From NCBI RefSeq assembly GCF_015244565.1, contig NZ_JABCQG010000007.1:1-64000 (forward strand): DNA of 64,000 bases. The letters run 5' to 3'. Made by a program: the position numbers and the translations under genes. Below, in pieces: positions 1 through 64,000 of this stretch. The notes beneath the pieces were generated by a model. It ran no database searches. It saw only the letters and a list, made by a program, of their open reading frames with translations, and had not been told where the DNA came from. Position 1 is the first letter of the stretch. Each line of letters starts with the position of its first letter. Source of the DNA: Gluconobacter vitians. GTDB taxonomy: Bacteria > Pseudomonadota > Alphaproteobacteria > Acetobacterales > Acetobacteraceae.

Positions 1-85
1 CTCGTGGGCGAACCGCTTCAATCAGAGGCTCCCAGATCGCCCATGTCTCGTCCGTAAAAGTGCCTGTTCCGTCTCCTTCTTCCAT
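1..85 (-). mobile_element. IS5-like transposase, N-terminal fragment at window edge
   Basis: The minus strand reads from an ATG at position 85 into 28 codons that run off the left edge. The peptide contains TFTDETWAIWEPLIEAVRPR, which looks like the N-terminus of IS5-family transposases (a Trp-rich segment of the type T-D-x-x-W-x-x-x-x-P-L). Only the start of the gene is visible, so it is not possible to tell whether the element is intact. No terminal inverted repeat or target duplication could be recognised between 86 and 200. The rest of the element must lie to the left of the window. Confidence 0.6.
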
Positions 86-244
86 CCCTACAATATGGGA
101 AGAAATTCAAGTGCTAACAGGCCCTAACATTACATACAAGAAACCGGAAACGGCCGCAGCAGACCTGCGAAAACATTCCCGAAAATACCACGAGCGCCTT
201 TTAACGAACGTTTAATTATTGTATGATATTACTCAGGTCTCCTA

Positions 245-2044
245 TTGAGAGAGTCAACCCAGGTGATGGAAAAACAAGAGGATGATGTCAGGAAAAACCT
301 GAACTACGCCAATAACTGGCCTCAGGGCACGCGTGATGATTTCGTCCTTCACGCTCTCGACTGCTCCGCTATTGTCGCCATTACTGATACCCGCGGTCGT
401 ATTCTTTCCGTCAACAGCCGGTTCGAAGAAATCAGCGGTTATACCCGTGACGAACTCATTGGCAATGACCACCGGATGCTGCACTCCGGTCAGCATGACA
501 GGAAGTTCTTCCGGCAGATGTACCGGACAATCGCCTCAGGCCATGTCTGGCACGGCGAAATCTGCAACCGTCGCCGCGATGGCTCCCTTTACTGGGTCGA
601 TACAACCATCGTCCCCCATGTCTCCGAAAACGGAAAAGTCACGAGTTATGTGGCCATCCGTTTTGACATCTCCGCCCGCAAGCAGGCCGAGAACCATCTG
701 AAAGCCAGCCGTCAGAAACTGCAGAAAGCCGTCAATACCGACTTCCTGACCAAGATTTCCAACCGCCAGCATTTTTCCCACATCCTGCGTCGGCTCCTGC
801 GTACGAGCACTGCGAGCCATATCTGCCTGGCCCTGCTCGACATCGATACCTTCAAAACGATCAATGATACGTCCGGCCATGACGCAGGCGACCGCCTGCT
901 GCGAAAGGTCGCCGAGAAACTCCAGTCTTTCCAGAGCGACAGCTGTTTCATCGCCCGTATCGGCGGTGACGAATTCGCCGTCCTTATGACGGGCAACACC
1001 CCGGCGCGGTTCGAAACGGATCTTCTGGACATCCTCACCCGGATGCGTTTCACCTTCCGCAACCCGATCATGAGCCATGTCTGCACCGTCAGCATTGGCT
1101 ATGTCTGCGTTCCCCTGCCCGATGCCCGGGAAAAATCCCTGCTCAAATGCGCGGATCTTGCCCTGTATGCCGCCAAAACGGGCGGGCGGAACCGCATCTG
1201 TGAATATCACCCCGCCATGGAAGAGAAGCTGGACCTTGCAGCCCGGCTGCGCAGACGCGTCCAGACCGGCCTGCGCGACCACAGCATCGAGGTCTTCTAC
1301 CAGCCCATCTTCTCCCTGAGCGCTCCCGGCCGTATTTCCTTTGAAGCCCTCCTGCACTGGGACCATCCGCAACACAGGGTTCTGTCCCCACAGCATTTTC
1401 CCGAAGTTTTCGAAGACCCGCGACTGACCCTGACGCTGAACAGCTTCGTCACACATCAGGTCATGCAGGACATGCGCCTGCTCCAGGAGCAGAACATCCA
1501 TTTCGAGCGCATCGCCATCAACATCGCCTTATGCGACCTCGAAGGCAGCGACTTCTTCCGGAAAATCACCACGGTCGCCGAAGAAATGAACGTCCCGCTC
1601 GACGCCCTGGCCTTGGAAGTCACCGAGAACGTCTTCTCGCGCCCCCATCACAAGCAGCTCGAACACGAACTGGACACCCTGCACAGCCAGGGCGTGCAGA
1701 TCTCACTCGACGATTTCGGGACGGGATTTGCTTCCCTGACCCATCTCAAGACCATCACGTTCGACTACGTGAAAATCAACCGGGCTTTTGTCGCCGGACT
1801 GGAACGTCACGGTACGGACGCCGCCATCATCCGGGGCGTGATCGACATCGTCCACAGTCTGGGGCGCAAGGTCGTGGCGGAAGGCATCGGCAGCGCCACG
1901 CAGGTGCGCGCGCTGCTTGAGATGGAATGTGATTTCGTACAGGGAGATTTTCTGTGTGAGGCCGTGCCGGTGATGGACATCCCGGCCGCCCTCGAAAAGA
2001 TCCGCTATCAGACGCTTCTGTCACCTGTCGGCGGACCAGCCTGA
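245..2044 (+). CDS. PAS-GGDEF-EAL cyclic-di-GMP turnover protein
   Basis: A predicted cytoplasmic sensor protein of 599 aa that would make and/or degrade cyclic di-GMP. Domain order: PAS (about residues 30-150), GGDEF diguanylate cyclase (about 165-325, intact GGDEF at residue 240), EAL phosphodiesterase (about 345-585, EAL at residue 367). The EAL domain keeps the Asn of NIAL, the Glu of LEVTEN, the DDFGTG loop, the Lys of YVKIN and the Gln of VQGD. However, the usual EGVET is EGIGS and the usual KID is KIN. The PAS domain carries the W-H-G-E-x-x-N-R-R-R-D-G-S-x-Y-W pattern seen in flavin-binding PAS domains such as NifL. Acetic acid bacteria use proteins of this layout to control cellulose synthesis. 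The start is uncertain: TTG at 245 has an AGG 7 nt upstream, and ATG at 266 is the alternative. A possible -10 box TATGAT lies at 222-227. No membrane segment is seen. Confidence 0.9.
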   Translation: MRESTQVMEKQEDDVRKNLNYANNWPQGTRDDFVLHALDCSAIVAITDTRGRILSVNSRFEEISGYTRDELIGNDHRMLHSGQHDRKFFRQMYRTIASGHVWHGEICNRRRDGSLYWVDTTIVPHVSENGKVTSYVAIRFDISARKQAENHLKASRQKLQKAVNTDFLTKISNRQHFSHILRRLLRTSTASHICLALLDIDTFKTINDTSGHDAGDRLLRKVAEKLQSFQSDSCFIARIGGDEFAVLMTGNTPARFETDLLDILTRMRFTFRNPIMSHVCTVSIGYVCVPLPDAREKSLLKCADLALYAAKTGGRNRICEYHPAMEEKLDLAARLRRRVQTGLRDHSIEVFYQPIFSLSAPGRISFEALLHWDHPQHRVLSPQHFPEVFEDPRLTLTLNSFVTHQVMQDMRLLQEQNIHFERIAINIALCDLEGSDFFRKITTVAEEMNVPLDALALEVTENVFSRPHHKQLEHELDTLHSQGVQISLDDFGTGFASLTHLKTITFDYVKINRAFVAGLERHGTDAAIIRGVIDIVHSLGRKVVAEGIGSATQVRALLEMECDFVQGDFLCEAVPVMDIPAALEKIRYQTLLSPVGGPA

Positions 2045-2064
2045 CGGATCTTCCGATCCGTCAG
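2041..2064. terminator. Perfect hairpin between convergent genes
   Basis: CTGACGGATC, loop TTCC, GATCCGTCAG: a perfect 10-bp stem that begins at the stop codon of the PAS-GGDEF-EAL gene and ends just before the stop of the convergent TonB receptor. There is no clear T-run on either strand, so it may be a bidirectional terminator or an mRNA 3' end stabiliser. Confidence 0.5.
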
Positions 2065-2073
2065 GAACCAGCG

Positions 2074-4380
2074 TCAGAAACGCTGGTCAATACCAGTGAG
2101 GATCGTCCGGCGCAGGCCATATTGCGGCGCACCCACACCAATACCGCTGCCATCACGCAGCAGATAGGTGCGGTCGAACAGGTTGGTCACGTCAAGACGC
2201 AGCTGCGTGCGCTTGAGGAACGGAACCTGGAACAGATCCTTGAAGGACTGCACCAGTGACAGGTTGAACGTCGCATATTGTGGCACGGAAGCGCCGTTCG
2301 GCGTCGCACCGTCGGCGCGCAGACCACTGCCATAGACCATCGTGGCGGACAGGCGAAGCGGATGGCCGGTGCGGTGGAAGAAGGAATAACTTCCACCTGC
2401 CGAAGCGGTCCAGCGCTGATCGTGATCCAGATGGATCCAGTGCTTGCTGGTATAGGCCAGATCGTCCGGATCGAAGTTCCACTGCGCCGTGGTGATGTCC
2501 TTGCCGATGGCGCGCGACCAGGAGAAATTGCCGTACACGCTGAAGGCGCCGCGGGTGTAGTCCGTGGCGAATTCATAACCATGAACCTGACCGCGACGGT
2601 AGTTGAACGCCGACAGGATGACCGGGGAGCCGAACTGGCCTTCATCGATCATGTTCTTGGCCAGCTTCACATACGCATCAAATGAGGCATGCCAGCCCGG
2701 CAGAAGGGTCTGCGAGAAGCCTGCATCAAAGTAATGGTCGCGCTCGGCCTTCACGTTGCTGTTTAGGAACGTCCCTGGAGCCGCGGACGTATTGGCAAAC
2801 TTGTTGAGCGACGTGCCGCCCACGAGTTCGAACGGCGGCGGCGTGAAGTAACGGGAATAGCCTGCGTGGAACGTGCCACCACGCCAAGGCTTGTAGACGA
2901 TGTTCAGGCGCGGGCTGACCTGTTTGGAGTGGGTATATTCATCCACCCCGTCAAAGCGCAGACCATAATTGATCGTCAGGTTCTTCAGCGGGCGCCATTC
3001 GTCCTGCGCATAAAGCCCGTACATCCAGCCCGTCCGGCCCGTGCCGTCATGGATGGTGAGCGGATTGTCGGAATAGACCGCATTGCCATCACCGTCCTCG
3101 CCGCTCTGCGGATAGACCGTTGAATCCGATTTGGAAACGTTTCGTTCCACATAGATCTGGTAGCCGAAGCGGACTGTATGATCCTTGGCGGCCTGCCATG
3201 TGGCGTCCGACTGCGTTCCCGTCGAGAAGACCGAACGCGCCGCACGCTGGGCAATACCGTTATAGACCAGATCGCCCAGCGGATCGGGCGAGTAGCGCAG
3301 GGAGCTGTAACGCAGCACGGCGGACGTCTGGAAGCTCAGCTTGCCCATGTCCTTCTGCAGGGACAGGATGCCGAAATCCGTGATTTCCTTCTGATGCTCG
3401 TTCAGGCTTGAACTGTCACCATTGCCGTACAGCTTCTGTGACAGGTCACTATTGGCAAAGGACGGGTTGGCGAACTGGCGCTGCTGTCCCGGATTGTTGG
3501 GAAGCTGGTATTCGGCATTGGAAATACCAGCCGTGAAACTGATCCGGGTATTTTCGTCCACCGTGTAACGGCCATGACCCAGAAAGTGATACTGGTTTGT
3601 CAGATCATGCAGGGCATTGAAGCTCGGCGTGGTGTTTTCGATCCCGACACGGTTGTGCACGAAATCCGCAGTGGCGAACCAGTCCCACTTACCATGATGC
3701 CCACCGAACTGCGCGGACGGGAAGAAATAGTCGCGCGCACCGCCATAGATCGAGACATCACCGCCGGCATCCGAATAGCCGTTCTTGGTGTTGATATCGA
3801 TCACGCCAGCCTGGAGGAAGCCGTACTCACTCGGCAGCGCGCCGGTCGTCAGCGACATGGAATGTGCAAAGCGCGTCATGAGCGTCTGTCCGAACACGCT
3901 CATGCCTTCGGGCAGTGCTACGCCGTCGAGACGGAACTGCACTTCGTTATGATCGCCACGGATATGGATCTGTCCGTAGCTGTCCTGCGCCACACCCGGA
4001 GCCTGCAGCAGCAGTGTGTTCAGACCTGCATTGTCGCCGCCGGGATTGGTCTCGATGGCCTGCCGCGAGAAAGTATAGGTCGTTGCGCCCGTGGAGGGCT
4101 GAAGTGCTGCGCGGGCCCGTTCGAGATGGGCGTTGACGGTAATGTCATCCGCGCCTGCGCGACAGACTTCCGTCGTCGTCGTTCCATGCTGGTCATCGGC
4201 ATGACCGAAGCTGGAACGGGCATCGGATGCCTCGTCATCCGTCTGTGCTGCGGAAGGCGTTGTCGTTGCCTGGGATGCCGGAGCAGGCGACGTGACCGAC
4301 TGCGCGAATGCGGAATCGGCAAGGGCAGTGGTGCAGCCCAGTAGCAGAAGAAATGAACGGGCAGACACGAAAGACGGCAT
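2074..4380 (-). CDS. TonB-dependent outer-membrane receptor
   Basis: A 768-aa outer-membrane receptor. It has a signal peptide (about residues 1-26, ending ADSAFAQ), a TonB-box-like segment DDITVNA, a plug domain (about 95-205, with the typical IHIRGDHNEVQFRLDGV and GVIDINTKNG stretches) and a C-terminal beta-barrel ending in the aromatic residue F (GIDQRF), the usual outer-membrane assembly signal. There is no STN signalling domain. Members of this family take up siderophores, cobalamin or carbohydrates using TonB-ExbBD energy. The substrate cannot be read from the sequence. It is divergently transcribed from a second TonB receptor across a 233-bp AT-rich gap, which suggests shared control. 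A SecB/Sec-type signal and full length (normal range 650-850 aa) argue for a working gene. Confidence 0.9.
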   Translation of the reverse strand: MPSFVSARSFLLLLGCTTALADSAFAQSVTSPAPASQATTTPSAAQTDDEASDARSSFGHADDQHGTTTTEVCRAGADDITVNAHLERARAALQPSTGATTYTFSRQAIETNPGGDNAGLNTLLLQAPGVAQDSYGQIHIRGDHNEVQFRLDGVALPEGMSVFGQTLMTRFAHSMSLTTGALPSEYGFLQAGVIDINTKNGYSDAGGDVSIYGGARDYFFPSAQFGGHHGKWDWFATADFVHNRVGIENTTPSFNALHDLTNQYHFLGHGRYTVDENTRISFTAGISNAEYQLPNNPGQQRQFANPSFANSDLSQKLYGNGDSSSLNEHQKEITDFGILSLQKDMGKLSFQTSAVLRYSSLRYSPDPLGDLVYNGIAQRAARSVFSTGTQSDATWQAAKDHTVRFGYQIYVERNVSKSDSTVYPQSGEDGDGNAVYSDNPLTIHDGTGRTGWMYGLYAQDEWRPLKNLTINYGLRFDGVDEYTHSKQVSPRLNIVYKPWRGGTFHAGYSRYFTPPPFELVGGTSLNKFANTSAAPGTFLNSNVKAERDHYFDAGFSQTLLPGWHASFDAYVKLAKNMIDEGQFGSPVILSAFNYRRGQVHGYEFATDYTRGAFSVYGNFSWSRAIGKDITTAQWNFDPDDLAYTSKHWIHLDHDQRWTASAGGSYSFFHRTGHPLRLSATMVYGSGLRADGATPNGASVPQYATFNLSLVQSFKDLFQVPFLKRTQLRLDVTNLFDRTYLLRDGSGIGVGAPQYGLRRTILTGIDQRF

Positions 4381-4613
4381 GAAACCTCCGGACAGGAAGA
4401 CGGCAGGAGCGAAGGATAATCGGAACGGCTCTCTTATTATGTTATATCATAACAGTTCAAGCGAAATCTTTCGCCTTGGGAACCAATTTGCGCGGCCCGT
4501 TGGCTCTGATGCAGGAGTGCAATATAAGCACGATGTTTTTCAGGGCTTTCCTGTCCATTTTCAGGCAGGCTGTCCCAACCGATACCGTCCCCTCCAGGAG
4601 ACCCGCCCTTTCC
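4381..4613. promoter_or_regulatory. Divergent control region of two TonB receptors
   Basis: A 233-bp gap between the two divergent receptors. It holds an AT-rich palindrome TTATG-N6-CATAA at 4437-4452 (inner form GTTAT-ATC-ATAAC) that would suit a dimeric repressor. An AGGAG at 4596-4600 serves the rightward gene. A Fur box match was not clear by eye, and no riboswitch was recognised. Confidence 0.4.
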
Positions 4614-6947
4614 ATGACGCTTCGCAAGGCCCTTCTCCTGAGCGCCGGTCTCCTTGGCCCATCCCTCGCCCTTGCGGCCCCGCCGGAAGAGACAAAACCG
4701 CTGGCCGGCAAGGCCCGCACGCCCCATCATGCGGGCTCTCACCACACGCCCGCAAAACCAGCCTCCCACGCAGGCGCTCCTGCGGCACCCCACGCCATTC
4801 AGGCGCGTGATACCGAAACCATCGCCGTCACCGCCCGCCGGACGGATTTCGCCTTCGTCGCCGCCCAGCACCTTCCCGATGCCGACACGCGCCTGACCGC
4901 CGACCGCCTGATCCAGCGCGGCGTCGTGACCCTGCGCGATCTGGAACGCGTGGCGCCCAACCTGACGATCCAGTCCATCAACGGTACGGCCTCGACCAAT
5001 TTCTATCTGCGTGGCGTCGGCTTCAACGACTTCACGATGAACAACATCCCCACCGTCATGACCTATTTCGATGACGTGCCCTTCGCGTTATCGACCATGT
5101 CGAGCGGGTTGATGTTCGATCTGGCGGACGCCACCGTCACCCCTGGCCCGGTCGGCACCACGCACGGACAGTCCGACACCGGCGGCGAAGTCCGTCTGCG
5201 CACTGCTGACCCGACCAGCACCCTGCATTACGGCGCCAGTCAGGACATCGCCTCCTATGCCCGCAGCCGCAGCGAGGCCTATATTTCCGGCCCGATTGCC
5301 AAAGGTCTGGATTTCCGTCTCGCCGGACAGATCCGGCAGGGTGGCGGCTGGCAGACCGATCCGCAGAACGGTGCTCATCTTGGAGACGCGGATTCCTATG
5401 CCCTGCGCGGCAAGCTGCGCTGGCATTCGGATGACAACCGCACCACGATCCTGCTTTCCGGCCATTTCGTGCAGGACAACAGCCAGGTTGTCACCAGTCA
5501 GGCCATTCACCGCCTGATCGGCACGACCGGCCTGCCCCGGCTCGGTCAGACACAGGCCGAATGGTCCTCCCGCCCGCAGTTTGCCAACCTGATCGGACGT
5601 CCCGAAGGCCTCAAACCCAGCGAGCACAACCAGTTCTGGGGCTGGGACCTGCACATGGACCATGATTTCGGCTTCGCGAAACTCACCTCCGTCTCGGCCT
5701 TCGAGACCGAGCGGCAGGGCGAATACACCGATCAGGACGGCACCTCCCGCTCCGAAGCCGACACCTACCGCACCATCAGCGCCAATGCCTTCACGCAGGA
5801 ACTGCGTCTGGGGTCCAGCAATCCCGACAACCGCCTGCAATGGGTGGTCGGGGCGTTCTACCAGCGCAGCCGCATGAAACAGCGCTTTTTCTTCGACTAT
5901 ACCGATTATGCAGCCCGCGGTTACATGATGGCTACGTCCTTCTCCATGAATCAGGAGAGCACGTCCGAATTCGGCCATATCAGCTATCGCCTGCCGCATA
6001 ACGTGACGCTGTTCGCAGGCCTGCTGCACGAAATCGACGACCGCAGCCTGCCCGGCCTGACGTCGGAAATCTTTGGCGGCAAGACGACGGCCTTCCACGG
6101 CGAGAGCACGGCCTCGGCGCAGTTCGCCGGACAGGTCGGGGTGTCATGGCAGGCCACGAAGAGCACGCTCGTCTATTACAAGATGAGCAAGGGCTTCAAA
6201 CCCGGCGGCTTCAGCGCCAACAACACCCAGATCCAGGCCCAGCTTGACCCATTCGGCCCCGAGACGGTGCTGACCTATGAACTCGGCTTCAAGAGCGACC
6301 CGATCCCCAATGTCCTGCGTCTGAACGGAGCGGCGTTCTATAACGACTTCCACAACCAGCAGGTCGTGGGCACGGTGCTGATCCCGAATTACGGACCGCT
6401 GAGCGAGATCACGAACGTCCCCAAATCCGAAAGCTGGGGTTTTGAGGGCACAATCGAACTGCATCCGGTGCGCCATGTCTTCGTGACGCAGAATATCGGC
6501 TGGCAGCGCGGCAATTATCAGGACTTCCTGAACGTCAATCGTGCTGCGACCAACACCGCCTATGCCAAGACGGGCGTCTGGCAGGCCGTGAACAGCAATT
6601 TCGCGGGCGTGGATAATGGTCAGCCCAAGCTGACCCTGAACGGTCAGGCCGAATGGCGGCAGACGCTGACGCCGGGGCTGGGCTTCGATATTGGGCCGGA
6701 CTGGTCCTATCGCGGCAGTCAGGCTATCGCGGTCGGCGGCACAGGATTCTATCGCCTGCCGCCCTATTTCCTGCTCGGCGCCCATGCGACCCTGCGTCCC
6801 TCGTCCGGGAAGTGGGAAGCCACGGTCTACGCGTCCAACCTGCTCAACCGCAGCTTCTTCGAGAGCGGCGGCATGGCGACAACAACCTATTTCTACATCC
6901 CCGGACCGCCCCGCTTTATCGGCGGGCGCGTATCCTACGGATTCTGA
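4614..6947 (+). CDS. TonB-dependent outer-membrane receptor
   Basis: A second outer-membrane receptor. The open frame begins at 4476, but the ATG at 4614 is chosen because it starts a clean signal peptide (MTLRKALLLSAGLLGPSLALA) and is preceded by AGGAG, giving 777 aa. It has a TonB box (ETIAVTARR), then a plug domain (about 100-220) with the FYLRGVGFNDF and DDVPFALST features common in sphingomonad/acetobacterial receptors, then a barrel ending GGRVSYGF. It has no STN domain. Substrate unknown: receptors of this subgroup are often annotated for iron chelates or plant compounds, but nothing here decides it. It lies divergent from another receptor and convergent with a TetR regulator, which may control it. 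Confidence 0.9.
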   Translation: MTLRKALLLSAGLLGPSLALAAPPEETKPLAGKARTPHHAGSHHTPAKPASHAGAPAAPHAIQARDTETIAVTARRTDFAFVAAQHLPDADTRLTADRLIQRGVVTLRDLERVAPNLTIQSINGTASTNFYLRGVGFNDFTMNNIPTVMTYFDDVPFALSTMSSGLMFDLADATVTPGPVGTTHGQSDTGGEVRLRTADPTSTLHYGASQDIASYARSRSEAYISGPIAKGLDFRLAGQIRQGGGWQTDPQNGAHLGDADSYALRGKLRWHSDDNRTTILLSGHFVQDNSQVVTSQAIHRLIGTTGLPRLGQTQAEWSSRPQFANLIGRPEGLKPSEHNQFWGWDLHMDHDFGFAKLTSVSAFETERQGEYTDQDGTSRSEADTYRTISANAFTQELRLGSSNPDNRLQWVVGAFYQRSRMKQRFFFDYTDYAARGYMMATSFSMNQESTSEFGHISYRLPHNVTLFAGLLHEIDDRSLPGLTSEIFGGKTTAFHGESTASAQFAGQVGVSWQATKSTLVYYKMSKGFKPGGFSANNTQIQAQLDPFGPETVLTYELGFKSDPIPNVLRLNGAAFYNDFHNQQVVGTVLIPNYGPLSEITNVPKSESWGFEGTIELHPVRHVFVTQNIGWQRGNYQDFLNVNRAATNTAYAKTGVWQAVNSNFAGVDNGQPKLTLNGQAEWRQTLTPGLGFDIGPDWSYRGSQAIAVGGTGFYRLPPYFLLGAHATLRPSSGKWEATVYASNLLNRSFFESGGMATTTYFYIPGPPRFIGGRVSYGF

Positions 6948-6976
6948 TCACAGCCTGAGAGGGAAGGGCCGAAAGA

Positions 6977-7630
6977 TCAGCAGGAAATCAGACAGTGCGC
7001 GAGAGCCTGGATTTCCTGAATGTTCTTCTCGGTATTCATGGGCTCACGCCCGAGCATGTTCATGGCCCGGAAGTGGATCGTGCTGAGCAGCATATCGAGA
7101 ACCGTATTCGGATCCTGACAGAAGACATTCTCGCCCCGCCGGCTTGCGCGCTCAAGGAACTGTGACATCTGCGCACGCGCCGGGACCACGCTTGTCTCCC
7201 ACAGGACCTGACCGAATTCCGGGTCATGTACCGCCTCACCCAGCAGGGTTCCGTAGGTGCGGCCCAGCGGTGTCGCAAGAAATCTGACGCGGGCTGCGAT
7301 CAGCTCATCCACGTCTCCGGCAAAGCTGCCCGTATCGATCTGGGGCGTCAGATCATCGCGCCACAGGCGGATGGCATCGAAGAACATCACCTGCTTGGTC
7401 GGCCAGCGGCGATAAACCGTAGCGGTGGAGACACCTGCGGCCTTGGCAACGCGGCTGATGGTCAGGCCCTGATAGCCCTCCTCCACCAGAACCCGCGCAA
7501 TGGCTGCCAGGATGTTATCCTTGAGCATAAGATTGACCGGACGCCCCGGCGCACGAACGGCAGTCCGGTCCCGCGCAGAAATATGGATATTCTTTAGCGG
7601 TAAAGTATGGGTTACGACGGATTGTGACAT
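6977..7630 (-). CDS. TetR/AcrR-family transcriptional regulator
   Basis: A DNA-binding repressor of the TetR type. The helix-turn-helix is clear: LTISRVAKAAGVSTATVYRR at about residues 55-75, then W-x-x-K. The C-terminal part (about 95-217) is the variable ligand/dimerisation region and does not point to a ligand. The ATG at 7630 is chosen because it follows a purine-rich GAGAGGGGGGAA stretch; an upstream in-frame ATG at 7657 lacks a ribosome site. The protein is 217 aa. The first 40 residues before the HTH are longer than in most family members. It is convergent with the TonB receptor at 4614-6947 and not in an operon with the following cytochrome gene, so its targets may be itself and the nearby receptors. 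Confidence 0.85.
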   Translation of the reverse strand: MSQSVVTHTLPLKNIHISARDRTAVRAPGRPVNLMLKDNILAAIARVLVEEGYQGLTISRVAKAAGVSTATVYRRWPTKQVMFFDAIRLWRDDLTPQIDTGSFAGDVDELIAARVRFLATPLGRTYGTLLGEAVHDPEFGQVLWETSVVPARAQMSQFLERASRRGENVFCQDPNTVLDMLLSTIHFRAMNMLGREPMNTEKNIQEIQALAHCLISC

Positions 7631-7762
7631 GATTGTTCCCCCCCTCTCTCTGGCCATTTACCGGCTGGCATTATTTTTGAATAAACACAGATATTCAGAG
7701 ATGGATGCACGGTTACAAGACGCATTTGCGTTTGTTTGGTATCAAAACATGTCCATTTTCTG
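7631..7762 (-). promoter_or_regulatory. Upstream region of tetR with short palindrome
   Basis: AT-rich 132-bp gap upstream of the TetR gene. It includes ACGCA-TT-TGCGT at 7720-7731 within AGACGCATTTGCGTTT, a possible autoregulatory operator. Inference only. Confidence 0.25.
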
Positions 7763-8239
7763 TCAGTGCGAAGACTGTACCACCGCAAGCGACTGTCTTT
7801 TCTCCCGCAATGCATCTGCCGTCATGGGCGTCGCACGGGCGGATTGCACGTCCTGCGCAGAAAACGCCGGAGCCGTACCCATTGTGCCCAGAGTAGCGGC
7901 ATAAGCCAGCACGGCCGCAATATCATCATCCGACAGCGCCCGGAACGCCGGCATGTATCCCTTGTAGGACTGCCCCTCCACCGTAACCGGCCCATGCAGC
8001 CCGTTCACCAGAACCGCTGCCAGATACGCCTTCCCGTCAGAACTGCCCGCAATCTGCCCGACCCGTCCGGCCAGCGGCGGAAATGTCCCCGGACGACCGG
8101 CCCCCGAAGGCCCGTGACACATCGCACATTTGCCGCGGTATAGCGCCGCGCCGTCCGCCGCCATGGCCGAAGACGCCAGCACCGGTCCAAGCCCCAGCAG
8201 AGCCGCCAGCATGATCCTCAAACCGTGTCCCGTTGTCAT
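7763..8239 (-). CDS. Periplasmic monoheme cytochrome c
   Basis: A secreted class I cytochrome c of 158 aa. Signal peptide at residues 1-27 (ending SSAMA), one heme site C38-A-M-C-H42, and a methionine ligand in GYMPAF. The gene is divergent from qcrABC, so it is the likely electron acceptor of that bc1 complex. ATG 8239 is chosen because it begins the signal peptide and has GGGAGG about 10 nt upstream; the frame is open back to a TTG at 8308. In Gluconobacter oxydans a cytochrome c gene is known next to qcrABC while an aa3/cbb3 cytochrome c oxidase is absent, so the final electron acceptor of this cytochrome is unclear there. Its C-terminal 40 residues beyond the heme domain are Ala/Gln-rich and probably flexible. 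Confidence 0.88.
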   Translation of the reverse strand: MTTGHGLRIMLAALLGLGPVLASSAMAADGAALYRGKCAMCHGPSGAGRPGTFPPLAGRVGQIAGSSDGKAYLAAVLVNGLHGPVTVEGQSYKGYMPAFRALSDDDIAAVLAYAATLGTMGTAPAFSAQDVQSARATPMTADALREKRQSLAVVQSSH

Positions 8240-8403
8240 GGCCCTGGGCCCTCCCGGAATTCGCATTGCCGTAGCATTTCGGAAAACACTAGCCTCCGCT
8301 TTCCCCAAAAGCTACCGCCCCCGTCTTTCTCGCCACGGCAAAGCCGCCTATCCTCCGTTCTCTTTCCCGCCGGACATTCCGGCACAGTCGGCAGAGGTTC
8401 CGC
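8240..8403. promoter_or_regulatory. Divergent promoter region cytochrome c / qcrA
   Basis: A 164-bp non-coding gap that must hold the promoters of the leftward cytochrome c gene and the rightward qcr operon. No strong -35/-10 pair or operator was recognised by eye. Confidence 0.4.
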
Positions 8404-9036
8404 ATGGCCCAGAGCGAGACACCCCCGTCCCCGGACGGCACGAAACGGCGGGACCTTCTGGCAACCGGAACCCTCGCCCTTGGTTGCGCAGGCGCCTGCG
8501 CCCTGAGCGTTCCCTTTCTCAACAGCCTGAAAAACCCCGCCGCCACACCCCTGTCCGACAACACGTTGGAGGTCGATCTGTCCACGCTTGCCCCCGGACA
8601 GAACATGACCGTGCAATGGCGGGACTGGCCCGTCTTCATCCAGCGCCGCACGCCGCAGATACTGGCCGCCCTTCAGGCCCCCGGACACCTTGCCACCCTA
8701 CGCGACGCAGACTCCAAAATCCTCCAGCAGCCCAAAGACGCCACAAACTGGCACCGCTCGGTCCGCCCGGAATACGGCGTGCTGATTGGTGTGTGCACCC
8801 ATCTCGGCTGCGTCCCGACCTTCGACAAACCCAGCTCGGCACCGGACGCAGAGGGCGGCTATTTCTGCCCCTGCCACGGCTCACATTTCGACGCCGCAGG
8901 CCGTGTCGTCCAACGCGCGCCCGCCCCCTACAACCTGCCTGTCCCGCCCGTGACCTTCCTCTCCGACACGAAAATCCGCATCGGCCATAGCGCCGGCGAT
9001 CCGGGCTTTAGCATGTCCGACATCCAGCAGATCTGA
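8404..9036 (+). CDS. qcrA: Ubiquinol-cytochrome c reductase Rieske Fe-S subunit
   Basis: The [2Fe-2S] subunit of the cytochrome bc1 complex, 210 aa. The N-terminus has a twin-Arg motif (KRRDLLATG) and one membrane anchor (about residues 20-42). The cluster ligands are in CTHLGC (C131, H133) and CPCHGSHF (C155, H158), and C136 and C157 form the conserved disulfide. The protein accepts an electron from ubiquinol at the Qo site and passes it to cytochrome c1 on the periplasmic side. First gene of qcrABC, 12 nt before qcrB. Length and motifs are normal for an alphaproteobacterial Rieske protein. Confidence 0.97.
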   Translation: MAQSETPPSPDGTKRRDLLATGTLALGCAGACALSVPFLNSLKNPAATPLSDNTLEVDLSTLAPGQNMTVQWRDWPVFIQRRTPQILAALQAPGHLATLRDADSKILQQPKDATNWHRSVRPEYGVLIGVCTHLGCVPTFDKPSSAPDAEGGYFCPCHGSHFDAAGRVVQRAPAPYNLPVPPVTFLSDTKIRIGHSAGDPGFSMSDIQQI

Positions 9037-9048
9037 GGACCGGACGAC

Positions 9049-10227
9049 ATGCCCTCACCCGACAGAATGCCCGACACAGAACCCTCCGGCTGGCTCGACC
9101 GCCGTTTTCCGGTCACAGGCTTCCTGCGCCGCGAATATGTCGCCTTCCCGATGCCCCGCAATCTCAACGCCCTGTGGAGCTTCGGCGCGTTTCTGATCGT
9201 CACGATGGCCTTCATGATCGCCAGCGGCCTGTTCCTCGCGATCAACTACACGCCCGACATCACACAGGCCTTTGCCAGCGTCGAAACCATCGACCGGCAG
9301 ATCCCCTCAGGCTGGTTCATTCGCGGCCTGCATATGGGCGGCGTCACCATGCTGTTCGCCTGCCTTTACATCCATCTCGGCCGCGGGTTGTGGTACGGCT
9401 CCTATAAGGCCCCGCGCGAACTGCTCTGGCTAACGGGCCTCGGCCTCATGCTCATGATTATGGTCACGGCCTTCGCGGGCTACGTCCTGCCCTGGGGCCA
9501 GATGTCCTACTGGGGCGCGACCGTGGTCCTCAATGCCGTCCACGCCATCCCCCTGATCGGCCACCCGCTGTCCGAACTTCTGCTGGGCGGCGAGACGCTG
9601 GGCAACATCGCCCTGCGCCGCCTGTTCGTGCTGCATTTCACGATGGCCTTCGCCATCCTCGGCGTCATCGCCCTGCATGTCGCGGCCCTGCATGTCGTGA
9701 AATCGAACAACCCCACCGGTATCGACCCCACAAGCCCGGCCCAGACCCTGCCGTTCCATCCCTATTACACCAGCCGCGACGGCTTCGCGCTCTGCCTGTT
9801 CCTGATGGTCTATGCCGGACTGGTCTTCTTCCTGCCCGGCCTGCTGACGCTAGCGGACAACTACATTCAGGCCAACCCGCTTATCACCCCGCGCGACATC
9901 CGGCCCGAATGGTATTTCGCTCCGTTCTACGCGATCCTTCGCGCCGTCCCCTCCCGCCTCGGCGGCCTGATCCTCGCCATCGGAAGCCTCGCCGTCCTCT
10001 TCGCCCTGCCCTGGATGGACCGCTCCTCGATCCGCCCGGCAACCCGGCGCCCGCTGGTCCGCTTCTCGCTCCCGCTCGCCTTCGCGTCCTTCATCCTGTT
10101 GGGCATCGCCGGCATGCACCCGCCCACCGAGACATGGCTGATCGTCAGCCGTGTGGCGATGGCCTGGTGGTTCATCCATTTCCTGCTCGTCATGCCGCTG
10201 GCTTCCGAACGGGAGATCCCGTCATGA
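9049..10227 (+). CDS. qcrB: Cytochrome b of the bc1 complex
   Basis: The membrane diheme subunit, 392 aa with about 8 transmembrane helices. Heme ligand histidines are visible in RGLHMGG/YIHLGRGLWYG (helix B) and VLHFTMAF/ALHVAALHVV (helix D). The Qo-site PEWY motif is intact (IRPEWYFAPFYAILRAVPS). It catalyses quinol oxidation with the Rieske protein and quinone reduction at the Qi site. Its stop overlaps the qcrC start by 4 nt (ATGA at 10224-10227), so translation is probably coupled. The C-terminus is shorter than in mitochondrial cytochrome b but typical of bacteria. Confidence 0.97.
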   Translation: MPSPDRMPDTEPSGWLDRRFPVTGFLRREYVAFPMPRNLNALWSFGAFLIVTMAFMIASGLFLAINYTPDITQAFASVETIDRQIPSGWFIRGLHMGGVTMLFACLYIHLGRGLWYGSYKAPRELLWLTGLGLMLMIMVTAFAGYVLPWGQMSYWGATVVLNAVHAIPLIGHPLSELLLGGETLGNIALRRLFVLHFTMAFAILGVIALHVAALHVVKSNNPTGIDPTSPAQTLPFHPYYTSRDGFALCLFLMVYAGLVFFLPGLLTLADNYIQANPLITPRDIRPEWYFAPFYAILRAVPSRLGGLILAIGSLAVLFALPWMDRSSIRPATRRPLVRFSLPLAFASFILLGIAGMHPPTETWLIVSRVAMAWWFIHFLLVMPLASEREIPS

Positions 10228-10916
10228 CCCGCCGGATCCGGCCCCTCCTCCTCGCCGCCAGCCTGACCGCCCTCCCCGCCGCAGCCAGTACTCCGGCCCA
10301 GCGCGGCCTGGTGGTCTTCCAGCAGGTCTGCGCCGCCTGTCACGGCATGGAACATGTCGATTACGGAGACATGACCGCCCTCGGCCTCTCTCCGGACGAC
10401 ATCCGCAAATGGGCCGCAGATCAGGACCTGCCCGACGGCGTGGACGACAACGGCGACCCGAAAACCCGCCACGCCACGCCTTCCGACCCGATCCTCTCGC
10501 CCTATCCCAACGCCGCAGTTGGCCGCCTCGCCAATCACGGCCTGCTCCCGCCAGATCTCTCCCGTCTAGTCCTGACACTCCCCGGCGGCGCAGACGAAAT
10601 CCGGCAGATCCTGCTCTCCTACGCCCCCACCCCACCGGGCGTAAAACTCGATGAGGGCCGCTATTACAACACTGCCCTGAAATGGAAGCATATCGGCATG
10701 CCCCCGCCCCTTCAGGACGGCATGCTGACCTACCCCGACGGCACCCGTGCGACTTCCGTACAGATGGCCAACGACGTCTCCGCCTTCCTCGACTGGGTGG
10801 CCCACCCGCATCAGAGCGAGCGCAGACGGATCGGCCTTTACGTCCTGGCCTATCTCGCCCTGATGGCGCTCCTGACCTTCCTGCTGCAACGCCGCGTCTG
10901 GTCATCCCGCCGCTGA
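10224..10916 (+). CDS. qcrC: Cytochrome c1
   Basis: The heme c subunit of the bc1 complex, 230 aa. The frame is open from 9909, but the real start is the ATG at 10224 overlapping the qcrB stop, which opens a signal peptide (ending PAAAS). The heme site is C36-A-A-C-H40. The conserved Met ligand is in HIGMPPPL, and a single C-terminal anchor helix (about residues 203-222, LYVLAYLALMALLTFLL) is followed by RR. It takes electrons from the Rieske cluster and passes them to a soluble cytochrome c, presumably the divergent gene product. Last gene of the operon; the next gene is convergent. Confidence 0.97.
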   Translation: MTRRIRPLLLAASLTALPAAASTPAQRGLVVFQQVCAACHGMEHVDYGDMTALGLSPDDIRKWAADQDLPDGVDDNGDPKTRHATPSDPILSPYPNAAVGRLANHGLLPPDLSRLVLTLPGGADEIRQILLSYAPTPPGVKLDEGRYYNTALKWKHIGMPPPLQDGMLTYPDGTRATSVQMANDVSAFLDWVAHPHQSERRRIGLYVLAYLALMALLTFLLQRRVWSSRR

Positions 10917-10922
10917 AAGCCT

Positions 10923-11351
10923 CTACATCCGCGAGGCATTATCCATGCGATGCGCCGCCCGATAGGTCAGCGGCATGACCGCCAGCCCCTGCACCGTCTC
11001 GATCACATCCAGCTCCGTATTTCCCAGCAGCCGGATCAGCGCCTCCCGCGGCGTATAGGACCCACGGACCGCAATACTGCTCCCGCCCTGCAACAGCGCA
11101 TCATCCATCAGGACCGGGCATTTCGTCTTGCGCGCCAGCTCCGCCACGGCCGCCGCAAGGCTCTTCTGCCCGATCTGCAATGTTGTCCTGCGGATCGGAC
11201 AGATATCCCGCGTCCGCGTGACCGTCTCCGCCGAAACCGGACTGCCCGCGCACAGGACACAGAGCATCACCGTTACGCCCAGTCCCGCCCGAAAGAAACG
11301 GAACACCGCGTGACGCCACTCATGTTTTTCTGAAAACGGACGGTCGCACAT
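10923..11351 (-). CDS. Secreted orphan STN-domain protein
   Basis: A 142-aa exported protein. Signal peptide about residues 20-42 (ending GSPVSA), then a single STN (secretin/TonB short N-terminal) fold: LQIGQKSLAAAVAELARKTK, PVLMDDALLQ, VRGSYTPREALIRLLGNTEL and VIETVQGLAVM. STN domains normally sit at the N-terminus of TonB receptors that signal to FecR-type anti-sigma factors, or of secretins. Here it stands alone with no barrel, FecR or sigma gene beside it. ATG 11351 is chosen over a GTG at 11375 because of GGAGAG 10 nt upstream. Whether it works in trans with a receptor is unknown. Confidence 0.75.
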   Translation of the reverse strand: MCDRPFSEKHEWRHAVFRFFRAGLGVTVMLCVLCAGSPVSAETVTRTRDICPIRRTTLQIGQKSLAAAVAELARKTKCPVLMDDALLQGGSSIAVRGSYTPREALIRLLGNTELDVIETVQGLAVMPLTYRAAHRMDNASRM

Positions 11352-11488
11352 GTCCGTGACTCTCCGCTGGACCACCTGCCCCGGACCGCAACACAGGCAG
11401 GCTTATTCGCGGACTCAACGCCCCATAATCACGGGAAGCCACAGCCCTCCCGCTTTTTTGAGAACCCGGCACATGGCGGTACGGGAAA

Positions 11489-12031
11489 CTAGAAGGTCGG
11501 CGGGGTACAGGCGCTGATGATCTCGCAGCCGTCAGGACTGACACAGCGGAAACGATGCGGCTGCCGGCTGTCGAAATGATAGGCATCGCCCGGCCCCAGC
11601 ACCTCGCACCGCTCGCCGACCGTAATCTCCACCCGGCCACGCAGGATAAACCCGCCTTCCTCACCCTCATGGGCATAGACCGAAGACCCGGTATCCGCGC
11701 CCGGCGCATAATTCTCATTCAGGATCTGCAGGGTCCGGCCAAATGCCGGCGCGCCCACCTGCCGGAACGTCACACCCCCCTGCTCGAACGTGACCAGCTC
11801 GTCCGAGCGGTAGAAGATCTTCTCCCCGCCATCCGGTGCAATGCTGAAAAACTCCCCGAGCGTCACCGGAATCCCGTCCAGAACCCGCTTGAGCGTTCCG
11901 ACGGAAGGGTTCATGTCTCCGGACTCGATGAGGGAAATCGTGGAATTGGTCACACCGGTCCGCTTGGCCAGTTCACGCTGGGACAGGCTCCTCGCCGTCC
12001 GGACAAAACGCAGGCGTGCTCCCAGATCCAT
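11489..12031 (-). CDS. PuuR-like XRE/cupin transcriptional regulator
   Basis: A 180-aa regulator with an XRE helix-turn-helix (about residues 1-60; SLSQRELAKRTGVTNSTISL) and a C-terminal cupin_2 barrel (about 95-175). The C-terminal end EIISACTPPTF closely matches the end of E. coli PuuR, the putrescine-utilisation repressor, and the segment GIPVTLGEFFS also fits. It may therefore sense a polyamine or related small molecule in the cupin pocket, but no polyamine catabolic gene lies nearby. ATG 12031 is preferred because GGGAGG lies about 15 nt upstream inside the longer frame; the frame is open to 12076. No operon partner. Confidence 0.85.
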   Translation of the reverse strand: MDLGARLRFVRTARSLSQRELAKRTGVTNSTISLIESGDMNPSVGTLKRVLDGIPVTLGEFFSIAPDGGEKIFYRSDELVTFEQGGVTFRQVGAPAFGRTLQILNENYAPGADTGSSVYAHEGEEGGFILRGRVEITVGERCEVLGPGDAYHFDSRQPHRFRCVSPDGCEIISACTPPTF

Positions 12032-12326
12032 TCCCTCGTCTTCCTCCCGACTCATTCCATGTAACCAGTATGTCATATCGAAACAGAAAGGAAACCCGCA
12101 GAGATCGAAATACCCTACGGTGGTATAATTTTCTCGTATATGACCTTACGATCCCTCACACGATGATCCGGAGCCGGGGAACGTCTGGCCGCAAAAGCCG
12201 TTCTGGAGTAGAGACTCAGTCGGAGCGCCCTGTTTCGCAAGTTCTGAGGAACATGGTGACTTCCGGATATTCCGGTCATGGCTCCGAGGGTATGCGCGGA
12301 TACATCAGGCACAAGGTGGATGACAG
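12032..12326. other. Intergenic region, no gene seen
   Basis: 295 bp between the PuuR-like gene and a divergent small membrane protein. It is AT-richer than its surroundings near 12100-12150 and should contain both promoters. AAGGTGG just before 12327 is the ribosome site of the rightward gene. No RNA gene or strong repeat was recognised. Confidence 0.5.
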
Positions 12327-12677
12327 ATGCTGTATGCTTCGACGGGATGTTTCACTCTGACAGTGATGATGGGCGTCTGGCTCGCAATTTTCGCGGCCCG
12401 CTACAAGCGCCCCTACAGCTTCCTCACCCCGCTTCATGTCGGTTCGGCCGTGGTGGGATCGATCTTCCTGATCATCGCGCTGTCCAATGGTGACAGCCGG
12501 CTTATGCTCAATGTGGCCCTCGCCGTCGCCATCGCATCCTTTGGCGTTCTGATGGCCTTCTTCCGCAGGCGTGGCGCCATGATCGCGCCGCTCTATATGT
12601 GTCACATCCTGCTGGCAGTGATGTTCTATTTCTCGATGGTCTGTTTCACCATCTTCCCGAATTTCGGCCTCGACTGA
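12327..12677 (+). CDS. Small four-helix membrane protein, function unknown
   Basis: A 116-aa hydrophobic protein with about four predicted transmembrane segments (around residues 7-25, 38-55, 60-80 and 88-112) and short loops containing RR pairs. No catalytic motif is visible, and I do not recognise the family. It starts with ATG after AAGGTGGATGACAG. Convergent with the TauE-type exporter. Codon use is GC-ending like its neighbours, so it is likely a real gene. Confidence 0.6.
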   Translation: MLYASTGCFTLTVMMGVWLAIFAARYKRPYSFLTPLHVGSAVVGSIFLIIALSNGDSRLMLNVALAVAIASFGVLMAFFRRRGAMIAPLYMCHILLAVMFYFSMVCFTIFPNFGLD

Positions 12678-12683
12678 CCGCTT

Positions 12684-13451
12684 TTACAGGGCCGAAAGGC
12701 TCTTCCAGATCATATAGGCCGCGACCGTGAAGATGACGCAGGCAAAGAACGTCGTCAGCGCCGCACCGGAACCCGACAGACGCTTCGCCGCCCGGGTTCC
12801 GAGGAAACTGCCCACAATTCCCCCCGCCACGAACAGCGCACCCATCACCCAGTCCACATAGCCCGAGAGCATGTAACTCAGCGCCGTACTTGCTCCTAAA
12901 GCCGCCACGGCCACCAGCGACGTTCCCACGGCATTGAGAATGGGCATCCGCGTGCAGGCAATGAGCGCGGGCACGATCAGAAACCCGCCGCCAATCCCGA
13001 AAAACCCGGACAGCACACCCGTCCCGGCCCCGGCCACCATGACGCGCGGCATGTTCTGGCGGTTACACGCCGCCCCCGCCTCACCCTGATTGCGGCGCCC
13101 CCGCAGCATGAGCACACCGACCGCAACCATCAGCAGCGCAAAACAGAGCAGCAGCTTCTGCCCGTTCACCGCCTTGCCGAAGGCCGCCCCGATCAGCGCA
13201 CCCACGACACCGCAGGGCGAGAAAATGGCCGCACATTTCCATTTGACCGTCCCCGCCCGGGCATGACTGACCAGCCCGGTCAGCGCATTGACCGCCACGG
13301 CCATCGCGCTCGTCCCGATCGCGACATGAGGGTTCTTCACCCCCACCACATAGACCATCAGGGGAACGGCAAGGATGGAGCCGCCACCGCCGATCAGCCC
13401 CAGCGTGAACCCGATCAGGACACCGCAGGCCAGTTCAAGCGCAATCTGCAC
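12684..13451 (-). CDS. TauE/SafE-family sulfite/anion exporter
   Basis: A 255-aa inner-membrane protein with about eight helices and the family signature GFTLGLIGGGGSILAVPLMV at residues 14-33 and its second-half counterpart FFGIGGGFLIVPALI. TauE/SafE proteins export sulfite, sulfoacetate or related anions. It starts with GTG at 13451, 7 nt after the stop of the DUF442-SQR gene. With the persulfide-dioxygenase-like gene upstream it forms a three-gene leftward set in which sulfite made by persulfide oxidation could be removed from the cell. That substrate is inferred from context only. Confidence 0.85.
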   Translation of the reverse strand: MQIALELACGVLIGFTLGLIGGGGSILAVPLMVYVVGVKNPHVAIGTSAMAVAVNALTGLVSHARAGTVKWKCAAIFSPCGVVGALIGAAFGKAVNGQKLLLCFALLMVAVGVLMLRGRRNQGEAGAACNRQNMPRVMVAGAGTGVLSGFFGIGGGFLIVPALIACTRMPILNAVGTSLVAVAALGASTALSYMLSGYVDWVMGALFVAGGIVGSFLGTRAAKRLSGSGAALTTFFACVIFTVAAYMIWKSLSAL

Positions 13452-13458
13452 GGCCGGT

Positions 13459-15147
13459 TCAGCCGTTCTTCTTCGCGTTCAGCGGCTTGGGGGCAACCAT
13501 GAGTTCGCGTCCCTTCAGCATCCCGTCCCAGTACATCAGCGGCATGACATATTTCTTGAGCCACCAGGCCAGACGCGTCGGCTTCTGCCCGTTGAGCAGC
13601 CATTTCGGCAGCGTCGGCGCCAGCTTGCCGCCATAACGGAACTCGGCCAGCACGATCCTCCCGTTTTCCACCGTCAGCGGACAGGCGCCATAGCCGGCAT
13701 ATTCCGAAACCGGAGCCTGATGCTTCAGGAACGCCAGCACATTGGTCGCCACCACAGGCGCCTGCACGCGAACCGCTGCCGCCGTCTTGGCCGAAGACGT
13801 CCCGATCACGTCACCAATGGCGAACACATCCGGAAAACGGACATGCTGCAACGTCGCCGGATTGACCTCAACAAACCCGTCCGATCCCGCCAGCGCGCTC
13901 TCGCGGATCACCTGCGGCGCACTCTGCGGCGGCACGACATGCAGCATGTCGAACTTGCGCTCCACGCGCTCCACACCCTCGCCAGCCTTGCGCTCGAAGG
14001 TGGCGGTGCGGTTCGGACCATCCACTGCCACAAGTTTCGATCCGGTGTGCAGCCCGACGTGATAGCGCTTGATGTATTCCATCAGCGGCGGCACGAAGTC
14101 CTTCACACCAAACAGTCCCGGTGTGGCCGTGTCGAACTCGACCGAAATGCTGTCCAGCACGCCACGGCGCTTCCAAGCATCACAGGACAGATACACGGCC
14201 TTCTGCGGTGCACCGGCACACTTGATCGGCATGGGCGGCTGCGTGAAGATCGCCGTGCCCTTCTTGAGCTGCTGCACGAGCTGCCAGGTATAAGGCGCCA
14301 GATCGAAGCGGTAGTTCGACGTCACACCGTTCTTGCCCAGCGTCTCCGCCAGACCCGGAATGGCGTCCCAGTTCAGCGTAATCCCCGTCGCCACGATCAG
14401 CGCGTCATAGGAGACGACAGACCCGTCTCCCAGAACAACTTCCCGCACATCCGGCCGGAACAGCTTCGCCGCCTGACGCACCCAGACGACATCTTTCGGC
14501 ATGACATCCGCTTCCTTGCGGCGCGTCTGGGCCGCCTGAAAGACGCCCCCGCCCACAAGCGTCCAGCCCGGCTGGTAGAAATGCTCGTTCGACGGCTCGA
14601 CCACACCGATGGACAGATGGCTGTTGCGCTTGAGCAGACTGCCCGCAACCGACAGGCCACCCGCACCGCCGCCAATAATCAGCACCTGAAAATGCGCTGC
14701 TCCCTTGCGCGGAGCCGCGGACGGTGCCGCAACACTCTCGATCCGTTCCCGCAGAGCGCTGACATCCACTCCGGCCTTGCCCGCCGCCGCAATGATTTCC
14801 GCTGCCGGACGCTTGCCTGCCTCGGCCAGAGCCCAGATCTGAGCGGCCCGCGCGCCCGACCGGCAATAGCCGACAACCGGCGCGGGAAGCGTGGCCAGAG
14901 CCGTCCGTGTTTGCGCGACCTGTGCCTCATCCGGCACTGTTCCCGCCTTGACCGGAACCGCGGCAAAGGCCAGCCCGGCCTCCTTCGCGGCTTCTTCGAT
15001 CGCACTCATATCCGACTGGTCGGGAGACTCCCCGTCAGGACGGAAACAGAGGATCGTGCGGAACCCTTCCGCTTTCAGATCCGCCACGTCACTGACGGCG
15101 ATCTGGGGAGACACGGCATAGCTTTCGGTCAGATGGCGGGTCGGCAT
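13459..15147 (-). CDS. DUF442 phosphatase-like / sulfide:quinone oxidoreductase fusion
   Basis: A 562-aa two-domain protein. Residues 1-110 form a DUF442 (Blh N-terminal, tyrosine-phosphatase-like) domain with the loop C95-R-S-G-A-R100. Residues 152-562 form an FAD-dependent oxidoreductase of the sulfide:quinone oxidoreductase type, with dinucleotide motif LIIGGGAGGLSVAG. The two active-site cysteines of type II SQR are recognisable in PIKCAGAPQK and YGACPLTVENG. SQR oxidises H2S to sulfane sulfur and reduces ubiquinone at the membrane surface. In other bacteria DUF442 is usually fused to the persulfide dioxygenase (Blh) instead. The C-terminal WWLKKYVMPLMYW stretch could be the membrane-facing amphipathic segment. 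SD GGAG before ATG 15147. Middle gene of the sulfide set. Confidence 0.88.
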   Translation of the reverse strand: MPTRHLTESYAVSPQIAVSDVADLKAEGFRTILCFRPDGESPDQSDMSAIEEAAKEAGLAFAAVPVKAGTVPDEAQVAQTRTALATLPAPVVGYCRSGARAAQIWALAEAGKRPAAEIIAAAGKAGVDVSALRERIESVAAPSAAPRKGAAHFQVLIIGGGAGGLSVAGSLLKRNSHLSIGVVEPSNEHFYQPGWTLVGGGVFQAAQTRRKEADVMPKDVVWVRQAAKLFRPDVREVVLGDGSVVSYDALIVATGITLNWDAIPGLAETLGKNGVTSNYRFDLAPYTWQLVQQLKKGTAIFTQPPMPIKCAGAPQKAVYLSCDAWKRRGVLDSISVEFDTATPGLFGVKDFVPPLMEYIKRYHVGLHTGSKLVAVDGPNRTATFERKAGEGVERVERKFDMLHVVPPQSAPQVIRESALAGSDGFVEVNPATLQHVRFPDVFAIGDVIGTSSAKTAAAVRVQAPVVATNVLAFLKHQAPVSEYAGYGACPLTVENGRIVLAEFRYGGKLAPTLPKWLLNGQKPTRLAWWLKKYVMPLMYWDGMLKGRELMVAPKPLNAKKNG

Positions 15148-15210
15148 GGGAACTCCAGAAACGGAAAAAGGATCAGAAGACCGGCACGCATCCCGCGCCG
15201 GAGAAGAACG

Positions 15211-16137
15211 TCAGAGACGGTTGACGGGAATCTTGATGTAACTCACGCCATCAGCTTCGGGCTCGGGCAGATGCCCCCCGCGCATATTGACCTGCACGGA
15301 CGGCATCAGCAGACGCGGCATGTCCAGAGTGGCATCACGAGCCGTCCGCATCTCCACGAACTCGTCTTCGCCTACACCGTCATGCACATGGATGTTGTAG
15401 GCGCGCTCATGCCCGACCGTCGTCAGCCAGGCATATTCGTCCCGCCCCGGCGCCTTGTAATCGTGACACAGGAACAGGCGCGTCTCGACCGGCAGCGACA
15501 GCAGACGGCGGATGGAGCGGAACAGCTGGCGCGGATCACCGCCCGGGAAATCCGCCCGCGCCGTCCCGAAATCCGGCATGAAAATCGTATCGCCCACAAA
15601 GGCCGCATTGCCGATCACGAACGCCATGTCAGCCGGCGTATGCCCCGGAACATGCAGCACCGTGACCGGAAGCTCGCCGATCCGGAACGTCTCGCCATCC
15701 GTGAACAGATGATCGAACTGCGACCCATCCCGCGCAAACCGCGTCCCGGCATTGAAGATCTTGCCGAACACGGTCTGAACCCGGATGATATCCGCCCCGA
15801 TCCCGAGCTTTCCGCCAATCTTTTCCTGCAACCAGGGGGCTGCGGACAGATGATCGGCATGGGCATGCGTCTCAAGCTGCCATTCAACAGTCAGACTTTC
15901 ACGCTCCACGTAATCGACAATCGCCTGCGCCGATCCATGCGACGTCCGCCCGGCAGCCGCGTTATAATCGAGCACAGAGTCGATCACCGCCGCCTGTTTC
16001 GTAACGGGACAGTGGACCACATGGCTCGCGGTATTGGTGGCCTCATCAAAGAAGGTACAGACAACCGGCGCAGGGGCCGAGCCTTCCTCGGTTCGCCGGA
16101 TCTGCGCGGTTGCGGCCTGGATTGCTGCGTCATGCAT
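15211..16137 (-). CDS. Persulfide dioxygenase-like metallo-beta-lactamase protein
   Basis: A 308-aa metallo-beta-lactamase-fold protein with the metal motif H91-A-H-A-D-H96, later ligands in HVPGHTPADM and FVGDTIF, and LCHDY near residue 225. This arrangement matches ETHE1/Blh persulfide dioxygenases, which oxidise glutathione persulfide to sulfite using mononuclear iron. The C-terminal segment (VEMRTARDATLDMPRLLMP) is typical of the bacterial Blh group. It begins at ATG 16137 after AAGGTGAG and is the first gene of the leftward set, facing the peroxiredoxin gene across a palindromic promoter region. A glyoxalase II role is less likely given the SQR and TauE neighbours. Confidence 0.85.
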   Translation of the reverse strand: MHDAAIQAATAQIRRTEEGSAPAPVVCTFFDEATNTASHVVHCPVTKQAAVIDSVLDYNAAAGRTSHGSAQAIVDYVERESLTVEWQLETHAHADHLSAAPWLQEKIGGKLGIGADIIRVQTVFGKIFNAGTRFARDGSQFDHLFTDGETFRIGELPVTVLHVPGHTPADMAFVIGNAAFVGDTIFMPDFGTARADFPGGDPRQLFRSIRRLLSLPVETRLFLCHDYKAPGRDEYAWLTTVGHERAYNIHVHDGVGEDEFVEMRTARDATLDMPRLLMPSVQVNMRGGHLPEPEADGVSYIKIPVNRL

Positions 16138-16173
16138 GGGCGCTCACCTTGCTGGCTGTGGAATGCCTTTACG

Positions 16174-16210
16174 ACACTTTCATTAACTGTTAAGTTAATA
16201 TTGTAAGTGT
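16174..16210. promoter_or_regulatory. Palindromic operator candidate in divergent sulfide promoter
   Basis: ATTAACT-GTTA-AGTTAAT (16182-16199) is a perfect 7-bp inverted repeat. It is flanked by ACACTT (16174-16179) and AAGTGT (16205-16210), which are also complementary. It lies in the only AT-rich part of the gap between the persulfide-dioxygenase-like and peroxiredoxin genes. Size and composition suit an ArsR-family dimer such as the BigR-like protein encoded at 16892. Confidence 0.6.
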
Positions 16211-16247
16211 TGCATGTCAAGCGCCCTGATGCTTTTGGAACCGGATC

Positions 16248-16895
16248 ATGACCGCATCTTCCCCCGTTGAGGCCCAACTCCCGACCCTGCGCATCGGCGA
16301 CCGCGCCCCGGATTTCAGCGCCCGCACGACACATGGCGAATTCATCATGAGCGCCCTGCGCGGACACTGGGTCCTGCTCTTCGCCCACCCGGCCGATTTC
16401 ACGCCGGTCTGCACCAGCGAGTTCATCGCCCTCGCCCGCAGCGCAGAGGAGTTCCAGCAGCGCGACTGCGCCCTGCTCGGCATCTCGGCGGACAGTCTTC
16501 CGGCCCATCTCGCCTGGGTCGAGGCCATCAACACGCAGTTCGGAATCCAGATCCCCTTCCCCATCATCGAAGACCCGTCCCTCGCCGTCGCCCGCGCCTA
16601 CGGCATGCTCGACAGCGCCGCACAGGACAGCGCCACCGTGCGCTCGGTCTTCGTGATCGACCCGTCGGGCATCATCCGCGCCATCCTGAACTATCCCGCC
16701 ACCGTCGGTCGCTCCGTCCCCGAACTGCTGCGCCTGCTCTGCGCCCTGCAGGAAGTGGACCGCGCCGGCACGCTGACGCCCGAAAGCTGGCAGCCCGGAC
16801 AGCGCACGGTCGCGCCCCCGCTCCAGACACAGGCCGCCGTGGAAAAAGCCGGCGCGACATGGTTCTTCCAGCCCGCAGCCCGGGAGCGCTCATGA
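16248..16895 (+). CDS. 1-Cys (Prx6-type) peroxiredoxin
   Basis: A 215-aa thiol peroxidase. The peroxidatic motif is P-A-D-F-T-P-V-C55-T-S-E-F, with the conserved RSVFVIDP strand and YPATVGRS segment of the Prx6 group. It reduces hydroperoxides, and possibly persulfides, in the cytosol. Other cysteines (in RDCALLG and LLCALQE) do not sit in a standard resolving position, so a 1-Cys mechanism is most likely. Its stop overlaps the start of the ArsR gene by 4 nt (ATGA), so the two are co-translated. Placed in a sulfide cluster, it may protect against sulfane sulfur or peroxide formed by SQR activity; this link is inferred. Confidence 0.9.
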   Translation: MTASSPVEAQLPTLRIGDRAPDFSARTTHGEFIMSALRGHWVLLFAHPADFTPVCTSEFIALARSAEEFQQRDCALLGISADSLPAHLAWVEAINTQFGIQIPFPIIEDPSLAVARAYGMLDSAAQDSATVRSVFVIDPSGIIRAILNYPATVGRSVPELLRLLCALQEVDRAGTLTPESWQPGQRTVAPPLQTQAAVEKAGATWFFQPAARERS

Positions 16896-17281
16896 CCGTC
16901 CTGCTTCCGCTGGAGAAAAGCCGCGAACTGGCCGAATGGCTCCGCGTCCTCGCCCAGCCCCAGCGCCTGATGCTTCTCTCGGCCCTGCTCGACAGCACCC
17001 ATGCCGTGAGCGAACTCGAAACCATGACCGGTATCGGCCAGCCCACACTAAGCCAGCATCTCGGCGCACTCCGGCGCGCCGGCCTGATCGAATCCCAGCG
17101 TGAATCCCGTGCCATCCATTACTGCTGGGCCGACACACCCGACGCCCGACGCGCCCGCGCCCTGCTCATGAGCCTCCAACCCGGCGCCCTCCCACCCGAA
17201 CTGCCCAACCCGGTCAATACGACGGACCCCACACCCGGCCCCGCCGCATCAGCAAGATTTGCCCGTATTCTTCACCCCTGA
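16892..17281 (+). CDS. BigR/SqrR-like ArsR-family regulator lacking redox cysteines
   Basis: A 129-aa winged-helix repressor. The HTH core QRLMLLSALL, HAVSELETMTGIGQPTLSQH and LGALRRAGLIESQRESR is very close to BigR, the sulfide-responsive repressor of Xylella/Agrobacterium. BigR and SqrR sense persulfide through two cysteines. Aligning by eye, the first (BigR C42, in LVCTL) is Ser30 here, and the second (near C108) is absent. The only cysteine is C78 in HYCW of the wing. The C-terminus is a Pro-rich tail instead of a sensing helix. The start is the ATG overlapping the peroxiredoxin stop; an open frame from 16859 is ignored. It probably controls the divergent promoter at 16138-16247. Confidence 0.85.
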   Translation: MTVLLPLEKSRELAEWLRVLAQPQRLMLLSALLDSTHAVSELETMTGIGQPTLSQHLGALRRAGLIESQRESRAIHYCWADTPDARRARALLMSLQPGALPPELPNPVNTTDPTPGPAASARFARILHP

Positions 17282-17408
17282 CAGTCCTCAATCAGGAACA
17301 GTCCGGTCCTTATTGAATAGCGGTACGGTTTCACAGTTGTGATAAAGTGTTTGTCACCTGAAACCACAAAACCTTTCATACGCTTACCTGAAGGTAAGGA
17401 GAGACCAT

Positions 17409-17669
17409 ATGATCCGTTATTTCATCGCCCTGACCGGACTGGCATTTGCACTGACACAGGGCGCATCAGCCGCCACCCGCGAACAGCAGAAGCAGGCCTG
17501 CCAGGGCGACGCCATCCGTCTGTGTACGCTGGCCATTCCAAACGAAGCCAAAATCACCGCCTGCATGAAAAAGAAGATCGACCAGCTCTCTCCCAAATGC
17601 CGTGCCATGTTCACCCCCGTGCAACAGCCGAAGAAAAACCAGTCCACTTCCAAGCCGAAACAGGACTGA
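17409..17669 (+). CDS. Small secreted cysteine-rich protein
   Basis: An 86-aa protein with a clean signal peptide (residues 1-21, ending GASA) and a mature part of about 65 residues holding four cysteines in the pattern C-x8-C-x12-C-x10-C, within ACQGDAIRLC and ITACMKKKIDQLSPKCRAMF. This resembles the Cys-rich repeat (Golgi GLG1-like) found as a single copy in small periplasmic proteobacterial proteins of unknown role. The tail is Lys/Gln/Ser-rich. A strong AAGGAGAG ribosome site precedes ATG 17409. Two disulfides are expected. It stands alone between a regulator pair. Confidence 0.7.
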   Translation: MIRYFIALTGLAFALTQGASAATREQQKQACQGDAIRLCTLAIPNEAKITACMKKKIDQLSPKCRAMFTPVQQPKKNQSTSKPKQD

Positions 17670-17752
17670 CCCCGCGTCAGGCCCAAATAAAGAATTTGAC
17701 GTTTTCGCAAATCCTCCCGTTCCCGTGACTGGTTTATGTCAGGGAAAATGAG

Positions 17753-17794
17753 TATGGTGTCGGCAGTGATTTTCAAAAGAGCACTGACACCATA
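17753..17794. promoter_or_regulatory. Inverted repeat upstream of lacI-family gene
   Basis: TATGGTGTCGGCAGTG (17753-17768) and CACTGACACCATA (17782-17794) are complementary except for a 3-nt bulge, with a 13-nt AT-rich loop. It has no T-run, so it is more likely an operator or mRNA structure than a terminator. It sits 60 bp before the LacI gene and could be its own binding site. Confidence 0.45.
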
Positions 17795-17853
17795 CGGCGA
17801 GCGTCAGGATCTGACATGACGGCTCCGGTGTCGTTACTGGACAGACCTGAACA

Positions 17854-18927
17854 ATGACCCGACAGCACGACCGCCGCAAAGTAACCCTCAAGGACGTGGC
17901 GGCGCAGGTCGGCGTTTCCCATACCACCGTCTCGAACGCCTATATCCGTCCGGGCCAGCTCTCCGCCGCCCTGCGGGAGAAGATCCTCGCCGCCGCCCAG
18001 GAGCTTGGCTATACCGGCCCCGACCCGGCCGCCAAACAGCTCGCCACCGGCCGCGCAGGCGCACTGGGCTTCCTGTTCAGCGAAGACCTGCCCTACGCCT
18101 TCTCCGATCCCGCCATGCTCAGTGTGCTCAACGGCGTCGCCAAATCCTGCGACGAACTGGAGACCGATCTTGCCCTGATTTCCGCCGGCAGCAACCTGCG
18201 CAACCGCACGGCCCCGGTTTCGCTGGGCAATGCCGCCGTGGACGGCTACGTCCTCTATTCCGTCGCCCCCGACAGCCGCTGCGTCCTGATGGCACAGCAG
18301 CGCAACGTCCCCCTCGTCGTAGTGGACCAGCCCCGTCTCAACGGCGTGCCCTATGTCGGGATCGACGACCGCGGCTCCGCCTATCGCGCAGCGAAAACCC
18401 TGCTTGAACTCGGCCACCGTCATTTCGGCATCCTGTCGCTCAAGACCGCCCATGACGGCTATTACGGCCCGCTGACCGCCAAGCGCCGCGCCAACATTGC
18501 CCACAGCACCATCGCCATGCGCCTTGAAGGATATCTTCTGGCCCTCAAGGAAGCGAACATCGCTCCCGAGGACGTCCCCACCTGGGAAATCCCCATCAAT
18601 TCCGAGGATATGGGTGCCGAAGGCGTACGCCACCTGCTCAACCGCGCCCAGCGCCCGACCGCCATCCTCGCCATGAGCGACCGCGTGGCCATCGGCGCCA
18701 TGCGCACTATCCGCCGCCTCGGTCTCAGCATCCCGCAGGACATCTCGATCTTCGGCTTCGACGACATCCCCAAGGCCGAAGCCGAAGATCTGAGCACGAT
18801 CCGCCAGCCCCATGAACGCAAGGGCACGGAAGCCATCCGCCTCCTCAGCGCCAACAAAGGCAGCGAAAACGTCATCCTCGACACCGAACTGGTCCTGCGG
18901 GGCAGCATCGGCCCCGTTCCGACCTGA
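17854..18927 (+). CDS. LacI-family transcriptional regulator
   Basis: A 357-aa repressor. N-terminal HTH (VTLKDVAAQVGVSHTTVSNA, about residues 9-28) with the hinge helix, then a periplasmic-binding-protein-like effector domain (about 65-345) including VDGYVLYSV, LVVVDQPRLNG, VGIDDRGSAYRAAKTLLELG and IFGFDDIPKAE. Effector sugar or nucleoside unknown. It lies alone; the next gene is convergent. The HTH has SHTTVSN instead of the usual SxxTVSR/L, within normal variation. Downstream a hairpin (CGCTCGGGA, loop TCAG, TCCCGAAGCG; 18928-18950) separates it from the HAD gene. Control is probably by the inverted repeat at 17753-17794. Confidence 0.93.
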   Translation: MTRQHDRRKVTLKDVAAQVGVSHTTVSNAYIRPGQLSAALREKILAAAQELGYTGPDPAAKQLATGRAGALGFLFSEDLPYAFSDPAMLSVLNGVAKSCDELETDLALISAGSNLRNRTAPVSLGNAAVDGYVLYSVAPDSRCVLMAQQRNVPLVVVDQPRLNGVPYVGIDDRGSAYRAAKTLLELGHRHFGILSLKTAHDGYYGPLTAKRRANIAHSTIAMRLEGYLLALKEANIAPEDVPTWEIPINSEDMGAEGVRHLLNRAQRPTAILAMSDRVAIGAMRTIRRLGLSIPQDISIFGFDDIPKAEAEDLSTIRQPHERKGTEAIRLLSANKGSENVILDTELVLRGSIGPVPT

Positions 18928-18936
18928 CGCTCGGGA

Positions 18937-19602
18937 TCAGTCCCGAAGCGCCGTCAGCAGGTCCCCGAAGGAATCGATCCGGATCTCCGGTTTTAGTGCC
19001 TCGCACTGGCTGGACGATCCGTGTCCATAACTGGCCCAGCACGAGGCCACACCGGTATTGCGCGCAAACTGCAGATCAGCCGCCGTATCCCCGACCATCA
19101 GGAACGATGAACGCGGCTGTTTCGGAAAGAGGGGCAGAACCCGTTCATTCATGACCCGCGGGTCCGGCTTGTGCGGAAAATGCGGCTCCGATGCGATCAC
19201 CCCGGTAAAGAACGATGTCAGACCGAAGCGCGCAATGCTCGCACAGACCGTAGGCGCGTGCTTGTTGCTGAGAATGGCCAGGATCTTCCCCTGCTCTTTC
19301 AGAGCGGACAGCGTCTCCACCACCCCATCAAACAGAACCGTCTCTTCTTCGTCCGCCGCCGGATAGAACGCCCGGTAATACCGCACGAATGCTGCGGCAT
19401 CATGTTCGTCACTGTCTGGTACGATCGCCTGAAACAGCGTCTGGAGGGTGCCGCCACGGGTCAACTCCTGCTTCAGGACGTCCGGGGACGGGGCCGCAAT
19501 CCCGCTGGCCCCAAAGGCCTCTCTGAGGCTGCGCAGAATGGCAGGCTGCGTTTCCGCAAGCGTGCCGTCATAATCGAGAAGAAGGATCGGAAAGCGTGTC
19601 AT
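18937..19602 (-). CDS. HAD-superfamily hydrolase, phosphoglycolate phosphatase-like
   Basis: A 221-aa phosphatase. Motif I is LLLDYDGTLAET (catalytic Asp pair), motif II is AILSNKH, motif III Lys lies near FPHKPDPR, and motif IV is MVGDTAADLQFARN. The cap domain follows motif I, as in the Gph/PGP subfamily. The likely substrate is a small phosphate ester such as 2-phosphoglycolate, but related enzymes act on sugar or pyridoxal phosphates. ATG 19602 is used because AAGGAG precedes it; the frame is open to 19638. It is the last gene of a leftward run after the hexosaminidase, separated by 62 nt. Confidence 0.85.
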   Translation of the reverse strand: MTRFPILLLDYDGTLAETQPAILRSLREAFGASGIAAPSPDVLKQELTRGGTLQTLFQAIVPDSDEHDAAAFVRYYRAFYPAADEEETVLFDGVVETLSALKEQGKILAILSNKHAPTVCASIARFGLTSFFTGVIASEPHFPHKPDPRVMNERVLPLFPKQPRSSFLMVGDTAADLQFARNTGVASCWASYGHGSSSQCEALKPEIRIDSFGDLLTALRD

Positions 19603-19664
19603 GCTCTCCTTCTCTCCTGCCCTGATCCGGAAATCCATCCCCCGCGTCGCAATATCCGCAACAC

Positions 19665-21815
19665 TTACGGTGCGTGCGTCGCCAGAAGTGCGCGGATCCC
19701 CGGCAGGATCGCAATCAGCAGTCCGCCCGGCGGCTGCGGAGAATGCGCCGATGCCAGCATGCTGGCCGAGCCTTCAAACGCCTGTTCCTGCTCCTGAAGC
19801 AGCCGCTCCGCATCCATCCGCCAGGCCGAACCCTCCCGCCCGCTCAGGACATTCAGCCCCGCCCGCGACAGCAATCCGACGGCATGGGACACCGGTACAA
19901 CCGCCTCAAGGGCCGGTACACCCTTCGCACTCGCCACAAACGCCGGATCGTTGTCGGCCCAGCGCTGCAACATCTCCCGCAGAGGCCCGGCCAGCCCGGC
20001 CTCACCCTGCACATAGCGAGCCGCCATCGCATTGAACCGGATCGCCGGGAATGCATCCGGATTGCTCACCGCCACAGGCGCGGACAGCATCGCCTCACCC
20101 GTTGGGGCCGCAAGATGATTGAGCGCGTAATTGCGAACCGGAACCACCGCTTCCGTCAGCACTTTCAGCGGCCCTGAACGTCCCGGCGCCATCGCCTCGC
20201 GCATGGCCTCCTGATGCTGCGATGCCTGCAATCCCGTCGCCTCAAGCTCCGTCATCACACCCGGCAAACGCCGCTCCAGATCGGACACGTCACGCACATC
20301 CTGCGCAGACCAGAACCGCTCCGCCAGTGCCGCCATCCGCGGCCACAGACGCGCATCCAGCATCGGCTCGGACACCATCTCAGCCCAGAGCGTCCCTTCT
20401 GCCCCCATGATCAGCGCCTTCTGCCCGTCATCCAGCGGCGGCGCATGCTCGTCCATCACGAACGGCACCGAAAATTCAGGATGTTTGGGCGGATATTTCG
20501 CCAGCTGCGCCGCCGTGATCCCCTCGGCCTTCGTATCGAATGGATCAACCGCATAATGCATGGCAGCAGGCCGCAGCAGATCGAGATAATACCCCGCAGA
20601 CACCACAACCGGATGTCCCGCCCGCGTCGCCGCTCCGGTCCATTTCGACGCCCGCCAGGGCTCGACCACGACGTTCTTCGGGATCGGCGCCTCGCTGACC
20701 TCGTCCCAGCCCATCATGACATGCCCCTGGGCCGCAAGGATCTTCGCAACTTCCGCCGTAAAGGCTGCCTGAAGCGCCGCCGCCGTCTCGAACCCATGCG
20801 CCTTCATGTAAGCCGCAATGGCCGGGTTCTTCGTCCATTGCGAAGACACGACCTCATCGCCGCCCGCATGCACATACCGGTCCGGAAACAGCCCGCCCAT
20901 CTCCCCGTACAGCACCCGCACGAAGCGCAGTGTCTGCGGATTGGTCGGGTCCAGCGCAGCATTGTTGAGGTTCAGCCCCTTCGTTCCCAGATCCGGCAGC
21001 GGCTGCGCCCCCAGCTCCGGGTAGGCCTCCAGAATGGCCAGCGCATGCCCTGGCACATCGATTTCCGGCACGACACGGATGCCCCGATCCGCCGCATACG
21101 CCACGATCTCGCGCACCTGCGCCTGCGTATAATACTGCCCGTGCGATGCCACATTCTGCAGCTTCGGGAACATCCGGCTCTCGACCCGGAACCCCGAACC
21201 ATCACTCAGATGCCAGTGCAACACGTTGAGCTTGACCAGCTCCATGGCATCAAGCTGCCGCTCTACCGTCTCGACCGTATCGAAATGCCGCGATACATCC
21301 AGCAGCAGCCCACGCCAGGCAAAACGCGGCGCATCATCAATATGAACGCGCTCGACCACAGCTCCTTCCGGCGTGGCCCGGACCAGCTGAAGCAGCGTCG
21401 TCAGCCCGTGGATCACACCAGCCGGACCATCCGCCTCAAGCCGCGCCCCACCCGCGGCCGTCGTGAGCGTGTAATGCTCCTTCTCGTCCACGCTCAGATA
21501 CGCCCGATCCGCCCCGGCCGAGACATGCAGCACATAAGGCGCTCCATGCCCCGCAGGCCCGGCGATCGCCGTCAGACGCGTGACGAACCGCGCCGCCGCC
21601 CGCTGCAACAGAGGCGAAGGCCGCGTCTCCCAGACGATCTGAACCCCGCCCCCGATGGATGCCACACCATTGGACACCGAAACGGATTTCGGCACCGGCA
21701 GCAGGCTCTCTTCGGCCCGCGCCGTCCCGAAAACACCGCCTGACGCAAACACCGCCCCGGCCAGAAGAAGACAACGAAAAACGTAGAGACGGCGGGGCAG
21801 AACTGTCTGCATCAT
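19665..21815 (-). CDS. Beta-N-acetylhexosaminidase, GH20 family
   Basis: A 716-aa exported glycoside hydrolase. Signal peptide about residues 1-34 (ending GTARA), a GH20b N-terminal domain (about 36-165), then the catalytic TIM barrel (about 168-520) with WRGLLLDVSRHF, HWHLSDGSGFR and the catalytic Asp-Glu pair in HAGGDEV. It removes terminal N-acetylglucosamine or N-acetylgalactosamine from chitin-like or glycan substrates. The C-terminal 190 residues are a helical region of unclear role. It starts 27 nt after the solute-binding protein gene of an ABC importer, suggesting one transcript. ATG 21815 has AAGGA upstream. Length is normal for bacterial GH20 enzymes. Confidence 0.92.
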   Translation of the reverse strand: MMQTVLPRRLYVFRCLLLAGAVFASGGVFGTARAEESLLPVPKSVSVSNGVASIGGGVQIVWETRPSPLLQRAAARFVTRLTAIAGPAGHGAPYVLHVSAGADRAYLSVDEKEHYTLTTAAGGARLEADGPAGVIHGLTTLLQLVRATPEGAVVERVHIDDAPRFAWRGLLLDVSRHFDTVETVERQLDAMELVKLNVLHWHLSDGSGFRVESRMFPKLQNVASHGQYYTQAQVREIVAYAADRGIRVVPEIDVPGHALAILEAYPELGAQPLPDLGTKGLNLNNAALDPTNPQTLRFVRVLYGEMGGLFPDRYVHAGGDEVVSSQWTKNPAIAAYMKAHGFETAAALQAAFTAEVAKILAAQGHVMMGWDEVSEAPIPKNVVVEPWRASKWTGAATRAGHPVVVSAGYYLDLLRPAAMHYAVDPFDTKAEGITAAQLAKYPPKHPEFSVPFVMDEHAPPLDDGQKALIMGAEGTLWAEMVSEPMLDARLWPRMAALAERFWSAQDVRDVSDLERRLPGVMTELEATGLQASQHQEAMREAMAPGRSGPLKVLTEAVVPVRNYALNHLAAPTGEAMLSAPVAVSNPDAFPAIRFNAMAARYVQGEAGLAGPLREMLQRWADNDPAFVASAKGVPALEAVVPVSHAVGLLSRAGLNVLSGREGSAWRMDAERLLQEQEQAFEGSASMLASAHSPQPPGGLLIAILPGIRALLATHAP

Positions 21816-21842
21816 ACGGAAATCAGATCCTTGTCCGGAATA

Positions 21843-22856
21843 TCAGGGCGTGTCGGAAGCGGGCGGAAGCGCATCGAGCATCCGCTGCGCATCATCGGCC
21901 GAAAGCGCAATGCCATAGAAATCATGATAGAAAGACCGGATCGAGCGGACCATCGCCGGCGCGTCCACCTGACCGGTCTGCACGATCTGCCGCGCCCAGA
22001 TCACCTGAAGCAGCAGTTCCGGCCCATAGCGGTCCCACGGGAACAGACCCGTCGGATTGCGATAGACCCGCCCCGTCTGCACGGCCTTGATCTTAGACCA
22101 GACCGGGTCCTGCTTCAATGTCGCCGGATCGCCCGCATTGGCAGCAATAATGAGAATGTCAGGATTCCAGGACAGGACCTGCTCAATGGAGACAGGCTGC
22201 TTGTTGCCATGAATACCCTGCGCCGCATTCTGCCCGCCCGCACTGCGGATCCACTGGTCGATGATGCTGTCATCCCCATCAACCCGCAGCGGCTTGAGGG
22301 ATTCAACATGCAGCACATGCGGCCCGTCCGGATTGGTCGGGGCCTGCGAAATCACCTGCAGAAATGCCGAGCGATAGGCCTGCGCCCGCTTGGCCGCAAT
22401 CGGCGTCTGCAACAGCGTCGCCGTCCCGTCCACACAGTCGAGCATGGAATCAAACCGGTCAAAGCCCTCGGGCGCCACATTCAGCCCCGCATGGGTCAGC
22501 GCATCCGCTGCATGTCCCGAACTCGTCACGAACACCAGATCCGGATGCAGCGCCAGAACCTCTTCCGCATTCAGGTTTCCGGGGTCCAGCGTCTTCGCCT
22601 TCGCCAGTTCCGGCACCAGACGGAACATCCAGGGCAGCATCGCCTGACGCGCCACCGTGCCCACGATCCGGTCCTGCGCGCCGAGCATGATGAGCGTCGC
22701 GTTATGCGCGTACCACCCTTCCGCGATCCGCGACGGCGGCGCGGCATGGGCGACAGGCGCGGGCAACACCGCTGCCAGCGGCAGCGCCAGAGCCGACCCC
22801 AGCAACGCCAGACGGGTCAGGGCCGGAAGCCGCTTCAAGATCCGTGACTGTTTCAT
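21843..22856 (-). CDS. Periplasmic binding protein of a FecBCD/BtuCDF-type importer
   Basis: A 337-aa secreted binding protein (signal peptide about 1-38, ending VAHA) of the type III (helical backbone) fold. Features include ALHPDLVFVTSSG, LSWNPDILIIAANAG and VYRNPTGLFPWDRYGPE. Proteins of this class deliver ferric siderophores, heme or cobalamin. Its start overlaps the ATPase stop by 4 nt. A C-terminal WARQIVQTGQVD segment is normal for the family. No substrate-specific residue can be named by eye, and no TonB receptor lies within the operon. Confidence 0.88.
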   Translation of the reverse strand: MKQSRILKRLPALTRLALLGSALALPLAAVLPAPVAHAAPPSRIAEGWYAHNATLIMLGAQDRIVGTVARQAMLPWMFRLVPELAKAKTLDPGNLNAEEVLALHPDLVFVTSSGHAADALTHAGLNVAPEGFDRFDSMLDCVDGTATLLQTPIAAKRAQAYRSAFLQVISQAPTNPDGPHVLHVESLKPLRVDGDDSIIDQWIRSAGGQNAAQGIHGNKQPVSIEQVLSWNPDILIIAANAGDPATLKQDPVWSKIKAVQTGRVYRNPTGLFPWDRYGPELLLQVIWARQIVQTGQVDAPAMVRSIRSFYHDFYGIALSADDAQRMLDALPPASDTP

Positions 22857-23635
22857 TCCTCATCCCTCCCGTGATGGAAAAAGCGGTTCCCGGCGTGATC
22901 CATCTGTCGCAGAGGCACCCCGTAAAGCGCTGACATCCGTTGCGCCGTCACAACATCCTGCGGCGGCCCGTCCGCTTCAATCCGTCCATGATCAAGGATC
23001 AGGACCCGGCTGGCGCGGACATAAAGCTCTTCCGGCCGGTGTGAGGTGAGCATAACAAGCCGCCCCTCCCGCGCAAGATCATGCAACAACGCAATGAGCC
23101 GGATCTGGTGCCCGTAATCCAGCCCGGTCATCGGCTCATCCAGCAGCAGCCCCCGCGCATCCTGTGCAATGGCCCGCGCCAGCACGACACGCTGCCGCTC
23201 CCCGCCGGACAGCTCCGTCACCGGACGCCCCGCCAGAGCCTCCAGCCCCATCCGCTCCAGCGCCGCCTCAACAGCCGCACGGTCCGCAGCTCCAAGCCGT
23301 CCCGTCAGCCCCGCATACGGCACACGCCCAAGCTCCACCATCCGCCGCACCGTGTACGGAAAACTCGCAACATGATTTTGCGGCACATAGGCCAGACGCC
23401 GCGCAATCGCCGAAGCCGACCATTCCCGCAGCGCCCGCCCCTCCAGCAGAACCTCCCCGGAGGTCGGCATGACAAACCCCATCAGCAGCCGCAGCAGCGT
23501 ACTCTTCCCCGCCCCGTTCAGCCCTAAAAGCCCGACCAGTTCCCCCGGCTCCAGCGCAAGATCGATCTCTTCCAGAACCGGGCGCTTCCGTCCCGGCTGG
23601 CAGAATGTCAGCCCCTCGCAGCACAGGAACGTCAT
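22853..23635 (-). CDS. ABC importer ATPase, FecE/FhuC type
   Basis: A 260-aa ATP-binding subunit. Walker A is GLNGAGKST, the signature motif is LSGGERQRV, Walker B is GLLLDEPMTGLD, and the switch His is in LTSHRPEE. It powers the adjacent FecCD-type permease. It overlaps both neighbours by 4 nt, so the three importer genes are translationally coupled in the order permease, ATPase, binding protein. Confidence 0.94.
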   Translation of the reverse strand: MTFLCCEGLTFCQPGRKRPVLEEIDLALEPGELVGLLGLNGAGKSTLLRLLMGFVMPTSGEVLLEGRALREWSASAIARRLAYVPQNHVASFPYTVRRMVELGRVPYAGLTGRLGAADRAAVEAALERMGLEALAGRPVTELSGGERQRVVLARAIAQDARGLLLDEPMTGLDYGHQIRLIALLHDLAREGRLVMLTSHRPEELYVRASRVLILDHGRIEADGPPQDVVTAQRMSALYGVPLRQMDHAGNRFFHHGRDEE

Positions 23636-24696
23636 TCCACACCCCGCCGCAGACGCCGCAGCACCAGCACAAACGCCAGCGCGCCAAAAAGCTGCGTAAC
23701 AATCCCGAGCGGAACCTCCCCCGTCGTCAGACTGCGCGCACAGGTATCGGCCAGCACCAGCCCCCCGGCCCCCAGCAGCGCAGTCACCGGCATCATCCCC
23801 CGATGCTCCGCCCCCACGAGAAGCCGCGCGACATGCGGCACCAGCAGCCCGATCCAGCCAATGATCCCCGCCATCGAGATCGTCATCGCACAGGCCAGCG
23901 TCGCCAGAACGATCAGCGCCGGCCGCATGACCCGCACCGACACGCCCAGACTGCGCGCCTCGTCATCCCCAAGCGACAACACATCCAGCACAGGCGCACA
24001 CAGAACCAGCGCCACCGTCAGAATAATGAGCGGCCCAGACATCCAGGCCAGCTCCTGCCAGCCGCTCGGCGCCAGACTTCCCAGAAGCCAGTTCACGATG
24101 GCCGGCAACTGATCCATCGGATCGGCCAGATATTTCACCAGAGACAGTAAGGCCGTGAAGATCGCATTCCCGATCAAGCCACCCAGCAGCAGCGTCAGAA
24201 TACCCCCGCCCGGCAGCGTCCTGCTGATGAGCAGTCCCGTCCCGACCGCCAGCAGACCACCGCCAAATGCGCCCATCTGCACCACGACCGCCGAGCCGCC
24301 ACTGACAATACTGAGCGCCGCACCAAACGCCGCCCCGCTCAGAACCCCGAGCAGATCGGGCGAGACCAGCGGATTGCGGAACACCGCCTGATAGGTCGCG
24401 CCCCCACAGGACAGCGCACTCCCGACCAGCAACGCCGCCAGAATACGCGGCAGCCGCGCCTGCATCACCACAACCTGCGCCACGGGATCACTCGCGGAAG
24501 ACAGATGCAGCAGAGACCCGAACACCCCCAGCACCCGCCCCGGCGAGAGCGGAAACCGTCCCAGACAAAGCGCGCACAGGACGCTCAGGACAACACCCGC
24601 CAGCGCAGCAAACCGGATCAGGGCGGAACGGTCAGAAATGGCGGATCCTCTCGGCAGAACGACCGCAGAACCAGCCGTGCCCCGAGCATAAGCCAT
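23632..24696 (-). CDS. ABC importer permease, FecCD family
   Basis: A 354-aa inner-membrane permease with about ten transmembrane helices and the family signature RLPRILAALLVGSALSCGGA at residues 79-98, plus GLLVPHVARLLVGAEHR. It forms the channel for a metal chelate or corrinoid. It is the promoter-proximal gene of the leftward importer-hexosaminidase run and starts at ATG 24696 next to the 424-bp gap shared with the aldehyde dehydrogenase operon. Confidence 0.93.
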   Translation of the reverse strand: MAYARGTAGSAVVLPRGSAISDRSALIRFAALAGVVLSVLCALCLGRFPLSPGRVLGVFGSLLHLSSASDPVAQVVVMQARLPRILAALLVGSALSCGGATYQAVFRNPLVSPDLLGVLSGAAFGAALSIVSGGSAVVVQMGAFGGGLLAVGTGLLISRTLPGGGILTLLLGGLIGNAIFTALLSLVKYLADPMDQLPAIVNWLLGSLAPSGWQELAWMSGPLIILTVALVLCAPVLDVLSLGDDEARSLGVSVRVMRPALIVLATLACAMTISMAGIIGWIGLLVPHVARLLVGAEHRGMMPVTALLGAGGLVLADTCARSLTTGEVPLGIVTQLFGALAFVLVLRRLRRGVE

Positions 24697-25120
24697 GCAT
24701 CACAACACGGCCAGAACCCGCGCCGTCCCCCGTCAGGGCCTCAGGACGCGTCAGAACGCTTCCGGAAAGTCCGCCCAAAGCATAGGAAGTTTTTGGCACT
24801 CGGTGTCATAATATTCATGCAAAGACACCCTGGCCTTTTCATGAATTGTAACAGACTCCCGCGCCAAGGACTTAATATCCCCTTCATAGCCACACAAAGT
24901 CCAGACCCTGAAATACTGCAATCCGGACCAGATATCACCCTAATTTACGCAGAGGCGTCCGGAAACCTGTGTTATTTTCATGACAACGACTGCATTTATT
25001 TCCGGAAACACACGGTTTTGAGATAACGCAATCTTTCCTTTCACGGCTCCGTGCACTAGGTTGCACGCAACAGCCACCTTTTGTGGCAAATGATTTCAAA
25101 CCTGCCGGGACAGTATAAGC
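24697..25120. other. Divergent intergenic region, promoters only
   Basis: 424 bp between the divergent importer and aldehyde dehydrogenase operons. It is AT-richer than the genes. ATTCATG (24813-24819) and CATGAAT (24840-24846) form an inverted repeat with a 20-nt loop, and TCCGGAAA occurs three times (near 24769, 24958 and 24999). No tRNA, sRNA or open frame with good codon use was recognised. The ribosome site before 25121 is weak. Confidence 0.5.
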
Positions 25121-26455
25121 ATGCTCAAACGGATAGCTGCCGCCGTCATTGGCCTTGGCGCAGTGGGAGGCATCGGCTTTCTTGCCTATGCCTGGTACCC
25201 CGCCATTGCCCCGATCCCGCGGCCAGCCGCATCGTCATTCTCCGCAGACGCCATCAGCCGTGGCGCCATCGTGGCGAATGGCGGCTACTGTGCGGAATGT
25301 CATACCCGCGTGGATGGCAAGCCCGGCCCCGAACTGGCCGGCGACTTCAAGATGGCCACCCCCTTTGGTGACATCTTCTCGTCCAACATCACGCCTGATG
25401 AAGAATGGGGAATCGGCAACTGGTCGCTGGCCGCGTTCAAGCGCGCCATGAACAAGGGCATCGCCCGCGACGGCTCCCAGCTCTATCCGGCCTTCCCGTT
25501 CGACCACTTCACGAAGGTCAGCGATCAGGACGTCTCGGACCTGTACGCCTATCTGATGACGCGCCCGGCCATCCACATGAAGCCGCGTGACAACACGGTC
25601 CCCTTCCCGATCAACATCCGCCTGATCGGCCAGGGCTTCTGGAAGCTGCTGTTCTTCACCCCGGGCCGCTACCAGAACGACCCGAAGCATGACGCACAGT
25701 GGAACCGCGGTGCCTATCTCGCCGAAGGCAACGAGCACTGTGGCGCCTGCCATACGCCGCGTAACCTTCTCGGCGCCGAGAAGATGAGCAGCGTCTATGA
25801 CGGTGCGGTCATCGACGGCTGGATTGCCCCGCCGCTGAACGACCACAACCCGACGCCCGTCGTCTGGACCGAAGACGAGCTGTTCCAGTATCTGCGCTTC
25901 GGCGTGGCCCCGCTGCACGGTTCCGCCGCAGGCCCGATGTCGCCCGTCCCGCACCGCTTCCTCTCCAAGATCCCCGAGGAAGACGTGCATGCGATCGCTC
26001 ATTATTATGCGGACGTGGACAAGGCTGCCCAGCGCAGTGCTGGCGATCAGGCCGCGATCTCCCGCGCCATGCAGATGTCCGGCCGTGACCTGACGGGTCC
26101 GCAGCCGCTCGATGAAGACGCACGCCTGTATCAGGGAGCCTGTGGCGCCTGCCATTACAATTCCGGCCCGAACCCCGTTCTGGGTCGTCCGGAACTGGCC
26201 CTGAACAACGCGCTGTGGCTGGATGAGCCGAACAACCTCTATCAGGTCATGCTGCACGGCATCACCGCGGAGGAAGGTCAGGACCACATCTCGATGCCGA
26301 GCTTCTATTCCGGCCTGTCCGATCATGACATGGCCCGCATCGCCGCGTATCTGCGTCGCACACGCACCACGCTGCCCCCCTGGACGGATCTGGAGAAGAA
26401 GGCTGCCAGCGCGCGCGCCACGCTCGAAGCTCCGCCCATCAACGCTTCGCACTGA
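25121..26455 (+). CDS. Triheme cytochrome c subunit of membrane-bound aldehyde dehydrogenase
   Basis: A 444-aa cytochrome with an N-terminal hydrophobic anchor/signal (residues 5-26) and three heme c sites: C57-A-E-C-H61, C207-G-A-C-H and C341-G-A-C-H. It is the electron-exit subunit of the periplasm-facing dehydrogenase encoded here and passes electrons to ubiquinone in the membrane. Similar subunits serve the PQQ alcohol and gluconate dehydrogenases of acetic acid bacteria, so this one is assigned to the aldehyde enzyme by its position directly before the Fe-S and molybdenum subunit genes (26-nt gap). It is promoter-proximal in the operon. Confidence 0.93.
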   Translation: MLKRIAAAVIGLGAVGGIGFLAYAWYPAIAPIPRPAASSFSADAISRGAIVANGGYCAECHTRVDGKPGPELAGDFKMATPFGDIFSSNITPDEEWGIGNWSLAAFKRAMNKGIARDGSQLYPAFPFDHFTKVSDQDVSDLYAYLMTRPAIHMKPRDNTVPFPINIRLIGQGFWKLLFFTPGRYQNDPKHDAQWNRGAYLAEGNEHCGACHTPRNLLGAEKMSSVYDGAVIDGWIAPPLNDHNPTPVVWTEDELFQYLRFGVAPLHGSAAGPMSPVPHRFLSKIPEEDVHAIAHYYADVDKAAQRSAGDQAAISRAMQMSGRDLTGPQPLDEDARLYQGACGACHYNSGPNPVLGRPELALNNALWLDEPNNLYQVMLHGITAEEGQDHISMPSFYSGLSDHDMARIAAYLRRTRTTLPPWTDLEKKAASARATLEAPPINASH

Positions 26456-26481
26456 TCCGGGCAGGACTGGGAAAACAGGAC

Positions 26482-26958
26482 ATGACCACGAAATTTGAAC
26501 TCAACGGACAGCCCGTTACGGTCGACGCCCCGGCAGACACCCCCCTGCTCTGGGTCATCCGTGACGACCTGAACCTGACCGGCACCAAGTTCGGCTGCGG
26601 CATCGGTGAATGCGGCGCCTGCACTGTCCATGTGGGCGGCCGCGCCACGCGCTCCTGCATCACGCCGCTTTCCGCCGTCGAAGGCGCCTCGATCACCACG
26701 ATCGAAGGCCTCGACCCGGAAGGCAACCACGTCGTGCAGGTCGCCTGGCGTGACCAGCAGGTGCCCCAGTGCGGCTACTGCCAGTCCGGTCAGATCATGC
26801 AGGCCGCAAGCCTCCTGAAGGACTATCCGAACCCGACGGACGACCAGATTGACGGCGTGATGGGTGGCAGCCTCTGCCGCTGCATGACCTATATCCGCAT
26901 CCGCAAGGCCATCAAGGAAGCTGCCTCAAGGCAGCAGGAAGGCGCCAACAATGGCTAA
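26482..26958 (+). CDS. [2Fe-2S] subunit of aldehyde dehydrogenase
   Basis: A 158-aa protein of the xanthine-oxidase family small-subunit type. First cluster: C39, C44, C47, C59 (CGIGECGAC...C). Second cluster: C97, C100, C132, C134 (QCGYCQSG ... CRC). It relays electrons from the molybdopterin subunit to the cytochrome. Closest in form to the alpha subunit of isoquinoline 1-oxidoreductase. No signal peptide, so it is probably exported as a passenger with the twin-Arg signal of the large subunit. Overlaps the next gene by 8 nt. Confidence 0.95.
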   Translation: MTTKFELNGQPVTVDAPADTPLLWVIRDDLNLTGTKFGCGIGECGACTVHVGGRATRSCITPLSAVEGASITTIEGLDPEGNHVVQVAWRDQQVPQCGYCQSGQIMQAASLLKDYPNPTDDQIDGVMGGSLCRCMTYIRIRKAIKEAASRQQEGANNG

Positions 26959-29266
26959 AATCGAACAGATTGCGAAAAAGAGCGACGCCACGCGCCTCTC
27001 CCGCCGCAACTTCCTGATGACGGCGGCCGGCGCCGGGCTGATGTTCGGTTTCGCCCGCAAGGCCGGCGCTGCCACGACCCTGCCGTCTGCCATGCCACCG
27101 GAAGCCGCGTTCGAGCCCAACATCTGGTGCGCCATCGCCCCGGACGGGTCAATCAACGTCAACATCGTCCGCGCCGAAATGGGCCAGCATGTCGGCACCG
27201 CCCTCGCCCGCATCATCGCGGACGAAATGGACGCCGACTGGGACAAGATCAAGATCACGCAGGTGGACACCGCCCCGAAATGGGCCGGTAAATACGTCAC
27301 CGGCGGTTCCTGGTCCGTCTGGGATACCTGGGACACGTTCCGTCAGGCCGGTGCAGCCGCCCGCAGCGTGATGCTGACCGAAGGCGCAAAGCTCCTCGGC
27401 ACCACGCCGGAACGCTGCACGGTCAGTGAAAGCGTCGTCTCCGCTGGTGGCAAAAGCGTCTCCTTCGGCGACATCGTCGCCCGCGCCAAGCCGACCCAGA
27501 CCTTCACCCCCGAAGAGATGGCCAAGCTGCCGCTCAAGCCGACGAGCAACCGCCGCCTCATCAGCAAACAGGTCCCGGCCCTCGACATTCCGGACAAGAC
27601 GACCGGCAAGGCCATCTACGGCATCGACGTCAAGCTCGACGGCATGGTCTATGGCCGCCCGAAAATGCCGCCGACCCGCTACGCCGCCAAGGTCATCTCC
27701 GTAGACGACAGTGCTGCGAAGAAGATCCCGGGCTATGTGCGCTATGTGGTTCTGGACGATCCCTCCGGCATCGTTCCGGGCTGGGTCGTGGCTCTGGCCA
27801 AGACTTACCCCGCTGCCATCCGCGCTGCCGATGCCCTGAAGGTGCAGTGGACGCCCGGCCCGACGATCAACGTCTCCGAGGCGGACATCATCGAGCACGG
27901 CCGCAAGCTGGCCGCCGATCCGAAGAACGGCACCCGCGTCTTCAACGACAAGGGTGTGGACGAAGCCCTGACCATCCATCCCGGTCAGGTTTTCGAACGC
28001 AGCTATACCTGCGCCTCGGTCGCGCATTACCAGCTTGAGCCGGTCAACGCCGTGGCCCGTCACATCGACGGCATGTGGGAAGTCCATACCGGCAACCAGT
28101 GGCAGTCCCTCATTCTGCCGCAGCTCGCCAAGGCGCTTCAGGTCCCCGAAGAGCAGGTCGTCATGCGCACCTATATGCTCGGCGGCGGCTTCGGACGTCG
28201 GCTGAACGGCGATTACTGCATCCCGGCGGCCCTGACCTCTAAGGCCATCGGTGGCGCACCGGTCAAGCTGATCCTGACCCGCTCCGACGACATGGAACTG
28301 GACTCCATCCGCTCGCCGTCCATCCAGACGATCAAGGTCGCGCTCGATAACGACCGCAAGAAGATCGTGGGCATGGACTATGTTGCGGTCGCCGGCTGGC
28401 CAACGCAGGTCATGGCGCCGGCTTTCCTCGCCACGGGCGAAGACGGCAAGAAGTACGATCCCTTCGCCATCGCAGGCGCGGATCACTGGTATGAAACCGG
28501 CCCGACCCGCGTCCGCGCCATCAGCAACGATCTGGCCAACGCCACCTTCCGTCCCGGCTGGCTGCGCTCGGTCAGTGCCGGCTGGACGCCCTGGGCTCTG
28601 GAATGCTTCCTCGACGAGCTGGCTCATTCCACCAAGCAGGACCCGCTGGCGTTCCGCCTGTCCATGTTCACGGCACAGGGCCGTAACGCCGGTCAGGCTC
28701 CGAACTCCGTGGGTGGTGCCAAGCGTCAGGCCGCCGTTCTCCAGCGTCTGGCTGACAAGATCGGTTACGCCAACAAGCAGCTCCCGGCCGATACCGGTAT
28801 CGGCATCGCCACCAGCTTCGGTCAGGAACGTGGCATGCCGACCTGGACGGCCGGTGCGGCGCAGATCCATGTCAACCGCAAGACGGGCGTCGTGACCTGC
28901 CAGAAGCTCTGGCTCGTCCTCGATGCCGGTACCATCGTCGATCCGGGCGGCGCGCTCGCCCAGACCGAAGGTGCGGCACTGTGGGGCTTCAGCATGGCGC
29001 TGTTCGAGGGCACCGAGATCGTCAACGGCACGATCAAGGACCGCAACCTCAACACCTACACGCCGCTGCGCATCCCCGATGTGCCGGACATCGACATCGA
29101 GTTCATCCAGAACACCGAAAAGCCCACGGGCCTTGGTGAGCCGGGTGTCACGGTCGTCGCCCCCGCCATCGGCAACGCGATCTTCAATGCCGTTGGCATC
29201 CGCCTGCGTCACATGCCGATGCGTCCGGCCGATGTGCGCCGCGAGTTGCAGCAGCATAGAAGCTGA
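26951..29266 (+). CDS. Molybdopterin large subunit of membrane-bound aldehyde dehydrogenase
   Basis: A 771-aa catalytic subunit of the xanthine-oxidase family (isoquinoline 1-oxidoreductase beta / IorB type). It begins with a twin-Arg signal (LSRRNFLMTAAGAGLM) for folded export. The molybdopterin cytosine dinucleotide binding loop MLGGGFGRR and the active-site Glu in GLGEPGV are visible, along with the PVKLILTRSDDMELD segment. Acetic acid bacteria use this three-subunit enzyme to oxidise acetaldehyde to acetate on the periplasmic face. Gluconobacter enzymes of this form also act on other aldehydes. Preceded by the Fe-S and cytochrome genes, and followed by a strong terminator. Confidence 0.94.
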   Translation: MAKIEQIAKKSDATRLSRRNFLMTAAGAGLMFGFARKAGAATTLPSAMPPEAAFEPNIWCAIAPDGSINVNIVRAEMGQHVGTALARIIADEMDADWDKIKITQVDTAPKWAGKYVTGGSWSVWDTWDTFRQAGAAARSVMLTEGAKLLGTTPERCTVSESVVSAGGKSVSFGDIVARAKPTQTFTPEEMAKLPLKPTSNRRLISKQVPALDIPDKTTGKAIYGIDVKLDGMVYGRPKMPPTRYAAKVISVDDSAAKKIPGYVRYVVLDDPSGIVPGWVVALAKTYPAAIRAADALKVQWTPGPTINVSEADIIEHGRKLAADPKNGTRVFNDKGVDEALTIHPGQVFERSYTCASVAHYQLEPVNAVARHIDGMWEVHTGNQWQSLILPQLAKALQVPEEQVVMRTYMLGGGFGRRLNGDYCIPAALTSKAIGGAPVKLILTRSDDMELDSIRSPSIQTIKVALDNDRKKIVGMDYVAVAGWPTQVMAPAFLATGEDGKKYDPFAIAGADHWYETGPTRVRAISNDLANATFRPGWLRSVSAGWTPWALECFLDELAHSTKQDPLAFRLSMFTAQGRNAGQAPNSVGGAKRQAAVLQRLADKIGYANKQLPADTGIGIATSFGQERGMPTWTAGAAQIHVNRKTGVVTCQKLWLVLDAGTIVDPGGALAQTEGAALWGFSMALFEGTEIVNGTIKDRNLNTYTPLRIPDVPDIDIEFIQNTEKPTGLGEPGVTVVAPAIGNAIFNAVGIRLRHMPMRPADVRRELQQHRS

Positions 29267-29286
29267 TCCAGCCCGCATATCATGAG

Positions 29287-29325
29287 AAAGGCCGCAGCCC
29301 CGTATGGAGCTGCGGCCTTTTTTCT
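29287..29325 (+). terminator. Rho-independent terminator after aldehyde dehydrogenase
   Basis: AAAGGCCGCAGC (29287-29298), a 10-nt loop, then GCTGCGGCCTTT (29309-29320) continuing into a T-run. Ends the aldehyde dehydrogenase operon. Confidence 0.9.
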
Positions 29326-29461
29326 TGCCTATTCTAAGTCCTGAACACGCAACACTGACAGGATGGGTCTTGCCAAAAACCCCAAAAGTCGTGAGAGACT
29401 GACCCGTTCAGCAGGCAGCAGAAGCCGGAACGACGATGCGCCGCCGGAAAAAGGACGAACT

Positions 29462-30055
29462 GTGAGCTGGTTTTACGAAGAACATGGCGCCCGCAAGGGG
29501 CCGGTCTCCGCAGATGGCATGAAAGCCCTCGTCACGGAAGGCATCATCGGACACGCCACGCTGTGCTGGACCGAGAGCTTCGGCGGCGAATGGCACCCGG
29601 CCGGAAGCTGTGTGTTCTGGCCACCCCAGCCCGAAGGTGTCCCCCCGGCACTGCCTGCCAGCCTGATCTCGAACCGCTGGCTCTGGCTCAGCCTGGTCGG
29701 CCCGTTCTTCGGCAGCACGGCCGTCGACATTCTCCTGAGCTTCGGCCTTATTCCCGACATCGCCAGCAACATCGCCTCTATGGTCGTGAGCGTCGCCATT
29801 TTCTACGGCGCCCTCATCATGGACCGTCGCAGCCTGCTGGCTGCGGGCTTCCGCCCCGGTACGATCCTGTGGATCCTCCTGCCGCCGCTCTATTTCTGGC
29901 GCCGCATCCAGATCGTAGGCCACGGCATGCTGCTCTTTTTCCTGTCGATTCTGGTGTTCCTCTGGGAGTTCGTCCCAAGCGTCACGAATGGCTGGCACAT
30001 CATGCCGAGCGAAGGTCTCTCAAGCTACGTCTCCCGTCGTTACTACGAGCTATAA
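29462..30055 (+). CDS. GYF_2-domain membrane protein
   Basis: A 197-aa protein starting at a GTG with AAGGA 6 nt upstream (the frame is open from 29363 but the extra N-terminus is charged and unlike the family). Residues 1-50 form a GYF_2 (DUF4339) domain: SWFYEEHGARKGPVS and ALVTEGIIGHATLCW. Three to four hydrophobic segments follow (about 72-95, 98-118, 130-150, 155-172). GYF_2 proteins are thought to bind partner peptides at the membrane, but this function is unknown. It stands alone and is convergent with a glycosyltransferase gene. Confidence 0.75.
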   Translation: MSWFYEEHGARKGPVSADGMKALVTEGIIGHATLCWTESFGGEWHPAGSCVFWPPQPEGVPPALPASLISNRWLWLSLVGPFFGSTAVDILLSFGLIPDIASNIASMVVSVAIFYGALIMDRRSLLAAGFRPGTILWILLPPLYFWRRIQIVGHGMLLFFLSILVFLWEFVPSVTNGWHIMPSEGLSSYVSRRYYEL

Positions 30056-30059
30056 GCGC

Positions 30060-31100
30060 TCAGCAGTACCGGCGATAGAACGCCTCGACCCGACGCGCCG
30101 CCGTCCCGATCCGGTAAGGCGACATGTCCCACTGGCGCGGCCCGGCCCCTTCCAGCCGCCGCAGCCCCGCCACCAGTGACGCCAGACATCCCGGCGCCAC
30201 CAGACATTCCGGCGCCTCCGCCAGAATATCCGTCACACCGCCCGCCGCCGTGGCACAGACCGGCAACCCAGCCTCCATGGCTTCGAGCAGCACCAGCCCG
30301 AACGGCTCATGGCGGGACGGCACCACAAACGCATCCAGCGCCGCCAGCAGATCGGGCATGTCCGTCCGATACCCGGTGAAGAGGATCTCCGGACAGCCCT
30401 GCGCCGCACGCTCCAGCGCCACACGTTCCGGACCGTCCCCGATCAGTACAAGCCGCGTCCCCGGCCGCAGCCCCGCCTGCTTCCAGGCCTGAATCAACAG
30501 CCCGAAGTTCTTTTCCTCAACCATCCGCCCCGCCGCGCCGATCACGACGCCACCGGCCGGAATGTTCCACTCCCGCCGCATCCGCTCCCGCAATGCGGCA
30601 CGATGTTCGGCTGTCGAACACGGCGGTACGGTCCAGTTCGGAATGAGGGTACAGCTCTCGCGCTGCCGGTCCGGCAATGCCTCACGCTGCCAGGACGCAA
30701 TACAGACGAGCCCGTCATGCGTGCCATAGCTGCGACCACGATAGGATGTGTGCAGCGTCGCCACCACAGGCACTGACCCGGCCAGCCCTGCCCGCCGCAG
30801 CCAACTCGCCCGCGCCGAGGCCCGACCCAGATGCGTATGGGCAATATCATGCCGTCCACTGCGCAGTTCGGACGCGAGAGCCGACAGATACCCGCCTGCC
30901 CCGGCCCGGACCACCTTCACATCCGGACACAGAAATCCGCTGATATCCCCGCCCGTCAGCGGATCAGCCGTCCTGCGGTTGAGCAGCAGTGTGACGTCAT
31001 GATCCCGCGCCTGAATGGCCGACAGCTCCGCGAGATGACGCTCCGTCCCCGCAAATTCCCGAGTAGAGAGGCAGTGCAGAATTCTCAGTCGGGAAGTCAC
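30060..31100 (-). CDS. GT4-family glycosyltransferase
   Basis: A 346-aa GT-B-fold glycosyltransferase. It has an N-terminal Rossmann domain (RILHCLSTREFAGTERH) and a C-terminal domain with the nucleotide-binding GAAGRMVEEKNFGLLI strand and the E-x7-E motif in HEPFGLVLLEAMEAGLP. It transfers a sugar from a nucleotide donor to a glycan or lipid in the cytoplasm; donor and acceptor are unknown. GTG start at 31100. It is followed upstream by a small membrane protein gene on the same strand (39-nt gap), which may be linked. It resembles lipopolysaccharide core or exopolysaccharide enzymes. Confidence 0.9.
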   Translation of the reverse strand: MTSRLRILHCLSTREFAGTERHLAELSAIQARDHDVTLLLNRRTADPLTGGDISGFLCPDVKVVRAGAGGYLSALASELRSGRHDIAHTHLGRASARASWLRRAGLAGSVPVVATLHTSYRGRSYGTHDGLVCIASWQREALPDRQRESCTLIPNWTVPPCSTAEHRAALRERMRREWNIPAGGVVIGAAGRMVEEKNFGLLIQAWKQAGLRPGTRLVLIGDGPERVALERAAQGCPEILFTGYRTDMPDLLAALDAFVVPSRHEPFGLVLLEAMEAGLPVCATAAGGVTDILAEAPECLVAPGCLASLVAGLRRLEGAGPRQWDMSPYRIGTAARRVEAFYRRYC

Positions 31101-31139
31101 GCGCTTATTCCTTCACAGGCGTGTCGAGAGAACGGACTG

Positions 31140-31679
31140 TCAGGTGTTGTTGAGCCGGCCTCCGGCGCCCCAGACGCCCTCGATGACCGGGCCTCCGCGG
31201 GTGGACATGCGCCGATAGGGCGGACGCGGCTGACATGCCACGAGATAAAGCCCGACCGTGAAAAGGACCTGCGAAATCGTGGTCAGCTGCGTCACGAGCC
31301 AGACGATGCCCGGCGCGCCCATGCCCCGGAAGAACTGGTAGAGCAGAAACGCCAGCGATAGCAGCCGCATGGCCCGCAGCAGCGGCCGCAGCGGATTGAG
31401 CATTCCCGGCCGCACCAGCGGCGCCGAACGCTTCATGCCAAGGAAGAACGCCAGACTGATGCACCAGATCAGCGTACTGTCGATCATGTTGCCCAGCGTC
31501 GCCCCGAACAGCAGCATCGGCAGCACGAGCGACAGCCCGTCCAGCATCAGCGCCCCGAGCTGACAGCTCAGACCAAGATGAAGCGCCGTCAGACGTTCAG
31601 GAAGCCGGTCCGCCAGCGGCTGGAACAACTGGTCGATCAGCCAGTCATCAACCCGGGCAATGCGTTCAGATAAAGTCAT
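31140..31679 (-). CDS. Polytopic membrane protein, function unknown
   Basis: A 179-aa protein with a charged N-terminal 40 residues (TLSERIARVDDWLIDQLFQP) and about four hydrophobic helices (around 50-75, 78-97, 115-135, 140-160), ending in a Gly/Arg-rich tail. No motif is recognised. ATG 31679 is chosen over a GTG at 31715 because the extra residues are unlike a protein start, but no good ribosome site precedes either. Probably co-transcribed with the GT4 gene. Confidence 0.55.
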   Translation of the reverse strand: MTLSERIARVDDWLIDQLFQPLADRLPERLTALHLGLSCQLGALMLDGLSLVLPMLLFGATLGNMIDSTLIWCISLAFFLGMKRSAPLVRPGMLNPLRPLLRAMRLLSLAFLLYQFFRGMGAPGIVWLVTQLTTISQVLFTVGLYLVACQPRPPYRRMSTRGGPVIEGVWGAGGRLNNT

Positions 31680-31858
31680 CGCCCGCAGTTTAGCCAGCGC
31701 CCCGCCCCTCTGCACATAATTTTTTCTTCATCCAACGGTCAGATACACCCGCCCCAACCCGCGCTAGACATGCTGGACAGGGGCCGGAACAACCGGTTTA
31801 CTCCTTTGTGAAATTTATGTTTCCCCTGCACGTTTCCCCGCTGGAAAGTCCTGAACAC

Positions 31859-34558
31859 ATGTCCGCACTCTCCCGTCTGTCCCGCCTGTCACTGCTGGCC
31901 GCCTCCATGCTGGCGCCGCCGGTGCTGGCGGGCGCCCATGCCGCACCCGCCGTCGCACCCGCGACAAGTGCGGCTCCGGCAACGGTGACGCGGGCCACGC
32001 TCTCCAACGGCCTGCGGGTCATCGTGGTGCGCGACACCCTCGCCCCGGTCGTGCAGACCATGCTGAACTACGAGACCGGCTCCGTAAACGCCCCCAAGGG
32101 CTTCCCCGGCACGGCCCACGCGCTTGAGCACATGATGTTCAACGGCTCACAGACCCTCTCGCGCGACCAGCTTTCCACCATCAGCGCGCAACTTGGCAAT
32201 AACGACAACGCCGACACCACATCCGACGTCACGCAGTATTACTTCAAGGCCCCCGCCAGCGACCTCGACGTCCTGCTGCGGATCGAGGCCGGACGTATGC
32301 GCGGCCTGAACATCACCGAAGCCGAATGGGCGCATGAGAAAGGCGCGATCGAACAGGAAGTCTCCCGCGACCTCTCCAGCCCGATCTACCGCTACCTCTC
32401 GCAGATCCGCGCCGCCCTTTATGCCGGCACACCCTACGAGCAGGACGCTCTCGGCACCCGCCCGTCCTTCGATGCGACAACCGCGCCGCTACTGAGGAAG
32501 TTCTATGAGTCCTGGTACGCGCCCAACAACGCCGTGCTGGTCATCACCGGCGACGTGGACCCGCAGGACACACTGAAGAAAGTGCAGGCCGCTTTTGGCA
32601 GTCTCCCGGCCTCTACCCTGCCCGAACGCGGCACCGTCTCCCCCACCCCGGCCAAGGCCCAGAGCATCGCGCTCGACACCGACCTGCCGATCGGCCTCGT
32701 GACCATGGCCTGGCGCATGCCCGGCCAGCGTGACCCCGATTATGCCGCGACCACCCTGCTCGCCGACGCCATCAGCAGCCAGCGCGCCGCCCTGTTCGAC
32801 CTCGTCCCTTCCGGCAAAGCGCTGGATACCGGCTTCATGTATGACCCCGAGGCACAGGCCGGTCTGGGCGTCGTCTATGCCGGCTTCCCCAAGGGTGCGA
32901 ACCCGGACGCCCTGCGGACCAGCGTCGCCTCCATCATGGAGAATTTCCGCACCCACGGCATCCCGGCCGAGCTGATCGAAGCCGCCCGCCGCAAGGAAAT
33001 CGCCTCGCTCGAGTTCAACGCCAACAGCATTTCCGGCCTCGCCGAAAGCTGGTCGCAGGCCGTCGCCATCCAGCACCTGAACGACCCGCAGGACATGCTC
33101 GCCGCCTTCCGCAACGTGACCAAGGATCAGGTTGACGCGCTGGCGAAGAAACTGCTCGACCCTGCCCATGCCATCACCGCCACCCTGACGCCGAGCCCTT
33201 CGGGCAAGCCGGTCGGCCAGAAAGGCTTTGGCGGCGCGGAATCCTTCAATACGCCGCCTTCCGGCAAGGTCGCGCTGCCGGACTGGGCACAACAGGCCCT
33301 CGCCCGCCTGACCATCCCGGCCGCAGCCCCGCTTCCGGCCGCCTATACGCTGCCGAACGGTCTGCATCTTCTGGTCCAGCCCGAACATGTCAGCCACACC
33401 GTCGAACTGATCGGCCGCATCCGCCAGAACGCGGACCTCGAACAGCCTGCCGGTCAGGAAGGCGTGGCGGACGTGACCGAGCAGATGTTCCTCTACGGCA
33501 GCAAAACGCATGACCGTCTGGCCCTCGCCCGCGCCCTCGACGACATCTCGGCGGACGAAGACGCCGGCCCGTCCTTCTCGCTCAGCACCCTGACGCCGAA
33601 CTTCGAGAAGGGCCTCGCCCTGCTGGCCGATCACGAGCTGAATCCGGCCTTCCCGAAAAAAGCCTTCCGCATCACCCAGATGCAGGCCGCACAGGCGCAG
33701 GCTGGTGAACTCCAGTCGCCGGGCTACCGCTTCGGCCGCGCCGCCCGCAAGGCGCTGGTCCCGCCGCAGGATCCCACCCTGCGTGAAGCCACCCCCGCCA
33801 CGATCGGCAAGCTGACGCTTGCGGACGTGCAGGCCTATTACGCCCACGCCTACCGCCCGGACCTGACCACCATCGTCATCGTCGGCGACATCACCCCCGA
33901 AGCCGCAAAGGCCGAAGTGGAGAAGGCATTCGGCGGCTGGAAAGCCACAGGCCCCAAACCCGCTGTTGACCTCCCCACCGTCCCGCTGAGCCGGACCTCG
34001 CAGGCCGTCGTGGCCGATCCGGGCCGCTCGCAGGATGAGGTCAAGCTCGTCGAGACCATCGGTATGAAAGTGACCGACCCCGACCGCCACGCCCTCGCCG
34101 TCGGCAACACCATCCTCGGGGACGGCTTCTCCTCGCGCCTGATGCAGGACCTGCGCGTGAAGACGGGTTATGTCTATGGCGCCGGAAGCGGCTTCTCCTA
34201 TTCCCGCACCCGCAGCGGCTTTGGCATCACCTTCGGCGCCGATCCGGACAAGGTCGGCAAGGCCCGTGCCCTCGCGGTCAAGGACGTCGAGGACATGCGC
34301 AACGCTCCCGTCTCGCAGGAGAGCCTCGATCTCGCCAAGGCGTCGCTGCTGCGCAGCCAGCCCATGTCCCGCGCCAGCTTCAGCGCGCTGGCCGGAAGCT
34401 ACCTGTCCCTGATCGCGCTGGACCTGCCGCTGGACAGCCCGGCCAAGGCCGCCCAGGCGATCTACGACATGAAGCCCGAACAGGTGCAGGCCGCCTTCCG
34501 CAAATGGGTCCGACCCACCGATCTCGCCCAGATCGTCATGGGCCCTCAGCCGAACTGA
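31859..34558 (+). CDS. M16 (insulinase-family) zinc metalloprotease
   Basis: An 899-aa exported peptidase made of two M16 halves. Signal peptide about residues 1-29 (ending GAHA). The first half has the inverted zinc motif H87-A-L-E90-H91 and the distal Glu in [10 protein letters not shown]. The second half (from about 500) lacks HxxEH, as is normal, but keeps the R...Y pair near [20 protein letters not shown]. Such periplasmic enzymes degrade peptides in a closed chamber. ATG 31859 is taken because it opens the signal peptide; the frame starts at 31808. It is a single gene with a strong terminator behind it. Confidence 0.93.
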
Positions 34559-34579
34559 CCTGCCCCCAACAACATGAAA

Positions 34580-34609
34580 AAGGCCGCGGAACATTCCGCG
34601 GCCTTTTTT
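34580..34609 (+). terminator. Rho-independent terminator after M16 gene
   Basis: AAGGCCGCGGA, loop ACAT, TCCGCGGCCTT then T-run. Eleven perfect pairs; with flanking A and T runs it could work on both strands. Confidence 0.92.
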
Positions 34610-34632
34610 CATGCCCGCCGCCTGAACTTCGG

Positions 34633-34665
34633 ACAAAAAAAAGCCGGAGACACGCTCCGGCTTTT
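34633..34665 (-). terminator. Rho-independent terminator for the leftward glycosyltransferase genes
   Basis: AAAAGCCGGAG (34639-34649), loop ACACG, CTCCGGCTTTT (34655-34665). Read on the minus strand it ends in a run of eight T, so it terminates the glycosyltransferase run from the right. Confidence 0.88.
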
Positions 34666-34706
34666 CTCAGGTTCAGGCGGAAAAGAGCATCAGGTCAGAC
34701 CGACCC

Positions 34707-35744
34707 TCAGCCGATCAGCCCCTCATCCTTGAGCACGCGTAGCGCATACTGGATGCGATGCTTGTACAGATGCTCAGCCTGCGTCCGTGCCTGAGCCTTG
34801 CGCGCCATTGCCACACGCAGATCATTGTTGTCGAGATAGGTCGCTATCAGCCGCTCGAAATCCACCCGGTTGGAGAACACCGGAATCTCGTCCGCAGAAT
34901 AATAGCGGCGGATCTCATGCGTATCCTCGTGGAACACCTGGAACGCCCCTGCCAGAGCCGCCTCGAACGTCCGCGGTCCCGGTGTGGACGGCGCGATGAT
35001 GAAGCGCTTGTTCTCAAAGCTCAGCGAGCGGCCAAGGTTCAGCACCAGCTTGGAGCGGCGATAAAGCTCCACGAGCTGGGACTTCTCGATCCGCGCATCG
35101 GAGAACCCGATCCCCAGTTCGCCCCAGCCCGGCCCGACAATCTTGATGTTCAGGTCCCGCAGCGCAGGCAGCAGGTTGCGGACGATGTCCTTGCGGTTCG
35201 TGAACGCCACGCCGCAGAACAGGACATCAATCGTCTTCTGGGAATTCGCTTCGATCTCGCCGTAATGCAGCTTCGGGCTCGCTGCCAGCGGCAGATGGAA
35301 CACCCGCTCGCGCTGGTAGAAATTATGCCCCCAGCGGTCGCAGGAGAAGATCACGTCGAAATCATCGGCGATGCGATAATTCGCATCCTGCTCATAGGGA
35401 TCTTCCGTCGCCCAGAACACCGTCACCGCGCCGATCTTCTTCGCCTCGCGGCAGACTTCGCCGAAATACGTGCTTTCCGGAAGATAGGAGCCGATGGCGA
35501 ACACAATCGTCGGCTTCAGGATCCGGATCGAACTGGCCGCAGCCGAGATATGAACCGCAGTGACATTATCCTCGCCAAAACAGTCCGCCCAGCCATCCAT
35601 GATGGACTCACGGATCTGGGCGTTGGCCTGGCTTTCATACCGGCCCCCGCTGCAGACAAGAACACGCCCGGTCAGGCCCGTATCCGTCCCGGCGCCCGCA
35701 TTTGCTTCCGTGGATTCCACGATCGCTTCATTCACTGCGTCCAT
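34707..35744 (-). CDS. CgeB-like GT-B glycosyltransferase
   Basis: A 345-aa protein of the CgeB/DUF3880 glycosyltransferase type. Recognisable parts are an N-terminal half with FWATEDPYEQDANY, FSCDRWGHNFY and VFHLPLAASPKLHY, and a C-terminal half with IDVLFCGVAFTNRKD, the GPRTFEAALAGAFQVFHED box and a basic HLYKHRIQYAL end. These features recur in the N-terminal third of the 1115-aa protein at 38810-42157, so the two are paralogues. Substrate unknown; CgeB-like proteins glycosylate cell-surface polymers. It is the last of three leftward glycosyltransferase genes, with AGGAAGG before ATG 35744. Confidence 0.8.
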   Translation of the reverse strand: MDAVNEAIVESTEANAGAGTDTGLTGRVLVCSGGRYESQANAQIRESIMDGWADCFGEDNVTAVHISAAASSIRILKPTIVFAIGSYLPESTYFGEVCREAKKIGAVTVFWATEDPYEQDANYRIADDFDVIFSCDRWGHNFYQRERVFHLPLAASPKLHYGEIEANSQKTIDVLFCGVAFTNRKDIVRNLLPALRDLNIKIVGPGWGELGIGFSDARIEKSQLVELYRRSKLVLNLGRSLSFENKRFIIAPSTPGPRTFEAALAGAFQVFHEDTHEIRRYYSADEIPVFSNRVDFERLIATYLDNNDLRVAMARKAQARTQAEHLYKHRIQYALRVLKDEGLIG

Positions 35745-35794
35745 AGCCTTCCTGCTCTCCCCAAACCTTCCTGAACCGGATCTCTCCGGTCATG

Positions 35795-38785
35795 TCATGC
35801 AATGCAGCTCTGAACAATGTCTGACAGCGCCTGCCGGAACCGGACCGGAGAACAGTCCCGCTCGACAGCCGCCAGCGCGCCCTGCCTCAGCTTTTCCCAC
35901 AGTTCCCCATCCTGATACAGCCGGACCACCGCCGCCGCAAACGCTTCCGCATCATTCGCCGGCGCGGAAAGCAGTTCAACCCCGTCCGTCCAGCCCACCT
36001 CGTCCCGAAGCAGCGTCGTTACCACCTGCGGCAGCCCATAGGACGCCGCCTCGTGAACCTTGAACGGAATGCCTCCTGCAAACCGCGTCGGCGCCACAAA
36101 GACCCGGTGCCGGTCAAACAGTTCCTGAGGATCGCCAACCGGCCCCACGATCTCCACCCGGTCATTCGTCGAAAACACCGTCATATCCACGCCCGGCCCC
36201 ACAAACCCGGCAATAGTGAAATGGACATCCGGAGGCAGAACCCCATCCAGCAACGGCACCACCTTCTCCACGAACCAGACGAGACTGTCGTGATTGGGGG
36301 CACCCTCATCGTGGATGGCTCCGAAGAAGAGAATGTTGTGACGGTTTTCGAAGGCGGCCGGCGTGGGCTGGGCATGAAGTTCATGTCCCAGGACGGAGAC
36401 ATTTTCATGGCCCGCACGGCGTACGAGGCCGGCGTCATGAGAGGTCACCGTGATGATCTGCTGGCAGAATCTGGCACAGTCCAGTTCCTGCTGCAGCATC
36501 TCGTCAAAGCTGATGTCGGGTTCAGGAAGACCCAGAATCCGGATACGCTCCATCGTACGTGGCGTGGCGATCACTTCCGTATCCAGGACGGGTCCCGACG
36601 CCGGAAGATAGCGGCTCGATTCATTCAGTAACGGCAGAAGACGTGCCATGTTATGTGTGCGGCCGATCCAGACCAGATCGTAATATCCGACGCGCTCCTG
36701 GATGAAGTCGGCAAAACTGGACAGATCCTGGTTGACGATCAGTTCCACCGTTTCAGGAAAATCCCCGAACAGGTCAATGGCCGTCTGGTCCCTAAGCATG
36801 ACCGGAAACACCGTGACCTGATATCCCAGAGCCGTCATCTCACGAATAATGTCATTGGAGCGGACATAACCTGATCCAAGACGGCGAAGGGGCAGACGGT
36901 CCTCAATGAAGAGAACCCGCTTGCGCTGGCTGACCCGGTGTTCCCGTCCCAGGATGGCATTGCGGATATGGGCCGGCTGCTGATGGCGCAGGAAATCCTG
37001 CTGCAGCCGGGCAAAAGTTTTCAGATTGCCGCGGATCAGGGCATGGGACCCGGCCGCTCCTGAACTTCCGAACTCCAGATGCTCGATGACGACGCCTGGA
37101 TCATAGACGATGCGCATCCCTGCCTTGAGGATACGGACGCAAAGATCCGCATCCTCGAAATAGGCCGGCATGTAACGGGGATCATACCCTCCAAGGCGAC
37201 GGAGCAGCGCCGTGCGAACCATGAGGAAGGCTGCCGAACAGTAATCGACATCCCTGACGAAATTGGCATTCGTCAGGTTCGGATCGTCTTCGCGAAGGTA
37301 GCCATAGGTCGCACCATCCCGCCAGATAATGGAACCAGCTTCCTGAAGACGCATGTTGGTCCGGATCAGCTTGCCACCAACGGCCCCGATATTGGCCTCG
37401 GCACGCAGCCGTTTCAGGGCATGAACAATGGCATCGGGATACAGGCGGATATCATTGTTCAGATACAGGACAAACGGTGCTTCGGCCTTCTCCAGCGCGA
37501 GATTGCAGCCCTGAAGATAGCCGATATTGTGCCGGTATCGGAGGATCGTAGCGCCATGGACCATCTGTCCGATATGGCGGGTCTGATCGTGCGAGCCGGA
37601 ATCCACGAGCACAAGCTGGATGGCGCCGGCATAGTTGGCGCGGAGCGAAGCCAGAGCCTGCGCCGTCAGGGCGACCCGGTCATAGACAACCATCAGAACA
37701 CTGATTTCTGGAATACCGTGAACGGTAAAATCCAGAGGATGGCGGACCAGTGACGGCAGAATGGCCTCGGCCTCACGCTCGAACAGGAGCCTCGACTGTT
37801 CTTCGGGAAGCTCGGACACCGCCGCAAGGGCTGCTATCCGCCCCTCGCCCAGCCCCGTGCGGCCGGCAACCAGATGCGCAAATGCGCTGTCATAAAGCCG
37901 GTTGCGGACGTCATTGCGGACCTGTGCCTGCGCCATATGGGCAGCAAGGTCCACATCTTCCTTCGGAGCGCGGCCTTCATGCGTACCGTAACGGACGAAA
38001 TGGTCATAGCCGTTGCGAAAATATCCATGCTCCAGCGAAGGCACCATGTCCGGATGGGCCTGCCGATAGAACTCTTCGGAAAAAAACTCCTGCGGATCGA
38101 AAAGGCGCGGTGTCTCGTTGGTGAGGTAATGGTGCAGGGCGCTTGAATAATGTCCCGCAGCAATTTCCTGACGGACTTCGGGATAACGCGTCAGATACCA
38201 GACTGGATCGAAATACCAGGAGACCCGGCCTGCATCGGCGACATGGGCCGGAAGACCAAGCCATGACCCAAAGAGGCCAATCCGGCTGTCAAAATGATCC
38301 GGGAATGTCAGCGCAAGTTCACGGCAGAGTTCATCATCAAAGAAATGATGTCCGCGGTAATAATGGCTTTCTCCGATTTCCAGGTAATGATCATAGCCAT
38401 TCCGAAAGCCATTTTCGCTCAGGAAACGTTGTGAAAGCTCCGGATAGCGCCGACGATAGCCGGGCTCATCAAACAGCCAGTGTGGAGAATGGGTCTTGTA
38501 ACCGGTCTTCGTATAATGTTCGAAGCCTGAGGCCCATTCTTCCCGGATCAACCCCTGACGCACATCCTTATGTGCGTCACGATACCACATTTCATCAAAA
38601 TAGCGGTTCGGGGAATGTCCGTAACGCTGCCCGGTCTGCAGGTAGAATACATGTGGGTCTTCCTGCCCCTCTTCCTGCATCCAGTCCCGCACCTCGGGAT
38701 ACCGCAACAGGTACCATTGTTCATCAAATCGGAACCAGCGGGGAGTCCGGGTTTCTGATGTGGGAGCTGAAATACTTTCAGACAT
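35795..38785 (-). CDS. Large GT2-GT4 glycosyltransferase with six N-terminal repeats
   Basis: A 996-aa multi-domain protein. Residues 17-274 contain six approximately 43-residue repeats (starting near 17, 60, 102, 147, 189, 232) with core F-D-x-x-x-Y-x-x-x-Y-P-E-V ... H-Y-x-x-x-G; the fourth is degenerate. Next comes a GT2 domain (about 360-590) with ISVLMVVYDR, LVLVDSGSHD, a DXD-like LYLNNDIRLY and YFEDADLCVRILKAG. Then a GT4-like GT-B domain (about 630-990) with VLFIEDRLPLRRLGSGYVRS, FGAIHDEGAPNHDS, APTRFAGGIPFKVHEAASYG. Two transferase domains could add two sugars in turn. The repeats occur in other alphaproteobacterial giant transferases, and their role is unknown. GGAGG lies 9 nt before ATG 38785. 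Sits between the two CgeB-related genes. Confidence 0.85.
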   Translation of the reverse strand: MSESISAPTSETRTPRWFRFDEQWYLLRYPEVRDWMQEEGQEDPHVFYLQTGQRYGHSPNRYFDEMWYRDAHKDVRQGLIREEWASGFEHYTKTGYKTHSPHWLFDEPGYRRRYPELSQRFLSENGFRNGYDHYLEIGESHYYRGHHFFDDELCRELALTFPDHFDSRIGLFGSWLGLPAHVADAGRVSWYFDPVWYLTRYPEVRQEIAAGHYSSALHHYLTNETPRLFDPQEFFSEEFYRQAHPDMVPSLEHGYFRNGYDHFVRYGTHEGRAPKEDVDLAAHMAQAQVRNDVRNRLYDSAFAHLVAGRTGLGEGRIAALAAVSELPEEQSRLLFEREAEAILPSLVRHPLDFTVHGIPEISVLMVVYDRVALTAQALASLRANYAGAIQLVLVDSGSHDQTRHIGQMVHGATILRYRHNIGYLQGCNLALEKAEAPFVLYLNNDIRLYPDAIVHALKRLRAEANIGAVGGKLIRTNMRLQEAGSIIWRDGATYGYLREDDPNLTNANFVRDVDYCSAAFLMVRTALLRRLGGYDPRYMPAYFEDADLCVRILKAGMRIVYDPGVVIEHLEFGSSGAAGSHALIRGNLKTFARLQQDFLRHQQPAHIRNAILGREHRVSQRKRVLFIEDRLPLRRLGSGYVRSNDIIREMTALGYQVTVFPVMLRDQTAIDLFGDFPETVELIVNQDLSSFADFIQERVGYYDLVWIGRTHNMARLLPLLNESSRYLPASGPVLDTEVIATPRTMERIRILGLPEPDISFDEMLQQELDCARFCQQIITVTSHDAGLVRRAGHENVSVLGHELHAQPTPAAFENRHNILFFGAIHDEGAPNHDSLVWFVEKVVPLLDGVLPPDVHFTIAGFVGPGVDMTVFSTNDRVEIVGPVGDPQELFDRHRVFVAPTRFAGGIPFKVHEAASYGLPQVVTTLLRDEVGWTDGVELLSAPANDAEAFAAAVVRLYQDGELWEKLRQGALAAVERDCSPVRFRQALSDIVQSCIA

Positions 38786-38809
38786 TGGGGCAAGCCTCCT
38801 GCTCGCAGG

Positions 38810-41800
38810 TCAGGAATTGATTTTTTCCGCGAGCAGGCGTTCGGCGCGTTCAACATTGGACGGCTGGACATCGACCTGCTCGACGGAGAGAATCGCCCCG
38901 TTATCGAATGTCACAGCAATATCGGTCATCCTCGAGCCGAAGACATCTCCGACAACATTCACCAGAATGAAGCGATAGACCCCATCAAGCGGGCAGGCAT
39001 AGCCTTCACGCGGCATGAATACACCGCTGAATCCAACGCCGAGAGGGGCATCACGATGCACAGTTCCGACATCGGCCCGGCTTACCCGCTCCATGGCGAA
39101 GAAAACGATCTCGTCCCGGCTTTCCGAGACCAGGCCGCCATAGACCTGACCGGCGCGGGACAGATTACGGAAGAACATCCAGCCGCGGACAGTCAGAGGG
39201 CCTTCCGGCTCCAGAACAGGGGGCGGGTTCCCAAGCAGCCCGCTGAAATCATCAATGTAATAATCCAGCGCACCTGAAGTGCAGGGATGCATCTGATGCT
39301 TGCCAACATCGGACAGCTTCACGCCACGCATCAGGCCATCGCTTTGGGACACACGACGGAAATCGGACAACACCAGATCGTTGGACGGGAAAGAACGGAC
39401 AATGTCCCGAATCTGTCCCCCTTCAACCTCGATCTGAACAGGGGTCAACTGGAAGGCACCCTGTCCGTTGATCACGTTGATCAGACCAATCCGGAAACGT
39501 CCTTCACACCATTTGCCACGCAGGGCGACCTTGCCTGAAAAGCCGGAACGACGGGGCGCATTTGTGAAGAGTTCCGCGATATCAGTCCGGATTTCACGCT
39601 GACATTCGAGGAAAATCATGGCGCTGTCAGGATCTTCACCGATCAGGACCGTGAACATCTGGCCAGCGGAACTGATACCGGGAAGGATCATCCAGCCGCG
39701 AATATGAAATTCAGGCGCGCCTTCGAAAGGTTTCTCTTCGATATCGGAAAAGACATGATGGCAGACGTCATCAATGTAACATTCGCCCCCCTGCACCGAA
39801 AACCAGTCCAGAACCGGAACCGGCATTTCGACGGACAGATCACGTGCAGTCGGCGGATCGAAGATATGACGCGGCGGAGCCTGATGGCGCCAGGTTGCGT
39901 GGGGCAGCAGATGGACCTGCCCTGCATCCAGACGAAGTTCCGACACACCCATGTCACGACGGGGCGCCATGTCGTGATAAAGTGCCAGCAACTCGTCCGC
40001 ATAATCACGCGCATGGGTCCAGAGCGCAGGCGTAATGTTCTGCATGATCTGGCGACGCAGCGGCTCGGATGAGCGCAGCAGTTCCAGACGTTCGAGCACC
40101 ATGCTTGGGCGACTGATGGGAACCTTGAAACCGTTGACGCCATCTTCGACCCGGTCTCCCAGAGCCCCCACATCGGTTACGATGGGGACCAGACCATTCT
40201 GCCAGGCTTCAGAGAGGGATATGCAGTAAGTCTCAGGCCAGATTGACAGATTCAGCGCAACATCCGCGACCTTCAGCGCCTCGATATCGCCCATCTCATA
40301 CCGGCCATAGATCTTGACATGCGGCCGCGGGACCGAGGTCAGGACGGCTTCATATTCCGGATGCACGTAACCGAAGATGTGGAAAACGAAATGGTCCGGA
40401 TGGGCGATATCGATCAGGTTGAGGATCGTATCGGCACCCTTGGTGCGCAGGAAGTTTCCGACGATCGCAACGCCAAGAGGACGGTCTCCCAGCGGCTCGT
40501 AGGGCTTCATCAGAACGGGAACGGTATTGTCGGGGCTTGGGATGCCCATGACAAGACTGCGCTTGGTATCAAGAACCGGATAGATCTCGTGCGTCAGGTT
40601 CCGTGAATGATCTGTTCCGAACAGGATGGCGTCAACGGAATGGAGCATCTTGGCCACGAAGGCACGGCGGGTCTGTTCACCGCCATGTTCAACATTTTCC
40701 GATGCCTTGAGCGTGATGTCGGACGCAAGGACGGAACGGACCTCGTCCTCGACATAGCGGAGTTCATGATTGAGGAGATTGTAACGGGCGGAAAGCAGCC
40801 AGAAATCATGCGCTGAGAAAATCACACCGGCGCCATTGGCCTTTGCGATGATTGGCAGCGAGAGTGCGTGGTGGCCCAGATGCTGAAAATGGACAATGTC
40901 GATATTGTACTGGCTGACGACACTGGAAAACGCCATTTCCTCCGGCGAATCACACATCGCGTCCTGCCAGCCCACTTCCGGCACATCGAAACGTTCAAGT
41001 TCGTGACCATTTGCCGTGGTCAGGCGGCAGAACCCTCCACGACGCAGCCAGTAAAAATATTCGACATCGCGCGACAGGAGTGTGCAGAGACCCTGCTGAT
41101 AGACTTCAACGCCTCCCCATGCCTGCTCATGAATCGTGGAATGCGTGCACATCAGCACACGCAGACGGCGACGACGCTGCAGGGGAGCCGGGCGCTGGGT
41201 CCGACGTCCGAAATCAGCTCCGGTGATTCCACGCATCTTCTCAAGGCGGTGCTCATAAAGATGCTGCGATATTACTGATTTCTGCGCGGCCAGAGCTGCA
41301 TTGTGCCGTGTGTCGTGTTGCTGGAGTAGCCTGGCAATAGCATCCACGACCTGATTCGCATTCCGCGCCAGGGCAATTCCATCTACGGTCTCGAAATACT
41401 CGGCACTCATGCTTTCGGGTGCTTCGACGACCTGGGCGGCACCTGCCAGCGCAAGTTCGAAGAAACGCGGTCCCGGAGCCGTAGCCTGGCTGACGTCACC
41501 ATGGCTAGCATAATCACGGAACATGGTCAGGGTGACGGCGCTGACATTCGCGAAATCGATGAAGGCTTCGTGGCTGATTGGACGCTGGATGGCCAACGCT
41601 GCCAGATCTGCCGGCAGGGGCGGCAGGAATTCGTTGGTCGGACAGACAAGCTTGAGGCGGGCATCAGGGAATGCCGCGATCACCTTGCGCAGGGTATGGA
41701 CCCGGTTGGGCCACATCGTCCCGGCAAAGAAGATGTCATATTCCAGTTCGGAAGCGGGAAGAACCGGTCTTTCATGAATCGACGGGCTGGCGGCCAGTGG

Positions 41801-42157
41801 AAGATAGTGTCCCTTGCCGTGATAATACTCTGCACAGGACGGATCATTCGTGAAGACGTAGTCGAAAAGCCCGGCATTTTCGACATTGAAGTCCCGCATG
41901 AAAGGATCTTCGAAGGTCCAGAGGATCATGGTGCTGAATGCGGGTCGGACACGGCGGATCAGCGGCAGATTGATACGCTGGGCATCAAGACAGATCAGAA
42001 CATCATGTTCGCCCGAAGCAGCGATACCTGCCAGACTCATGTTGTCTGCAACGACAACCTGTTCCTTACCGAAAAGTGACTGTGCCGCCCTCTGTACGGC
42101 GAGGGTCAGATAGGAATTGGGATTGTGGGTATAGTTCGTATTATAAATAACCGCCAT
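38810..42157 (-). CDS. Giant CgeB-GT4 glycosyltransferase with tandem C-terminal domains
   Basis: An 1115-aa protein. N-terminal third (about 1-330): CgeB-like, with LWTFEDPFMRDFN, HYLPLAASPS, YDIFFAGTMWPNR and GPRFFELALAGAAQVVE. Middle (about 345-745): GT4 with VLMCTHSTIHEQAWGGVEVY, IVHFQHLGHH, IFSAHDFWLLS, VAIVGNFLRTKGAD and a C-terminal nucleotide-sugar region. C-terminal third: two copies of an approximately 125-residue domain (about 793-916 and 966-1091) sharing Y-I-D-D, R-G-W-M, A-G-Q, a D-I/V-x-x-x-x-x-x-A-P core, G-F-S-G and a F-I-x-x-x-N-V segment. The TTG at 42160 is in frame just before the chosen ATG at 42157. First gene of the leftward set. Acceptor unknown. Confidence 0.83.
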   Translation of the reverse strand: MAVIYNTNYTHNPNSYLTLAVQRAAQSLFGKEQVVVADNMSLAGIAASGEHDVLICLDAQRINLPLIRRVRPAFSTMILWTFEDPFMRDFNVENAGLFDYVFTNDPSCAEYYHGKGHYLPLAASPSIHERPVLPASELEYDIFFAGTMWPNRVHTLRKVIAAFPDARLKLVCPTNEFLPPLPADLAALAIQRPISHEAFIDFANVSAVTLTMFRDYASHGDVSQATAPGPRFFELALAGAAQVVEAPESMSAEYFETVDGIALARNANQVVDAIARLLQQHDTRHNAALAAQKSVISQHLYEHRLEKMRGITGADFGRRTQRPAPLQRRRRLRVLMCTHSTIHEQAWGGVEVYQQGLCTLLSRDVEYFYWLRRGGFCRLTTANGHELERFDVPEVGWQDAMCDSPEEMAFSSVVSQYNIDIVHFQHLGHHALSLPIIAKANGAGVIFSAHDFWLLSARYNLLNHELRYVEDEVRSVLASDITLKASENVEHGGEQTRRAFVAKMLHSVDAILFGTDHSRNLTHEIYPVLDTKRSLVMGIPSPDNTVPVLMKPYEPLGDRPLGVAIVGNFLRTKGADTILNLIDIAHPDHFVFHIFGYVHPEYEAVLTSVPRPHVKIYGRYEMGDIEALKVADVALNLSIWPETYCISLSEAWQNGLVPIVTDVGALGDRVEDGVNGFKVPISRPSMVLERLELLRSSEPLRRQIMQNITPALWTHARDYADELLALYHDMAPRRDMGVSELRLDAGQVHLLPHATWRHQAPPRHIFDPPTARDLSVEMPVPVLDWFSVQGGECYIDDVCHHVFSDIEEKPFEGAPEFHIRGWMILPGISSAGQMFTVLIGEDPDSAMIFLECQREIRTDIAELFTNAPRRSGFSGKVALRGKWCEGRFRIGLINVINGQGAFQLTPVQIEVEGGQIRDIVRSFPSNDLVLSDFRRVSQSDGLMRGVKLSDVGKHQMHPCTSGALDYYIDDFSGLLGNPPPVLEPEGPLTVRGWMFFRNLSRAGQVYGGLVSESRDEIVFFAMERVSRADVGTVHRDAPLGVGFSGVFMPREGYACPLDGVYRFILVNVVGDVFGSRMTDIAVTFDNGAILSVEQVDVQPSNVERAERLLAEKINS

Positions 42158-42310
42158 CAAACTTCTGGGCGCGGACGCCCACTCCCACTCCTAACTGAAC
42201 CGCCGTTTTTCAGAACACCAAGTCTGTCTACAGCATTGGTATCCCGTATAATTTGTAGCTGATGACATGGAAGATCAAAAGCCCATCGTGAAAGATTAAC
42301 GCCAAACTAA

Positions 42311-42336
42311 AAAAGGGCCGCCGAAGCGACCCTTTT
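42311..42336 (-). terminator. rpsA terminator with UUCG loop
   Basis: On the minus strand: AAAAGGGTCGC, TTCG loop, GCGGCCCTTTT then further T. One mismatch in the stem. A stable UUCG tetraloop and T-run make this the terminator of rpsA. Confidence 0.85.
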
Positions 42337-42344
42337 CATATCCG

Positions 42345-42370
42345 ACCGGGAGAGGAGACCCTCTCCCGGT
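42345..42370. terminator. Second perfect hairpin behind rpsA
   Basis: ACCGGGAGAGG, loop AGAC, CCTCTCCCGGT: 11 perfect pairs between the rpsA stop and the UUCG terminator. It has no T-run of its own, so it may protect the mRNA 3' end. Confidence 0.6.
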
Positions 42371-42386
42371 TCACCGGAGCGGAAGC

Positions 42387-44099
42387 TCAGGCGTCCGTGT
42401 TACGGCGACGGATGGCGGCACCCAGGATATCACCCAGGGATGCGCCGGAGTCAGAAGACCCGTACTCGTTGATGGCCTGCTTGTCTTCCTCGACCTCACG
42501 GCCGCGGATCGTCAGGGCCAGCTTGCGGGACGCGCGGTCAACGGAGACGACCTTGGCGTCAACCTTCTCACCGACTGCGAAACGCTCCGGACGCTGCTCG
42601 GCCTTGTCACGGGCCAGCTCGGCGCGACGGATGAAGCCGGTCAGAACGTCGTCAACCTTCACTTCGATGCCGTTGCTCTGAACAGCCGTCACGACGCAGG
42701 TGACGACAGCACCCTTCTGGACGCGGGACAGGGTGTCAGCTGCCGGATCTTCCTGAAGCTGCTTGATGCCCAGGGAGATACGCTCCTTCTCGGGATCCAC
42801 GTCGAGAACCTTGGCCTTGACGACCTGGCCCTTTTCGTAGTGCGACATGGCGGTTTCGCCCGGCTCGTCCCAGGACAGGTCGGACATGTGAACCATGCCG
42901 TCGATGTCTGCGGAAAGACCAACGAACAGACCGAATTCGGTGATGTTGCGGATCTCGCCTTCGATGATCGAACCGACCTTGTGCTCTTCCTCGAACTGCT
43001 CCCACGGGTTGCGCTGAACCTGCTTGAGACCGAGGGAGATGCGGCGCTTGGCGCTGTCCACATCCAGAACCATGACGTCGACTTCCTGCGAAGTGGCGAC
43101 GATCTTGCCCGGATGGACGTTCTTCTTCGTCCAGGACATCTCGGAAACGTGCACCAGACCTTCGACGCCCGGCTCCAGCTCCACGAATGCACCGTAGTCG
43201 GTGATGTTCGTGACGCGGCCCGTGAAGCGTGCACCAGCCGGATACTTGATGGCGACGTTTTCCCACGGATCAGCTTCAAGCTGCTTCATGCCGAGGGAGA
43301 TACGCTGCGTGTCCGGGTTGAAGCGGATGACCTGCACGCGAACCGGCTGACCGATCTGCAGGGCTTCGGACGGGTGGTTGATGCGCTTCCAGGCGATGTC
43401 GGTGACATGCAGGAGGCCGTCAACGCCGCCGAGGTCAACGAACGCACCGTAATCGGTGATGTTCTTGACGACGCCGTCGAGGATCATGCCTTCCTTCAGG
43501 CCCTGGATCAGCTCGGAGCGCTGTTCCGCACGGGTCTCTTCGAGAACGGCACGACGCGAGACAACGATGTTGCCACGGGCGCGGTCCATCTTCAGGATCT
43601 GGAACGGCTGCGGCTGGCCCATCAGCGGTCCGACGTCACGAACCGGACGGATGTCGACCTGGCTGCCCGGAAGGAACGCCATGGCGCCGCCGAGATCAAC
43701 CGTGAAGCCGCCCTTGACGCGACCATAGATCGTGCCGTTGACGCGCTGGTTGTTGGCGAATGCACGCTCCAGGGCGGTCCATGCCTCTTCGCGGCGAGCC
43801 TTCTCGCGCGACAGGACGATGGAGCCGTCACGGTCTTCGTAACGCTCGACATAAAGCTCGACGACATCGCCCGGCTTCACGTCCGGAGCAACGCCGGCCG
43901 GACCGAATTCCTTGAGGGAAACGCGGCCTTCGCTCTTGAGGCCGACATCGACGATTGCGAATTCGTCGGTCAGGCGGACAACGCGGCCCGTGACGACGGA
44001 GCCGTCAAAGCCAGTGTCACGGCCCAGGGTCTCTTCGAGAAGGGCTGCGAAATCTTCGGTGCCGTGATTGGCCGTGGGGGTCTGAGTGGCTGAAGCCAT
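42387..44099 (-). CDS. rpsA: 30S ribosomal protein S1
   Basis: A 570-aa RNA-binding ribosomal protein with six S1 repeats. Clear repeat cores include GRVVRLTDEFAIVDVGLKSEG, GVVKNITDYGAFVDLGGVDGL, GRVTNITDYGAFVELEPGVEG and GEIRNITEFGLFVGLSADID (each 20-21 residues). It binds mRNA leaders and helps translation start. ATG 44099 is chosen because MASATQ is a normal S1 start; the frame is open to 44150. No Shine-Dalgarno sequence precedes this ATG, and a promoter at 44106-44134 would place the transcript start at or next to the ATG. Follows aroA and cmk in the usual alphaproteobacterial order with a 253-nt gap. Confidence 0.97.
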   Translation of the reverse strand: MASATQTPTANHGTEDFAALLEETLGRDTGFDGSVVTGRVVRLTDEFAIVDVGLKSEGRVSLKEFGPAGVAPDVKPGDVVELYVERYEDRDGSIVLSREKARREEAWTALERAFANNQRVNGTIYGRVKGGFTVDLGGAMAFLPGSQVDIRPVRDVGPLMGQPQPFQILKMDRARGNIVVSRRAVLEETRAEQRSELIQGLKEGMILDGVVKNITDYGAFVDLGGVDGLLHVTDIAWKRINHPSEALQIGQPVRVQVIRFNPDTQRISLGMKQLEADPWENVAIKYPAGARFTGRVTNITDYGAFVELEPGVEGLVHVSEMSWTKKNVHPGKIVATSQEVDVMVLDVDSAKRRISLGLKQVQRNPWEQFEEEHKVGSIIEGEIRNITEFGLFVGLSADIDGMVHMSDLSWDEPGETAMSHYEKGQVVKAKVLDVDPEKERISLGIKQLQEDPAADTLSRVQKGAVVTCVVTAVQSNGIEVKVDDVLTGFIRRAELARDKAEQRPERFAVGEKVDAKVVSVDRASRKLALTIRGREVEEDKQAINEYGSSDSGASLGDILGAAIRRRNTDA

Positions 44100-44105
44100 G
44101 TAGAT

Positions 44106-44134
44106 ACTATATTCCCGGATGCCCGTTCCTTTAA
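44106..44134 (-). promoter_or_regulatory. Putative rpsA promoter close to the start codon
   Basis: Minus strand: TTAAAG (44134-44129) and TATAGT (44111-44106) separated by 17 nt; six bases later is the ATG of rpsA. This would produce a leaderless transcript. Inferred from consensus matching only. Confidence 0.45.
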
Positions 44135-44317
44135 CAGAGCGGATATCCACGTCTGCGCCAGATCCATGACGGACCGGACGTCTCCCCGCTGCCGCTGAAC
44201 GGTCAGATCGGGTTGTTGGCTGTTGGACCGCCTGCCAGACGCAGGACGAACCACACCCTGCCCCTTGCGGGCCGGGTGATACGGTGCACCAACACCCTGC
44301 GAGGGCGCGGTGTCAAT

Positions 44318-44338
44318 AAAAAAAGCCGTTTCCGGGGC
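44318..44338 (-). terminator. Weak terminator candidate after cmk
   Basis: Minus strand GCCCCGGAAACGGC followed by seven T: a short CCG-GAAA-CGG hairpin. The stem is only 3-4 bp, so termination may be partial and let cmk transcripts reach rpsA. Confidence 0.35.
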
Positions 44339-44352
44339 GCTATTGCGGCAGG

Positions 44353-44994
44353 TCAGTTCCGCGCTTTCTGGCGGGCCACGGTTTCACATGCCTTTTCAAG
44401 GACCTCTGCGGCAGAGAGCGCATCGGTCTCGATCAGGATGGCATCCGGAGCCTGCACCAGCGGAGCGGTTTCACGTGATGAGTCGCGCTCGTCCCGCGCC
44501 ACGATCTCGGCCACGGCAGCCTCCAGGGCGGCCTCGCCCAGCGGAGTCCCGCCATGGACCTGATGATGCCGGCGCAGCGCACGGGTGCGTGGCGAGGCCG
44601 TGATGAAGAACTTCACGTCCGCATCCGGAAAAACAACGGTGCCGATGTCCCGACCATCCACGACCGCGCCGGTTTCGGACGCGAAAACGCGCTGGCGTTC
44701 GAGCAGGGCCGCGCGGACAGCAGGCTGGGCTGCCACGAGGGAAGCGCCCCGGTCAATCTCGGGGACACGCAGATCCGTGCGGGCCAGATCGGCCTGTTGC
44801 AGGGCCTGTGCCTCAGCCGATGCATCGCCAGCTGGGTCCAGCCCCGCATTCACCATCCGGCGGGCGACGGCGCGATAGAGCAGTCCGGTATCGAGATAGG
44901 GCAATCCCAGCTTTGCAGCGAGCGCCTTGGCGAGCGTGCCCTTCCCGGCTGCGGCGGGACCATCAACGGCAATGACAAGCGGACGCACTGTCAC
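44353..44994 (-). CDS. cmk: Cytidylate kinase
   Basis: A 213-aa kinase that converts (d)CMP to (d)CDP with ATP. P-loop VDGPAAAGKGTLAKALA, LDTGLLYRAVARRM (nucleoside-binding) and DGRDIGTVVFPDADVKFF are all present. It starts with GTG (44994) overlapping the aroA stop by 4 nt. In the standard aroA-cmk-rpsA order, which gives confidence in all three calls. Confidence 0.97.
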   Translation of the reverse strand: MTVRPLVIAVDGPAAAGKGTLAKALAAKLGLPYLDTGLLYRAVARRMVNAGLDPAGDASAEAQALQQADLARTDLRVPEIDRGASLVAAQPAVRAALLERQRVFASETGAVVDGRDIGTVVFPDADVKFFITASPRTRALRRHHQVHGGTPLGEAALEAAVAEIVARDERDSSRETAPLVQAPDAILIETDALSAAEVLEKACETVARQKARN

Positions 44995-46319
44995 GGCGTC
45001 AGCCCCGCGCCGAGGGCGTTCATCAGGTCCACGAAGCCGGGGAAGCTGGTTTCAATGAAGGCCGTGTCGTCCACGTTCACCGGCTTCTGGGCGGCAAGGC
45101 CGAGCACGACGGCGCTCATGGCGAGACGGTGATCCATGTGGGTCTGGACCGTGCCACCGCCGAGAGGACCGTGATGGCCCTTCACGATAAGGTCGTCGCC
45201 GATCACTTCGGTTTCAGCGCCGTTCACGTTCAGCAGCGCAACCGTGGACGCCAGACGGTCGCTTTCCTTCACGCGCAGCTCTTCCAGACCGCGCAGACGG
45301 GACGCGCCCTCGGCAAAGGCACAGGCGACGGCCAGAACCGGATATTCGTCGATCATGGATGGCGCACGCTCGGGCGGAACATCCACGCCCTTGAGCTGGC
45401 TATAGCGCACATGCAGATCGCCGACCGGCTCACCACCTTCGACGCGCTCGTTCTCGATGGAAAGGCTGGCGCCCATTTCGATCAGCGTCGTGAACAGACC
45501 CGTGCGGAGCGGGTTGAGCCCTACACCTTCGAGCCAGATGTCGGAACCAGGCACCAGAAGGGCCGCGACGATCGGGAAAGCCGCGGAAGACGGATCGCCG
45601 GGGACGGTCACGTCACGGGCGGTCATATGCACCGGACCCGTCAGGGCGATTCGGCGTCCGCCGGCACCGAAGCGGGAAACATCAACCTCGACACCGAAGT
45701 GGCGGAGCATGTTTTCGGTGTGGTCACGGGTCGCGACAGGCTCTTCCACGACCGTGGTGCCATGGGCGTTCAGACCGGCCAGCAGGATGGCGGACTTGAC
45801 CTGGGCGGATGCGACCGGAAGGCGGTATTCAATCGGCTTTGCCTCACCCGTGCCACGGATCGCCATCGGCAGGCGGCCGCCCTCGCGGGTCAGGAATTCA
45901 GAGCCGTTGGCCGCCAGCGGGACTGTTACGCGGCGCATGGGACGCGAGCGCAGGGACGCATCGCCCGTCATGATGCTGTTGAAAGCATGGGAAGACAGAA
46001 TGCCGGAGAGCAGACGCGCTGCTGTACCGGAATTGCCCATGTCCAGCACATCCGCCGGTTCGGTCAGGGCGCCCACGCCACGCCCCTCGATGACCCAGTC
46101 CGCACCTTCACGCGTGATGGTCGCGCCCAGCGCACGCATGGCGTCTGCCGTCCGCAGCACATCCTCGCCTTCGAGCAGGCCGGTCACATAGGTGCGGCCG
46201 GAAGCGAGGGCGGCGAACATCAGCGAGCGGTGGCTGATGGATTTGTCACCCGGAACACGGGTGCGGCCGGAAAGTCCCTTGGGGGACGCGGAGACGGTCA
46301 GGGGGCGCGAGACTTGCAT
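44991..46319 (-). CDS. aroA: 3-phosphoshikimate 1-carboxyvinyltransferase (EPSP synthase)
   Basis: A 442-aa shikimate-pathway enzyme that adds enolpyruvate from PEP to shikimate 3-phosphate. Substrate-binding motifs VPGDKSISHRSLMFAALA and DMGNSGTAARLL are intact, as is LEELRVKESDRLASTV near the C-terminus. The phosphate-binding loop reads N-S-G-T-A-A-R and lacks nothing obvious. ATG 46319 is preferred over a TTG at 46355 because MQVSRPLTVSASPK resembles the normal start. The upstream 172-bp gap separates it from the divergent TIGR02300 gene. Confidence 0.96.
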   Translation of the reverse strand: MQVSRPLTVSASPKGLSGRTRVPGDKSISHRSLMFAALASGRTYVTGLLEGEDVLRTADAMRALGATITREGADWVIEGRGVGALTEPADVLDMGNSGTAARLLSGILSSHAFNSIMTGDASLRSRPMRRVTVPLAANGSEFLTREGGRLPMAIRGTGEAKPIEYRLPVASAQVKSAILLAGLNAHGTTVVEEPVATRDHTENMLRHFGVEVDVSRFGAGGRRIALTGPVHMTARDVTVPGDPSSAAFPIVAALLVPGSDIWLEGVGLNPLRTGLFTTLIEMGASLSIENERVEGGEPVGDLHVRYSQLKGVDVPPERAPSMIDEYPVLAVACAFAEGASRLRGLEELRVKESDRLASTVALLNVNGAETEVIGDDLIVKGHHGPLGGGTVQTHMDHRLAMSAVVLGLAAQKPVNVDDTAFIETSFPGFVDLMNALGAGLTP

Positions 46320-46491
46320 GGCAATGTTCTTGCTGGGGCTCCCCTCGCCTGTCAATCACCTCGTGAATCATGCCGGGGTGGCACAGTCATGCGCCTGAAA
46401 ACTGTCAGGAATCATGCTTCGGGATTTGACAGGGCGCGCGCAAGATGGCATGGCCGCGTTCCTTATTCGAGGCATTAGCAGGCTCCGCACA

Positions 46492-46818
46492 ATGGCAAAA
46501 CCCGAACTCGGTCTGAAACGGACATGCGTTGAATGCAGCGCCCGCTTCTATGACCTCAACCGCGTCCCTGCGGTGTGCCCGAAATGCGGCACGACGCAGC
46601 CGGACGATTCCCGTCTCAAGCGCAGCGAGGTTCCGCTGCCGGAAGAGAAGGATCCGAAGCCCCAGGCCAACGAGCATGAGGATGATGTGGATCTGGAAGT
46701 CGCCGAAGACGAGGACGATGATGATGTGATCGCCCCGGACGACGATCTGGACGATGACGATGATCTCAGCAATGACATCGAAGTCCCGAATGACAAGGAT
46801 GACCGCGACGACAACTAA
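46492..46818 (+). CDS. TIGR02300-family acidic zinc-ribbon protein
   Basis: A 108-aa alphaproteobacterial protein with an N-terminal zinc ribbon (RTCVECSARFYDLNR, AVCPKCGTTQP; four cysteines, CxxC twice) and a very acidic C-terminal half made mainly of Asp and Glu (segments VIAPDDDLDDDDDLSNDIE). The FYDLN motif names the family. Function unknown; usually found next to aroA-cmk, as here. ATG 46492 starts the family-typical MAKPELG; the frame begins at 46414. The DNA of its tail is a GAT/GAC-rich low-complexity stretch. Confidence 0.9.
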   Translation: MAKPELGLKRTCVECSARFYDLNRVPAVCPKCGTTQPDDSRLKRSEVPLPEEKDPKPQANEHEDDVDLEVAEDEDDDDVIAPDDDLDDDDDLSNDIEVPNDKDDRDDN

Positions 46819-47353
46819 GGTCGTTTTCGCTGTTTTTCTGGCGGCACTGATGAGCGGCTGTTCTGATCCGGAAGGTGTATTCACCCCGGACGGCGCAGCC
46901 GTTCGCGCATTCAGGGCCCGGCTTGACGGTCAGCCCAGTGCCACGGCGGTGCTTCAGGCCCGCTGCCCCTCCCCGATAAGGGTACTGCGCCTGAGCGTGG
47001 ACCGGCCGGTGACGGAAGAGATCCTGACCTTGCTGCAAGTCACCGAGACGCATCAGGTCATGACACGGCATGTCCGGCTGCTTTGTGGTGAGACCGTGCT
47101 GTCGGATGCGTGGAACTGGTATGTGCCCGAACGGCTTTCCCCTGCCATGAACACGCTGCTGGAACAGACCGACACGCCGTTCGGGCGCGTTGTGCAGCAG
47201 ACGGCATTCCGGCGACAGAGACTCGAGACCCGTTTTCCGGGTGCCGTTTCCGGCATCGTTCTGGAAAACCGCGCGCTTCTGCTGCGTGGTGCGGACGGCG
47301 CACCGATTTCTCTCGTTGTGGAAGATTATCTTCCGGCCGCTGTCCGACCCTGA
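46790..47353 (+). CDS. Putative lipoprotein with chorismate-lyase-like fold
   Basis: A 187-aa protein starting inside the end of the TIGR02300 gene (29-nt overlap, different frame). Signal with lipobox LMSGC at about residues 20-24 marks it as a lipoprotein. The mature part contains VTETHQVMTRHVRLLCGETV, SDAWNWYVPERLSPAMNTLL and DTPFGRVVQQTAFRRQRLE, which resemble the UbiC chorismate lyase/UTRA fold. UbiC itself is cytoplasmic and releases 4-hydroxybenzoate for ubiquinone, so a membrane-anchored form is odd. The match is by eye and could be structural only. Start could be ATG 46790 or 46799. Confidence 0.6.
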   Translation: MTRMTATTTKVVFAVFLAALMSGCSDPEGVFTPDGAAVRAFRARLDGQPSATAVLQARCPSPIRVLRLSVDRPVTEEILTLLQVTETHQVMTRHVRLLCGETVLSDAWNWYVPERLSPAMNTLLEQTDTPFGRVVQQTAFRRQRLETRFPGAVSGIVLENRALLLRGADGAPISLVVEDYLPAAVRP

Positions 47354-47357
47354 GGCT

Positions 47358-48116
47358 TCAGGAGGCGGGCGACCAGTTCAGATGCTGCCCGCCGTCGAGC
47401 GCAAGCATCTGGCCCGTCACGGATGGGAGCGCAAACAGCGCGAGCGCGGCCTGAGCGATTTCCTCGGGCGAGGAGCCATGTTGCAGCGGGGTTCGCGCGC
47501 ACATGCTGTCAAAATGCTCCTGACTCTGACGCACGGCCGGCAGGACCGGACCGGGGCCGATCGCATTCACCCGTATCCGGGGCGCGAGTGCGAGGGCCAT
47601 GGTCTGCGTCAGGGTCCATAATCCCGTGCGGGACAGGGTATAGCTGACAAAATGCGGGGTCAGGTTCCAGACACGCTGGTCCAGCATGTTCAGGATCAGG
47701 CCCTCGGCGTCTTCGGGAAGCGCCTGCGCCATCGCCTGTGAGAGGACGAATGGTGCGCGGAGATTGGTTTCCAGATGCAGATCCCAGCTTTCGCGGGTCA
47801 CGCTGCCCATCTCGTCGCGAACAAAGGCGGAGGCGTTGTTGATGAGGATGCCGACCGGGCCAAGCGCGGCGCTGGCACGGGGAAGAAGCGCCTCGACGTC
47901 CTCCTCGCGTTGCAGATCTGCCTGCAGGACGCAGCCTTTGCCCCCGACCCACTCCAGCAGGGCTTCGGCCTCGCCCGTACTGTCACGGCAATGGATGGCG
48001 ACTGCGAATCCCTGTTCCGCCAGCATTTCCACGAGAGCCGCACCGATACGACGCGCGCTTCCCGTGACGAGAGCGACACGGGGAACGCGCGTCGAAATCC
48101 GGAAGGGCAGCGTCAT
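47358..48116 (-). CDS. SDR-family oxidoreductase (FolM/pteridine-reductase-like)
   Basis: A 252-aa Rossmann-fold short-chain dehydrogenase. Cofactor motif TGSARRIGAALVE, the NNAS motif in ILINNASAF and the conserved NAIGPGPVLP loop match the FolM/PTR1 group, which reduces pteridines with NADPH. The catalytic Tyr is present in SYTLSRTGLWTL, but the normally invariant Lys of Y-x-x-x-K is Arg (codon CGC). It starts 2 nt after the recR stop and ends the leftward dnaX-ybaB-recR run. Other members use Lys for both cofactor and proton relay, so activity may be altered. Confidence 0.87.
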   Translation of the reverse strand: MTLPFRISTRVPRVALVTGSARRIGAALVEMLAEQGFAVAIHCRDSTGEAEALLEWVGGKGCVLQADLQREEDVEALLPRASAALGPVGILINNASAFVRDEMGSVTRESWDLHLETNLRAPFVLSQAMAQALPEDAEGLILNMLDQRVWNLTPHFVSYTLSRTGLWTLTQTMALALAPRIRVNAIGPGPVLPAVRQSQEHFDSMCARTPLQHGSSPEEIAQAALALFALPSVTGQMLALDGGQHLNWSPAS

Positions 48117-48118
48117 GG

Positions 48119-48715
48119 TCAGAGAGACCGACGGGCCGTGAGGGCCGCGGCCAGAGTGCCGTCATCCAGCACATCCAGCGCACCACCCATGGGCACACCA
48201 TGCCCCACGCGCGTCACGGTCACGCCTGTGGGCAGCAGACGCTCCTGAAGCCAGTGCGCGGTCGTTGCGCCTTCGACAGTGGCGCTCAGGGCAAGAATAA
48301 CTTCCCGCACCCCGCCTTCCTCGATCCGCTCGAACAGCGGGCGGACATTCAGGTCATCCGGGCCAAGTCCGGCCAGCGCGGACAGGGTTCCGCCGAGAAC
48401 CTGATAGACCCCCCGATGGACCCCTGCACGCTCCAGCGCCCAGAGATCGCCCACGGTCTCGACCACGCAGATCAGGCCCCGGTCACGCCCTGCATCCGTG
48501 CAGATATGGCACGGATCGACCGTATCGAGATTGCCGCACAGAGTGCAGGTCTTCACGCTCGTGGCCGCGCGCTCCATCAGATGGGCGAGCGGCAGCATCC
48601 GGCTTTCCGGCTGACGCAGAAGAGCCAGCGCGGCCCGGCGGGCAGAGCGCGGCCCCAGCCCTGGCAGGCGCGCGAGCATGGTGATCAGCTGGTCGATGTC
48701 GCCGTGGCCCATCAT
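48119..48715 (-). CDS. recR: Recombination mediator protein RecR
   Basis: A 198-aa protein with the usual parts: helix-hairpin-helix (LITMLARLPGLGPRSARRAA), C4 zinc finger (CTLCGNLDTVDPCHIC) and TOPRIM domain (LICVVETVGDLWALERAG and QVLGGTLSALAGLGPDDL). It helps load RecA with RecO/RecF on gapped DNA. Third in the dnaX-ybaB-recR set, the normal bacterial order. Start could be the first or second ATG of the MM pair. Confidence 0.97.
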   Translation of the reverse strand: MMGHGDIDQLITMLARLPGLGPRSARRAALALLRQPESRMLPLAHLMERAATSVKTCTLCGNLDTVDPCHICTDAGRDRGLICVVETVGDLWALERAGVHRGVYQVLGGTLSALAGLGPDDLNVRPLFERIEEGGVREVILALSATVEGATTAHWLQERLLPTGVTVTRVGHGVPMGGALDVLDDGTLAAALTARRSL

Positions 48716-48740
48716 GGGCGTGCAGTCCCTGTCAGCCGGA

Positions 48741-49064
48741 TCAGAACGGCAGCTTCAGACCGGCCGGAAGGTCGAGGCCACCCGTCACATCGCGCATGGC
48801 TTCGGAGCTTGCAGCTTCGGCCTTGGTCTTGGCGTCCGTATAGGCGGCAACGATCAGGTCCTGCAGCGTTTCAATATCGCTCGGATCGGCAAGCTGCGGG
48901 TCGATCTTCAGATCGCGCATCTCACCCTTCCCCGTCAGCTTGACCGTCACCAGACCCGCGCCGGCAGAGCCTTCGACAATGAGGGACGCCAGATTGCTCT
49001 GGGCAGCTTCCATCTTGGCCTGCATCTGGCTGGCCTGCTTCATCAGTCCGGCAAGGTTCTTCAT
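48741..49064 (-). CDS. YbaB/EbfC nucleoid-associated protein
   Basis: A 107-aa dimeric DNA-binding protein with the family start MKNLAGLMKQASQMQAKME, a central GAGLVTVKLTGKGEMRDLKI segment and a helical end. It binds DNA as a tweezer-like dimer. Lies 10 nt after the dnaX stop and 25 nt before recR, in the same transcript. Confidence 0.96.
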   Translation of the reverse strand: MKNLAGLMKQASQMQAKMEAAQSNLASLIVEGSAGAGLVTVKLTGKGEMRDLKIDPQLADPSDIETLQDLIVAAYTDAKTKAEAASSEAMRDVTGGLDLPAGLKLPF

Positions 49065-49074
49065 CAGTATCGTC

Positions 49075-51033
49075 CTATCGGTTCAGGTTCAGATCGTCTT
49101 CATCAAGGAAATCGGCATCCAGGGGCGCGAATTCCAGATCGGGCGGTTCATCATCGGTCAGCGGCACGGTGATTTCCGGCGGCAGACCGTATTCATCAAG
49201 GGAATGATCCTGGACTTCCCCGATCTTCGCACCCGGAAAAGTCTTCAGGATGGCCTGCACCAGCGGGTGCTGCTCCACCGAAGCCTGATTGAGAGCCACG
49301 ACTTCGGCGCCCTGCTCATCAAGCGTCGGCTCACCCGTAGCCGTCGAGGCACTGACGCGCCACTGGCCGGGATAGACACGGTCCAACAGCTTCTGAAGCT
49401 GGCGTTCGATGCGGGCCTGAGGCTCTTCGGCGCGGATCTGCACGTCCGGCGGCGAAAAGCGCACGAGATGCACGGCATTGCGGAGCAGTCCGTGCAGCAC
49501 GGGTTCGCGCTCACGCGCCACCATCGCCACCATTTCACGCCAGGTCCGCGGCGGGGGCGGAAGCTCGGGTTCAGGCTCTGGTTCCGGGACAGGTTCAGCG
49601 TAACCGATGCCGGGCTCGACAATCTCGCCCCCATTGGCGACAAGGCGGACATGAGCGCGCGGCCCGTGGCCACTAGAGGTTTCACTGACACTGCTGGACG
49701 CGATGCCGCTGACCGCCCCAGACGGTGTTGCGGAAGATCCGCCACCCGTCGGGCCAGACGGTCCAGCCGAGAGCGACAGATCCTGCCCCCCTTCGGTCAA
49801 CTGGCGGATCAGGCGGTCCGGCGTGGGCAGCAGGCTGGCATGGCACAGACGGATCAGCACCATTTCAGCGGCCTGACGGCGATCCGGAGCGGTTTCGACT
49901 TCCTGCACGCCTTTGAGCAGGATCTGCCAGGCACGTCCCAGAACGGCATTGGACAGCCGGTCGGCCAGAGCCGCACCGCGGGTACGCTCGGCTTCCGGCA
50001 GATCCCGGCCTTCCCGCAGCGAGGGAATGGCCTTGAGCCGCGAAATCAGATGCAGCAGATCCAGAAGATCCGCCAGCAGAACGCCCAGATCGGCCCCACG
50101 GGCATAGGCCTGATCGGTCAGGTCCAGCGCGTCCGCGGGCTTGCCGGCCATCAGGGCATCCAGCAGATCGAAAACCAACCCGCGATCCGCCAGACCGAGC
50201 ATATCCGCCACAGCATCGGCGTCGCTGGCCCCCTGAGCGATGGCCTGATCGAGCAGCGAAAGCCCGTCACGCACGGAACCGTCTGCCGCCCGGGCAATCA
50301 GGGCAAGCGCGTCTTCGGAAAGAGTGGCCCCCTCCTTGACGGCGATATTGTGGAAATGTCCGGCCAGCAACGATTGCGGAACGCGGCGCAGGTCGAAACG
50401 CTGACAGCGCGACAGGACCGTGACCGGAACCTTGCGCAGTTCGGTCGTGGCGAAAATGAACGTGACCTGAGGTGGCGGCTCTTCAAGCGTCTTGAGCAGT
50501 GCGTTGAAGGCGTTGCGCGAAAGCATGTGGACTTCATCGATGATGAAGACCTTCATCCGCGCCTGCATCGGTCGAAAGCGCGTGGCCTCGATGATTTCGC
50601 GCACATCATCCACGCCGGTGCGGGAAGCGGCATCCATTTCCAGAACGTCGGGATGACGGTCCGCGAGAATGGCGGTGCAATTGGGGCAGACGCCGCAAGG
50701 ATCGGCCGTCGGGCCGCCCTTGCCATCCGGGCCAACGCAGTTCAGGGCGCGGGCGATGATCCGGGCGGTCGTCGTCTTGCCCACACCCCGCACGCCGGTC
50801 AGCATGAAGGCGTGCGCAACACGCTTGAGTTCGAAAGCCCGGCGCAGGATGCGGACGAGAGAATCCTGACCGATCAGGTCATCAAAAGTCTGCGGGCGGT
50901 ATTTGCGGGCCAGCACGCGATAGGGCGTGGCCTCGGCAGCCGGAGGCGCAGACATTTCCGGCTCTGGCGCGTCTCCAAAGAAGCCGCCGCCATTTTCGGG
51001 CGGCAGGGGGAGATCGTCGTTTTCATCAGTCAT
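49075..51033 (-). CDS. dnaX: DNA polymerase III subunits gamma and tau
   Basis: A 652-aa clamp-loader subunit. AAA+ region (about 40-270) with Walker A GVRGVGKTTTARII, a zinc-binding set (CVGPDGKGG ... CGVCPNC), Walker B FIIDEVHMLS and arginine-finger segment LSRCQRFDLRR. An acidic/Pro-rich stretch (near PVPEPEPEPELPPPP) and a tau C-terminal domain follow. An acidic approximately 35-residue N-terminal extension precedes the AAA+ part. No clear slippery frameshift signal for a short gamma form was found. It leads the dnaX-ybaB-recR run downstream of the SRP RNA. Confidence 0.96.
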   Translation of the reverse strand: MTDENDDLPLPPENGGGFFGDAPEPEMSAPPAAEATPYRVLARKYRPQTFDDLIGQDSLVRILRRAFELKRVAHAFMLTGVRGVGKTTTARIIARALNCVGPDGKGGPTADPCGVCPNCTAILADRHPDVLEMDAASRTGVDDVREIIEATRFRPMQARMKVFIIDEVHMLSRNAFNALLKTLEEPPPQVTFIFATTELRKVPVTVLSRCQRFDLRRVPQSLLAGHFHNIAVKEGATLSEDALALIARAADGSVRDGLSLLDQAIAQGASDADAVADMLGLADRGLVFDLLDALMAGKPADALDLTDQAYARGADLGVLLADLLDLLHLISRLKAIPSLREGRDLPEAERTRGAALADRLSNAVLGRAWQILLKGVQEVETAPDRRQAAEMVLIRLCHASLLPTPDRLIRQLTEGGQDLSLSAGPSGPTGGGSSATPSGAVSGIASSSVSETSSGHGPRAHVRLVANGGEIVEPGIGYAEPVPEPEPEPELPPPPRTWREMVAMVAREREPVLHGLLRNAVHLVRFSPPDVQIRAEEPQARIERQLQKLLDRVYPGQWRVSASTATGEPTLDEQGAEVVALNQASVEQHPLVQAILKTFPGAKIGEVQDHSLDEYGLPPEITVPLTDDEPPDLEFAPLDADFLDEDDLNLNR

Positions 51034-51127
51034 GGAACTGTCTGACCCTCAGCACTGAGGATGGGACCGTGAAGTAACGGTCGGGACGCTGCGTTTAACA
51101 AACCGGAGCGTCCGGTGATCTGTGTGA

Positions 51128-51236
51128 GGTAGGAGGCCGGACATTCAACCCGGATAAAACTCACTGCGGCTGCTTCCTTCCGGACCTGACCGGGTTGGCA
51201 AGGTATCCGTCCAAAGCCGACCTCCCGGCGCTCTCC
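51128..51236 (-). ncRNA. ffs: Signal recognition particle RNA, small bacterial type
   Basis: The minus strand contains the SRP domain IV signature GGTCAGGTCCGGAAGG followed by AAGCAGCC (51191-51168), including the symmetric loop and GGAA tetraloop. The flanks GGAGGTCGG and CCGGCCTCC (51225-51217 and 51140-51132) pair to close the hairpin with one G-U. Length of about 100-115 nt fits the 4.5S class; the exact ends are estimated. It binds Ffh to target membrane proteins. Location next to dnaX is common in alphaproteobacteria. Confidence 0.92.
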
Positions 51237-51299
51237 TAACACGGAGGGAGGGGTGTCTGACAACCCCCAATCATCAGAGTGCGCCCTCATTATCCCGTC

Positions 51300-53099
51300 T
51301 TATTCTCCGACAGCCGCCCCGCCCATGTGCCGCGGATCAGCCGCACCATAGATCAGGCCGGTCTTTGCGGCAGACAGGCTCGGGTGGTCTGCAAGAATGC
51401 CTTCGGCCACACCCCAGGGGCGATGTGGCGACAGGGCATAACCTTCGGCCTTGAGGGTCTGCATGGTCTCGTCAGACAGCGCACCGGGTTCCAGCTCGAC
51501 GGCCGAAGGCTCCCACTGCTCGTGGATTCGCGGCAGATCGACGGCCTGACGGATATCCAGCCCATAATCGATCACACCAAGAATGACGGACAGCGTGATG
51601 GTCGGAATCCGCGACCCACCCGGGCTGCCGATCACCATGACGGTCCTGCCATCACGCGAGACGATGGACGGTGACATCGACGACAGGGGCGTCTTGCCCG
51701 GTGCAATCGCATTCGCTTCGGAGCCCACAATGCCGAACATGTTGGGCGCGCCCGGCTTGGACGAGAAATCGTCCATTTCGTCATTCATCCAGATGCCGGT
51801 ATGGCCGCCCATCACACCCGCACCGAACCATCCATTGAGAGTATAGGTCGCGGAGACAGCCATGCCATCATGATCGAGAACGGAGAACTGCGTCGTCTCG
51901 TGCTTTTCCTGCGTGTCGGGTGCCGCCTGCGCCACGGGAGCGGGAAGCGGCTCGCCTGCCCTGAGCGTGCTGGACGCGAGAGCATGATCGGTCGGGATGC
52001 CCTGACGGATCTGGTAGGCATAGGCCGGGTCGATCAGGTGCTCGACGGGGTTATGCACGAAATCCGGGTCGCCCAGGTCACGGCGGTCCGAATAGGCGTG
52101 GCGCATGGCCTCGACTTCACGCTGCACGGACGGTGCCGTGTGCAGGCCAAGCGCATGCATGTCGTAGCCGGACAGGATGTTCAGGATCTCACACAGCGCA
52201 ACGCCACCACCGCTCGGCGGCGGGGCGGTATCGATCGTGTAGCCGCGATAGGTGCAGCGGATCGGTTCGAGATGCCGGATGTGATAGGACGTGAAATCGG
52301 CAGGCTGAAGCAGACCGCCGCCTTCCGTGCTGGCACGTACGATTTCCTTCGCGATCGGACCTTCATAGAAGGCTTTGGGACCTTCCTTCGCAACCAACTC
52401 GAGGGAGTTGGCCAGATCCTTCTGCACCAGACGGTCACCGGCCTGAAGCGGCGTGCCATCGGGACGCAGATAGAACGCCCGGGCATACGGGTCCTTCTGG
52501 AAATAGCGCGTGGAGGTGTGCAGGAGATCCGCATCACCCTGATTCAGAATGAAGCCGTCACGGGCCAGCGCAATGGCAGGCGCCATGACTTTCTCCCGCG
52601 ACAGGTGCCCCCATTTCTGCAGGATGGAATCCAGACCTGCGACCGTGCCGGGAATGGCAACGGCTTTCCAGCCCTCGGTGGACAGACCCGGAATGACCTT
52701 GCCCGAAGCATCCTGATACATCGTGGCCGTTGCCGCACCTGGCGCATGCTCGCGGAAATCGATGAAGAGTGTCTGGCCGGTTTTCAGACGCAGGGTCATG
52801 AAACCGCCACCGCCAATATTGCCGGCTGCGGGATAAACCACGGCCAGTGCGTATCCGACAGCCACGGCCGCATCGACGGCATTCCCGCCCTGCGCCAGAA
52901 TCTTCGCGCCCGCATCGGAGGCCAGATGCTGGGCCGAGACCACCATGCCGTGACGCCCCGAAGCCAGCATGCCGGCGCTGACATGATCCGGGCCGAACGC
53001 CAGCGGATCATGAGCGGAACTGAGCGCCTGAGGCGCGGCATTGGCGAGCGTCGTACCGCTGATCAGAAGTGTTGCGAGAAAAAGCGGGAACGCTCTCAT
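51300..53099 (-). CDS. ggt: Gamma-glutamyltransferase (glutathione hydrolase)
   Basis: A 599-aa exported enzyme (signal peptide about 1-21, ending LANA). It is made as a precursor and cuts itself before the nucleophile Thr in HETTQFSVLD (near residue 400). Substrate-binding motifs include ASDAGAKILAQGGNAVDAAV, GNIGGGGFM and the SPGGSRIP box. It hydrolyses or transfers gamma-glutamyl groups of glutathione in the periplasm. Its start overlaps the map stop by 4 nt (ATGA), so the two are translationally coupled. Confidence 0.95.
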   Translation of the reverse strand: MRAFPLFLATLLISGTTLANAAPQALSSAHDPLAFGPDHVSAGMLASGRHGMVVSAQHLASDAGAKILAQGGNAVDAAVAVGYALAVVYPAAGNIGGGGFMTLRLKTGQTLFIDFREHAPGAATATMYQDASGKVIPGLSTEGWKAVAIPGTVAGLDSILQKWGHLSREKVMAPAIALARDGFILNQGDADLLHTSTRYFQKDPYARAFYLRPDGTPLQAGDRLVQKDLANSLELVAKEGPKAFYEGPIAKEIVRASTEGGGLLQPADFTSYHIRHLEPIRCTYRGYTIDTAPPPSGGGVALCEILNILSGYDMHALGLHTAPSVQREVEAMRHAYSDRRDLGDPDFVHNPVEHLIDPAYAYQIRQGIPTDHALASSTLRAGEPLPAPVAQAAPDTQEKHETTQFSVLDHDGMAVSATYTLNGWFGAGVMGGHTGIWMNDEMDDFSSKPGAPNMFGIVGSEANAIAPGKTPLSSMSPSIVSRDGRTVMVIGSPGGSRIPTITLSVILGVIDYGLDIRQAVDLPRIHEQWEPSAVELEPGALSDETMQTLKAEGYALSPHRPWGVAEGILADHPSLSAAKTGLIYGAADPRHMGGAAVGE

Positions 53100-53896
53100 G
53101 CAGGCTCTCCATAAGGCGGCTTGGTATAGCCTTTGGGGGACAGGGTGAAGATTTCGCAGCCATCAGCCGTCACACCCACCTGATGTTCGAACTGGGCAGA
53201 CAGGGTGCGGTCACGGGTGACGGCTGTCCAGCCATCATCAAGGATCTTCACGTCCGGACGGCCGATGTTCAGCATGGGCTCGATCGTGAAGACCATGCCT
53301 TCCACGAGCTTCACGCCCTCACCCGGCCTGCCGTAATGCAGGATGTTCGGTTCGGAATGGAAGTCACGGCCAATGCCATGGCCGCAGAAATCCCGCACGA
53401 TGGAGAAGCGGTTGGCCTCGGCATATTCCTGGATGGCATGGCCGATATCGCCAAGCGTGTTGCCGGGACGGACCTGGGCAATGCCGCGCATCATTGCGTC
53501 ATAGGTCACATCGACCAGCTTCTCGGCCTTCTTGGGCGCCTTGCCCACGACATACATGCGCGAGCTGTCACCATACCAGCCATCCAGAATGGAGGTGACG
53601 TCGATATTGACGATGTCCCCGTTGGACAGCTTCTTGGAGCCCGGAATGCCGTGGCACACGACGTGATTGATCGAAATGCAGCAGGATTTCGGATAGCCGC
53701 GATAATTCAGCGGGGCCGGCGTGGCGCCATGAGCGATCGTGAAGTCATGGATCAGCTGGTTGAGCTCTTCCGTGGTGACGCCAGGCTGAACATGAGGCGT
53801 GATCATGTCCAGAGCTTCCGCCGTCAGACGACCGACGCGATGCAGATGTTTGAAATCGTCCTGGTCGTAGAGAACGATACCCCGTGGCTTGTCCAT
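53096..53896 (-). CDS. map: Methionine aminopeptidase, type I
   Basis: A 266-aa metalloprotease that removes the initiator Met. Metal ligands lie in NIDVTSILDGWYGDSSRMY (two Asp), GHGIGRDFHSEP (His), VFTIEPML (Glu) and SAQFEHQVGVT (Glu). It lacks the N-terminal SH3 zinc region of eukaryotes. ATG 53896 is preferred to a TTG at 53917 in the same frame. Coupled with ggt downstream; a terminator separates it from the carboxypeptidase gene upstream. Confidence 0.96.
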   Translation of the reverse strand: MDKPRGIVLYDQDDFKHLHRVGRLTAEALDMITPHVQPGVTTEELNQLIHDFTIAHGATPAPLNYRGYPKSCCISINHVVCHGIPGSKKLSNGDIVNIDVTSILDGWYGDSSRMYVVGKAPKKAEKLVDVTYDAMMRGIAQVRPGNTLGDIGHAIQEYAEANRFSIVRDFCGHGIGRDFHSEPNILHYGRPGEGVKLVEGMVFTIEPMLNIGRPDVKILDDGWTAVTRDRTLSAQFEHQVGVTADGCEIFTLSPKGYTKPPYGEPA

Positions 53897-53920
53897 ATCT
53901 GCTGCCCGATCCTTCAATCT

Positions 53921-53955
53921 TCAAAAAGCCCGGACAAAATGCGTCTGTCCGGGCT
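53921..53955 (-). terminator. Rho-independent terminator after the D,D-carboxypeptidase gene
   Basis: AGCCCGGACA (53927-53936), 9-nt loop, TGTCCGGGCT (53946-53955). On the minus strand the stem is followed by TTTT. It isolates the carboxypeptidase gene from map. Confidence 0.88.
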
Positions 53956-53987
53956 GGATCGCAAGGCGGCAGGTCAGATTTTCGGTA

Positions 53988-55034
53988 TCAGCTGTGCCGG
54001 GAGCGCTTCTTGTGGGCAACCACATGACGCACGCTGACCATCCGGACAGCCGCGCCATGATGGGAAATCCGGCCATAACGGCGCGGTGCCGTTGGCGCAT
54101 CCGCGACTTCCATCGGACGGGATGCTGCAAGCAGAATGCTCTGATGGAAGCGGCCGCGACGACGGGCAGACGCCATCAGGACACCGGACGGTGCTGCCGG
54201 ATGCAGAAGCGGCTGCGGCGCAATGCCTTCATCGGCAAAGCCCTTATCGAGCAGAGCCACCATTTCCATCGAACGGCGGGTATTGCTCGACGATCCCATG
54301 ACCACGCCGATCAGACGGACATTGCCACGCTGAGCAGACGTGATGAGATTATGACCCGCAAGATCAGTGTAACCCGTCTTCAGACCATCCGCGCCTGCAT
54401 AGATCTTCAGCATCGGATCATGATTCGGGACCATGCGACGATGGAAGTAGAAGGATGGGACGTTGAAATAGTGGTAATATTGCGGGAAATCGGCGATCAG
54501 ATGCTGTGACAGAAGCGCGAGATCATGCGCCGTCGTCACCTGATCCGGGTCCGGCAGACCGGAGGCATTGCGGAACGTCGTATTGGTCATGCCCAGTGCA
54601 CGGGCCTGCTGCGTCATGAGCTGGGCGAAACGGACTTCGTCGCCGCCACCGAGAAATTCCCCGAGAGCGCAGGCCGCGTCATTGGCGGACTTGGTCACGA
54701 GTCCCAGAATCCCCTGCTCCACCGTCAGACGGGTGCCGGGAACAAGGCCGAGCTTGGAGGGAGCCTGAACAGATGCGTGAATGGAAACCGGCACCTGCTC
54801 GTCCAGGCTGATCTGGTGCGCCTCAAGGGCACGGAACGTCAGATACAGCGTCATGAGCTTGGTCAGGGACGCCGGATAACGCTGCAGATCCGCATCCGTC
54901 TGGGACAGGACGGCACCGGTCTTTGCATCCATCACGTAACTGGAAACGTGCCCCGCATACTGTGCCTTGGCCGATCCCAGACCCATGGCTGTCATGGCGC
55001 ACAACAGAAAAGCTTTCTGAAACGGGAAACGCAT
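53988..55034 (-). CDS. D-alanyl-D-alanine carboxypeptidase (S11 family, PBP5/6-like)
   Basis: A 348-aa penicillin-binding protein of low molecular mass. Signal peptide about 1-24 (ending SAKA). Active-site set is complete: S-x-x-K in PASLTKLMTL, S-x-N in TKSANDAACALGE and K-T-G in ADGLKTGYTD. It trims the terminal D-Ala from peptidoglycan stem peptides. The usual PBP5 C-terminal membrane-anchor domain is missing; instead there is an approximately 75-residue basic tail rich in Arg, Ser and His. ATG 55034 is chosen because it opens the signal peptide; the frame starts at 55076. Confidence 0.92.
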   Translation of the reverse strand: MRFPFQKAFLLCAMTAMGLGSAKAQYAGHVSSYVMDAKTGAVLSQTDADLQRYPASLTKLMTLYLTFRALEAHQISLDEQVPVSIHASVQAPSKLGLVPGTRLTVEQGILGLVTKSANDAACALGEFLGGGDEVRFAQLMTQQARALGMTNTTFRNASGLPDPDQVTTAHDLALLSQHLIADFPQYYHYFNVPSFYFHRRMVPNHDPMLKIYAGADGLKTGYTDLAGHNLITSAQRGNVRLIGVVMGSSSNTRRSMEMVALLDKGFADEGIAPQPLLHPAAPSGVLMASARRRGRFHQSILLAASRPMEVADAPTAPRRYGRISHHGAAVRMVSVRHVVAHKKRSRHS

Positions 55035-55194
55035 GTGTCTGACAGCCTCTGAACGGGAATATCGTCGCGGGAACAATTCTGGGCTCTGAAGCCCTGCATT
55101 ACTGGTACTCTAGGCGCATTGAAAACTTCCCGTCCACCAGCTTTGAAGGACTTTCCTTAATTTTTCGTAAGCAGGGGCCAAAGGAGGCAACATC

Positions 55195-55212
55195 ATGGCA
55201 GATGGCGCATAA
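55195..55212 (+). other. Five-codon mini-ORF with a perfect ribosome site before clpS
   Basis: AAAGGAGG ends 7 nt before ATG 55195, the best-placed Shine-Dalgarno in this area. The frame it starts is only Met-Ala-Asp-Gly-Ala-stop and overlaps the clpS start in another frame. It may be a leader ORF that tunes clpS, or mark a frameshift. Confidence 0.4.
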
Positions 55213-55702
55213 AAACCTTATTTCGAAGACCGGCAGCCCTTCTCAAGAGGGAAATTCGCACCATATCATACCAGTCATGTCTTCTTATGATCTTCCCTCC
55301 TGTCTGAACGGCCGTCCTGATGTCGCTTTTACGCGCATGATGTCTCGCATGGGGCCGGAGTCGCCCGACTCCATTCCTCCACTGGGCCCGGGAGACGGGG
55401 ATCAGGACCTTGAAATCAGCGTGGTGGTGCGCCCCCGGACACGGACGCGCAAACCTTCCATGTACAAGGTCCTGATGCTCAACGATGACTACACGCCCAT
55501 GGAGTTCGTGGTGCATGTGCTGGAGCGCTTCTTTGCCAAGAACAGGGACGAAGCAACAGCCATCATGCTCCAGGTTCACCAGCGCGGCGTTGGGGTCTGC
55601 GGGGTGTTCACGTATGAAGTGGCTGAAAGCAAGGTGACACAGGTGATGGATCTGGCGCGCCAGAACCAGCATCCACTTCAGTGCACGATCGAGAAAGACT
55701 GA
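55202..55702 (+). CDS. clpS: ATP-dependent Clp protease adaptor ClpS
   Basis: The adaptor that delivers N-degron substrates to ClpA. The conserved core is at the C-terminus: [40 protein letters not shown] and [17 protein letters not shown]. The frame of 166 aa is longer than usual (about 100-130 aa), and codon use before about 55330 is not GC-ending, so the true start may be ATG 55277, 55337 or 55340 and the 5' part may be leader sequence. The nearest good ribosome site (AAAGGAGG) points to a mini-ORF at 55195. Lies 130 nt before clpA, the normal pairing. Confidence 0.9.
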
Positions 55703-55831
55703 TCCATCTGACAGGCAGAAAAGCGCGGACCCAGGATAATTTCTTGTTTCCATCTGCGTTTCTGACTGGCGTTACACGTTACTCCGCGACAAGATACCTT
55801 TCTTACGAGAGGTCGAGAGGAGCGCCATCAC

Positions 55832-58147
55832 ATGCTGTCCCGTACGCTCGAACAGACGCTCCACCGCGCCCTGACATTCGCAGGTGACCGGCGTCATGAA
55901 TATGCAACCCTCGAACACCTTCTGCTCGCGCTGACAGAAGATGACGATGCCCTGACGGTCTTCAGGGCCTGCGGCATCGATCTCGACAAGCTGCGCTCCG
56001 ACCTGACCGATTTCCTCGACAAGGATCTGGCGGGACTGGCGGCAGAACGCCCGACAGAACCCAAGCCGACCGCGGCCTTCCAGCGCGTGATCCAGCGTGC
56101 GGCGATTCACGTCCAGAGCACGGGTCGCGACGAAGTCACGGGCGCGAACGTGCTTGTGGCCCTGTTTGCCGAACGCGAGAGCCATGCCGTCTATTTCCTG
56201 CAGTTGCAGGACATGACGCGACTCGATGCGGTCAATTTCATCTCGCATGGCATTGCCAAAGCTCCGGACCGTGGAACGGGACGACGCGCGACCGCAGCGT
56301 CCAAGGACACGTCCGAGCGTGAAGAGCGCAAGGAAAGTGCCAAGGAAGGCGCGCTGGCGACCTATTGCGTCGATCTGAACGAACGTGCGCGTGAAGGGCG
56401 GATTGATCCGCTCATTGGTCGTGATCAGGAAATCGAACGCACCATCCAGATCCTGTGCCGTCGTACCAAGAACAACCCGCTTTATGTGGGTGATCCGGGC
56501 GTCGGCAAGACAGCCATTGCCGAAGGTCTGGCCAAGCGGATCGTGGAAGGCGATGTGCCGGAAGTGCTGCTGAACAGCACGATCTATTCGCTCGACATGG
56601 GCTCGCTTCTGGCTGGCACGCGGTATCGTGGCGATTTCGAAGAGCGGCTGAAGGCCGTCGTGACGGAAATGGACCAGACCCCTGGCGCCATCCTGTTCAT
56701 TGACGAGATCCATACCGTGATCGGTGCCGGTGCGACGTCGGGCGGGGCGATGGATGCGTCCAACCTGCTTAAGCCTGCCCTGGCCGCCGGGACGCTGCGC
56801 TGCATCGGGTCCACGACCTACAAGGAGTTCCGCCAGCATTTCGAGAAGGATCGGGCGCTTGTCCGCCGGTTCCAGAAGATCGACGTGCCGGAGCCTTCGA
56901 TCGAGGATGCGGTCAAGATCCTGCGCGGCCTGAAGGGCAGCTATGAGAAGCATCACAAGGTCCGCTATACCGACGAAGCCCTGCGTGGCGCAGTCGAACT
57001 GGCGGCCAAGTATGTCCATGACCGCAAGCTGCCGGACAAGGCGATCGATGTGATCGATGAAGTCGGTGCGGCGCGGATGCTCGTGCCCGAGAACAAGCGC
57101 CGCAAGACAGTGACACTGAAGGACGTGGAAGAGGCCATCGCCAAGATCGCCCGCATCCCGCCCAAGAGCGTCTCGGCCGATGACCGCGAGACCCTGCGCC
57201 ATCTGGAGCGGGATCTGCGGAACATGGTCTTCGGACAGGACAAGGCGATTGATGCGCTGGCCGCTGCGATCAAGCTGTCCCGCGCCGGACTGCGCGATGC
57301 GGAAAAGCCGATCGGCAACTATCTGTTCTCCGGCCCCACGGGCGTCGGCAAGACGGAAGTGGCCAAGCAGCTTGCCAACTCGCTCGGGATTGAGCTGATC
57401 CGCTTCGACATGTCCGAATACATGGAGCGTCATTCGATCTCGCGTCTGATCGGCGCGCCTCCGGGCTATGTCGGGTTCGATCAGGGCGGTCTGCTGACGG
57501 ATGCGATCGACCAGCATCCCCATGCAGTCCTGCTGCTGGACGAAATCGAGAAGGCCCATCCGGACCTGTTCAACGTCCTGCTTCAGGTCATGGATCATGG
57601 TCGCCTGACGGACCACAACGGCAAGGTCGTTGATTTCCGCAACGTGATCCTGATCATGACCACGAATGCGGGTGCGGCGGATCTGTCCAAGGAAACGATC
57701 GGGTTTGGCCGGACCGTACGCAGCGGCGAGGATGAAGAGGCGATCAAGCGCCTGTTCACGCCGGAATTCCGCAACCGTCTGGATGCGATCATTCCGTTCG
57801 CCAACCTTACACCAGAAACGGTGGGCCGCGTGGTCGAGAAGTTCGTGCTCCAGCTCGAAGCCCAGCTGGCCGACCGTCATGTCACGATCGAGATCTCCTC
57901 GAGCGCGAAAGAATGGCTGGCCGAGCGCGGGTATGACCGTCTGTATGGCGCCCGTCCTCTGGGCCGCGTCATTCAGGAGCACATCAAGAAGCCGCTGGCG
58001 GAAGAGCTGCTCTTCGGACGGCTGGCTCAGGGTGGTGCCGTGCGGATCGGTATGAAGAACGGGGCTCTCGACTTCGATATCATCGAAGGCCGGGACGAGC
58101 CCAAGGGCGAGGATGGCGCTTCAAAGAAAGACGAAGCGACAAACTGA
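55832..58147 (+). CDS. clpA: ATP-dependent Clp protease ATP-binding subunit ClpA
   Basis: A 771-aa AAA+ unfoldase that feeds proteins into ClpP. Clp N-domain repeats (about 1-145), a short charged linker ([12 protein letters not shown]), first ATPase (Walker [10 protein letters not shown], Walker [12 protein letters not shown]), second ATPase (Walker [22 protein letters not shown]) and a C-terminal D2-small domain. No M-domain coiled coil, which separates it from ClpB. It sits after its adaptor gene clpS and has GAGGAG before ATG. Followed by a strong terminator. Confidence 0.97.
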
Positions 58148-58165
58148 AGCCCTGCTTTAAAAGAG

Positions 58166-58199
58166 AAGGCCCGGGAGACACTGTCTTCCGGGCCTTTTT
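58166..58199 (+). terminator. Rho-independent terminator after clpA
   Basis: AAGGCCCGG (58166-58174) pairs with CCGGGCCTT (58188-58196), the inner GAGAC pairs with GTCTT, and a run of T follows. Ends the clpS-clpA unit. Confidence 0.92.
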
Positions 58200-58201
58200 C
58201 G

Positions 58202-58696
58202 TTACTGGTAGCGGGTGCCGTTCACAACGACATAGCCGGGCCAGCGCCATTTGCGGCTCGTACCGTGATGGGTCCAGTCCACGCCCTGACGGCGCAGGCT
58301 GTCGTAATAGTACCGGCCCTGCACCTCAACCTGATCGCCCTTGTTAACCCAGGGCCATTGCGGGGCGTTCATCTCATCAAGATCGGAGACGATGCGGATG
58401 GAGACGCCTTGCCCGACCGAAACATAGAAATAGCCATGCCAACCGCTGCGGGTCCGCTTGGCCTTTGGTGAGATGGCCAGGACCTGTCCGCATAGATGCT
58501 CGGGAAGATCGATGCGGGTGGGACCGGACTGCTCAAGGCCCTGCTGGTCCGCAAGAAAACGCGCATTATCGCAGGACGCAGGCATGTCATGGGTGGTCTG
58601 GCCTGTCAGAGCCTGACCGAAAAGACCCTGTGCGGATGCAGCGAACGGTGCGCACAGCAGAGCTGCGGCAACTGCGGGGAGCAGACGGAATGTCAT
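58202..58696 (-). CDS. Secreted DUF3465-family protein
   Basis: A 164-aa protein with a signal peptide (about 1-22, ending ASAQG) and a C-terminal small beta-barrel of the DUF3465 type: GDQVEVQGRYYYDS, VDWTHHGTSRKW and YVVVNGTRYQ. A single paired Cys set (C42 in MPASCDN and C69 in EHLCGQ) may form a disulfide. Function unknown. AGGAG 7 nt before ATG 58696 fixes the start; the frame is open to 58777. Convergent with clpA. Confidence 0.8.
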   Translation of the reverse strand: MTFRLLPAVAAALLCAPFAASAQGLFGQALTGQTTHDMPASCDNARFLADQQGLEQSGPTRIDLPEHLCGQVLAISPKAKRTRSGWHGYFYVSVGQGVSIRIVSDLDEMNAPQWPWVNKGDQVEVQGRYYYDSLRRQGVDWTHHGTSRKWRWPGYVVVNGTRYQ

Positions 58697-58760
58697 GGAA
58701 TTTCTCCTGTCTGGGCGGCCCTGTGCGATGTTCTGCCGCCTGCGGAAAGGACCCGGACAC

Positions 58761-58794
58761 AAAAAAGCCCGCCCCAATCACGGAACGGGCTTTT
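58761..58794 (-). terminator. Terminator after the bactofilin gene
   Basis: AAAAGCCCG (58763-58771) and CGGGCTTTT (58786-58794) with a 14-nt loop; read on the minus strand it ends in six T. Confidence 0.8.
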
Positions 58795-58814
58795 CTGCTG
58801 GTCCGGAAAACGGA

Positions 58815-59507
58815 TCAGGGAGCTTCGCTGGCACCTTCACCGGCAGCCGGCTCGGCCTTCGGGGCTTCGCTGGCGAGCGGGCGGGCAGGCGCACCGTCCG
58901 TGATCATTTCGAGCTGACCGGTGATCTGGCCACCGTCCTCGACCTGCAGGCGACGGCACTTCACCTTGCCGATCAGACGGCCGGTGGAGCGGATCGTCAG
59001 GCTGCCATTGACGGTCAGGGTCCCGTCGATCGTGCCAGCCAGTTCCGCGTCTTCGACTTCAACGCCACCGCGGAAGACGCCGCCATGCGTGACCTGAAGC
59101 TCGGTCGCCTGGATCATGCTGGACTCGACAGTGCCCTCAACCACGAGGCGCTCGGCGTCCTGCACCGAACCCTGAACGCTGATGCCGCGGCCCACGACGA
59201 GCGTGCGGCGCTCCGGACCAGTCTGGCGCGGTGCGCCCGGAACGGCGGCCGCACCGGGACGCGGAGCCCCTGCCGGCATTGCGCCCGTCGGAGAGTTGGG
59301 GGACGGCGGCGCCGGGAAAGGGGTACGACCCATGGGAGCGGGGTCCTTCTGCTGGTTGGGCTGCTGGGGACTGGTGGGCGATCCGGATCCTGACGCGGGA
59401 GCCGTCTGGCTGGGAGCGTCCGGCCGGTTGGGGAAAATGGGCTGTCCTGCGAGCTTGCTGTTCTCTGCAGGTTTGGACTCATCTTCCGGTTTGCGTCTTC
59501 TGAACAA
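58815..59507 (-). CDS. Bactofilin-like cytoskeletal protein
   Basis: A 230-aa protein with a long Pro/Ala/Gly-rich N-terminal region (about 1-100) and a bactofilin (DUF583) right-handed beta-helix (about 100-205): LVVGRGISVQGSVQDAERLV, VEGTVESSMIQATELQV, HGGVFRGGVEVEDAELAGTI. Bactofilins assemble into membrane-associated filaments that guide cell shape or cell-wall enzymes. The N-terminal extension is longer than the typical bactofilin tail. Starts with TTG at 59507 (weak ribosome site), so the start is not certain. Confidence 0.88.
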   Translation of the reverse strand: MFRRRKPEDESKPAENSKLAGQPIFPNRPDAPSQTAPASGSGSPTSPQQPNQQKDPAPMGRTPFPAPPSPNSPTGAMPAGAPRPGAAAVPGAPRQTGPERRTLVVGRGISVQGSVQDAERLVVEGTVESSMIQATELQVTHGGVFRGGVEVEDAELAGTIDGTLTVNGSLTIRSTGRLIGKVKCRRLQVEDGGQITGQLEMITDGAPARPLASEAPKAEPAAGEGASEAP

Positions 59508-59804
59508 GGAAACCCCGCTGCGGATCTGGAAAAGAACACTCTCTGTCTAGGACGTCTCCCGTATGTTCCATCGCGAGGGCGGAACAGTCAGGGCGGGCCT
59601 TTCGACAACGCTACACGCTCACCACCCGGCGGGACAAGACGCGCATTTCCATAAATGTGACGAATGGCCACGCATGAAAACGGCGCCGGACGGACCGGGA
59701 GTTGGCGTGAACCCAGAGGGGACCTATGATCGTGTTGATTTAATGGCGCAGTCTGCCCGTTAGATGTTTTTTCCGAAGTTTTCAGCGACCTGACCGGAGT
59801 TCCA
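59508..59804. other. Divergent intergenic region, no gene seen
   Basis: 297 bp between the bactofilin and kinase genes. It carries both promoters, and GGAG before 59805 is the kinase ribosome site. A short frame at 59563-59763 has no family resemblance and is dismissed. No RNA gene recognised. Confidence 0.5.
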
Positions 59805-60785
59805 ATGTCTGCACCCCAGCATGACCTTCTGTGTATCGGCAATGCCATCGTCGACGTCCTCGCCCCTGTGGGCCAGGATCTGATCGACGGGCTTGGCGCC
59901 GCTGCCGGGAGCATGACCCTGATTGACGCTCCTACGGCGCATGCCATCGAAAGCCGCATCGATATCGAAAACGTGACCGGCGGCGGTTCCGGCGCGAATA
60001 CGGCCGTCGTGGCGGCCCGCATGGGCGCAAAGGTTGCGTATCTCGGCAAGGTGACGGCTGACGAAGCCGGCGACCACTTCACGCGCGACATCCGCGAGCA
60101 GGGCATCACCTTCCCGTCCGAGCCGCTGCCAGCCGCCGATGGCACCCCGACCGCACGCTGCATCGTTCTGGTGACGCCGGAAGGCCAGCGCACGATGTTC
60201 ACCTATCTCGGCGCCTGCACGGAGTTCACGCCCGAGGACGTGCATGAATCCGTCGTGGCCGATGCGGCGATCACCTATCTGGAAGGCTATCTGTACGACA
60301 AGCCGCAGGCCCAGGAAGCCTTCGAACACGCTGCCCGTCTGGCCCGCAAGGCCAACCGTCAGGTCGCCCTGACGCTGTCCGACACGTTCTGCGTGGAACG
60401 TCACCGCGCGGCTTTCCACGAACTCGTGGCCGGTCACGTGGACATCCTGTTCGCCAACGAGGCCGAGCTTCTGGCGCTGTACGAAGTCACGGATTTCGAA
60501 GAAGCCGTCACGCAGGTCTCCGCCGAGACGAAGCTGGCTGTCATCACGCGTGGCGAGAAGGGCGCGGTCGTCATTGGCGACGGAGAGCGCCATGACGTGC
60601 CGACGACCGAAGTGAAGGTCGTGGATACCACGGGCGCCGGTGACGCATTCGCCGCAGGCTTCCTTGCCGGTCTGAGTAAGAAGCATGACCTTGTGACCTG
60701 CGCGAAACTGGGCAACCAGGCCGCCGGTGAGATCATCACCCGTTACGGCGCACGTCCGACCGAAGCATTCACGCTGACGGCCTGA
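59805..60785 (+). CDS. PfkB-family carbohydrate/adenosine kinase
   Basis: A 326-aa ribokinase-fold kinase. Signature 1 is in VTGGGSGANTAVVAARMGAK and signature 2 is VVDTTGAGDAFAAGFLAG, with the anion-hole GAGD and catalytic Asp. The sequence is closest in style to the adenosine kinases of alphaproteobacteria (start HDLLCIGNAIVDVLAPV), but fructokinase-like use is possible. It phosphorylates a sugar or nucleoside with ATP in the cytoplasm. Stands alone, convergent with hpnK. Confidence 0.88.
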   Translation: MSAPQHDLLCIGNAIVDVLAPVGQDLIDGLGAAAGSMTLIDAPTAHAIESRIDIENVTGGGSGANTAVVAARMGAKVAYLGKVTADEAGDHFTRDIREQGITFPSEPLPAADGTPTARCIVLVTPEGQRTMFTYLGACTEFTPEDVHESVVADAAITYLEGYLYDKPQAQEAFEHAARLARKANRQVALTLSDTFCVERHRAAFHELVAGHVDILFANEAELLALYEVTDFEEAVTQVSAETKLAVITRGEKGAVVIGDGERHDVPTTEVKVVDTTGAGDAFAAGFLAGLSKKHDLVTCAKLGNQAAGEIITRYGARPTEAFTLTA

Positions 60786-60817
60786 GCCTCGCCCTGCCCC
60801 GTCGGTCAGGGTCGGTC

Positions 60818-61654
60818 TTACAGATCGGCCCAGCCGATGCGAGCGACACCATACCGGTCGAATGACGCCCGCACAGTCGGGTCCAGAAGGGCGGCCAGCT
60901 CACCTTCCTGCTCATAGCCCGGCATGAAGCGCTTCATCATGGCGTTCTGGGCCGTGGCGGGGTGGAAGTAGATTTCACTCGTGCCAGTCGGCAGGCGCGG
61001 AATGAGGCCGCGGATATGGTCCGGCGTCATGTGGCCGGACCAGCGCAGACCGAAACACCAGTCATTGGTTTTCAGCCCCGCTTTGCGGATCTGGTGACGC
61101 AGGACGCCGATCCAGTGACGCAGGGCGCGGTCTCCCAGCGTATCGTTGGCCTCGACAGGCTCCGGCGGCTCGAAAGGCGAGCGGACTGCCTGCAATCCAT
61201 GCTCTAGCCCGGACACGATCAGGAAGCGCCCCACGGTCGGATGCAGATGCATGTGCTTGTGGGCGTTGGCATGATCGAGCGTCAGCCCGGTCGCGGCAAA
61301 GGCCCGGAACTGGGCTTCGATTTCGCGGCGCAGGGCATGACGCGCGGGCGGACAGAAGAAATACTCCACACCCAGACGCAGCTGGTTGCGGCCGAACCAG
61401 CCCTGCTCATCCGTGATGGCAGGGAGATCGAGGACGGACTTGCCTTCAATCGCCACGACATGCAGCCCAACCTTCAGATCCGGCATGGTCTTCGCCCGCC
61501 GGATAGCATCTTCGGCGGCATCGCCCGCAACCATCAGGCTGGTCGTGGACAGGATACCGTTGCGATGGGCCTGTTCGATGGCCTCGTTGACTTCGAGGCT
61601 CATGCCGAAATCGTCGGCGGATACGATGGCGCGGCGAAGGGCGCTGGATGTCAT
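60818..61654 (-). CDS. hpnK: Hopanoid biosynthesis deacetylase HpnK
   Basis: A 278-aa ChbG/YdjC-type metal-dependent carbohydrate deacetylase. Metal-site features are SADDFGMS, VGLHVVAIEG and the triple-His HANAHKHMHLHP. In Burkholderia, HpnK removes the N-acetyl group from BHT-N-acetylglucosamine after HpnI acts, before HpnJ contracts the ring. ATG 61654 is chosen from the family-typical start; the frame is open to 61777. Lies after hpnJ on the same strand, but a terminator-like hairpin intervenes. Confidence 0.9.
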   Translation of the reverse strand: MTSSALRRAIVSADDFGMSLEVNEAIEQAHRNGILSTTSLMVAGDAAEDAIRRAKTMPDLKVGLHVVAIEGKSVLDLPAITDEQGWFGRNQLRLGVEYFFCPPARHALRREIEAQFRAFAATGLTLDHANAHKHMHLHPTVGRFLIVSGLEHGLQAVRSPFEPPEPVEANDTLGDRALRHWIGVLRHQIRKAGLKTNDWCFGLRWSGHMTPDHIRGLIPRLPTGTSEIYFHPATAQNAMMKRFMPGYEQEGELAALLDPTVRASFDRYGVARIGWADL

Positions 61655-61667
61655 GGCTGGTCTCACG

Positions 61668-61698
61668 AAAAAGGGGCCATGACATCTGCCATGGCCCC
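61668..61698 (-). terminator. Hairpin with T-run between hpnJ and hpnK
   Basis: Minus strand: GGGGCCATG, 8-nt loop, CATGGCCCC then TTTTT, placed only 14 nt before the hpnK ATG. A 9-bp perfect stem. It could lower hpnK expression relative to hpnI-hpnJ. Confidence 0.8.
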
Positions 61699-61727
61699 TG
61701 GGTAGTATCCGGTCAGAAGCGCACCGT

Positions 61728-63152
61728 TCAGGCGGCGTGACGGTCCTTGAGGAACTGGAAGAACTCCACACCCTCACGCAGACGGCGCTTCATCATCTGC
61801 GGGCTGCGAACCATCTCGTTGACGATCGAGGCGATCTTGGAGCCGCGGAAGTAGAACTTGCGATAGAATTCCTCGACGCTCTCGAAGATTTCCGTGTGCG
61901 ACAGGTGCGGATAGTGCAGCGGTGCGATCTGGACGCCGCTCTCATCGATCAGCTCGGCTTCCGCCTCATTCAGCCAGCCGTTTTCCGTCGCCTGCTTGTG
62001 CAGGAACGTGCCCGGATACGGCGCGGCCAGGGAGACCTGCAGGGTGTGCGGGTTGATTTCCTTGGCGAACTCGATCGTCTCCTGGATGGTCTCCTTCGTC
62101 TCGCCCGGCAGGCCGACGATGAAGGTTCCGTGGATCTTGATGCCCAGCTTGTGGCAGTTGCGCGTGAATTCCTTGGCGGTCTCGACGCGCATGCCCTTCT
62201 TGATGTTGTGCAGGATCTGCTGGTTACCGCTCTCGTAACCGACCAGCAGCAGGCGCAGACCGTTTTCCTTGAGAACTTTCAGGGTCTCGTAAGGGACGTT
62301 CGCCTTGGCATTGCAGGACCAGGTGACACCGAGCTTGCCCATTTCGCGGGCGATGGCTTCAGCGCGCGGCAGGTCGTCCGTGAAGGTGTCATCATCGAAC
62401 ATGAATTCCTGCACTTCGGGGAAGTACTGCTTGGCCAGACGCACTTCGGCAGCCACATGCTCGGGGCTGCGGGTGCGATAGCGATGGCCACCGACCGTCT
62501 GCGGCCACAGGCAGAACGTGCAGCGCGACTTGCAACCACGGCCCGTATAAATCGAGATGTACGGGTGCTTCAGGTAACCGATGAAGTAGTCGTTGATATT
62601 CAGGTCGCGCTTGTAGACCTCGGTCACGAACGGCAGGCTGTCCATGTCCTCGATCATCGCGCGATCCTTGTTCGCGATGATCTCACCCTTCTCGTTGCGC
62701 CAGGTGATGCCATCCACTTCGGCGAGCGGCTTGCCCTCGGCAATTTCCTTGATGGTGAAGTCGAACTCGTTGCGGGCCACGAAGTCGATCGGACCGCCCT
62801 TCTCCATGCTCTCCATCGGCTGGACGGCGACCTTCGCACCCACCATGCCGATCATCAGCTTGGGGTTCGCATCCTTGAGCATCTGGGCGACGCGGACGTC
62901 AGAAGCGAAAGACGGCGTGGAGGTGTGCATGACCACGAGGTCACGGTTCTTCACGTCTTCAAGAATGGGGTCCATGCCCATCTTCGCCGGCGGAGCATCG
63001 ATCAGGCGCGATCCGGGAACCAGTGCGGCCGGCTGGGCCAGCCAGGTCGGGTACCAGAAAGACTTGATCTCACGCTTCGCCTGGTAGCGGGAGCCAGCGC
63101 CACCATCAAAGCCGTCAAAGGAAGGAGGCTGGAGAAAAAGGGTTCTCATCAT
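61728..63152 (-). CDS. hpnJ: Hopanoid biosynthesis radical SAM protein HpnJ
   Basis: A 474-aa B12-binding-like N-terminal domain plus radical SAM barrel. The [4Fe-4S] motif is C-K-S-R-C-T-F-C in TGRGCKSRCTFCLWPQ, with FMFDDDTFTDD and GTFIVGLPGETKETI following. HpnJ converts the glucosamine head group of bacteriohopanetetrol to the cyclitol ether by ring contraction. ATG 63152 has AGGAG upstream and overlaps the hpnI stop by 4 nt, so the pair is coupled. The frame upstream to 63251 is ignored. Confidence 0.95.
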   Translation of the reverse strand: MMRTLFLQPPSFDGFDGGAGSRYQAKREIKSFWYPTWLAQPAALVPGSRLIDAPPAKMGMDPILEDVKNRDLVVMHTSTPSFASDVRVAQMLKDANPKLMIGMVGAKVAVQPMESMEKGGPIDFVARNEFDFTIKEIAEGKPLAEVDGITWRNEKGEIIANKDRAMIEDMDSLPFVTEVYKRDLNINDYFIGYLKHPYISIYTGRGCKSRCTFCLWPQTVGGHRYRTRSPEHVAAEVRLAKQYFPEVQEFMFDDDTFTDDLPRAEAIAREMGKLGVTWSCNAKANVPYETLKVLKENGLRLLLVGYESGNQQILHNIKKGMRVETAKEFTRNCHKLGIKIHGTFIVGLPGETKETIQETIEFAKEINPHTLQVSLAAPYPGTFLHKQATENGWLNEAEAELIDESGVQIAPLHYPHLSHTEIFESVEEFYRKFYFRGSKIASIVNEMVRSPQMMKRRLREGVEFFQFLKDRHAA

Positions 63153-64000
63153 GATCGGACACTCCTGTGGGTGGCGCCGGCCTGGAACGAGGTGGCGCAG
63201 GACGCGGAATTTCGTTTTCTTCGGGCGATATGGACCGTTCTGCCCCGCCATGCAACGCGTGATCCGCGCGCACTGCCCACCATAATGGCAGCAGACAGCC
63301 AGTCACGGGCGATCAGAAGCGGGATTGCGGCCGGCAGCGGGCACTCCGTTGCACGATCCATGATGCGGCTTCCAAGGGCACGGACCAGCCATGTCAGGAG
63401 CAGCATGAACCAGGTCCACCAGGCATTCGGACGGAACAGCACCGCCGTAACCGCCCAGAACAGGGGAAGCTGGATCGCGGACAGGCCGTAGCCAACGGGC
63501 GCAACATTCTTGACCGTCCGCCCCCAGCGCAATTCATGGGCCAGAAGATCGCTGAGTGAATGTTCGCCCACGGTCGTATGGGTCAGCGTCGGCGCGATGG
63601 AAATATTCTCCCCGCGCGCCCGGATCAGTTGACCCAGTTCAGCATCATCAGCCACATGGTCAACCAGCGCCTCAAGGCCACCGATGTCTTCAAGGGTCTG
63701 ACGACGCAGGGCCATCGTGGCTCCCAGACAGTCCTGCCGCCCCAGGAAACGGGACATCATGACGCCAGGGAGGAAATTGTGGTTGATCTGGCAGGCGCCG
63801 ATCTGCTGCACGAGCGTGCCGGCAGCCGGCCGGCCTGCATACAGGGTCGTGACCAGACCTGTCCCCGCCTCTTCCAGACTCGTCACGACATGGCGCAGAT
63901 AGTTCGGACTGGCATGAATATCCGAGTCGGAGATCACAATAATGTCATGACGGGCTTCCCCGTACATGTTCATTAGATTTCCAACCTTCCGGTTCGGACC
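63149..64000 (-). CDS. hpnI: Hopanoid glycosyltransferase HpnI (5' end outside window)
   Basis: The C-terminal 283 residues of a GT2 glycosyltransferase that continues past the right edge (its start is not in the window; the frame is open with GPNRKVGNLMNM at the edge). Visible features: the DSDIHASPNYL motif (DXD), CLGATMALRRQ, HVADDAELGQLIRARG and the ELRWGRTVK end motif (Q/R-x-x-R-W), then two to three membrane segments. HpnI adds N-acetylglucosamine to bacteriohopanetetrol. It has a long basic C-terminal tail. Coupled with hpnJ by a 4-nt overlap. Confidence 0.92.
   Translation of the reverse strand, partial: GPNRKVGNLMNMYGEARHDIIVISDSDIHASPNYLRHVVTSLEEAGTGLVTTLYAGRPAAGTLVQQIGACQINHNFLPGVMMSRFLGRQDCLGATMALRRQTLEDIGGLEALVDHVADDAELGQLIRARGENISIAPTLTHTTVGEHSLSDLLAHELRWGRTVKNVAPVGYGLSAIQLPLFWAVTAVLFRPNAWWTWFMLLLTWLVRALGSRIMDRATECPLPAAIPLLIARDWLSAAIMVGSARGSRVAWRGRTVHIARRKRNSASCATSFQAGATHRSVRS

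Follow-up and report, generated by a model that had tools for sequence, protein, structure and literature searches.

The main new result of this analysis is that a sister paralogue of a two-domain glycosyltransferase from Gluconobacter vitians retains its N-terminal repeat array despite the loss, as read from its sequence, of the GT2 and GT4 active-site motifs. Since this catalytically "dead" sister and a "half-dead" trio of related proteins keep the array while their transferase motifs decay, the array appears to be selected independently of catalysis. The array has been guarded even where both transferase sites decayed, and for this reason it probably serves in docking in its own right. In the series of active, half-dead and dead proteins, nature has in effect run an experiment that tells the role of the array apart from catalysis.

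The enzyme, its array and its neighbours

The enzyme is encoded in the window, by which we mean the whole 64,000-nucleotide stretch of DNA that was analysed. The following features are discussed here.

34707..35744, minus strand: CgeB-like glycosyltransferase, third gene of a conserved cassette (Pfam PF13524, 5.5e-28, and DUF3880)
35795..38785, minus strand: GT2-GT4 protein, 996 aa, an ORF with a predicted helical array of seven units followed by GT2 and GT4
38603..38731, minus strand: unit 1, residues 19-61 (leave-one-out profile 23.7 bits)
38477..38602, minus strand: unit 2, residues 62-103 (leave-one-out profile 30.0 bits)
38345..38476, minus strand: unit 3, residues 104-147 (leave-one-out profile 31.9 bits)
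38216..38344, minus strand: unit 4, degenerate, residues 148-190 (-2.0 bits; predicted helices 151-160, 170-176 and 180-183 in register)
38087..38215, minus strand: unit 5, residues 191-233 (leave-one-out profile 42.4 bits)
37955..38086, minus strand: unit 6, residues 234-277 (leave-one-out profile 35.1 bits)
37826..37954, minus strand: unit 7, degenerate, about residues 278-320 (family profile scores; predicted helices 280-285, 287-294 and 301-310)
36956..37720, minus strand: GT2 domain, residues 356-610 (NND at 443-445, ED at 544-545; PF00535, 7.4e-13)
35816..36928, minus strand: GT4 domain, residues 620-990 (R901, K909, E912; PF13692, 4e-19)
38810..42160, minus strand: CgeB-like and GT4 protein of 1116 aa, from the cassette's first gene (Pfam PF13524 and PF00534; synteny)

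Each unit was scored with a profile built without that unit, and about 1000 shuffled sequences per unit were scored likewise, the highest of them reaching 13.1 bits across units. Units 1, 2, 3, 5 and 6 lie far above chance and are therefore taken to be homologous. Unit 4 of the window protein does no better than shuffles against its leave-one-out profile, and it is placed solely by its position and predicted helices. Unit 7 was scored over residues 274-316; in 43 of the 57 family members it lies above the 99th percentile of shuffled sequences, and in the window protein it reaches 9.7 bits, whereas the best shuffle reaches 9.0. Five of the seven units are therefore assigned to the FD-WY / HY-G type (profile A3, built in this analysis), with unit 4 falling outside it by sequence and unit 7 a weak member. 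The preliminary description had counted six units, four of them clear and the fourth degenerate; five clear homologous units and the degenerate fourth are borne out, but it overlooked the degenerate seventh, so that the array has five clear and two degenerate units. It was right to place the repeats before GT2 and GT4 domains in a single 996-aa chain (ORF and Pfam), and to place the gene between two CgeB-related genes, as both neighbours match PF13524. No model in Pfam, NCBIfam or PHROGs covers the array, yet the repeat is present in many bacterial glycan enzymes.

AlphaFold models residues 1-350 with a pLDDT of 90.8 and a pTM of 0.82 (45 sequences). The predicted array is an alpha-solenoid in which each unit of 42-43 residues contributes about three short helices, which favours the first of the two forms proposed earlier, a solenoid or separate helical hairpins. 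The N-terminal 260-300 residues are thus predicted to be one fixed domain, an alpha-solenoid of seven units, rather than repeats loosely strung together. Compared by sequence with solved structures, the array returned only chance-like matches, including the engineered protein OR264 (E 0.0072, where no single stretch passed by itself), the peptide HEAT_R1 (E 1.8) and NOP5-related proteins (E 1.2-1.3). The model of the array alone had a best Foldseek E of 7.4 against the PDB, and none of six chains aligned at Z ≥ 2, although the absence of a match is no proof of a new fold; the PDB list for the full-length model was dominated by glycosyltransferase domains and is uninformative on the array. Against viral structures, 17 weak matches were obtained, the top two being giant-virus glycosyltransferases (E 0.014 and 0.26). 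Such units are not mentioned in the accessible portion of a paper on giant-virus sugars (PMC10117803), and a search of viral contigs gave no relatives of the full 996-aa protein.

Both transferase domains are well supported. The Pfam GT2 match spans residues 362-486, and N443, N444, D445 and E544, which we take to be the catalytic residues, are invariant in 45 orthologues; the profile, the DxD-like motif and the acidic motif together point to GT2 (PF00535). The Pfam GT4 match spans residues 816-959, and the fold aligns with solved enzymes of the GT4 type (best Z 31.9, rmsd 3.4, 345 aligned). R901, K909 and E912 are invariant in the same 45 orthologues and are presumably the conserved R/K and E of the GT4 C-terminal lobe, their role being taken from family knowledge. 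Profile, fold match and conserved residues place the domain in GT4 (PF13692). A homologue of the third, CgeB-like gene was found in 55 of 79 named loci, counted over a span of up to 10 kb on each side of the orthologue, and no export genes were recognised adjoining the 996-aa gene.

Orthologues and the sister copy with decayed motifs

A full-length orthologue is present in all 25 genomes of the genus Gluconobacter. Among 76 named orthologues, 60 have five clear units, 13 have six and three have 15, and the sixth clear unit falls at the unit 7 position in 13/13 six-unit orthologues. The arrangement of the array is therefore old and fixed among orthologues. In one genome (G118), two overlapping ORFs make up the main active orthologue. 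The 15-unit orthologues are three Commensalibacter proteins that carry the whole block three times with one transferase body. Their nine blocks group together in a single clade, separate from the dead and half-dead blocks (95% SH-aLRT), and no second full-length copy was found in 5/5 Commensalibacter genomes at E ≤ 1e-5, where the remaining matches were to the blocks, to short proteins with two units and, in one case, to GT2 only. A derivation of the extra blocks from the dead paralogue was rejected on these two grounds.

The sister paralogue lies at a separate locus, and key GT2 and GT4 motif residues are lost in all 23 aligned copies. N443, D445, D/E545 and K909 are kept in none of them and E912 in six; each of the five is kept in 8/8 active proteins. 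The loss of active-site motifs is shown by sequence, and it is from these motifs that the copies are judged catalytically dead. Loss of E912 alone would be no proof of death, because one otherwise active-type copy (L274) also lacks it. Other pocket residues are often retained in the dead copies (R901 in 17/23, D735 in 21/23, D395 in 13/23). In 17 representatives, conserved columns are kept at 91% in units 1-3 and 97% in units 5-6, against 42% in GT2 and 48% in GT4. Three divergent active-type proteins served as a control, and in these the array (0.67-0.96 kept) and the transferase domains (0.70-0.86) are about equal. For four Gluconobacter dead copies, dN/dS is 0.039 in the array, 0.068 in GT2 and 0.117 in GT4, ratios that are rough because dS is 0.8-1.4. 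The array is also better conserved than GT4 in active enzymes (0.026 vs 0.069), and part of the dead-copy contrast may therefore be intrinsic. As the dead transferase domains are under purifying selection and keep some pocket residues, they may still bind something or function.

The half-dead trio (Acetobacter musti, estunensis and sicerae) has lost the GT2 motifs alone, with 0.93-0.98 of columns kept in the array, 0.51-0.55 in GT2 and 0.99-1.0 in GT4. It is sister to the dead clade (100% SH-aLRT), and the tree is most simply read as a loss of GT2 first and of GT4 later. An active-type copy is also present in 23/23 genomes with a dead copy in the 200-genome family sample, a co-occurrence that stems from one clade and counts as one event, not 23 independent ones. 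By tblastn, secB was found in 14 of 19 dead-copy regions (not in L236, L237, L239, L240 or L242), a neighbourhood that is a weak hint. In Endobacter, the only active copy lies directly after secB.

Candidate roles of the array

In our preferred reading, to which we give about an even chance, the array is a docking domain common to the active enzyme with its GT2 and GT4 domains and to the dead sister. It would dock a partner that both proteins recognise, whether an acceptor protein, another transferase or a glycan or lipid carrier. The evidence from the dead paralogue favours docking whatever the ligand, and the earlier suggestion that the units bind glycan or organise acceptor chains may still apply. 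A single active gene would have duplicated. One copy, next to rpsA and with CgeB-type genes on its flanks as in the window, would have kept both active sites; the other, mostly adjoining secB, would have lost GT2 and then GT4 activity and kept the docking domain, and may now be a non-catalytic partner or regulator. The docking, the shared ligand and the partnership of the two proteins are all things that we infer. What the array holds is directly testable in Gluconobacter, which is harmless and tractable.

The array could instead be an intramolecular scaffold that only helps the GT2-GT4 body to fold or stay stable, and the dead copy would then retain it since it still must fold. The full-length 996-aa model is confident throughout (pLDDT 90.5), and its high pTM for that length (0.84) fits a rigid packing of array and transferases; the dead transferase domains are under purifying selection, and those of a dead copy are still recognisable in Pfam as GT2 and GT4. 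However, pairwise identity among 17 dead proteins has drifted to 0.28 in GT2 and 0.30 in GT4, while their units 1-3 and 5-6 stay at 0.48 and 0.54, as in eight active enzymes (0.47 and 0.59, with GT2 at 0.61 and GT4 at 0.53). This contrast counts against a scaffold because a pure stabiliser should drift with the body that it stabilises. The three complete blocks per transferase body in Commensalibacter also fit a scaffold poorly, and we consider such a role unlikely.

A glycan-binding module, holding a growing surface polysaccharide for both transferase domains, has similarly mixed evidence. Related FD-WY / HY-G units (profile A3) match at E ≤ 1e-7 in at least 25 of the 299 genomes sampled from the phylum, and they accompany polysaccharide-type enzymes (GT2, GT4, RgpF, WsaF, WbsX and a possible sulfotransferase). 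The array is rich in conserved aromatics, but these are for the most part positions of the repeat motif itself and may serve to pack the helices. Among 17 unit-bearing proteins scanned elsewhere, five match nothing in Pfam at E 0.01; in two more, the sole matches (GT4 in one, sulfotransferase in the other) fall under the curated cut-off. Sequence and structure searches of the PDB did not find a solved carbohydrate-binding relative, and on balance we doubt this role.

A cytoplasmic flagellin glycosylation pathway, in which the array docks flagellin, would suit the CgeB-type neighbours and the lack of a recognised adjoining export gene. We surveyed 30 selected orthologue-bearing genomes, all ≥ 90% complete, and a flagellin N-domain match is absent from ten (G048, G053, G069, G080, G086, G109, G112, G139, G140 and G161). 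Flagellin was therefore rejected as a universal acceptor, use with flagellin only is unlikely, and we hold the pathway as a whole to be very improbable. The earlier reading of six units in a row as a striking expansion, understood here as a recent and exceptional multiplication by six of a unit otherwise found in one or two copies, could appeal to the many proteins in other bacteria with only two clear units, but it is refuted by the genus-wide full-length orthologues, the constancy of unit number (five or six clear units in 73/76 named orthologues) and the longer arrays elsewhere, where unit-bearing ORFs range from 2 to 18 units, the largest being 18 in one 1980-aa ORF and others carrying 8 or more.

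Comparison with known systems

The accessible results of a literature search, with subscription papers and preprints outside its scope, included none describing the units. Disruption of a GT2-like gene of G. oxydans B58, GO_2946, raised bioleaching (PMC12041372); it may or may not be the present gene. Both neighbours of the 996-aa gene belong with CgeB-like transferases, whereas the 996-aa protein itself has no PF13524 match in Pfam at E ≤ 1 and is not assigned to that family. In O-GlcNAc transferase (GT41), a TPR solenoid lies N-terminal to the transferase and its TPRs, 34-residue units of two helices, recruit acceptors. The present protein likewise has a predicted helical-repeat solenoid N-terminal to its transferase domains. 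However, its units have 42-43 residues and about three short helices, its domains are GT2 and GT4, and neither TPR nor GT41 families were matched in Pfam up to E 1, which sets it apart from that enzyme. It shares an identical unit consensus with the widespread FD-WY / HY-G units of other transferases, but those mostly have about 36-38 residues and number 2 to 18, unlike the fixed seven-unit block found here.

If docking is true, the closest parallel would be GtfA-GtfB of streptococcal and lactobacillus accessory Sec glycosylation, and the present proteins would be its Gram-negative counterpart, an active transferase paired with a sister that holds the acceptor. In GtfA-GtfB, an active transferase works with an acceptor-chaperone partner, and both share the add-on DUF1975, which contacts the acceptor and the other protein (PMC6973325). 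A more specific proposal, which we regard as quite improbable, is that GtfA/GtfB-like protein glycosylation operates in these Gram-negative bacteria: the GT2-GT4 enzyme and its dead sister would capture cytosolic polypeptides before Sec export via a shared, structurally new solenoid, CgeB-type enzymes would extend the glycan, and the three Commensalibacter blocks would stand in for a second copy. Unlike GtfA-GtfB, the add-on here is a predicted helical solenoid without a Pfam match, DUF1975 not being among the Pfam matches of the active or the dead protein; the enzyme is a GT2-GT4 fusion, and the active and dead genes lie at separate loci. A pair of the GtfA/GtfB kind is one whose inactive member forms a complex with the active one and binds the acceptor; here, the pairing of active and dead copies is seen in the genomes. 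Nevertheless, as in GtfA-GtfB, active and catalytically degenerate paralogues of the Gluconobacter type share one add-on domain.

Gene, cassette and repeat array

The window protein is encoded in the middle of a cassette of three genes, whose products were assigned by Pfam:

34707-35744, minus strand: CgeB-like protein, on one side of the 996-aa gene
35795-38785, minus strand: ORF of 996 aa with GT2 and GT4 domains
38810-42160, minus strand: CgeB plus GT4 protein, on the other side

The matches confirm that a single chain carries both transferase domains and that its gene lies between two CgeB-related genes, as the preliminary description had it. To one side of the cassette lie rpsA, cmk, and aroA, and to the other a gene for an M16-type peptidase (named from sequence, without a profile). 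The nearest named orthologues come from Gluconobacter (88-92% identity). Of the 79 named loci, which extend as far as 10 kb to each side of the orthologue where the contig permits, 55 contain a CgeB homologue; in ordered maps of 16 loci, it adjoins the orthologue in the Gluconobacter-Asaia-Ameyamaea type and is missing from most others. The CgeB plus GT4 neighbour also contains two homologous C-terminal stretches (approximately residues 790-1116; 30% identical, BLASTP E 1e-14), a region over which there was no Pfam match of weight.

Six homologous repeat units had been proposed for the N-terminal array. With leave-one-unit-out profiles built from 22 diverse members (the window protein and relatives), units 1, 2, 3, 5, and 6 scored 23.7 to 42.4 bits, compared with at most 13.1 for shuffled sequences, and the homology of these five stands. 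Some relatives have a weak unit 1 (lowest score 2.9, median 16.1), and the sequence profile fails to detect unit 4. The count itself falls short, as behind the sixth unit lies one more, degenerate unit (unit 7), scoring above the shuffle 99th percentile in 43 of 57 members. An AlphaFold model of residues 1-350, computed from 45 sequences (the window protein and 44 of the 79 named loci), was nearly all helical (pLDDT 90.8, pTM 0.82), with about three short predicted helices per unit and units 4 and 7 in register; the full-length model had equal confidence.

The profile search that the preliminary description proposed returned no Pfam, NCBIfam, or PHROGs family for the array, and Pfam was also null for the arrays of four unit-bearing relatives. 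Searched alone, the array had no convincing solved-structure match by sequence or by fold. It is absent from these libraries, which is not proof of a new fold. Its best matches in a viral structure library, still weak, were to glycosyltransferases of giant viruses, namely Fadolivirus (E 0.014) and Hyperionvirus (E 0.26).

Conservation of the block and spread of its units

The arrangement had been regarded as an exceptional expansion to six units, a reading that a survey of copy number does not bear out. Among 41 genomes searched (our own and 40 relatives), a full-length orthologue was present in 25 of 25 from the genus, and there was no match at E 1e-60 in any of the 16 from other families of the class. 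At least 110 of 200 family genomes match at that threshold, several of these matches being confined to the GT part. Units were counted in the 76 of 79 named loci with the whole ORF recovered (L123, L126, and L130 were dropped by the position filter). Five clear units (>10 bits) were found in 60 orthologues, six in 13, and 15 in three, so that 73 of 76 carry five or six, and the extra sixth sits at the place of unit 7 in all 13. The exceptions are from Commensalibacter, where the whole block occurs three times in tandem. Their nine blocks group in a single clade. Each of blocks 1, 2, and 3 is common to all three records; whole-block duplication therefore predates the parting of these lineages. 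It is the block, rather than the unit, that behaves as a domain. The protein of genome G161 has three blocks too, as in Commensalibacter. A 43% identical orthologue lies on a metagenome-assembled contig labelled Geothrix (L158), through a binning error or transfer.

The units also occur in other proteins. A profile from 17 units (A3) gave 21 matches across six ORFs in our own genome, which encodes a 1260-aa protein with five canonical units ahead of WbsX, GT4, and GT2 domains (contig C2, L064:4063-7842, plus strand). At least 25 of 299 sampled phylum genomes, our own included, had a match at E ≤ 1e-7, a lower bound. Twenty regions fetched from positive genomes contained 23 unit-bearing ORFs with 2 to 18 units each. 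Pfam was run on 17 of these. At E ≤ 0.01, 12 matched a sulfotransferase or a glycosyltransferase-type family, 10 of them above a curated cut-off and two (one by GT4, the other by sulfotransferase) below the respective cut-off, and five had no match at that threshold. With two further ORFs, one encoding a GT2 protein and the other a protein of about 200 aa without a domain, the total scanned came to 19 of 23. The set includes a 1980-aa ORF with 18 units ahead of three GT2 stretches (L208:3-5942, minus strand) and a protein of 1256 aa that has 11 units and matched nothing in Pfam at E 0.01 (L211:1547-5314, minus strand). Commensalibacter-type ORFs of about 180-200 aa, such as L227:2357-2947 (plus strand), carry two units, and the one scanned had no Pfam domain.

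A second copy with degraded transferase domains

Our genome has a second full-length copy, 35% identical to the window protein. Across 23 aligned second copies, residues of the GT2 NND motif (N443, 0/23; N444, 1/23; D445, 0/23), the GT2 acidic pair (E544, 4/23; D/E545, 0/23), and GT4 (K909, 0/23; E912, 6/23) are largely lost, while all seven are kept in eight of eight active rows. We take the NND, acidic-pair, and GT4 lysine positions to be catalytic, and these copies are probably dead as enzymes. Other pocket positions are partly retained (R901, 17/23; D735, 21/23; D395, 13/23), and E912 is also missing from L274, a copy that is otherwise of the active type. In a quick tree including 18 of the 23, the dead copies form one clade (100% SH-aLRT).

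Decay was uneven. We scored columns at least 90% conserved in 45 active orthologues for retention in 17 dead-copy representatives. The array retained 91% in units 1-3 (29 columns) and 97% in units 5-6 (24 columns), compared with 42% for GT2 (73 columns) and 48% for GT4 (83 columns); values for unit 4 (78%) and the unit-7 region (60%) come from only three and four columns. Three divergent active-type proteins had no such split. In four dead copies from Gluconobacter, dN/dS was 0.039 for array, 0.068 for GT2, and 0.117 for GT4, and in four active copies it was 0.026, 0.041, and 0.069, values of which only the order is meaningful because dS is 0.8-1.4.

Second copies of Acetobacter musti, A. estunensis, and A. 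sicerae have lost the GT2 motifs and kept those of GT4 (retention: array, 93-98%; GT2, 51-55%; GT4, 99-100%). These three half-dead proteins group as sister to the dead clade (12 rows), with joint support of 100% SH-aLRT; the tree was a quick one, in which the branches of the outgroup, of L247 (an active-type relative), and of a single dead row were flagged as long. The simplest order is loss of GT2 first and of GT4 later, with the array kept throughout.

The dead-copy neighbourhood is conserved, in its fullest form pyrF - secB - copy - M20 peptidase - pdxA - pdxJ (SecB, PF02556, and M20 confirmed by profile; the others named from sequence). Of 19 regions around dead copies, 14 contain SecB, which also lies beside each of the three half-dead copies. 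Since the single copy of Endobacter medicaginis (E ≤ 1e-60), with active motifs, also follows secB, this position may be the ancestral place of the gene. Among 30 loci, 22 combined a CgeB-type neighbour with a dead second copy, seven had neither, and one (G161) had CgeB alone, a co-occurrence that is not independent evidence because it is mostly one clade. At least 23 genomes of the 200-genome family sample carry a dead copy (22 by motif, G229 by similarity only), and an active-type copy accompanies it in every one of the 23, though the closest in G118 is broken into two ORFs. Further active-type relatives besides the orthologue occur in G077 (contig C43), G019 (C25, L033), G016 (C26, L034), and G107 (C45, L247), with motifs checked in the three numbered loci.

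A proposed role for the array

Judged from these patterns, the array appears to be selected for a job independent of catalysis, one that active and dead proteins have in common. The simplest such job would be docking of a common partner, for which a protein, a glycan or lipid carrier, and the other transferase are candidates; both this ligand and a partnership of the two proteins are inferred throughout. Flagellin is unlikely to be the sole acceptor because 10 of 30 orthologue-bearing genomes had no flagellin match in a search that was positive in four of 14 control genomes, including E. coli and B. subtilis.

A known precedent is GtfA/GtfB, in which, according to the published description, both proteins contact the acceptor and each other via DUF1975, GtfA transferring and GtfB serving as a chaperone (PMC6973325). 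DUF1975 is missing from the active and dead proteins by Pfam, which sets them apart from that family; at most, the Gluconobacter pair would work in a similar way, with an active transferase and a catalytically dead sister.
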